Of a stretch of 25,715 nucleotides of DNA, positions 1 to 25,715 are shown in pieces; position 1 is the first letter of the stretch, and the number at the start of each line of letters is the position of its first letter. A program made the position numbers and the translations under genes. Below the pieces are notes generated by a model. The model saw nothing but the letters and a program-made list of their open reading frames with translations. It had not been told where the DNA came from and searched no databases. Source of the stretch: a virus; the IMG/VR virus record IMGVR_UViG_3300042875_000489, positions 1-25,715 of that record. The stretch is one strand, 5' to 3'.

Positions 1-1
1 T

Positions 2-3000
2 TCGGTTGGGGCTTTGGCCGAGAACCTTATTACCGGGGCACGTTTGGGATTGGTAAAAAATCCTGCTGGCAGAAGCATAATGAAATACGTTACACCCGAC
101 GGCACATTTCAGGCTGCCTATATTGACAATCAATCCGTTTTAAGAGACAGAGTAAACCTAGCTTCGGGTACTTTAGAGAACGGTGATTTAATGACACCGC
201 AACAAGCCCTTGACGCTGGTGTTCGTTTGCGCATGGCTCAACAGCAACGAACAATAACTGCAAAAAATAGAGAGTATGTAACACAGCAGGTTGTGAGAGT
301 TGTGGCGGACCCAGATATGGAAGCCAACAAACTATCTATTGCTTCTGTTTTGGAAACCGAAGGTGCTCTGGAAAACGCTGATGAAGTTGTTCAAACACTT
401 GCTGGAAAAATTAGAAATTTTTTCAACGCAAGATTTTTAGATGTTCAAAAAAGTGCAAACGAAATTTCTCCCGAGTATGCGGCAAAGTTTTCATCAAGAC
501 AAAATTACGTTCCACATATCGAGTCGGATGACGCAATTGTAGACAGATTGAAAATGGGTGAAGAAGCGTGGGATGCCAGAACTGGCGGAGCAGCCATTGA
601 TGACAGTCAAAGGTTTGCTTCTTCTTATCGAAAAAGAAGCTTGCAACCTGGAGATATTTTCTTTGGGCATACCATAGAAAATAGAGCGTACACAATTGAC
701 GAACTAAACAATATGGCTAAAAACCCCGGGACACTTTTGAACCCCAAGACAAAAGCACCATTTGAGCCATTGACTTACAACTTTTATGAAAATGACATGG
801 TTAAGATTTTGCAAAAATACTCTGAACATTTTGCACAACAACAAGGCCATAACGCTTATGTTTTGACCGCCCTAAAAGAAGGTGGAGATTTTTTTAGAGT
901 TCTTGCAAGAGATGCGCAATCTGACCCATTGGTTGCAATGGACACTAGCAACGCTGTTGGTGAACTTGCTTCCCGTTCAATAACTGCTGCCAATAAAGTT
1001 GCTAGCGATGCGGTGGTTGACGCAGAAACAGCTGTGCTTGCACCAACAAAACTATTGGATAATCAAAACCTTGTGAATTCAATAAATGAATTTGGTTCAA
1101 CTCTAAATAAGTTAAAAGAAGTATTTGAGAATCCGCCCGAAATGCTGACAGACATTTTAGATAGATACGAAAAACTTAGGGACAAACTTATCAACAATGT
1201 GGACGCCGAGGGGATTGTTGGTGAAACTGTTGCGCAAGTGCGGGCATTGGCCCGCGACTTGCAAAGAATGGTTGAAATGGGAAACTATGTTCCCAAAAGA
1301 ACAACCGTTGTAAACAGCGCCGAAATTGGTAGTCGTCTTGGTTTTGACAACGTAGTAGACAAAAAAACAATTGGCACGATACAGGGCTTAATAAAGAATA
1401 CGGCAGTTGTCGATGCGGACACAATCGATAGAGCAATAGCTGTTGCTCTTAGGGATGTATTCAATGGCGTTGACAAACAGTTGTTTGCTTCCGATGAAGC
1501 AAAGTTTGGAATCATAAGGGCCTTGTTTAAAAAAGCCGAAAGATTGAAAAATGTAAGACGAGTAAATCTTAAAAAATCAAATCTACCCAAAGCCGTTATT
1601 GCTAAAGACAATTTGCGTTATGGTTTTGTTTTGCAGGACATGCAAATTTTTGGAAACATAATTAGGGGAATTGATGAGCGTATAAAACAATATGCTCAAT
1701 TCAACTTTGGTCCGTCCGTATTGAGCAAACAAGAAATAGAAGACATCGTGGCAGACGTAACTTTGTCGTATGTTTTCCAATCGGAAAGAGAATTGGCTCG
1801 AGTTTCAAGAATACAAAATTTGGTTCAAAAAACCATAAACAGTCAAGACAGTTTTGAAAAAAAAGTTTCTGATATCAAGAAATTAATTCCAGATTTAGAT
1901 TTGTCTTTAAACTCGGAAGAAGACCTTACGTTGTTCGTACAGGTCTATCTTGGCGACGCTGTGAACGATGGTTTATTAGAGGCCCAACGCAAACTGTTGC
2001 GGCAAAGAGTTCTGGATTTGGAAAGCAATCCTTTTTCGGATTCTGTTGCTCAGACCGTCTTGGGTCGAGAACCCAAGACTGCTTTGGAAGTTAATAACGA
2101 AGTAATAAGAATTAAAAATTTAGTAGACGTAAAAGCAACAAAGATAACTACACAAAGTAAACGTACTGCTCAGTTGCGAAAATACCCTGAGGGTGAACAA
2201 AAATTATTTAATAAACATTTGGAACAGTTGAAGGTTAAAAAGAAAGATATTGAAAAACGCTTACAAAAAATTCTTTCAAGGCAAACCGAAGTTAAGAAAA
2301 TTCAAATAACCGAAGAAGATATTCGCACATCTATTTTTGCAAAAATTCAAAAATATATTAATAGCAGTAAAACAAACTTGGAACAATGGTTTCGTCCACA
2401 GCCAATTACGGCAACTGACGCAACGTTGTCAACCAGGTTTAGGGATTTCTTTCTTGAATCAATGCCTCAGGTTTTGGGAAAAAATAAAAGGTATTCAAAC
2501 CTTGATGATATAACACAAAAATTTGTTAATGAAAATAATCCAGCTTTTGATTTACTGGACATATTGTTAACAAAAAATCCGGATGCAATAATTGATACCG
2601 CTGATTTTGAAATAGCTTTAGATATTGCGTTTTCCAATTCAGCAAGAGCCAAAAAGCTCATGTCTGAAGCCCGAAAAATTAGTAAACGAACAGATATAAC
2701 AAACTATGACGACTTAAAGAATTTTCTTTTTGAAGAACTTGGAGCATCACAAAGAACAAACAAACAGGTTGCAGATGGTTTGTTTGCGTCATTAATGAAC
2801 GACTTTACTAATGACGTGGCACAGATTTCTAAATCTACCGTTGACGAATTGCGTAGAGATGTATTTATTGCCAACAGAGCAATGCTTTTGGCAGAACAGG
2901 AAATAGAACAACTACGGGTTCAGATTGATGAATTGTTGCCAGACGAATATTTTGCAAGATTTCAAAATAGCATATTGCCGGAACGAGCTCAGTTGGCTCT

Positions 3001-5887
3001 AGACGAGCCAACCGAGGTTCCGTTGGTAAATCGAATTGACCCAGAAACGGGCGAAATTGTTGGGCAGCAGAACTTGGCTGCTAATAAACAAATGATGTTG
3101 GAAGAAAATGATTTCTATCCACAGGCCAAAGCTGTTTTGAACCGCATGCAAAACCTGCAACAGCTTGGGGCAATTGACGGAGACATGGTTGACTGGACTT
3201 TTGGGGGAAGAATTCAATTTCTGTACAACAATAGCCCAATGTCTTTTACGCGCCAAGAGTGGGACGCGTTTGTTAATCCACGCAACACCGCATATGTTCC
3301 AAATGATAAAATACAATATATTGTTTCTCGTCTAAAGGATGAGGATTTGCGTCGCATTGTTCTGGGCGATGACTATACCGATGACTTTATACCCGATGAT
3401 GAAATGCTGCAAAGATTTGTTTCGTATATTGCCAAACAACAAAACGATGCTTTTGCAAGCGAGCCAACATTTCTTGCGCGGCAAGCAAATATTGGCGAAG
3501 CATGGAACAAGTCCGACGCTAACAAATTTCTTTTCGAACACAGCCGGGTAAAGAATATGGCTGCTGAGGAAGCAGCAAAAAGACAACCTAAAAACGTTGT
3601 AACGGAATTGGACAGAGAAATTAAATCACTAGATAATCAAATCGATTATTTAACAACTGAAAGAGTTAGGACCCAGGAGTGGTGGGAAACCTACGGAGCA
3701 AGTGAAAAGGCGATTGAAGCAGTAAATGTATTGCAACAACGAACAAACAAGTTGGTTAGATTAACCAACTTGGAATACAGCGATGTCTATCAGGGGTCCT
3801 CCAAAGCTGTGCCCGAAGGTTTGAAACCAAGACCAACTGCTGGTAGCCCAGATTACACCAATCTGCTCATATTGGGAGTTCCTAAAAATGTTCTTAATTC
3901 ACCAAATGTTAAAGTCTTAAACGATTGGATGGCAACGCACCCAGAAATCTTTAATTCAATTTTGGCAAATTTTAATGATATCCAAATCAGCGATTTGGAT
4001 GAATTTATTTTAATGACGCCAACAACGCGGGCTATGCGTGACAGGCAAGTAGAGGTTTTGCAAACAATAAAAAAGAATGGTCTAGAAACCAAGGGTACAA
4101 AAAACAAAAAAATTAGCGAACTTATCAGGGAAAAACGAAAACTGTTTACAACCCCAGACGAAGATAAAGCTCTTGCTGAACGAGTTGCGCAACAACAAAA
4201 ACAACGAGCAAAAATACAAGAGATTGAAAAAAAACAAGCCGCAACAAAGGCGGCCAATCAACCCAAACAACCAATTAAACAGCCGTCTGTTGTGTCTGAA
4301 TACAATCCAGACATTCCATACCATCAGCAAATGGTTAATGTTGAGCGACGGACACTACAGTCCGTTGCGTCTTTGCCACCAGAAAAAACAGAAACAATCA
4401 ATCGTCTTGTTCAGCAATTTGATTCTCAATATGACGAATTTGATAAAGCTGCGCAAGCAGAAGCCCTCAAAGAAGCCAGACAAACAAAGGGTGTAATAGC
4501 CTCTGATTCAACGGTTGTTGATTTTGATGCTATGGCAAGGGTTAAAGACGCAGAAAACATTTTAACAAACGTACAAAAACGTGGAGTTGCAACACCCGTT
4601 GAAGAAGTTCTTTTGGACGCAGGAACCAAAGAGGCTGAAGCAATGGTTGTTGCTTCCCGACTTCCTCAAACGGAAGTCGAGGCAAGACTTTTGGATGGTT
4701 TGGCTTCTATGGCAAAACCTGCGACACGAGAACTTCCGTTCACAGCCGAGGAAACGGGTGTAATGAAGATGGTTGCCGATGGATGGAAGCGCCTTGACGG
4801 CAAATTTGACATGATTGAAGTAACTCCAGAGTTTCAAGAACTCTGGAGAAATGCTTCCTATTTTGAAGACCCAGCATTTGTTCGCCAAATGGTAAATCTT
4901 GTTGGTGGTTACACAAAGTTCCACAAGTCTTACGCAACTTTTACCCCAGGCTTTCACGTTAGAAACCTTATAGGAAACGTGTTCCAATATGTGCTGGCTG
5001 GTGGGCAAATAGCACATTACCGTCGCGCTACAGAAATATTTTTTGAATGGGAAAAGGCATACAAGAAAGGCATTCCGTGGAAAAGTTTTGTAAAAACTTT
5101 GTCCCCAGAAGAACAAGTATTCGCCACCAAAGCCAGAACAGCAACATTGGGTTCTGGTGGTGGTATCTATAGTGATTTATTCCAAGACCTTGTTCCAGGC
5201 AACATATTATACGACAACAGAGCAACTCGTGCTTCTCGCAGAATTGGTCAAAAGTCAGACAACATGTCACGTTTTGTTCTTGGATACGACTCCGCCGTTC
5301 AGGGCATGAGCACGGATATGACGGTAGCAAGAATTAAAAGATTTTATTTTGACTACGAAGATTTGTCCAAACTCGATAGAACAATGAGACAGTTTGTGCC
5401 GTTTTGGATTTGGACCTCACGCAACCTTCCACTACAACTACAAAACATGTGGCTCAATCCAAAGCCGTATCAAACCTACAACTCCGTTGTTCGCAACTTG
5501 CGAGACACCGAAACCGAACGACAACAACCTCTGCCTGTTTGGTTGCAACAAATTAACGCATTTAGAATTCCCGGGTTGCCGCTTTATGCGGCACCCGACC
5601 TTGGTTTTACAAGAGTCCAACAACAACTAGAACAACTGGCTATGCCAAAGAAGTTTGGTTCAAACCTTAACCCATTGTTGAGAGTACCTCTTGAACAAAC
5701 TTTGGGTCAAAATTTGTTCAATGATGAAAAACTCGAAACACCTACGGACAGAATAGTTAATGTGGTTCAAGGAAGTTTTGTACCAATCTCGCAGGTTGAC
5801 CGCTTGCTTAACTCGTATGGCGATGCCAAAATTAATGCTTGGTTGGGATTCTTTGGTTCACCAATTAAGAAAATCAAAAAGGAGTAA
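2..5887 (+). CDS. Giant phage protein, polyvalent/internal virion type, 5' end cut off
   Basis: The frame is open from base 2 with no convincing start, so the gene begins left of the window; at least 1957 residues are visible. An early NYVPHI motif, long helical charged stretches and a Q/K-rich coiled-coil-like segment near residues 1395-1425 precede a conserved C-terminal part. That part has a PGFHVRNLIGN motif near residue 1645 and a PFWIWTSRNLPLQ motif near 1795. Such motifs are typical of very large proteins encoded late in the structural module of many phages, where they carry LPD-type polyvalent domains and are thought to be packaged and ejected with the DNA. I see no lytic transglycosylase or methylase motif in the visible part. 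The stop is one base before the endolysin ATG, so the two are probably cotranscribed. The family call is from motif memory only. Confidence 0.7.
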   Translation, partial: SVGALAENLITGARLGLVKNPAGRSIMKYVTPDGTFQAAYIDNQSVLRDRVNLASGTLENGDLMTPQQALDAGVRLRMAQQQRTITAKNREYVTQQVVRVVADPDMEANKLSIASVLETEGALENADEVVQTLAGKIRNFFNARFLDVQKSANEISPEYAAKFSSRQNYVPHIESDDAIVDRLKMGEEAWDARTGGAAIDDSQRFASSYRKRSLQPGDIFFGHTIENRAYTIDELNNMAKNPGTLLNPKTKAPFEPLTYNFYENDMVKILQKYSEHFAQQQGHNAYVLTALKEGGDFFRVLARDAQSDPLVAMDTSNAVGELASRSITAANKVASDAVVDAETAVLAPTKLLDNQNLVNSINEFGSTLNKLKEVFENPPEMLTDILDRYEKLRDKLINNVDAEGIVGETVAQVRALARDLQRMVEMGNYVPKRTTVVNSAEIGSRLGFDNVVDKKTIGTIQGLIKNTAVVDADTIDRAIAVALRDVFNGVDKQLFASDEAKFGIIRALFKKAERLKNVRRVNLKKSNLPKAVIAKDNLRYGFVLQDMQIFGNIIRGIDERIKQYAQFNFGPSVLSKQEIEDIVADVTLSYVFQSERELARVSRIQNLVQKTINSQDSFEKKVSDIKKLIPDLDLSLNSEEDLTLFVQVYLGDAVNDGLLEAQRKLLRQRVLDLESNPFSDSVAQTVLGREPKTALEVNNEVIRIKNLVDVKATKITTQSKRTAQLRKYPEGEQKLFNKHLEQLKVKKKDIEKRLQKILSRQTEVKKIQITEEDIRTSIFAKIQKYINSSKTNLEQWFRPQPITATDATLSTRFRDFFLESMPQVLGKNKRYSNLDDITQKFVNENNPAFDLLDILLTKNPDAIIDTADFEIALDIAFSNSARAKKLMSEARKISKRTDITNYDDLKNFLFEELGASQRTNKQVADGLFASLMNDFTNDVAQISKSTVDELRRDVFIANRAMLLAEQEIEQLRVQIDELLPDEYFARFQNSILPERAQLALDEPTEVPLVNRIDPETGEIVGQQNLAANKQMMLEENDFYPQAKAVLNRMQNLQQLGAIDGDMVDWTFGGRIQFLYNNSPMSFTRQEWDAFVNPRNTAYVPNDKIQYIVSRLKDEDLRRIVLGDDYTDDFIPDDEMLQRFVSYIAKQQNDAFASEPTFLARQANIGEAWNKSDANKFLFEHSRVKNMAAEEAAKRQPKNVVTELDREIKSLDNQIDYLTTERVRTQEWWETYGASEKAIEAVNVLQQRTNKLVRLTNLEYSDVYQGSSKAVPEGLKPRPTAGSPDYTNLLILGVPKNVLNSPNVKVLNDWMATHPEIFNSILANFNDIQISDLDEFILMTPTTRAMRDRQVEVLQTIKKNGLETKGTKNKKISELIREKRKLFTTPDEDKALAERVAQQQKQRAKIQEIEKKQAATKAANQPKQPIKQPSVVSEYNPDIPYHQQMVNVERRTLQSVASLPPEKTETINRLVQQFDSQYDEFDKAAQAEALKEARQTKGVIASDSTVVDFDAMARVKDAENILTNVQKRGVATPVEEVLLDAGTKEAEAMVVASRLPQTEVEARLLDGLASMAKPATRELPFTAEETGVMKMVADGWKRLDGKFDMIEVTPEFQELWRNASYFEDPAFVRQMVNLVGGYTKFHKSYATFTPGFHVRNLIGNVFQYVLAGGQIAHYRRATEIFFEWEKAYKKGIPWKSFVKTLSPEEQVFATKARTATLGSGGGIYSDLFQDLVPGNILYDNRATRASRRIGQKSDNMSRFVLGYDSAVQGMSTDMTVARIKRFYFDYEDLSKLDRTMRQFVPFWIWTSRNLPLQLQNMWLNPKPYQTYNSVVRNLRDTETERQQPLPVWLQQINAFRIPGLPLYAAPDLGFTRVQQQLEQLAMPKKFGSNLNPLLRVPLEQTLGQNLFNDEKLETPTDRIVNVVQGSFVPISQVDRLLNSYGDAKINAWLGFFGSPIKKIKKE

Positions 5888-5888
5888 C

Positions 5889-6383
5889 ATGAGAGCAAAA
5901 AAAACGTACACAGGCAACAAAGATGGAGATATGGGTCGTGAGCGACCCGGATTGACTGAGTTAATTAAGCACTTGGTTTACTTGAGTGATGGTGCGTTGT
6001 GGAACAACGGCACCTACGTTAATAGACCTAAGCGTGGCTCAGAGAGCCTTTCCGTGCACGCTACGGGCAGGGCGGTAGACCTTAGTTATCGCAAGACCCC
6101 AACAAAGGGTCTGCGCAATGGTCGTGTAGCAGCTGAACACATCGCTGACTTTTTAGTTCGTCATGCGGACGAACTTGGTATTGAGTTGATTCTAGATTAT
6201 TTCCCAGAACCACACGGTCGTGGTTATAACTGGACTCGTGGCACTTGGCAGAAATATACCAAGCCGACAATACATGGTGCGCCAAAAGGTGATTGGTTGC
6301 ATGTTGAATTGAGTCCCCAATGGGCTGACTCTAAACAGAAGGTTCGGGATTCGTTTCTGAAGATATTTCCGCAGACTCAGTAA
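5889..6383 (+). CDS. M15-type peptidase, probable endolysin
   Basis: This is a 164-residue protein with the metal-site pattern of D-Ala-D-Ala carboxypeptidase/VanY-like (M15) peptidases: SVHATGRAVDLSY at residues 56-68 supplies His57 and Asp64, and DWLHVE at 135-140 supplies His138. Enzymes of this family cut peptide cross-links or stems in peptidoglycan and depend on zinc. There is no signal peptide and no separate wall-binding domain, so release would need a holin that I do not see, or the enzyme could act from the virion. The reading frame extends upstream into the preceding gene. I chose the ATG at 5889 because a strong AAAAAGGAG Shine-Dalgarno sits just before it and the upstream stop is one base away. 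Its 3' end overlaps the opposing gene by 53 bases. Confidence 0.8.
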   Translation: MRAKKTYTGNKDGDMGRERPGLTELIKHLVYLSDGALWNNGTYVNRPKRGSESLSVHATGRAVDLSYRKTPTKGLRNGRVAAEHIADFLVRHADELGIELILDYFPEPHGRGYNWTRGTWQKYTKPTIHGAPKGDWLHVELSPQWADSKQKVRDSFLKIFPQTQ

Positions 6384-6702
6384 ACTCGTAGACTTCGGCT
6401 CGTTGAGCGAACTTGCCTTGCAAATATCGCTCGAATTCTTCTTTGTCGCCGTATATTTTGGCTTCACTCAAAATCTGTAGTGGGGCTACGTACACAATCA
6501 TGTCGTAAGGGATTGCCATGATTCCGCAGCAATTACCTCCGTCTTGGTCAATTGTGGATGCAATGTGAACGTAGTCGTTGTTGTAGGCAACAATATAGCC
6601 AATAGAAATGTTTGGGGTTTCTGGTTTTGGGCTGTAGTGCTCCACACTCATCCACTCATCTTCTGAGTAAGCGTCATCCCAAAGTACAATTACTGGCCTC
6701 AT
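6331..6702 (-). CDS. Hypothetical phage protein (last gene of the leftward operon)
   Basis: A 123-residue protein of unknown function beginning MRPVIVLWDDAYS. It is acidic overall, with no membrane segment and no metal-binding cluster that I recognise. An alternative start six codons upstream exists, but the ATG at 6702 shares its A with the TAA stop of the preceding 42-residue gene, the stop-start overlap used repeatedly in this operon, so I prefer it. It is the final gene of the long leftward operon and runs into the oppositely oriented endolysin gene, overlapping it by 53 bases. No intrinsic terminator is visible after its stop. Confidence 0.7.
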   Translation of the reverse strand: MRPVIVLWDDAYSEDEWMSVEHYSPKPETPNISIGYIVAYNNDYVHIASTIDQDGGNCCGIMAIPYDMIVYVAPLQILSEAKIYGDKEEFERYLQGKFAQRAEVYEFTESAEISSETNPEPSV

Positions 6703-6830
6703 TATGATTCTCGCTTCCATAGCTCTTGCTGTGCGACACGAAGTTCCGCGCGCATAGCTTCCAATATTAACTCCAACTCCTCTACCCTATCACGAAGGTA
6801 ACGCTCTGTTTCTGATGGTTCATTTTGCAT
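6702..6830 (-). CDS. 42-residue helical small protein
   Basis: This very short frame has good gene signals: an AAGGA Shine-Dalgarno nine bases before its ATG, an 11-base overlap with the end of the upstream gene, and a TAA stop sharing one base with the next ATG. The product begins MQNEPSETERYLRD and continues as a charged, probably continuous helix with heptad-like leucines (VEELELILEAM), so it could form a small coiled coil. Function is unknown. Without this frame there would be a gap of over 100 bases in an otherwise gapless operon, which supports it. Confidence 0.6.
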   Translation of the reverse strand: MQNEPSETERYLRDRVEELELILEAMRAELRVAQQELWKRES

Positions 6831-7104
6831 AAGGGTCTATTCCTTCTTCGTCTAGGTGTTGCTCTATTGTTTCAATTAGTGTTTCGAGAAATCCCATAAC
6901 GTGAATCCATGCTTCTATGTTTCCCTGAATGCCACGCTCATACGCTTGGCACAATTTAATTGCGCTATCGTTTGTTGCACTCAGGACAACGTTTACACCG
7001 TTGTCTAAATTGTTTTGAAGATTTTTTGCTTTGTCTTCAATTTCTTCAACTTGCTTGGCTGGAATGATGTCATAAATCCAATCGTCGGGCTCATTACTTG
7101 CCAT
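6820..7104 (-). CDS. Hypothetical protein, helical, acidic
   Basis: A 94-residue protein beginning MASNEPDDWIYDIIPAKQ. The frame is open 16 codons further upstream, but ATG 7104 lies behind an AAAGA-type purine stretch and overlaps the preceding small gene by 11 bases, matching the pattern of its neighbours. The sequence is rich in helix formers (KQVEEIEDKAKNLQNNL; a second helix around FLETLIETIEQHLDEEG) and ends with an acidic tail. I do not recognise a family. It sits at the distal end of the replication operon, between two very small genes. Confidence 0.65.
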   Translation of the reverse strand: MASNEPDDWIYDIIPAKQVEEIEDKAKNLQNNLDNGVNVVLSATNDSAIKLCQAYERGIQGNIEAWIHVMGFLETLIETIEQHLDEEGIDPYAK

Positions 7105-7234
7105 GTTTTTTCTTTCTATTGTGGGCATATAAGCAATTTGTTTGCAATCCATTTACATGTACGCCTTGGCCAATATCAATGGGGCCGTAATGTTTTTCCA
7201 ACAAGTTAGCTATTTCTTGTGGGGTGACAGGCAT
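7094..7234 (-). CDS. 46-residue small protein
   Basis: This short frame starts one base after the stop of the HTH-Nmad1 gene and ends inside the next gene's start region, an 11-base overlap. The product begins MPVTPQEIANLLEKHYG, which looks like an N-terminal helix, and ends in a basic tail (HNRKKKHGK). No Shine-Dalgarno is obvious, so initiation would depend on coupling to the upstream stop. Function is unknown. The protein-like composition and exact fit between flanking genes are the only support. Confidence 0.5.
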   Translation of the reverse strand: MPVTPQEIANLLEKHYGPIDIGQGVHVNGLQTNCLYAHNRKKKHGK

Positions 7235-7235
7235 T

Positions 7236-8084
7236 TCAAATCCAATCACTAGCTGACTCGTTCGCATAGTTATCTCCTAAATCCAAATTAAATGTTTCGT
7301 CGTTGAGCATTAAAGCTATTACGCAGTACCCAACTATATCCCGTAGGGTATCTACGAGTGATTCGTTTTGTGCTTTTGATTTCTTGGATTTAAGATTAAT
7401 TAATCTCTCAACCTTGTCCGATAGACGGACAAGGACACCCTTCATTCCAAATGCAGTTATGTTGCCATGTCCATAGTCATGTTGTTTTGATGCCAGTAGC
7501 TTACACATCTCACCCGAGTCCCATTTGTCTCGCATGCGCAAATCTTGAACTGCCTGAATGGCAATTTCTGTCCATAGTAGCGACACCGGCAATTCATCTT
7601 GGTCAAATAAACATACTCGACCCGATGTGATTAGGCGCTGCAGCTTTGCCACATCTGCCTCTTTTGTTTCCGTAGCAAATGACGCAATGTGCATCACCCA
7701 TTGACTGGCGGATTGTTCCCAATTGTTTACCACTCTGACCTTCTTTCTGATTAGTGGGTGCATTGTAAGTAGTTGTTGTAGTCTAGCATAAGCATTGTTT
7801 TTGAGTCGCCAAGCATGTGGCTTGGAAACGCCAAGGCGTTTACCAAGCTCATCATAAGAAACAAATTCGCTATTGACTGAGTTGATTATAAATTGGTCTT
7901 GTTCATCTAGTTGCTCAATGCACATAGCAACTGCTTCCCGCAGCGGTTGTAGTTCTTCTGCCGACTCCTCAATTACGTCAGACACAGAAAGCATCAACGC
8001 CTCCATGGGCGTTTGTGGACGTTGTTTACTTAAGTAAGTTGATGAAAAGACAAAGTTGTCTTGGGGAATGTCATTCTTCGACAT
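7236..8084 (-). CDS. HTH (sigma-70 region 4-like) fused to Nmad1/DUF1599-like domain
   Basis: A 282-residue two-part protein. Residues about 50-106 look like a sigma-70 region 4 or related winged helix-turn-helix: a helix ending in LDEQDQFIIN, then SYDELGKRLGVSKPHAWRLK, where the recognition helix would lie. Residues about 195-262 match the nucleotide-modification-associated domain 1 (DUF1599) pattern: KQHDYGHGNITAFG, then RLSDKVERLINL, then NESLVDTLRDIVGYCVIAL. Nmad1 proteins occur in phages and have been linked by context to nucleotide or DNA-base modification, but their reaction is not firmly known. The frame could start at a TTG three codons earlier; I prefer the ATG at 8084, which overlaps the upstream gene by 14 bases. 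The middle region (residues 110-195) is unassigned. It could be a regulator that senses a nucleotide or a DNA-bound nucleotide enzyme. Confidence 0.7.
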   Translation of the reverse strand: MSKNDIPQDNFVFSSTYLSKQRPQTPMEALMLSVSDVIEESAEELQPLREAVAMCIEQLDEQDQFIINSVNSEFVSYDELGKRLGVSKPHAWRLKNNAYARLQQLLTMHPLIRKKVRVVNNWEQSASQWVMHIASFATETKEADVAKLQRLITSGRVCLFDQDELPVSLLWTEIAIQAVQDLRMRDKWDSGEMCKLLASKQHDYGHGNITAFGMKGVLVRLSDKVERLINLKSKKSKAQNESLVDTLRDIVGYCVIALMLNDETFNLDLGDNYANESASDWI

Positions 8085-8502
8085 TGCCGTCAAATGCGGA
8101 ATCGTAAAGAAGTGCCATCACTTCTTCAGGTTGCAGCAAATAACCCCTCGCTGGGTTATTTGTGCCTTCCGCAAATAAACGTAATCTTGATTTTGGTAAA
8201 GTTTTAATATAACGCCTTAATCTGTCTGTAGAAATAACTATCATTGCCTCGTTCATAGTATACACATAAACCCACCATTCTGCTTCAGTTATGGCTAGCC
8301 CAGAGTCCTTCCAGCCGTGTTTACGCGGGTTCTGAGCCACCTCAACAACCATTCTGCCATTGCGATAGCGGTCAGACTTGACTTCAAACGAACCGTTCAC
8401 AATGCCTTGGAGGAAGCCTTTAACCTGGTCTTCGCCTTGTTTGCCAAACTCCAAATCTTTTTTAAAGTTTGGTTTTGGTATATCCCATCTTGACTCTTTC
8501 AT
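8071..8502 (-). CDS. PD-(D/E)XK-like nuclease candidate
   Basis: This 143-residue protein has the layout of small PD-(D/E)XK endonuclease-fold proteins: an N-terminal helix with Glu24 (GKQGEDQVKGFL), then FEVKSD (Asp44), a short turn with RNGRMVVEVAQ (Glu54) and a following SGLAIT/AEWWVYV strand. Gln57 or a downstream Lys would have to take the usual catalytic Lys role, which makes the call tentative. Its start overlaps the stop of the RusA gene as ATGA, and a GAGG Shine-Dalgarno precedes it. In a recombination/replication operon it could process branched or foreign DNA. Confidence 0.5.
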   Translation of the reverse strand: MKESRWDIPKPNFKKDLEFGKQGEDQVKGFLQGIVNGSFEVKSDRYRNGRMVVEVAQNPRKHGWKDSGLAITEAEWWVYVYTMNEAMIVISTDRLRRYIKTLPKSRLRLFAEGTNNPARGYLLQPEEVMALLYDSAFDGNVEE

Positions 8503-8840
8503 TTTTTCCTCAACTTTAAACTAATGATTTGTTTGTCATCTGTATAGGCTACACCATTGAGGGCATCGAGAATAGCTTTGGCGTAATTATCTATATCCCC
8601 ACGCAGTTTTGATGGATTCTTTGATGGCCTTAATTCTTTAATAATTATTTCTGTTTTGTCTTTGTCAAAAATTAACTCAACTTCTAGTGGGCCATCAGCA
8701 AAGGCAACACCCGTATAAAGCTCTGAAATAAGTTTCTCGTACTCTCTTGTTTCTTTGGGTGTGTAGGTATGGCCTGAACGAGTACTTCTTGGGCGTTGTT
8801 TTGAACGCGGCTTAACAGCAAAGATTTGTTTGTGAATCAT
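8499..8840 (-). CDS. rusA: RusA-type Holliday junction resolvase
   Basis: A 113-residue protein with the RusA signature. A basic N-terminal stretch (KPRSKQRPRSTRSGHTYTPK) is followed by GDIDNYAKAILDALNGVAY at residues 81-99 and the TDDKQI segment at 100-105. The acidic residues Asp82, Asp84, Asp101 and Asp102 correspond to the metal-binding site that cuts four-way DNA junctions. RusA resolvases are dimers common in phages, where they resolve recombination or replication intermediates before packaging. The start overlaps the primase stop and the stop overlaps the next start, both as ATGA, so translation is probably coupled along the cluster. The protein is slightly shorter than the usual 120 residues, ending in a basic tail. 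Confidence 0.88.
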   Translation of the reverse strand: MIHKQIFAVKPRSKQRPRSTRSGHTYTPKETREYEKLISELYTGVAFADGPLEVELIFDKDKTEIIIKELRPSKNPSKLRGDIDNYAKAILDALNGVAYTDDKQIISLKLRKK

Positions 8841-9718
8841 TCGCCGTAAACGTCAGCAATGATTTTTGAGATGTGCATATCGCCATCTTCACGCAAATAA
8901 AATTTACCCCAACGAATATCAGCAGAACGAATAATACCATAGGCAACATCAGCCGTTAAACCATCAGACCTAAGCCTGTAAGCAAGACGCACTAATGTGC
9001 CAGAACGGTCTGAGTCTGGCAACGGTCCATCCATAAACATTTTTAGCGAATAAGGTCTTAATAGACTTTTTGCCACATCAACAGGAATGGCAGCATTTCC
9101 ACCAACAAAACTCAATGATTGCTTTGGTACATACATGTCTGCCAATGGCATTAATTGATTTTCCGTAACACGATTTTTTATGGCTTCTTCAACAAAAACA
9201 TTAAGCGGCATTGGTTTGTCTGCGCTATCCATAATGAAGCGAACACCCATTGGTTCAAACAATTCACCTGGATACGGCAAACGAACATAGTTGCCGTAAC
9301 CAGAAGCTTCTTCTTGTTTTGGATTAATTTCTTTAGCCGGCACTTTGACGGCAGAGTGTGCGGCGAGCAACGCTCGACGCATCACTCGCGCGGCAACTGG
9401 CTCACTTGCAAACACCCAGATGTGAAAGCCCTTGACTGTGCGTTCAACCCAACTTTCAATAGACTTCAACTTTAGGGCTAGTTGTATATTGCGGGCTTGG
9501 TCAATATCATCCACATCAATGTCTGAACACCCCCACCAAACTGTGTTGGTGGGAAGCATTGGATATATGCCGATATATTCTTGCCCCCACAAATGTTTCA
9601 AATACTTTGATGGAGTAACTTCTTCTTTGATGCAGCCACCTTCCCACGAACCGTAGGCGTCTGTACGACCGGCAAACAAAGAAGCAAAGTTTTTAACGAG
9701 TTCAGAATTGTCGTTCAT
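8837..9718 (-). CDS. Archaeo-eukaryotic-type DNA primase (AEP/TOTE-like)
   Basis: A 293-residue protein with the conserved blocks of archaeo-eukaryotic primases, especially those of the TOTE-conflict or phage type. WWGCSDIDVDD at residues 61-71 provides the metal-binding Asp66 and Asp68, KGFHIWVF at 96-103 holds the conserved His, and EINPKQ at 130-135 leads into GNYVRLP at 142-148. A C-terminal helical region (DRSGTLVRLAYRLRSDGL, then ADIRWGKF) resembles the PriCT-like domain that follows such primases. It should make primers, and may extend them, for the DnaB-like helicase encoded just upstream. The frame extends 12 codons further upstream, but ATG 9718 follows a GCGAGG ribosome site while the upstream ATG has none. 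It overlaps the helicase gene by 17 bases. Confidence 0.78.
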   Translation of the reverse strand: MNDNSELVKNFASLFAGRTDAYGSWEGGCIKEEVTPSKYLKHLWGQEYIGIYPMLPTNTVWWGCSDIDVDDIDQARNIQLALKLKSIESWVERTVKGFHIWVFASEPVAARVMRRALLAAHSAVKVPAKEINPKQEEASGYGNYVRLPYPGELFEPMGVRFIMDSADKPMPLNVFVEEAIKNRVTENQLMPLADMYVPKQSLSFVGGNAAIPVDVAKSLLRPYSLKMFMDGPLPDSDRSGTLVRLAYRLRSDGLTADVAYGIIRSADIRWGKFYLREDGDMHISKIIADVYGE

Positions 9719-10754
9719 GAAAACCTCGCAAATATTGTTTTGGTAAATCACCATTTAGTAGTGGCATTAGACGACCAGTAGCTAAATCTATTTCATAATC
9801 AATGTCATCTACAAGTTGACCAGCTGGTCGTTTGTTTTTCAACAAACTGACTGTAACGGTGTACTCGTGAATCTTTGCTTCGTATCGCAGAGAATCGAGG
9901 CGCTCCATTGAGCGCTCTGAGTGTGTTTTGTCAAGCTTGTTGATGATTTCGTTCATCTCAGCCATGATGGAATATTTTTTACGACGCACACCAATGACCG
10001 ATGTTGCTTGTTGTTCGCCACCAAAAGCACCTGATGACATGGTTAGTTTTGCTCCATCAGCGCCTGAGGAACGGGAAGTTTGATGCAACACCAGCATTGG
10101 TATGTCATGTCTACGACCAAACGATTTAACGAATGTTGCTTTGTCGGGAACCGTTTCGCCTGCTTCTACTAGGTCAAGGTAGTCCACGACTACAAGGTCA
10201 GGTACTTGTCCCCACACATCACACACTTCGTTATATGCCCGCTCCATGTCTATGCCGGTCAATGGTTGGTCAAACACAGCGAGATTGGGGAAGTTTTCTT
10301 CGGCGGTTTCTCTAAGTAAATCAATTGCGTCAGTGTCGTCCATTGCAACTAATCGTTCTAGTTCTCGAGCATCAATGCCGTGGTACATGCAGGTTAGTTT
10401 TGTTAAAACAAGTTGGCGTGGTTCGTCTGGAATGAACATTGCAATGTGTTTGTCGCGATTCTCAAGCAGGGAATGCAACAACAATAATGTTTTGCCACCG
10501 TGCGCATACCCAATCATCATTGACATTTCGCCTGCAGCAATGCCACGCATTTCGGCATCTATTTGTGGTAATCCTAAATGGATTCTTTCTTGTGGGCTTT
10601 GTGCCCATCGGACAAAAGAATGAGCCGCTTCTGAAAGTGGTTCATACATTTTGTATTCACTTGGCGGGATAATAGAAGATGGTGGAGAATCAGGACTGAC
10701 CTGCTTCTCCACCATGTCCCAACCCGCAGAAATTTGCTCTGCGGTAAGTTTCAT
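9702..10754 (-). CDS. DnaB-like replicative helicase (RecA fold)
   Basis: This 350-residue protein has a RecA-type ATPase core: Walker A GYAHGGKT at residues 82-89, Walker B DLVVVDYLDL at 186-195, and a LVLHQTSRSS segment at 221-230 that fits the sensor strand of DnaB/RadA-like ATPases. A GLPQIDAEMRGIAAGEM segment just before Walker A is typical of DnaB C-terminal domains. The N-terminal primase-binding domain of bacterial DnaB is absent or reduced to about 50 residues, and some phage helicases share this short form. It should unwind DNA as a ring and act with the primase encoded next. The ATG directly follows the upstream TAA with no gap. A RadA/KaiC-like recombination ATPase is the main alternative. 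Confidence 0.78.
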   Translation of the reverse strand: MKLTAEQISAGWDMVEKQVSPDSPPSSIIPPSEYKMYEPLSEAAHSFVRWAQSPQERIHLGLPQIDAEMRGIAAGEMSMMIGYAHGGKTLLLLHSLLENRDKHIAMFIPDEPRQLVLTKLTCMYHGIDARELERLVAMDDTDAIDLLRETAEENFPNLAVFDQPLTGIDMERAYNEVCDVWGQVPDLVVVDYLDLVEAGETVPDKATFVKSFGRRHDIPMLVLHQTSRSSGADGAKLTMSSGAFGGEQQATSVIGVRRKKYSIMAEMNEIINKLDKTHSERSMERLDSLRYEAKIHEYTVTVSLLKNKRPAGQLVDDIDYEIDLATGRLMPLLNGDLPKQYLRGFHERQF

Positions 10755-11186
10755 TTATCGGGTCTTTGGTGCCCAATAAGCTTTTTCACCCTCAACGGCC
10801 CTAAACCAAGGACGCTTTGGGTTGATTGAAAGGCTGTCACGGTTGTCGTACACCTTGGTTACACCATCACGCTTACACGCTTTGATGAGCCAATCTGGCA
10901 AGTCGCCGTGTTGCTTTCCAACAATCTGCAACGACCCAACTGCGGTGGAAGGTGAACCGCTTCCAGAATTATCTGAAACAGTCGTTGCATTGAATGCTTG
11001 TTTAGTCATTTCGAAAATCTGAGCGTCAGACTGAGAACTCTCAATGACTTCAAAAATTACATCTTTTACGCCCGTAAACAAAAGTGTAAACTCACCCAAT
11101 TTTGCTTCGGTACTTGCTTCCTTGTTGACCAAATCTGCTGCAATTTTTGCAGCGACTTGGGTGATTATTGCCCTGTCCTTATCCAT
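10755..11186 (-). CDS. Conserved phage protein between nuclease and helicase
   Basis: A 143-residue protein with a helical N-terminal part, a Ser/Gly-rich linker around residues 70-80 (SDNSGSGSPSTAVGS) and a compact C-terminal module. That module begins GDLPDWLIKACKRDGV, continues VYDNRDSL and NPKRPWFRAV, and ends EKAYWAPK. It looks familiar from unannotated phage replication genes, but I cannot assign a function; DNA binding is a guess from the basic and aromatic residues and the position. The frame allows a TTG two codons earlier. ATG 11186 is preferred because GGAGG lies six bases upstream. It overlaps the preceding gene by eight bases and abuts the helicase gene. Confidence 0.65.
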   Translation of the reverse strand: MDKDRAIITQVAAKIAADLVNKEASTEAKLGEFTLLFTGVKDVIFEVIESSQSDAQIFEMTKQAFNATTVSDNSGSGSPSTAVGSLQIVGKQHGDLPDWLIKACKRDGVTKVYDNRDSLSINPKRPWFRAVEGEKAYWAPKTR

Positions 11187-12024
11187 TATCAACCTCCAGT
11201 TGATTATCGTTTTGTCCTATACTAGCACCTTTGCAGACAGACCACCACGGACACCAGCGGTCTGAACACAAATAATGTTGGTCATTGATTAACCAACGAT
11301 TTTTTGTGGGTGTTCCTGTTTCGTCACCCATTGCAAACCCGTAGGCAACAGCCGACATAGCTTGCTTGATGACAAAATCTCCATGAGCTTTACTGCGATT
11401 GACAGAAAGTATTTGGCCGTACGCTTCGTTTACTCGAATCATTACGCCAAAATTAAATGTTGAAATATTTTCTTTTGTAAACCCAAGAACGTGTGCTGCA
11501 TAAGTGTAGATAGATGATTGCACATCTTGAGATTGTTTTTCAAGCGCAGAATATTTTCGAGCTGCTGTTTTCCAATCCCAAACACCTTTTTCATGCACAT
11601 AATCCATTGTGCCTTCAAACCAAAGTTGATAACCGTTAACCGACGAGCCTGTTGGGGCTACAAATTTTACTTCCGATTGACCGCCGAGCGGAACATGCGG
11701 ATAAATGTCTTTTACCCAAGCATTTGTTAGGCCAATTACATGACGATGCCATGTGCTTGGTTCAACATTTGTGTGCTTAATTCCTTCTTCTTCTATTTCT
11801 AAAAAGCGTTTTAAAGAAACTTCTGGTGCATCTTTCGTGGAACAATTATTGTTTAAGACTGCTTCAATACCGGCATGAACGGCAGTGCCGATTGCGGCGC
11901 TGTCATTTGTAGTTTTAAATTCAGGTTGGGTCACGCTAAGGCGTGACCGTTCTGGACACAGCAACATGTCTTTTAACCAGGATTGTCTTACGTACACAAT
12001 CTTGGCTTGTTCATCAATTCTCAT
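11179..12024 (-). CDS. Cas4/RecB-like Fe-S nuclease (PD-(D/E)XK)
   Basis: A 281-residue protein with the motif order of Cas4/RecB-family exonucleases. SWLKDMLLCPERSRL supplies Cys23, GTAVHAG supplies His50, and FEGTMDYV supplies Asp141. VWDWKTAARKY gives the DxK catalytic pair Asp150/Lys152, and a Gln-Tyr motif follows (VQSSIYTY). The C-terminus has CSDRWCPWWSVC, giving Cys253, Cys258 and Cys264, which with Cys23 would hold a 4Fe-4S cluster. Phage members probably process DNA ends for recombination or break host DNA. An AAGGAAGG ribosome site precedes the ATG. It is the first gene after the 12025-12199 control region and opens the replication block. No CRISPR array accompanies it. Confidence 0.8.
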   Translation of the reverse strand: MRIDEQAKIVYVRQSWLKDMLLCPERSRLSVTQPEFKTTNDSAAIGTAVHAGIEAVLNNNCSTKDAPEVSLKRFLEIEEEGIKHTNVEPSTWHRHVIGLTNAWVKDIYPHVPLGGQSEVKFVAPTGSSVNGYQLWFEGTMDYVHEKGVWDWKTAARKYSALEKQSQDVQSSIYTYAAHVLGFTKENISTFNFGVMIRVNEAYGQILSVNRSKAHGDFVIKQAMSAVAYGFAMGDETGTPTKNRWLINDQHYLCSDRWCPWWSVCKGASIGQNDNQLEVDNG

Positions 12025-12056
12025 TTTTTAACCTTCCTTTTATGTGTACGCATTTT

Positions 12057-12084
12057 ATCACGCCGACCCTTCGGTTGGCGTGAT
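12057..12084. other. 12-bp stem hairpin upstream of the nuclease gene
   Basis: The arms ATCACGCCGACC and GGTTGGCGTGAT pair over 12 positions (one G-T) around a CTTC loop. On the leftward strand the hairpin lies 33 bases before the nuclease start and is followed by AAAATGCG rather than a T run, so it is not a classical terminator. It may be an mRNA processing, stabilising or attenuating element. A second, weaker GC hairpin (CCCCC/GGGGG) lies at 12122-12135. Confidence 0.55.
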
Positions 12085-12135
12085 TTGGTTTCTTTGCCCC
12101 CCGTTATCATCTCTCCACTGCCCCCCTGGAGGGGG

Positions 12136-12141
12136 ATTATA
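12136..12141 (-). promoter_or_regulatory. Candidate -10 box before the replication block
   Basis: Read leftward the sequence is ACTATAATCCCCC, with a perfect TATAAT. A TTGACA occurs upstream (12165-12170) but 23 bases away instead of the usual 17, so a standard -35 is missing. A promoter here would give a leader of about 110 bases containing the 12057-12084 hairpin and would let the replication genes be expressed separately from the upstream small genes. The rightward control region near 20957 has a similar TATAGTCCCCC. Confidence 0.35.
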
Positions 12142-12199
12142 GTAAAGCTCATTTGTGTACGGTCTGTCAAGCATTTAGGTTCAACACCCAAACCCCAAA

Positions 12200-12706
12200 T
12201 TACGCGCGCCACGGTAGCCATCCGTTTCCGTATTCTTTATGCGAATAAAGCCATATTAACCTTGCTGCCAATAGGTTTACCCGAGGTAAATAAAGTTCTT
12301 CACAACTATTTAATACTCCAAAGGTTTGCAAGTATCCATTTGGATACCATTTTGAGGGTTTGCACCAGTACGCATTGATTTGTGTAAGCCCAAAAGACCC
12401 CCCATTGGGGTCTTTGCCATAGTGAACCCATGTAAAACACCGAGATTCTCGATGAATAACTGAATCTAATTTGGCAAGGTCTTGTTCTTCCCAACCTACA
12501 TTTACGGCTAGTTGAGCCCATTCAGGGCACAACATATTATTTGGCAAAATGATTCTGTCTTTATAGGTTTGCGGTGGGCTTTTAGGGATTGAAAATTGCT
12601 CTACATTTAGTGGCAACACCTGTATTTTTTGTGGTATTTTAGGTGGAGTTAGGGTCCATCCAATAAGCAACACCCCAACAACAACAATTAACAATCGTTT
12701 AAACAC
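12200..12706 (-). CDS. Membrane-anchored lysozyme/transglycosylase-like protein
   Basis: A 168-residue protein. Residues 4-18 are a hydrophobic segment after a short basic start (MFKRLLIVVVGVLLIG), a signal peptide or anchor without a clear AxA cleavage site. The domain from residue 60 resembles lysozyme-like transglycosylases: VIHRESRC places Glu87 as the catalytic acid, and GSFGLTQIN at 103-111 is the conserved motif after it. Cys60, Cys90, Cys115 and Cys135 could form disulphides outside the cell. It starts with GTG behind a GGAG ribosome site that overlaps the WhiB stop; a nearby out-of-frame ATG leads to an immediate stop. Its place in the regulatory operon, away from the endolysin, is unusual. 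Confidence 0.7.
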   Translation of the reverse strand: MFKRLLIVVVGVLLIGWTLTPPKIPQKIQVLPLNVEQFSIPKSPPQTYKDRIILPNNMLCPEWAQLAVNVGWEEQDLAKLDSVIHRESRCFTWVHYGKDPNGGSFGLTQINAYWCKPSKWYPNGYLQTFGVLNSCEELYLPRVNLLAARLIWLYSHKEYGNGWLPWRA

Positions 12707-12708
12707 AT

Positions 12709-13014
12709 TTACTCCTTTAGTTTTATTTTGGAAATTTTTCTATGTGTAAATAATCTGCCGCCCCAAACGCCTACACAATCATATTCTTTAGCAAAGTTGA
12801 AACATTCTTGTTTAACTTTACATTCATTGCATGTTTTGAATGCGTTATAAAGATTAGAGCCAGGGCTTATAGAAATTCTACCTCCTTTTCCATCTGGCGG
12901 AAAGAACCAATCACTAGGGCAATTGGTGCAATTTGCGTATTTATAAATCGGATTAAGTTCTTTGGATATTTTTTCGTTTTTTAAATCTTTGAGTTTTACC
13001 CATTTTTCAGCCAT
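12709..13014 (-). CDS. whiB: WhiB-family Fe-S transcription regulator
   Basis: A 101-residue protein with WhiB hallmarks. Cys32, Cys62, Cys65 and Cys71 are spaced as in the 4Fe-4S site (one Cys, then CxxCxxxxxC in TCNECKVKQEC), FFPP follows the first cysteine, and GVWGG at residues 82-86 is the turn before a basic tail (HRKISKIKLK) that would contact DNA. Extra cysteines are at 29 and 80. WhiB proteins occur only in Actinobacteria and their phages, where they bind the sigma factor and change promoter choice; phage versions can interfere with host WhiB functions. The frame starts three codons earlier at an ATG directly abutting GGGAGG. ATG 13014 has the proper nine-base spacing and lies two bases after the upstream stop. 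Confidence 0.88.
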   Translation of the reverse strand: MAEKWVKLKDLKNEKISKELNPIYKYANCTNCPSDWFFPPDGKGGRISISPGSNLYNAFKTCNECKVKQECFNFAKEYDCVGVWGGRLFTHRKISKIKLKE

Positions 13015-13016
13015 TA

Positions 13017-13244
13017 TTACCATCCTCCCATTTCGATAAATGATTCACCATTGATATCCCAACCTTCTTCACGAAGAAGTTGTGATATTATTTCACAACC
13101 GGCTTCATAAACGTATGATTGAAGTAATAGTTCTATACTTTCTAGCGCAACACACGCAGCCGCACCTTTAAGGTGTGGCATTGCTTCGCGCACATCTGCA
13201 TCTGTAAATCCAACAGATATTTGCATGGCATAATTGTCGCTCAT
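13017..13244 (-). CDS. Hypothetical small protein
   Basis: A 75-residue protein beginning MSDNYAMQISVGFTDADV. An upstream-extended reading exists, but ATG 13244 has an AAGGA site seven bases upstream and overlaps the previous stop as ATGA, so it is the likely start. The centre is a hydrophobic helix-like stretch (AAACVALESIELLLQSYVY) without the length of a membrane span, followed by EIISQLLREEGW. No family is recognised. It lies directly before WhiB and its stop is two bases from the WhiB start. Confidence 0.65.
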   Translation of the reverse strand: MSDNYAMQISVGFTDADVREAMPHLKGAAACVALESIELLLQSYVYEAGCEIISQLLREEGWDINGESFIEMGGW

Positions 13245-13414
13245 ATCATTTCCTTTATTTTTTCTGTTAGCCATACTGTGCATCTTTTGGCCCATGAACT
13301 TATTTCGAATAGTTCATCATCATCATATGGACGACCTGGCGATTCATAATCGCTAAGTGTTTCTTGCAGATAATCAATCAATCCAAGTATATCATTTTTT
13401 GTTGCTGTTGTCAT
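13241..13414 (-). CDS. 57-residue small protein
   Basis: This short frame has start and stop overlaps of the ATGA type on both sides and an AAAGGA ribosome site. The product begins MTTATKNDILGLIDYLQETL, contains an acidic DDDE turn near residue 31, and ends WAKRCTVWLTEKIKEMI. It appears to be a small helical protein of unknown function. It fills exactly the space between the neighbouring genes, which is the strongest evidence that it is translated. Confidence 0.65.
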   Translation of the reverse strand: MTTATKNDILGLIDYLQETLSDYESPGRPYDDDELFEISSWAKRCTVWLTEKIKEMI

Positions 13415-13593
13415 TCTGTTTTTCCTTTGTCTACATGTTCAACAACATCACGGAACTTGGTTGCGTAACGATTGAATATGATTTCTATTTCTTGGTCTGT
13501 AAACACAACACCTTGCTGCGCAAATGCAGAAACAAATTCGTTAACTGCATTAACTTGCATGATTGAGTTTTCGTATTGTTGTATTTCACTCAT
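13411..13593 (-). CDS. Hypothetical small protein, 60 residues
   Basis: The product begins MSEIQQYENSIMQVNAVN and looks helical, with a TDQEIEIIFNRY segment in the middle and a charged tail (HVDKGKTE). Start and stop overlap the flanking genes as ATGA, with a GGAAG-type site upstream, so it is a coupled member of the leftward operon. No homologous family is recognised. Confidence 0.65.
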   Translation of the reverse strand: MSEIQQYENSIMQVNAVNEFVSAFAQQGVVFTDQEIEIIFNRYATKFRDVVEHVDKGKTE

Positions 13594-14090
13594 TGCGTAT
13601 CTTCTTCCATCATTTCTTTGATTTCGTTGGTTACTTTATTTATCTGATGCTTCAATTTCTTTTTGACTAACTTGTCAACAGCTTGAGCAAGAGTGCCGTT
13701 TGCTTTGCCTTCATCGACAATTGTTTTATCTGGGTCATCTTGGAATCGCAACACACTTGCAACACCACTAAAATCTGCCCCAACTAGCAAGCGCACCCTG
13801 CGACGATTTGGTGACTCTGATGGTACATTGTCACCTAGTTCCTCTAATGGTGCAGCCCAACCACAGGTTAGAATTGTGAAAAAGTTAGCATCTTTGACGA
13901 TTTTGAAAGTGTCAGAACTTTTTAGCAAATCATAAACATCAAGGTTTTGATGTTTCATTACCATTTTTTTGTTTGCATTCATTACCCACAAAGATGCTCC
14001 ATCTAGATTCCACGGGTCTTTGAAGTCTTGTAGAATGTAATTAATATCTTCTTCTGCTTTTGTAACTAATTTTGTTATTGTTTTGGGCAT
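13590..14090 (-). CDS. Hypothetical phage protein, 166 residues
   Basis: The N-terminal half includes LWVMNANKKMVMKHQNLDVYDLL. The middle has LTCGWAAPLEE followed by PNRRRVRLLVGADFSGVASVLRF, and the C-terminus is a Lys-rich helix (LVKKKLKHQINKVTNEIKEM). The GWAAPLE and RRRVRL/GVASVLRF blocks look like a conserved phage family, but I know no function for it. It starts with TAATG overlap after the upstream gene and has a GGAAG ribosome site. Confidence 0.7.
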   Translation of the reverse strand: MPKTITKLVTKAEEDINYILQDFKDPWNLDGASLWVMNANKKMVMKHQNLDVYDLLKSSDTFKIVKDANFFTILTCGWAAPLEELGDNVPSESPNRRRVRLLVGADFSGVASVLRFQDDPDKTIVDEGKANGTLAQAVDKLVKKKLKHQINKVTNEIKEMMEEDTQ

Positions 14091-14374
14091 TAGATTTCTT
14101 CCGTTTCTATGTGTTTTTTGTTGTAGTATCTACCATCAATTAGCATGATGTGTCCGTCAAGACGCAACATGTCTAGTCGTATTTTTGTTTCATTCATTTT
14201 TACTCTGTCATCAGTACGGGCACACTCGACAAGAGTGAGTCCGTATTCCGAATCAGAGATTTTTTCAAACAACTCCCGCATATGCGGACTAATTGCTTCC
14301 AACATTTTTAATTTATTTATGTATTCTCGATGGTAAAAACGAGCGCTGGAAAAAGCTTTAATTTTTATAGACAT
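14090..14374 (-). CDS. Hypothetical protein, possible small winged-helix
   Basis: A 94-residue basic protein beginning MSIKIKAFSSARFYHREYIN. The helices KLKMLEAISPHMRELFEKI, LTLVECARTDDRV and NETKIRLDMLRLDG, followed by HIMLIDGRYYNK that could be a beta wing, resemble a small winged helix-turn-helix layout. This is a shape impression and not a family match. It is coupled by TAATG overlaps on both sides. Confidence 0.6.
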   Translation of the reverse strand: MSIKIKAFSSARFYHREYINKLKMLEAISPHMRELFEKISDSEYGLTLVECARTDDRVKMNETKIRLDMLRLDGHIMLIDGRYYNKKHIETEEI

Positions 14375-14772
14375 TAAACATCACTTTCTATTCCGAGTTC
14401 TTGATTCATTTGAGCAGTAATACGCTCGACGGCTTCGTCAATGAAGCCGACAGTTGCTGTATTAATGCCACGATTTACTAATGTTTTGAAGCGTTCGTCT
14501 TCTAACAAAACAGCCACGATTCTTGCTTTTGCATATTCAATAATGCGACCATAATCTAAACTTGCAACTACATATTCTGTGACTCTGCTGACATCTATTG
14601 ATTCTGAAATTTGTCCAATTATGTTGTCACTAATACCATTAGAAATTATGTTGTTTATTGATTGTTCGCAGCGTGCTGTTACATTTGTTGTTACATCTCG
14701 CAAAAGCCGATTGTATGACTCAACATCAACATCAAACCTAATTTGTTCGTTAGATACAATTCTAATACTCAT
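14374..14772 (-). CDS. Hypothetical helical protein, 132 residues
   Basis: This acidic protein begins MSIRIVSNEQIRFDVDVE and continues as long amphipathic helices with regularly spaced Ile and Val (INNIISNGISDNIIGQISESI, then VTEYVVASLDYGRIIEYAKARIVAVLL). Such a pattern suggests a helical bundle or coiled coil. An AAAGGA site lies eight bases before the ATG. It shares the start MSI(R/K)I with the next gene, but the rest differs. Function is unknown. Confidence 0.65.
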   Translation of the reverse strand: MSIRIVSNEQIRFDVDVESYNRLLRDVTTNVTARCEQSINNIISNGISDNIIGQISESIDVSRVTEYVVASLDYGRIIEYAKARIVAVLLEDERFKTLVNRGINTATVGFIDEAVERITAQMNQELGIESDV

Positions 14773-14870
14773 TTAGGTGTTCCTTTCTTGGCTAAGCCAA
14801 TTTCGTATTTGGTTATTTCTACAAAGATGTTTTCCCAACCGTCATCTTTGCGTTTAATTTTTCTTTTCAT
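14769..14870 (-). CDS. 33-residue basic peptide gene, tentative
   Basis: A very short frame whose TGA overlaps the next ATG as ATGA. The product begins MKRKIKRKDDGWENIFVEI and ends AKKGTPK, strongly basic at both ends. Its start lies 13 bases after the amidotransferase stop in an A-rich stretch with no clear ribosome site. The perfect stop overlap and the tight packing of the operon favour it; the short length and lack of a ribosome site argue against it. Confidence 0.4.
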   Translation of the reverse strand: MKRKIKRKDDGWENIFVEITKYEIGLAKKGTPK

Positions 14871-14883
14871 TTTTTTTCTGCGT

Positions 14884-15915
14884 TTATTGTTTAATTTTTG
14901 TTTCACGTGTCATTTCTCCATCTTTTTCATCCCAATTAATAAATGATTCACCGTATTCGTAGTGTTCCCAACAATTGCAATCTGTGTTTGCACAAGCTAG
15001 ACACGTTTTGCAAGCGCCACAATGAGTGGCGCTTGGTTCTAACGCATCAACATAATAAATTGCGCCACAATTCCAACAATTAACAGTCGCATAATCTTGA
15101 TTTGAATAATCTGTGAAGATTGTGATTTTGTTCATTATTGAAGTATCTGGATACAGCTCATCTTGTATATAATCAACCGTGTCGTCAAATGTCCAAGCGC
15201 TATTTGTTTTATGAAACGAACTATTCCAACCACTAACTTCATCGTCCCAATCGTCATACTGACGATAAATATCAGTTTTGTTATCTGATTTTGGAGTACC
15301 AAGATATGGCGAACTATAGCCGTAACCATAATTGTAATTTGAATATTTGTATCCGTAATTTTGTTTGTAGGAACTATTAGACCACCACATGCCGGCGTCC
15401 CAATGCCCAGATTTTTCATTGACGATATACCAATTATGTTTGGCTTTTTCGTTTGTAGTCAATACAACCAACTTGTTACCAATTGCCCAATTTTCTAATT
15501 CTTCAAATCTTTCTTGATTGTCGAGCGCTTCAACACCGCCAATCGCTGGAAGGATTAGTTCAGCAAACAGTTTTGTGTCTGAACGATGGTCGTTGATTGG
15601 CATTGTTAACGGCAAAATGCCGTTGTGTGCCAACACAGTGTCTGGCTTGCCATCAACATCAAATGGGTGACAATTGTTTATGTCGGTATGACCGTGTGTT
15701 GTAATACGAAAATGGAATAACGCAGGGCCACGATAGGTTTTTCTTAAATCACTCCATCGCAACCATAGTTTTTCGAAATCCATATCATGGTCTTTGATTA
15801 TGGCAACACCTGCATGGATAGCAAAACCGAACCCATCAGGGTTTGATTTTGCGCTCACACGCGCTCGTTCATAGTCGAAATCAATGTTTTCTGGTAGGAA
15901 AGTTAATAAACACAT
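14884..15915 (-). CDS. Class II glutamine amidotransferase with Cys-rich tail
   Basis: A 343-residue protein whose mature N-terminus would be Cys2 (MCLLTFLP), the catalytic nucleophile of class II (Ntn-type) glutamine amidotransferases. Other family motifs follow in order: NPDGFGF at residues 25-31, HFRITTHG at 68-75, NCHPF at 81-85, AHNGIL at 96-101 and SDTKLF at 112-117. The domain would release ammonia from glutamine. After it comes a Tyr/Asn/Gly-rich linker (about 183-204), then a Cys-rich region with CWNC at 280-283 and several CxxC pairs at 299-315 that could bind zinc. The frame extends 36 codons upstream, but only ATG 15915 exposes Cys2 correctly and it lies one base after the amidoligase stop. 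The coupling suggests that it feeds ammonia to that ligase. Confidence 0.85.
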   Translation of the reverse strand: MCLLTFLPENIDFDYERARVSAKSNPDGFGFAIHAGVAIIKDHDMDFEKLWLRWSDLRKTYRGPALFHFRITTHGHTDINNCHPFDVDGKPDTVLAHNGILPLTMPINDHRSDTKLFAELILPAIGGVEALDNQERFEELENWAIGNKLVVLTTNEKAKHNWYIVNEKSGHWDAGMWWSNSSYKQNYGYKYSNYNYGYGYSSPYLGTPKSDNKTDIYRQYDDWDDEVSGWNSSFHKTNSAWTFDDTVDYIQDELYPDTSIMNKITIFTDYSNQDYATVNCWNCGAIYYVDALEPSATHCGACKTCLACANTDCNCWEHYEYGESFINWDEKDGEMTRETKIKQ

Positions 15916-15916
15916 A

Positions 15917-16957
15917 TTATTTTGTATCCGTTTCTGCTTGCAGAACATTTCTGCTATTAGCTCTAGTAATGAAATTTTGATATAGATTGTCTTGTGCTTC
16001 CGCAAATTTAAGCAATGGCGCAAACGAAGTTAGGGCATTGTTTTTTATTGCTTCGGCAGCTGTTACTTGTTGCGAATAAGAAAATAAACAATGCACAAAT
16101 TCGGCATATGCCAAAACTGTAGTAAAACGCAAAGATGGTCTAAAAATACGCAATTCGTGCGTATTGTAGTTTGAACGATTTACTGCAAGGTTGCGTTCAA
16201 ATTGACCAGGTACATACTCGCCATTTTTGCGCACACCTTTAACAACTTCCAAAACAGTTGGTTTGTTTGCTATATCTAGATGTGTAGGTGCGCCCACAAA
16301 AGAATCTAAATCAAACTTAGCATAGCCTGATTGGCGACCAGCAAACTTAACCAATGTTTTTTTGTTTTTGAATATGAAATACAAAAACTTTGCTTCGTGC
16401 TTGGTGTCAGTAAAAGCATTTTTAGATATATGAATGTGTAAGCCACACGTAGAAGTACCCCATGCGCGATAACCGTTTTTGCGCAAATAGTCTAAACATG
16501 TTTTGTAGCGTTGTGCGTGGTTTTGTAAATAGTTTAGTGTCATTGGATGCGACACAATTTCAAAACCATGATTGATTGAACAATCTTCTTTTAGATATAC
16601 CAGACCATCAGCTGTATTGTTAATATAATTAGCAGCATGAGACAAATAATTTTCATCAACTAACTCCGTTTCTAGTTCGATACCCATCATGGGTTCGTAA
16701 ATGTTGTTTGTTTTTTGGTGTGTGAGTCTTGCGTTGCCGTCAGAGTGGTGAAAAATGGTTTCAGGTTTGTAGCTGTAACCATGAATGCCACTACTGTTGC
16801 TGTCATTTTCTGCTTCGTATTCTGCTTCGTGAATTACATCTGAATAGCAGTCATCGCAATATTGGTCGCCTTCATAGCGGTTTATTTCGCGATTTGTTTC
16901 AAATTCGTATTCGCACCTATCGCAATAACCCAATTCTTCACTTGCTTGTCTTGGCAT
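15917..16957 (-). CDS. Amidoligase (glutamine-synthetase-like COOH-NH2 ligase) with N-terminal zinc ribbon
   Basis: A 346-residue protein. Residues 12-37 carry two CxxC knuckles (Cys12/15 and Cys34/37), a probable zinc ribbon. Residues 90-330 match the phage amidoligase family related to glutamine synthetase: MGIELETE at 91-98, LKEDCSI at 122-128, FEIVSHP at 132-138, CGLHIHIS at 171-178 and NTHELRIFR at 265-273. The Glu and His residues would hold metal and ATP. Such enzymes are predicted to join a carboxyl group to an amine or ammonia, and have been proposed to modify peptides or wall components; substrates are mostly unproven. A strong AAGGAG site precedes the ATG. The amidotransferase follows after one base, implying a two-enzyme unit. 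Confidence 0.82.
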   Translation of the reverse strand: MPRQASEELGYCDRCEYEFETNREINRYEGDQYCDDCYSDVIHEAEYEAENDSNSSGIHGYSYKPETIFHHSDGNARLTHQKTNNIYEPMMGIELETELVDENYLSHAANYINNTADGLVYLKEDCSINHGFEIVSHPMTLNYLQNHAQRYKTCLDYLRKNGYRAWGTSTCGLHIHISKNAFTDTKHEAKFLYFIFKNKKTLVKFAGRQSGYAKFDLDSFVGAPTHLDIANKPTVLEVVKGVRKNGEYVPGQFERNLAVNRSNYNTHELRIFRPSLRFTTVLAYAEFVHCLFSYSQQVTAAEAIKNNALTSFAPLLKFAEAQDNLYQNFITRANSRNVLQAETDTK

Positions 16958-16969
16958 GTTGAGTCTCCT

Positions 16970-17137
16970 TTATGAGATTCTGTTTCGGTTGTTGTATGAC
17001 TCTGCTGATTCTTCTATGTTTTCTATTTCCGAATGAACCAATAACAATATGTCGTTAATTTTTTCGGATTGATTAGACCAATGACCATTACGATAAATAA
17101 TTGCCATGATGTGGCGCAATAATTGTTCTTTATTCAT
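16970..17137 (-). CDS. 55-residue protein before the amidoligase
   Basis: The product begins MNKEQLLRHIMAIIYRNGHW and ends in an acidic and then Asn/Arg-rich helix (IENIEESAESYNNRNRIS). The frame is open further upstream through a hairpin, but ATG 17137 follows an AAAGA-rich stretch and overlaps the preceding gene by eight bases. Its stop is 12 bases before the amidoligase start. Function is unknown; its position suggests an accessory peptide for the amidoligase unit. Confidence 0.6.
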   Translation of the reverse strand: MNKEQLLRHIMAIIYRNGHWSNQSEKINDILLLVHSEIENIEESAESYNNRNRIS

Positions 17138-17429
17138 ATTTTTTTTCTTTGTTAGGTTGGCTTGCGCCCCGCGAAGCGGGGGGCGCAAGACGACCGACAT
17201 TTGGTTCTACAACAGAAAGGGATTTGAATTTTCCAAATGTTTCGACTTCAATTAAACCTTCATCAGACAAAACATAACGCTTATTGTCTTTGTCAACATA
17301 GTGCCACGCCAAATTTTTGGCATCACGCACATCAACATTAGTAATAGTGTTTGAAGCTTTTATTAAAGCGTCGTAGAAATTATTTGCTTCTGTTTCGCAT
17401 TGAACTAACAAACGAATGTTATATTTCAT
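17130..17429 (-). CDS. Hypothetical protein, 99 residues
   Basis: The product begins MKYNIRLLVQCETEANNFYDAL, a strand-helix start, followed by DVRDAKNLAWHYVDKDNKRYVL. The last 25 residues (from VEPNVGRLAPP) are read through the GC-rich hairpin at 17161-17189, which may explain their Pro/Ala/Gly-rich composition. A longer reading starting at 17579 adds a Thr-Pro repeat, but ATG 17429 has an AAAGGA site and is preferred. No family is recognised. Confidence 0.6.
   Translation of the reverse strand: MKYNIRLLVQCETEANNFYDALIKASNTITNVDVRDAKNLAWHYVDKDNKRYVLSDEGLIEVETFGKFKSLSVVEPNVGRLAPPASRGASQPNKEKKYE
17161..17189. other. GC-rich hairpin before the 55-residue gene
   Basis: The arms CTTGCGCCCC and GGGGCGCAAG form ten pairs, extended by GC/GC with a two-base bulge around a GAA loop. 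No T run follows on either strand. It lies 24 bases before ATG 17137, within the end of the upstream reading frame. Confidence 0.55.
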
Positions 17430-17456
17430 GTTTTTTCCTTTTTTGTTGAAAATGCC

Positions 17457-17487
17457 ACACCCGAACGGTTGATTGCGACACCCGAAC
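17457..17487 (-). repeat. Tandem GTTCGGGTGT, 21-base period
   Basis: On the leftward strand the ten-base word GTTCGGGTGT occurs twice, at 17478-17487 and 17457-17466, exactly 21 bases apart, which is two turns of the helix. They lie 28 to 58 bases before the start of the 17130-17429 gene, as expected for a regulator binding two sites on the same face. If the longer reading frame were translated, the repeat would encode a repeated FGC, so a coding repeat is the alternative. Confidence 0.45.
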
Positions 17488-17628
17488 AGATTTAAGCGGT
17501 CAGTTGTAGTGACGATTGAGTTTTGAGGCTCTGGTGTTGGTGTTGGTGTTGGTGTTGTCGCCGTCGCGGTAGCGAACATAGGCGACGGAATTTCAAAACG
17601 CGCGTTCCGCGTTTTGCTTCCTAGTAAT

Positions 17629-17674
17629 GCGTTAAGAAACCGAGAGTCCTGTGGACTCTCGGTTTCGATAACGC
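17629..17674 (-). terminator. Candidate terminator after the first three operon genes
   Basis: The core arms AAACCGAGAGTCC and GGACTCTCGGTTT pair perfectly over 13 bases around a three-base loop. An outer GCGTTA/TAACGC pair extends the stem with a small internal loop. Read leftward, the core is followed by CTTAACGC, so only a short T-rich stretch (TTTCTT) overlaps the stem end. It lies 15 bases past the stop of the 17689-18009 gene. It could be a terminator, or an attenuator that lets some transcripts continue into the amidoligase section. Confidence 0.5.
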
Positions 17675-17688
17675 TTATGCTGAGTGAA

Positions 17689-18009
17689 TTACTCAGACTT
17701 GCTTACCGTCAACGCTGTCAACGGCTTGAAGGCTGGTTGAGTAATAACCAAGTTACCGCCAAGCATTAACTGCTGTTTCGGTTGAGTCAATTCGTACTCA
17801 ATACCGTCCTTGACATAGGAAGTTACAGGTGAACCCATAGCAACCACTTCGTCAATTTCAAGAGTAACTCCAGCACGAATGTTGTGTGTAGTTACAAGTT
17901 CGTTAGGCAACCAAGCCCAAGGACGGATTCCGTCAACTGCCGTAAAAGATACAGCAGTTGATTTAGGACCAGAGTTGCTAACTCCAGCCACGATTAATGT
18001 TGTACTCAT
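17689..18009 (-). CDS. Hypothetical beta-rich protein, 106 residues
   Basis: The product begins MSTTLIVAGVSNSGPKSTAVSF. It contains aromatic and strand-forming stretches (IRPWAWLPNELV, GVTLEIDEVV) and a C-terminal block YVKDGIEYELTQPKQQLMLGG. The alternation suggests a small beta-barrel, and OB-fold single-strand DNA binding is one possibility, but there is no diagnostic motif. ATG 18009 follows an AAAGGA site; the upstream extension runs through the 18058-18091 hairpin and was discarded. It is followed closely by the candidate terminator. Confidence 0.6.
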   Translation of the reverse strand: MSTTLIVAGVSNSGPKSTAVSFTAVDGIRPWAWLPNELVTTHNIRAGVTLEIDEVVAMGSPVTSYVKDGIEYELTQPKQQLMLGGNLVITQPAFKPLTALTVSKSE

Positions 18010-18057
18010 TATTGTTTCCTTTCGGTTGTGTTTATATTGTTTACTTCTGAGAAGCGA

Positions 18058-18091
18058 TTTCTTTGCCCCGCGCAACGCGGGGGGCAAGAAA
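18058..18091. other. GC-rich intercistronic hairpin
   Basis: The arms TTTCTTTGCCCCGCG and CGCGGGGGGCAAGAAA pair with two small bulges around a CAA loop. It sits between the 18096-18410 and 17689-18009 genes, about 48 bases before ATG 18009. Its core (GCCCC..., GGGGGGC) resembles the 17161-17189 hairpin. No T run follows in the leftward direction. Confidence 0.55.
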
Positions 18092-18095
18092 CTCG

Positions 18096-18410
18096 CTAAT
18101 GGTTCTCTCCACAGACACACTCAAAGTTGCGAGCAACCCAGAGAAATGTCTCATCACATAGCACTTCTGATGGCGATATTGGAAACACATCGCCAACTTT
18201 TGCGTCTGAATAATCTGGTTCAACAGACATATTCAGCATTGCTCTGAGTTCGTCAGGCTCATCAGCAGGATTTGAATTGATAAGCAAGTCATCAACTTGC
18301 TCAACAATGCCAGAGTCATCAAGAGAGCGTTGTCGCCGTACAGCGTCACGCTCAAACTGGTCTGGCAACTTGATGTTGATTCGCTTAATGTTCTTAAGGT
18401 CTAACTTCAT
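18096..18410 (-). CDS. Hypothetical protein, 104 residues
   Basis: The product begins MKLDLKNIKRINIKLPDQF and is then charged and acidic (VEQVDDLLINSNPADEPDEL). It ends with a possible metal-binding or structural pair in FECVCGENH. ATG 18410 follows an AAAGG site; the frame is open 16 codons upstream through a hairpin, which I discarded. No family is recognised. The N-terminal IKRINIKLPDQFERD resembles short beta segments in phage proteins that govern other small genes, but this is only an impression. Confidence 0.6.
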   Translation of the reverse strand: MKLDLKNIKRINIKLPDQFERDAVRRQRSLDDSGIVEQVDDLLINSNPADEPDELRAMLNMSVEPDYSDAKVGDVFPISPSEVLCDETFLWVARNFECVCGENH

Positions 18411-18430
18411 AACAACCTTTCTGATAGAGA

Positions 18431-18465
18431 GTGAACGGTGCGCGCCATCGGGGCGCACCGTTCAC
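18431..18465. other. 13-bp perfect hairpin between two small genes
   Basis: The arms GTGAACGGTGCGC and GCGCACCGTTCAC pair perfectly. Rightward it is followed by GGGTTTGTTTTTT, the shape of an intrinsic terminator for rightward or antisense transcripts. Leftward, in the sense of the genes, it is preceded by this run as A residues and followed by TCTCTATC. It lies 21 bases before ATG 18410. Confidence 0.6.
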
Positions 18466-18476
18466 GGGTTTGTTTT

Positions 18477-18737
18477 TTACAAAGACTCCGTAAAGTCTTC
18501 TTGACTCTGAATGAACTCAAGGGCATTGTGTGCGCCATGCTCATCAGCGAGCGACCATAGTGCTTGAGCCGTGAAACGGTCAAGAACACGGTAAGCCCAG
18601 TCACCGTAAGACAACTCAATCAGTTCAATCAAGTTTTGATATGGGTCTGCCGTTGTTACTTCTTGATATTCTTCAACTTCTTCATACGCTTGGATGTCGC
18701 CAAACATATGAATACCTAACATCGTGTCACTATCCAT
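18477..18737 (-). CDS. Hypothetical acidic protein, first gene of the long leftward operon
   Basis: This 86-residue protein is strongly acidic (QAYEEVEEYQEVTTADPY). It has a helical centre (LIELIELSYGDWAYRVLDRF) and ends FIQSQEDFTESL. ATG 18737 follows a strong AAGGAG site; an upstream extension to 18821 runs through a hairpin and is discarded. High acidity and early position could suit a host-protein inhibitor or DNA mimic, but this is speculation. No family is recognised. Confidence 0.6.
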   Translation of the reverse strand: MDSDTMLGIHMFGDIQAYEEVEEYQEVTTADPYQNLIELIELSYGDWAYRVLDRFTAQALWSLADEHGAHNALEFIQSQEDFTESL

Positions 18738-18761
18738 TACCTTCTCCTTGTGTCTCAGGAA

Positions 18762-18799
18762 GGGGCTTATCCCCTTCGCTCCAGCGAGGGGTAAGACCC
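18762..18799. other. Imperfect stem-loop before the first operon gene
   Basis: The left arm GGGGCTTATCCCCTTCGCT and the right arm AGCGAGGGGTAAGACCC pair with a few one- and two-base bulges around a CC loop. It lies 24 bases upstream of ATG 18737 on the leftward strand, immediately before the AAGGAG ribosome site region. No T run follows. Confidence 0.5.
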
Positions 18800-18895
18800 A
18801 TCTTGTACACACACACACCACCTACCACCACATACCCCAGCCACGCAGGAAGGTAGACCCACAGCCAAGGTGGACGCACGGGTGGGGGGAAGTGT

Positions 18896-18926
18896 CAGGT
18901 GTTGTTCATGTTGTGAACAGGTGTTG
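18896..18926. repeat. Palindrome inside direct repeats, operator or iteron-like
   Basis: CAGGTGTTG occurs at 18896-18904 and again at 18918-18926, 22 bases apart. Between and overlapping them is GTTCA-TGTTG-TGAAC (18904-18918), an inverted repeat with a five-base centre. This is the layout of a dimeric repressor operator or a replication-initiator site. Confidence 0.4.
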
Positions 18927-19057
18927 GAAACAGGTTCTTACACAGGAAACTGGTCGCAGTCGCAGGACCAGAGGGGGGACACAGGGGGGGTGGGCACGGG
19001 TTCAGCAAATGGATGGCATCAGCCCGTAGCCATCTAACTCATTTTTTACAAACAGGG

Positions 19058-19083
19058 GGTACCCATCAACTCAAAAGGGTACC
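19058..19083 (-). terminator. Inverted repeat after the small basic gene cluster
   Basis: The arms GGTACCC and GGGTACC pair perfectly over seven bases around a 12-base loop, 11 bases past the stop of the last gene of the leftward cluster, which ends in a T-rich stretch. The T run lies before and not after the stem in the leftward direction, so termination is uncertain. Confidence 0.35.
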
Positions 19084-19094
19084 TTATTAAAAAA

Positions 19095-19328
19095 TTACAC
19101 CGTTTCGGTTTTTATTTCCTTGCGTTTAACTTGGGCAACACAATTTTTGCTGCACAAAAGAATACCTTTATATTCGCGAATGATGGCTCTTTTGGTTTTT
19201 TTGCCACATTCTGGGCATACGTGGTTCGAGTCTGGGGTCAAGCCAACATAGAGTGTTGGCTTGCCGTAGTCTTCTTTGGGTGCTACGGGTGTGCTGGTGC
19301 TACGCTTGGCCGGTTTCTTGCCGGCCAT
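19095..19328 (-). CDS. Small zinc-ribbon protein
   Basis: A 77-residue protein with a basic, Pro/Thr-rich head (MAGKKPAKRSTSTPVAPK). Its zinc ribbon is CPECG at residues 38-42 and CSKNC at 59-63, giving four cysteines in two CxxC/CxxxC pairs. Such ribbons bind nucleic acid or protein; no specific family is recognised. Its ATG overlaps the stop of the preceding gene by one base. It ends the cluster of small basic genes. Confidence 0.7.
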   Translation of the reverse strand: MAGKKPAKRSTSTPVAPKEDYGKPTLYVGLTPDSNHVCPECGKKTKRAIIREYKGILLCSKNCVAQVKRKEIKTETV

Positions 19329-19564
19329 TAGCGGTAACTCCTGGTTTTTTTGGCAATCTTTTTTGGTTGGGCAACAAACTGTTTACCAGCTTTGTTGCCC
19401 TTGGCTTTGGCTGTGTTGGTGGCACGTTTTTCTGCTGGGGTTAGCGCATTCCATGCGGCGTCAGGTAAATAACGCTTGCGTCCCTTTGATGGCTTGCCAT
19501 CTGATGTTCGCCATTTCTGTCCTGTCCAACTTTTTAGCGATTGTTGCGATTTAGCTAACGCCAT
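19328..19564 (-). CDS. Small basic protein, DUF5872-like
   Basis: A 78-residue protein rich in Lys and Arg. The pattern SLKSWTGQKWRTSDGKPS, then RYLPDAAWNALTPAEKRAT, then KGKQFVAQPKKIAKKT-like (here AGKQFVAQPKKIAKKTRSYR) resembles a short family shared by phages and large algal viruses, which I recall as DUF5872. The function of that family is unknown; the charge suggests DNA or RNA binding. It overlaps both neighbours by a single base. Confidence 0.65.
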   Translation of the reverse strand: MALAKSQQSLKSWTGQKWRTSDGKPSKGRKRYLPDAAWNALTPAEKRATNTAKAKGNKAGKQFVAQPKKIAKKTRSYR

Positions 19565-19752
19565 TAGTTTTTGTATCCGCCGCCAGCTTTTTTATATTGC
19601 GATGCAAGAAGCTGTGCTTTTCGAGCCGACCATTCACCAGGGTCGCCACCCTTTGTGCCTGCTTTAATTTTCTTAAACAAAGACTTGCGCATATTTGGCT
19701 TTGTGTAGTTGCCAGCTTGGTTTACTTTTGATTTGGTTTTTTTGGCTGCCAC
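19564..19752 (-). CDS. Small Lys-rich phage protein, 62 residues
   Basis: From the GTG at 19752 the product reads MAAKKTKSKVNQAGNYTKP, then RKSLFKKIKAGTKGGDPGEW and SARKAQLLASQYKKAGGGYK. The last two blocks recur in small phage and algal-virus proteins of unknown function. An ATG four codons upstream (19764) is possible. The GTG is preferred because it overlaps the preceding TAG by one base, as in the rest of the cluster, and gives the MAAKK start also seen in the 20024-20434 gene. Confidence 0.65.
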   Translation of the reverse strand: MAAKKTKSKVNQAGNYTKPNMRKSLFKKIKAGTKGGDPGEWSARKAQLLASQYKKAGGGYKN

Positions 19753-20024
19753 TAGCAGTTCCATTTCTTGAGCGCCAACGCTTTACGGGTTGGTTTGCCG
19801 TTTGGTTTTTTCATTGGGCCTGGCATGCCACCCATTCGTGCGCAAAACGATTTGCGCCGCTTGGCAGCTTTCGAGCCTGGCTTTAATTTGCTTGGCTTTG
19901 TTGTGACCGCCATTGACAACTTTGAACCAGGGTTCTGGGCACGATAAGAAGCTATACCTTTGCGGTTTAGCCCACCCTTTGGGTCCTTGCCTTCTTTGCG
20001 TTGCCATGCGGCAGTCTTGGCCAT
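19752..20024 (-). CDS. Small basic protein, DUF6321-like
   Basis: This 90-residue protein has the blocks AWQRKEGKDPKGGLNRKG at residues 6-23, a long Lys-rich middle (TTKPSKLKPGSKAAKRRKS), and FCARMGGMPGPMKKPNG followed by PTRKALALKKWNC at the end. This arrangement matches a family I recall as DUF6321, found in many phages and some large DNA viruses; its role is not known. It is linked to the other small basic genes by one-base overlaps and is most likely packaged with or bound to DNA, though that is inference. Confidence 0.72.
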   Translation of the reverse strand: MAKTAAWQRKEGKDPKGGLNRKGIASYRAQNPGSKLSMAVTTKPSKLKPGSKAAKRRKSFCARMGGMPGPMKKPNGKPTRKALALKKWNC

Positions 20025-20434
20025 TATCTACCGTGTTTGTTTAGACCGCCACCTGTTAGGCGACCGTATCTTGAGCCTTGTCCTCCACCACCAGAACTTG
20101 GTCCTGTGCGTGGTGGTGCTGCCATTCCTTTTGGTTGAGTTCCCTTTGGTTGTGCACGACCACCAGCTTTGGCGTTGCGTATTTTTTCTACTTTACCTGT
20201 GCCTTCACCAGCACTTTTTTTAGGTTTGTTAAATTCGTACGTTTTTTCATATTTAGCTTTTACTTTGTCTTTATAAGCTGCCAGCTTTAGGTCACGATAT
20301 CCGTCTTTTAGGTACTGGTTACGCATTCTCTCATTTCGCACATCTTCTGCACGGCTTGCTTTTAGTTCTGACGGGCTTACATAGTCTCCGCCAACTTTTG
20401 GTTTTCTGTTTGACTTAGGTTTCTTGGCAGCCAT
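20024..20434 (-). CDS. Basic low-complexity protein, 136 residues
   Basis: The product starts MAAKKPKSNRKPKVGGDYV, passes through a charged helical stretch (LKASRAEDVRNERMRNQYL) and a Lys-rich segment, and ends in a Gly/Pro/Ser-rich tail (PSSGGGGQGSRYGRLTGGG). It has no globular motif I recognise. The basic tail and helix would suit binding to nucleic acid or scaffolding. The ATG overlaps the preceding 47-residue gene's stop by one base. Confidence 0.62.
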   Translation of the reverse strand: MAAKKPKSNRKPKVGGDYVSPSELKASRAEDVRNERMRNQYLKDGYRDLKLAAYKDKVKAKYEKTYEFNKPKKSAGEGTGKVEKIRNAKAGGRAQPKGTQPKGMAAPPRTGPSSGGGGQGSRYGRLTGGGLNKHGR

Positions 20435-20577
20435 TACTTGTACTCTTTAACCATTGCCTTCGGGTTCTTAACCTTAGAGCTTTTGCCTTTAACCTTCGGT
20501 GGGTAAGTTGATGTGCTTGTTCCCGACTTCGGCGTTGCCGAAGCGTGGCTATCAAGCTGACGGTAGTTGTATGGCAT
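20434..20577 (-). CDS. 47-residue small basic protein
   Basis: This short frame has a GGAGC-type ribosome site, a start that overlaps the upstream stop by one base, and a stop overlapping the next start by one base. The product begins MPYNYRQLDSHASATPKSG and ends with Lys-rich KVKGKSSKVKNPKAM and VKEYK. Its first nine residues resemble those of the next upstream gene (MPKKYRQLDN), which suggests duplication or a shared N-terminal signal. Confidence 0.65.
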   Translation of the reverse strand: MPYNYRQLDSHASATPKSGTSTSTYPPKVKGKSSKVKNPKAMVKEYK

Positions 20578-20855
20578 TACTTGCTCCTTTTTTTTGCTGC
20601 TTTAGAACCAGCACCCTTATATCTTCCTATGTAGGAAGTGTAAGGAACGTCTGGTAAAAATTTAAGTTTAATCTTGCCCGTTTTTGTAATCTGGTCTTGT
20701 TTGTAACCTTTTACTGGTTTGCGACGAGCCTTGTCCGTTTTGGCTTTAGCAATCTGCTGCCGTGTTGGATATTCCCTAACCGTGTAAGAACTAATTGGAC
20801 CTGGTTTGCTAGCGTCGCCTTGACCGTTATCTAACTGTCGGTATTTTTTTGGCAT
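20577..20855 (-). CDS. Small basic protein, first gene of the Lys-rich cluster
   Basis: A 92-residue protein beginning MPKKYRQLDNGQGDASKPG. It continues with a basic stretch (RQQIAKAKTDKARRKPVKGY) and ends YIGRYKGAGSKAAKKRSK. The frame extends upstream across the divergent control region and into the opposite gene, but ATG 20855 has a good AAGGAG site. It shares its first nine residues largely with the 20434-20577 gene. Function is unknown. Confidence 0.65.
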   Translation of the reverse strand: MPKKYRQLDNGQGDASKPGPISSYTVREYPTRQQIAKAKTDKARRKPVKGYKQDQITKTGKIKLKFLPDVPYTSYIGRYKGAGSKAAKKRSK

Positions 20856-21004
20856 AGTGCTCCTTAAACCTTGACTTGTGTACGCCTTAATCGCAACGCT
20901 TAGGGCGTTGCGATTAACAGCTAGTTGGGGAAACCGGGTTTTTCCGTTTCCCCCCCTATAGTCCCCCCCAAGCGTTACATGCGTAACGAAGTGCGTACAC
21001 ATTG
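20856..21004. promoter_or_regulatory. Divergent control region with three inverted repeats
   Basis: This intergenic region lies between leftward and rightward genes. It contains a perfect 13-base stem TTAATCGCAACGC/GCGTTGCGATTAA (20887-20917), a second stem GGGGAAAC/GTTTCCCC (20927-20953), a candidate rightward -10 TATAGT (20957-20962) embedded in C runs, and a 16-base palindrome CGTTACATGCGTAACG (20973-20988) that looks like an operator. The word GCGTACACA occurs near each edge, reading toward each gene. No good -35 was found. Confidence 0.55.
20973..20988. promoter_or_regulatory. 16-bp palindrome, operator candidate
   Basis: CGTTAC-ATGC-GTAACG is a complete inverted repeat lying 17 to 32 bases before the start of the rightward gene at 21005 and about 10 bases after the candidate -10. 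A repressor bound here would block rightward transcription. It could also be a small hairpin in the leader. Confidence 0.45.
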
Positions 21005-21436
21005 ATGGCAAACTCCGAAGAAATGACCTTGACGGTCGCACAACAAAACTATTTGGATTGGTTGTGCACCGCTCCATCAGAGCGAGTGCCAGCCTCCAAA
21101 GCCAAGTACGCCATTGAGTACGGCGTAGATGAAACAACGCTACGGCGCTGGCAGAAAAAGGAAGTCTTCCTCAACGAGTGGAAAAAGCGTGTGGACGACA
21201 TTCAGGGTTCACCAGAACGCACACAAAAGCTTCTGGACACACTTTACAACAAAGCCCTAGAGGGTGACACCAAGTCAGCCCAACTTTACCTACAGGCCAC
21301 TAACCGTATGTTGCCGCCTACGGTAACGGTTCAATCTAATAAGAAAGCAACGGAGTTGTCCGACTCTGAGCTCGATGAACTTATTGGGCAGATTGCTGCC
21401 CATGAGAAGTCGCGACGTAACTTCAAGGTGGTTTAA
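21005..21436 (+). CDS. Putative small terminase subunit (HTH protein)
   Basis: A 143-residue protein. Residues about 8-55 hold a helix-turn-helix: LTVAQQNYLDWLCTAP, then VPASKAKYAIEYGVDETTLRRWQKK-like helices, and then FLNEWKKRVDDI. This is the arrangement of phBC6A51-type and other phage small terminase DNA-binding domains. A second helical region (RTQKLLDTLYNKALEGDTKSAQLYLQ) would form the oligomerisation part. Small terminases bind the packaging site and feed DNA to the large subunit, which is not in the window. A transcription regulator is the alternative. No ribosome site precedes the ATG; a TTG immediately upstream is less likely. The stop overlaps the next ATG by one base. Confidence 0.6.
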   Translation: MANSEEMTLTVAQQNYLDWLCTAPSERVPASKAKYAIEYGVDETTLRRWQKKEVFLNEWKKRVDDIQGSPERTQKLLDTLYNKALEGDTKSAQLYLQATNRMLPPTVTVQSNKKATELSDSELDELIGQIAAHEKSRRNFKVV

Positions 21437-21729
21437 TGACTACAACCAATGATGCAATGTATGTTGCGCTAAAAGCGCAATACCCAACGCTGTCTACGTT
21501 GGGTGACATGATGTACGCCTTTGCTCAAGATAACGGCTACAACTTTCGTGACACTCTTGGTTACGAGTTTTATGCCGCTACTGGTGCCGTTGGCACCACT
21601 CGCGGTGACTTGGCTAACTCGTATTGGAATGACCCAGATTTTTTTTTTAACAATTTAGAATTAGAAAATGGTAACGATTTGTTGTTAGAAGATGGAAGTT
21701 TCGTTTTGATGGAGGCTGGCAATGGCTGA
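21436..21729 (+). CDS. Small virion-associated protein, unknown
   Basis: A 97-residue protein. The N-terminal half contains MYVALKAQYPTLSTLGDMMY and later RDTLGYEFYAATGA. The C-terminal ENGNDLLLEDGSFVLMEAG resembles short repeats found in phage tail or head proteins. A run of ten T residues (21639-21648) encodes FFF near residue 70. It has an AAGGTGG ribosome site and overlaps the next gene by eight bases. Confidence 0.6.
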   Translation: MTTTNDAMYVALKAQYPTLSTLGDMMYAFAQDNGYNFRDTLGYEFYAATGAVGTTRGDLANSYWNDPDFFFNNLELENGNDLLLEDGSFVLMEAGNG

Positions 21730-22129
21730 TAAAAAGATAAGTGCTTTAACGGCGCTGGTTGGTGCCGATGTTGCTGACACCGATGTTTTTGCTGTTGTTG
21801 ATGTGTCGGCTACGGAAACAAAAAAGATTACTGCCGAGGAGTTGGCTGTTGCTATTGCTGAACAGGGTTTAAATGCTGGTGGTGCTAGCCGTGTTCATAT
21901 TCATGGCATCTTTTTGCCTGCTACCCATGACATTGAGTTTGAGGGTACTACGAATAATAATTTTGAAACCATTTTGACGGTTGCTGACCCAACCGAGGAC
22001 CGTACTCTTACTTTGCCTAATGAGACTGGTACTTTGGCTACTCAGGCGTATGTTGATACTGCTACGGCTAGTGCAACGGTTGATTTTGCTGATGCTGATA
22101 ATGTTTTATGTAACGCAGTATTTAACTAG
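21722..22129 (+). CDS. Tail-fibre/structural-type protein
   Basis: A 135-residue protein. Its N-terminus (MADKKISALTALVGADVADTD, then VVDVSATETKKITAEEL) and the block LTVADPTEDRTLTLPNETGT are typical of tail-fibre or baseplate-associated proteins of many phages, in which the latter block precedes a trimerising fibre shaft. It contains no enzymatic motif. A GGAGG ribosome site lies inside the end of the preceding gene. Confidence 0.72.
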   Translation: MADKKISALTALVGADVADTDVFAVVDVSATETKKITAEELAVAIAEQGLNAGGASRVHIHGIFLPATHDIEFEGTTNNNFETILTVADPTEDRTLTLPNETGTLATQAYVDTATASATVDFADADNVLCNAVFN

Positions 22130-22161
22130 GGAACGATTTAACCACTTATTAGGAGATAACA

Positions 22162-22524
22162 ATGGCAACATTCACAAAAATTCCACTTAGCGGTTCAACT
22201 GATGGTCGTGGCATCCACATCAACGATGACGCAACCGCAGGTAAAACCGTTCACACAGGTTCGGCTACAGCGACAACGATTGATGAGATTTGGTTGTATG
22301 CAACGAACTATGATACAACTGCCCGCAAATTGACGATTGAGTGGGGTGGCGCAACTGCTGGTGGAGACATCATTGAGTTTACCGTTCCTGCTGAGTCAGG
22401 TTTGTATCTGATAGTTCCAGGTCTTATTATTAAGGGTAACGCTACTCCGTTGGTTGTTGCTGCGTTTGCTGCTACGACTAGCGCTATTAACATTTTTGGT
22501 TACGTAAATCGAATTACTGCGTAG
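22162..22524 (+). CDS. Small virion structural protein
   Basis: A 120-residue, beta-rich protein. It begins MATFTKIPLSGSTDGRGI and has regularly spaced strands (IDEIWLYATNYD, KLTIEWGGAT, GLYLIVPGLII, INIFGYVNRI). The layout matches small decoration or tail-associated proteins of marine and freshwater phages. A TTAGGAG ribosome site precedes the ATG. It is followed after nine bases by the adhesin gene. Confidence 0.65.
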   Translation: MATFTKIPLSGSTDGRGIHINDDATAGKTVHTGSATATTIDEIWLYATNYDTTARKLTIEWGGATAGGDIIEFTVPAESGLYLIVPGLIIKGNATPLVVAAFAATTSAINIFGYVNRITA

Positions 22525-22533
22525 GGTTTAGCG

Positions 22534-23451
22534 ATGTCTAGATATGGTCAGCGCACACTTGTTGGTGACAATCGTGCAATAACAGGTCTCGGTAAAGCAC
22601 CTGCGGCTGCTGGAACGCCTATAATTGATTTCCTTGTTCAAGCAGGCGGTGGTGCAGGCGGTGGCGGTATTGCTGGTGGTGGCGGTGCTGGTGGTTTGCG
22701 TAGTTCTGTTTCTGCTACGGGTGGTGGTGCAACATATTTAGAACCTGCTCTTTCATTAATCACGGGTAGAAGTTATGCGGTGGTTGTCGGTGCTGGCGGT
22801 GCTGGTGGTAGTGGCACTTATCCAAATATTACAAAAGGGTCTAACGGCGGTAACTCATCTTTTGATGTATATACATCAACTGGTGGCGGTGCTGGCGGTT
22901 CATACACCATTGAGGTGGCTGGTAGTGGTGGCGGTTGTGGTGGTGGTGGTGCGTATGGTGCTACTTCTGGTTCAGGAACTACTAGTCAGGGTTTTGCTGG
23001 TGGTGGTGGTAGCACGGGTGGTCGTGGTGGTGGCGGAACTTCCGCAGTAGGTGGCAACGCTGGTTCGCCATCAAGTGCTGGCGGTAATGGTGGTGCTGGG
23101 GCAAGCAACGATATTACTGGTTCATCTGTGTCGTATGGCGGTGGCGGTGGCGGTGGCGGATATAATGCAGCATCGGGAACTGGTGGTGCTGGTGGCGGTG
23201 GTGCTGGTGGCGCATCAGCCGGAACGGCAGGCACAGCAGGCACAGCAAATACAGGTGGCGGTGGTGGCGGTGGCAGAGGCACGGGTGGTAGTTATACAAC
23301 AGCAGCGGGTGGAAGCGGTGTCGTGATTGTGCGCTATCCATCGACATACACAATCACTATTGGTGCTGGACTTACAGGTTCAACGGCTACATCGGGAAGT
23401 AATAAAGTTACGACCATTACTGCTGGTTCAGGCAATTTAAGTTGGGCGTAG
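22534..23451 (+). CDS. Glycine-rich tail tip adhesin
   Basis: This 305-residue protein begins MSRYGQRTLVGDNRAITGLG. From about residue 36 to 270 it is dominated by long runs of Gly with Ala, Ser and Thr. Such regions in phage tail-fibre adhesins fold as packed polyglycine II helices and display variable loops that bind the host surface. After a GSGVVIVRYP strand near 265-275 comes a C-terminal segment typical of tail-fibre proteins (TITAGSGNLSWA). It is probably a receptor-binding protein. The repeated GGTGGC/GGTGGT codons make the DNA repetitive and create long open frames on other strands that are shadows. The start has only a weak ribosome site. Confidence 0.78.
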   Translation: MSRYGQRTLVGDNRAITGLGKAPAAAGTPIIDFLVQAGGGAGGGGIAGGGGAGGLRSSVSATGGGATYLEPALSLITGRSYAVVVGAGGAGGSGTYPNITKGSNGGNSSFDVYTSTGGGAGGSYTIEVAGSGGGCGGGGAYGATSGSGTTSQGFAGGGGSTGGRGGGGTSAVGGNAGSPSSAGGNGGAGASNDITGSSVSYGGGGGGGGYNAASGTGGAGGGGAGGASAGTAGTAGTANTGGGGGGGRGTGGSYTTAAGGSGVVIVRYPSTYTITIGAGLTGSTATSGSNKVTTITAGSGNLSWA

Positions 23452-24146
23452 TGAGACAATTTATTGCTCTTAGTGGTTTGCCACGCTCAGGTTCAACTTT
23501 GTTGTCGGCTATCTTGCATCAGAACCCTGACATTTATGCTGAAGGTAATTCGGCTGTGTGTCAGTTGATGTGGGATATGCAACAGTCCTGTGAAACAACA
23601 TCAAAAGAACAGTTAGATGCAAACTATCGTTATGACACGGCGTATCAACTCGTTAAAGCAATTCCCGATATTTATTATCGAAATACGACACGACCAATCG
23701 TGGTTGATAAATGCCGTTCGTGGACTTTGTCACCTAACCAAGATTTGTTACGCCGATATGTTACTGATACACCAAAAACAATCGTTCTAACTAGACCAAC
23801 AGATGAAATTCTCAATTCATTTGAGTCACTTCACAAATTGAACAATAAACCTTTTGATGCAAACGAATATCTACGAGAGGACAGCGAACCTTTGATGCGT
23901 TCTTTGCGTGGTGTTGAATGGGCGAAACAAGTTAATCAAGGCGAGTTTTTGTTTATTGATTACGCAGAACTGGTTGCCGACACAAACGAAGTGCTGGACA
24001 AGATTTATTCTTTCATTGATGCAAAAAGATTTGAACACGACCTAGAGAATATAGAAAATACTTTGCCTGAAAACGATGCGGTGTATGGTTTGTTGGGTAT
24101 GCACGATGTTCGTAAAACAATTAAATTAAGAACAGAGGTCATCTAA
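23451..24146 (+). CDS. Sulfotransferase
   Basis: A 231-residue protein with the sulfotransferase P-loop-like 5'-phosphosulfate loop GLPRSGSTLLS at residues 9-19, which binds the sulfate donor PAPS. A strand-helix segment TIVLTRPTDEILNSF further on fits the 3'-phosphate-binding region. Such enzymes transfer sulfate to hydroxyl or amine groups on sugars, peptides or lipids. In phages they are thought to modify host surface or virion components. A GTG at 23451 overlaps the adhesin's stop by one base and gives MRQFIALSGLP; a TTG three codons earlier is possible. The gene sits directly behind the adhesin, suggesting a virion or surface substrate. Confidence 0.78.
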   Translation: MRQFIALSGLPRSGSTLLSAILHQNPDIYAEGNSAVCQLMWDMQQSCETTSKEQLDANYRYDTAYQLVKAIPDIYYRNTTRPIVVDKCRSWTLSPNQDLLRRYVTDTPKTIVLTRPTDEILNSFESLHKLNNKPFDANEYLREDSEPLMRSLRGVEWAKQVNQGEFLFIDYAELVADTNEVLDKIYSFIDAKRFEHDLENIENTLPENDAVYGLLGMHDVRKTIKLRTEVI

Positions 24147-24412
24147 TGGCGCACTATGCACTTATCAATTCTGACAATGTTGTAGTTCAAGTTATTACGG
24201 GTGTTGATGAAACGGTTACACAACTTGATAACGGTGTAGAGGTTGGTGGTTCTACTGAAGCGTGGGAACAGTTCTACGAGAATCAACCGTGGCACTCAGG
24301 CTTGACCTGTAAACGCACTTCATATAACGGAAACATTCGTGGCACATACGCTGGCATCGGTTTCACCTATGACCCTGACGCTGATGAGTTTGTAAAACCC
24401 GAACTTGCGTAA
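24146..24412 (+). CDS. Conserved phage protein, probable structural
   Basis: An 88-residue protein with the pattern MAHYALINSDNVVVQVITGV, then EQFYENQ, KRTSYNGNIRGTYAGIG and FTYDPDADEFVKP. This block order recurs as a small conserved protein next to tail-fibre genes of many marine and freshwater phages, and its function is unknown. A GAGG site and a one-base overlap (TAATG) couple it to the sulfotransferase. Confidence 0.65.
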   Translation: MAHYALINSDNVVVQVITGVDETVTQLDNGVEVGGSTEAWEQFYENQPWHSGLTCKRTSYNGNIRGTYAGIGFTYDPDADEFVKPELA

Positions 24413-24420
24413 TTGTGATT

Positions 24421-24436
24421 ACAAAATTAATTTTGT
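24421..24436. other. AT-rich perfect palindrome before the oxygenase gene
   Basis: ACAAAATTAATTTTGT is a full 16-base palindrome in the 44-base gap between two rightward genes, followed by TTTATTGC. It could form a weak terminator-like hairpin or be a protein-binding site. The low GC content makes a stable stem doubtful. Confidence 0.3.
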
Positions 24437-24456
24437 TTTATTGCTGTAATTAAACA

Positions 24457-25050
24457 ATGCTTCATTACAAACCTAACGAAACCCATTCAATTACTTATCC
24501 GTATTGTTATGAACACGAGTTATTTAACCGTCAAGAACTAAAAAAAATAATTACTTACTGTGATTTGTTGCCAAAAGAAATAGGAGAAATAGGTAATGGT
24601 TTGCAACTTTCTAAAAGAAAAGATGTTCGCAAATCCAATATTGCTTGGGTTGAGTACAATAATGAATGTAAATGGTTTTACGACAAATTGGCATCTGCGA
24701 TTGACACATTAAATCAAAACTTTTATAAGTTTGATTTAGTTGGTTTTCACAATTATCAGTTTACGGAATACAAAGCAAAAGATAAAGGCAAATATGATTG
24801 GCATATGGATACTATGTTAAGCAATAATGCCGAGCCATTAACTCGAAAATTGTCGGTTACTTTATTATTGAATGACAATTTTGATGGCGGTCAATTTGAG
24901 TTTTTTGATTTAGAAAAAGAACATCAACCAAAGATGACGGCTGGAACTTTAATTGTTTTTCCGTCTTTTATGGTTCATAGAGTTACCGAAATAACCAAAG
25001 GTGTTCGCAATTCGTTGGTGTGTTGGTGTGTTGGTCCAAAATTTAAATGA
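24457..25050 (+). CDS. 2-oxoglutarate/Fe(II)-dependent oxygenase
   Basis: A 197-residue protein with the double-stranded beta-helix metal site of prolyl-hydroxylase-like oxygenases: YDWHMDT supplies His116 and Asp118, and a second His174 sits in FPSFMVHRVTE. The 2-oxoglutarate carboxylate would be held by Arg184 (KGVRNSLV). RKLSVTLLLN at 130-139 and DGGQFEFF at 143-150 are family strands. Such enzymes hydroxylate amino acid side chains or nucleotides. No ribosome site is visible. It lies behind the sulfotransferase and conserved-protein genes, so the two modifying enzymes form a small accessory group after the adhesin. Confidence 0.8.
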   Translation: MLHYKPNETHSITYPYCYEHELFNRQELKKIITYCDLLPKEIGEIGNGLQLSKRKDVRKSNIAWVEYNNECKWFYDKLASAIDTLNQNFYKFDLVGFHNYQFTEYKAKDKGKYDWHMDTMLSNNAEPLTRKLSVTLLLNDNFDGGQFEFFDLEKEHQPKMTAGTLIVFPSFMVHRVTEITKGVRNSLVCWCVGPKFK

Positions 25051-25051
25051 T

Positions 25052-25715
25052 GTGGGTCGCAATCTAACTAGGTGGCTTATTCCGCTACCAGCAATCCTGT
25101 TCGCAGTATTCCCAAACCAAGCGAACGCTGAACCAACACCAGGGTTAGCAACCACCTACTACACAATCGACGAAATACCACCCGTTCAGTCCACCACCGA
25201 ATACCCTGTCTGCGGTACAGAAACAGAGAACAACATCAACCGAAACTACGACGGCGAACTATTCGAGGACTGCACAGGCGACTTGTTCATGGTCCACATG
25301 ACCGGCTACATAGATATCCCTGAGCATCAGACAATCGAGTTCATGCTCGCACACGATGACGGCGGCGAGATAACTATTGACGGCAACACATTCGGTGTTT
25401 GGAATGACCAAGGTTGTTCGTGGAGTATGTCAGATGAACTAGAACTAGATGCAGGTAGCCAGCCTTTAGAATTGTGGATGTACGAGAACGGCGGGGTTGC
25501 CTGTCTAATGCTCGCCTGGAAGATTGATGATGAAGGCTGGGCGATAGTCCCAGACTCCGCGTTTACTACTAACGGAGTCTCGCAGACAACTTTAACAACA
25601 ACTTCAACAACCACATCCTCAACGACCACAACAACTTCGACATCTACGACAACCCTTCCCACATCAACGACCACAACCAGCGAACCAGTTCAGACAAGCA
25701 CAACCACATCAGTTG
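25052..25715 (+). CDS. Secreted PA14-like protein with Thr-rich tail, 3' end cut off
   Basis: The frame runs off the right edge; 221 residues are visible. A GTG one base after the oxygenase stop gives MGRNLTRWLIPLPAILFAVF, a signal peptide with a likely cut after ANA at residue 26. Residues about 50-170 look like a PA14 domain: GYIDIPEHQTIEFMLAHDDG and ITIDGNTF, followed by strands and a LELWMYENGGVA segment. PA14 domains bind carbohydrates. From about residue 176 the sequence is Thr/Ser-rich (TTTSTTTSSTTTTT), a flexible surface linker typical of actinobacterial secreted proteins. No ribosome site is visible; coupling to the upstream stop is likely. An exported phage-encoded protein may alter the host surface. 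Confidence 0.7.
   Translation, partial: MGRNLTRWLIPLPAILFAVFPNQANAEPTPGLATTYYTIDEIPPVQSTTEYPVCGTETENNINRNYDGELFEDCTGDLFMVHMTGYIDIPEHQTIEFMLAHDDGGEITIDGNTFGVWNDQGCSWSMSDELELDAGSQPLELWMYENGGVACLMLAWKIDDEGWAIVPDSAFTTNGVSQTTLTTTSTTTSSTTTTTSTSTTTLPTSTTTTSEPVQTSTTTSV

Follow-up and report, generated by a model that had tools for sequence, protein, structure and literature searches.

The window, that is, the whole stretch of DNA analyzed here, is a virus record of 25,715 nt (IMG/VR IMGVR_UViG_3300042875_000489, positions 1 to 25,715). Two adjacent genes on its minus strand encode a GS-like amidoligase and a class II glutamine amidotransferase (table 1). The earlier note had described a 346-residue ligase with the motifs GIELE, KEDCSI, CGLHIHIS, and NTHELRIFR, separated by one base from an amidotransferase with an exposed Cys2. 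Both ORFs and all these motifs are in place, and the coding strand reads ...ACA AAA TAA T ATG TG... from the ligase stop to the amidotransferase start, with a single-base gap. The start of the ligase is served by a strong ribosome-binding site (AAAGGAG), whereas the start of the amidotransferase has none and lies in a TAATATG stop-start. This arrangement suggests that the translation of the amidotransferase may be coupled to that of the ligase. Downstream of the pair, and within the same-strand run, a lysozyme-like gene is located. The Rfam search of the window gave no matches, and promoter-like sites were no commoner in the promoter scan than in shuffles.

Table 1. Coordinates of the two genes and of their motifs and modules in the window.
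Feature	Position	Strand	Remarks
GS-like amidoligase gene, 346 aa	15917..16957	minus	start ATG 16957, stop 15917; AAAGGAG upstream
Ligase N-terminal Cys ribbon, C12xxC15 ... C34xxC37	16847..16924	minus	65-69/69
Ligase motif G92-I-E94-L-E96, expected metal/ATP site	16670..16684	minus	putative role, taken from the GS/GCS family
Ligase motif D125-C-S127 ... E133	16559..16585	minus	D125, S127, E133 invariant in 69
Ligase motif G172-L-H174-I-H176-I-S	16424..16444	minus	G172, H174, H176 invariant in 69
Ligase motif N260 ... T266-H-E268-L-R270	16148..16180	minus	N260, T266, E268, R270 invariant in 69
Class II glutamine amidotransferase gene, 343 aa	14884..15915	minus	start ATG 15915, stop 14884; N-terminus MCLLTF
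Cys2, predicted N-terminal nucleophile after Met removal	15910..15912	minus	invariant in 73
Glutamine-binding stretch R70, T73, H74, G75, N81, H83, N98, G99, D113	15577..15708	minus	each 71-73/73
Disordered linker, residues 188-238, Tyr-rich at start	15202..15354	minus	pLDDT under 50
Eight-Cys tail module of the amidotransferase, residues 280-315	14971..15078	minus	pLDDT about 81-94

Relatives of the two genes were collected as two sets of viral loci, 80 retrieved by patterns of the amidotransferase only and 80 by patterns of the ligase only. In each set, 79 of the 80 loci have the partner as a direct neighbor in the same orientation, with the ligase first; in the two exceptions (L076 and L152), the expected position of the partner falls off the end of the contig. 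The neighborhood survey therefore bears out the conserved pairing on which the proposal of the earlier note depended. The intergenic gaps of the viral pairs range from -146 to +146 bases, and none of the ORFs in the retrieved loci encodes a fusion of ligase and amidotransferase. Removal of near-identical copies left 78 pairs; 73 amidotransferases and 69 ligases were aligned. The trees of the two proteins showed a distance correlation of 0.83, a value which 999 shuffles did not approach (at most 0.15). Their supported splits agree as well, with 24 shared and 4 of 34 in conflict versus about 34 expected by chance. The amidotransferase is under purifying selection, with dN/dS values of about 0.12-0.26 for the twelve closest pairs and usually lower ones for the catalytic domain. 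The pair is unusually well conserved.

In the respective flanks of the 78 loci, a WhiB-type gene is the commonest neighbor (43 of 78), and every other neighbor is found in 31 loci or fewer. No constant third gene, either a candidate substrate or an enzyme, lies beside the pair across the 78 loci, within flanks of 5-6 kb and with many contigs partial. Since the neighbors differ between lineages, the conserved unit is the pair and not the region.

The ligase passes the curated cut-off of the Pfam family Amidoligase_2 (PF12224; 24.2 bits against 22), and the same model matches 68 of the 69 aligned relatives (E<=0.01). Structures of both proteins were predicted with AF2 from alignments of the window and viral-locus proteins. 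The model of the ligase has a mean pLDDT of 91.6. Its best structural match is the YbdK-type protein 1tt4 (Z 12.7, rmsd 4.2, 227 residues), followed by YbdK itself (1r8g, Z 12.2), plant GCL (Z 11.9), and glutamine synthetases (about Z 11.7), where scores differing by under 1 are counted as ties. The predicted fold of the ligase is thus of the GS/GCS type. When the ligase profile was run against solved structures, only chance matches and a weak match to YbdK were obtained.

The three motifs GIELE, KEDCSI, and CGLHIHIS occupy residues 92-96, 123-128, and 171-178 of the ligase, respectively. Fifteen positions are invariant in all 69 ligases, namely G92, E94, E96, K123, D125, S127, E133, G172, H174, H176, R208, N260, T266, E268, and R270. 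The conserved acidic, His, and Arg set of the putative metal-ATP site (E94, E96, D125, E133, H174, H176, R208, E268, and R270) is present. The assignment to the GS-like amidoligases, which the earlier note had made from the letters of the sequence, is therefore upheld by the profile match.

In the case of the amidotransferase, the Pfam model GATase_4 (PF13230) scores 20 bits for the window protein alone, which is below the cut-off of 23, and matches 72 of 73 relatives (E<=0.01, best E 8.8e-9). The predicted structure (mean pLDDT 84.6) matches GlmS with Z 14.4 (rmsd 3.8, 173 residues), EgtC with Z 13.9, tied with GlmS, and PurF with Z 13.2. The modeled protein has the class II (Ntn) fold. Cys2, R70, T73, G75, N81, H97, N98, G99, and D113 are invariant in the 73 sequences, and H68 and H83 (72 of 73 each) and H74 (71 of 73) are nearly so. 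The part with the conserved R, T, H, G, and N was aligned by profile to human GFAT. The conserved positions include the nucleophile, the glutamine-binding residues, and the oxyanion-hole residues of GlmS, and by this comparison the glutamine-binding residues of GlmS are kept complete. Both the class II fold and the exposed Cys2 of the earlier description are thus retained, the latter with the dipeptide MC in all 73 aligned relatives. The Tyr-rich linker is also there, at about residues 183-225, and can be refined by the prediction that residues 188-238 are disordered.

Each protein carries a Cys-rich module. The double CxxC ribbon at the N-terminus of the ligase is present as described, and its cysteines are conserved in 68 (C12), 65 (C15), 69 (C34), and 66 (C37) of the 69 ligases, with five Cys-to-His swaps. 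Such swaps are typical of zinc ligands. The Cys-rich tail of the amidotransferase, with its several CxxC pairs, reads C280xxC283...C299xxC302xxC305xxC308...C313xC315; the first four cysteines are found in all 73 sequences and the last four in 72. The exception is a single relative (L169), in which the first four are kept and the last four are missing together, and this one sequence suggests that the tail may consist of two four-Cys sites. The retrieval patterns contained no Cys of the modules, so that this conservation is not circular. Given that about 70 relatives keep these cysteines with few or no exceptions, those of the window are not due to chance, and neither are the ORFs and the motifs. 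The modules, which the earlier note had singled out as unusual, are real; they are nonetheless a conserved trait of the subfamily (tail 72-73/73, ribbon 65-69/69) and no peculiarity of this phage. In longer relatives of the ligase, up to 8 CxxC are found, and one of these proteins matches Pfam LIM. LIM-like modules usually bind proteins. The Cys modules are most likely metal sites, with zinc as the presumed metal.

The pair with both Cys modules is also found in Mycobacterium phage Marvin and other mycobacteriophages of cluster S. In Marvin, gp105 and gp106, annotated as glutamine amidotransferase domain proteins, show the same two genes in the same order, both Cys modules, and an actinobacterial host. 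The Marvin ligase is longer (453 aa against 346 aa in the window) through an extra C-terminal part with further CxC and CxxC, and its amidotransferase (299 aa) has a shorter stretch before the tail and 39% identity to that of the window in the catalytic part. Apart from phages, the pair occurs on plasmids of M. intracellulare (chimaera), M. paragordonae, and M. abscessus, with both Cys modules read directly on those of the first and the last; a fourth plasmid carries a partial amidotransferase with the Cys tail. One of the mycobacterial plasmids with the pair, pGD21-2, includes a locus for type VII secretion; its first 100 kb and last 13 kb contain no gene named as a virion gene. In the chromosome of Labedaea rhizosphaerae, the pair with both modules adjoins an SSB gene and a TrwC relaxase. 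Stringent patterns retrieved only four loci from 84,980 bacterial and archaeal genomes, and the pair is therefore mainly a trait of mobile DNA. A WhiB gene is present in the window (36.2 bits, cut-off 23.6). WhiB proteins are actinobacterial, and so the host of the window virus is most likely an actinobacterium, as judged from this gene. Catovirus, a giant virus of eukaryotes, has a protein named amidoligase with the same predicted fold.

The cysteine module of the ligase is more widespread than the tail of the amidotransferase. In the MEP401/MEP402 phages of OM43 bacteria and in the podovirus ctgrD200, the pair has the same order and the ligase carries the N-terminal CxxC pairs, but the amidotransferase lacks the eight-Cys tail. 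The tail is also absent from the amidotransferase of phage C75C1, which is fused to a gamma-glutamyl cyclotransferase. In the haloarchaeal PhiCh1, the class II amidotransferase gp40 is accompanied by gp41, in which GMEIE, GSHVHL, and IELR can be made out by eye; the profile comparison of gp41/gp40 as the same pair gave a probability of only 0.3-0.5%, and they were not counted. Neither protein of the window matched the defense models of PADLOC-DB.

LUZ24 gp18/gp19 and phiEco32 gp84/gp83 belong to these two families and share the gene order (Amidoligase_2 and then class II amidotransferase). The sets to which they belong, LUZ24 gp16-gp22 and phiEco32 gp77-gp86, have been proposed to modify peptidoglycan and block superinfection (Iyer 2009, as cited in PMC5498523, PMC11945000, and PMC10580990). 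These cassettes additionally contain a COOH-NH2 ligase, a RimK-like ATP-grasp, and GGCT; on the other hand, their ligases are without CxxC and their amidotransferases without the tail pattern of the window. In the 21 contigs of the window's subfamily, which are possibly incomplete, GGCT was detected in none, with LUZ24, phiEco32, and C75C1 as positive controls. The COOH-NH2 ligase (PF14395) was likewise detected in 0 of the 21, with LUZ24 and phiEco32 positive. The RimK-like ATP-grasp model gave 0/21 as well, yet it also missed LUZ24 and only grazed phiEco32. By gene content, the window pair appears as a two-gene, slimmed-down version of the LUZ24/phiEco32-type sets, with paired Cys modules.

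Two further systems offer a comparison of chemistry. In the ergothioneine pathway of actinobacteria, EgtA is a homologue of gamma-glutamylcysteine ligase and EgtC a class II amidohydrolase (PMC9103826). This pathway, like the window, has a GS-like ligase and a protein of class II fold, although other enzymes act between the two there. The synthetase folds of the AsnB and Mur ligase types are unrelated to that of the GS-like ligase, and the glutaminase GatD is of class I type. AsnB/LtsA and MurT/GatD are described as glutamine-dependent enzymes amidating stem-peptide carboxylates (PMC8554201, PMC3266927), which is the reaction type proposed for the window pair.

From the families and predicted folds of the two proteins, the conservation of their active-site residues and cysteines, their pairing, and their co-inheritance, we infer a single enzyme system, and it is about an even call that they constitute a two-subunit, ATP-dependent glutamine amidotransferase which amidates a carboxylate, probably of a host envelope molecule or protein. 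In such a system, Cys2 of the amidotransferase would hydrolyze glutamine and release ammonia, and the GS-like ligase would activate the carboxylate with ATP and Mg2+ and attach the ammonia in an amide bond. The Cys modules, in which zinc is most likely bound, would keep the two proteins joined or bring them to the substrate. The benefit may be that the hold of the mobile element on its host is protected, for instance by the exclusion of rivals.

The use of ammonia from glutamine, which the earlier note had proposed, is favored by sequence, since the nearest characterized families are the ammonia-producing glmS (matched by 71 of the 73 amidotransferases) and purF (35 of 73), versus EgtC with 1 of 73. 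In detail, the EgtC model TIGR03442 left the window protein unmatched, and its sole match was one relative at E 0.0026. Counted against amidation are the lack of a fusion among the retrieved loci, the tie of EgtC with GlmS in fold, and the score of the window protein below the GATase_4 cut-off. The main rival, in our estimate rather unlikely, is a pair of the EgtA/EgtC kind, in which the ligase would couple an amine to the gamma-carboxylate of glutamate and the bond would later be hydrolyzed by the class II protein, with no free ammonia passed on. The same two folds do serve in the actinobacterial ergothioneine pathway (PMC9103826), the closest folds of the ligase (YbdK and plant GCL) are both gamma-glutamyl ligases, and the conserved glutamine-binding residues would also suit a gamma-glutamyl substrate; the fusion in C75C1 points in the same direction. 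The comparison of predicted folds does not separate a GlmS-like from an EgtC-like role. Against this rival stand the preference of the sequence models for glmS and purF, and the intermediate step that it needs, for which the neighbors of the pair include no constant third enzyme. That the two genes are chance neighbors or decaying, with no joint function, is extremely improbable and is already refuted by the strict pairing, the agreement of the trees, the purifying selection, and the invariant active sites.

As for the substrate, a molecule of the host (either a host protein or a carboxylate of the envelope or peptidoglycan) is weakly favored, by elimination, over a phage-encoded peptide. The argument is drawn from the absence of a constant third gene, as seen in flanks of 5-6 kb and with many contigs partial, and from the occurrence of the pair not only on phages but also on plasmids of mycobacteria and a relaxase-bearing element. 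Tentatively, the pair could be a reduced peptidoglycan cassette of the LUZ24/phiEco32 type which acts on the stem peptide and so blocks superinfection or tunes lysis, a possibility compatible with either chemistry. Such a role is in line with the proposal for phage amidoligases and class II amidotransferases (PMC10580990, PMC11945000, PMC5498523), with the shared families and gene order of LUZ24 and phiEco32, and with the lysozyme-like gene downstream. Amidation of the stem-peptide Glu is, moreover, real and important in mycobacteria (PMC10484409). The absence of GGCT and COOH-NH2 ligase from the 21 contigs speaks against it, and, since Catovirus has the same predicted fold, a link of the ligase family to peptidoglycan is not obligatory. 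No measured wall chemistry for such phage cassettes was found in the literature search. By analogy, a peptidoglycan carboxylate is a plausible target in actinobacteria. A protein as the target is unlikely; in this case, the pair would modify a protein encoded by the phage or the host, for example by turning a carboxylate at its C-terminus or in a side chain into an amide. The zinc modules would provide the guidance, and the pair would be a functional counterpart of the GS-like Pup ligase. The GS-like fold is shared by PafA and Dop, the enzymes that work on the protein Pup, and the N-terminal part of the ligase expands among relatives from a single CxxC module to several and may take a LIM-like form. 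Nevertheless, YbdK and GS are closer structural matches than PafA and Dop, the latter two use no amidotransferase, and no substrate protein is constant beside the pair. With no more than modest confidence, the pair may be a stand-alone two-subunit amidation system specific to actinobacterial mobile elements, namely phages, mycobacterial plasmids (including the one with type VII secretion genes), and the chromosomal relaxase-bearing element. The matched zinc modules would then bring the two subunits together and direct them to a single target in the host, and the role would lie in surface or superinfection exclusion rather than in virion biology.

Sets of phage amidoligases and amidotransferases were predicted in 2009, as cited in PMC5498523, PMC11945000, and PMC10580990, and the literature search found no experimental test of that prediction. 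The two genes of the window come without a detected cyclotransferase or second ligase, and the chemistry may thus be complete in two proteins. Since the pair is carried by mycobacterial plasmids and by Marvin, a phage that grows on M. smegmatis mc2 155, the substrate can be sought directly by experiment. Should the phages, the plasmids, and the relaxase-bearing element have the function in common, the spread of the pair would indicate a host-directed benefit for mobile DNA and not a function of the virion.

The genome of the window most likely belongs to a virus of an actinobacterium, because the window carries a gene of the actinobacterial WhiB family. In the neighbour-family count, this family is present in the flanks of 43 out of the 78 viral pair loci, and relatives of the secreted-looking, weakly lysozyme-like protein, which shares one strand run with the ligase and the amidotransferase, are located at 27 of them. 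The pair is also carried by two mycobacterial plasmids (L184 and L185, NZ_CP015269.1 and NZ_CP065286.1), where one gene is annotated as an amidoligase and the other as a glucosamine 6-phosphate synthetase. Both plasmids bear a CRISPR-associated gene of the RAMP superfamily, together with a PAPS reductase, and one of the two, pGD21-2, has a type VII secretion locus as well.

Features of the window outside the pair
Feature	Position	Strand	Match
Primase, AEP domain of TOTE conflict-system type	8837-9754	-	72 bits
Secreted-looking protein, lysozyme-like	12200-12706	-	SLT_3, 21.3 bits (weak, below cut-off 27)
WhiB-family transcription factor	12709-13023	-	36.2 bits (cut-off 23.6)
Short near-perfect hairpins (three)	17155-17195, 17636-17666, 18431-18465	ligase coding strand	
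Sulfotransferase	23442-24146	+	57 bits
2OG-Fe(II) oxygenase	24457-25050	+	55 bits

Genes for a RusA resolvase and a DnaB-like helicase adjoin the primase. Upstream of the ligase, small ORFs surround the three hairpins (16900-18500), for which the Rfam search of the window matched no family. At the far end, the sulfotransferase and the oxygenase lie a short distance apart; after them comes an ORF that has a PA14 domain and a stretch rich in Thr and Ser and extends past the window end.

In phage C75C1 (L005, 5001-5897), a gamma-glutamyl cyclotransferase domain is fused to the class II amidotransferase, and an amidoligase gene is located upstream with a few small genes between. In the case of Amycolatopsis jejuensis (L172, 5926-6816), similarity of the amidotransferase ends after about residue 150 and sequence comparison showed no Cys tail; this is possibly a decayed or disrupted copy. 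In the haloarchaeal virus Natrialba phage PhiCh1 (gp41/gp40; L177, 4737-6384), a class II amidotransferase follows a gene with amidoligase-like motifs (GMEIE, GSHVHL and IELR), which were recognized by eye only, but the assignment of this gene as an amidoligase was unsupported in profile comparison. If the PhiCh1 pair is real, peptidoglycan would be excluded as its substrate.
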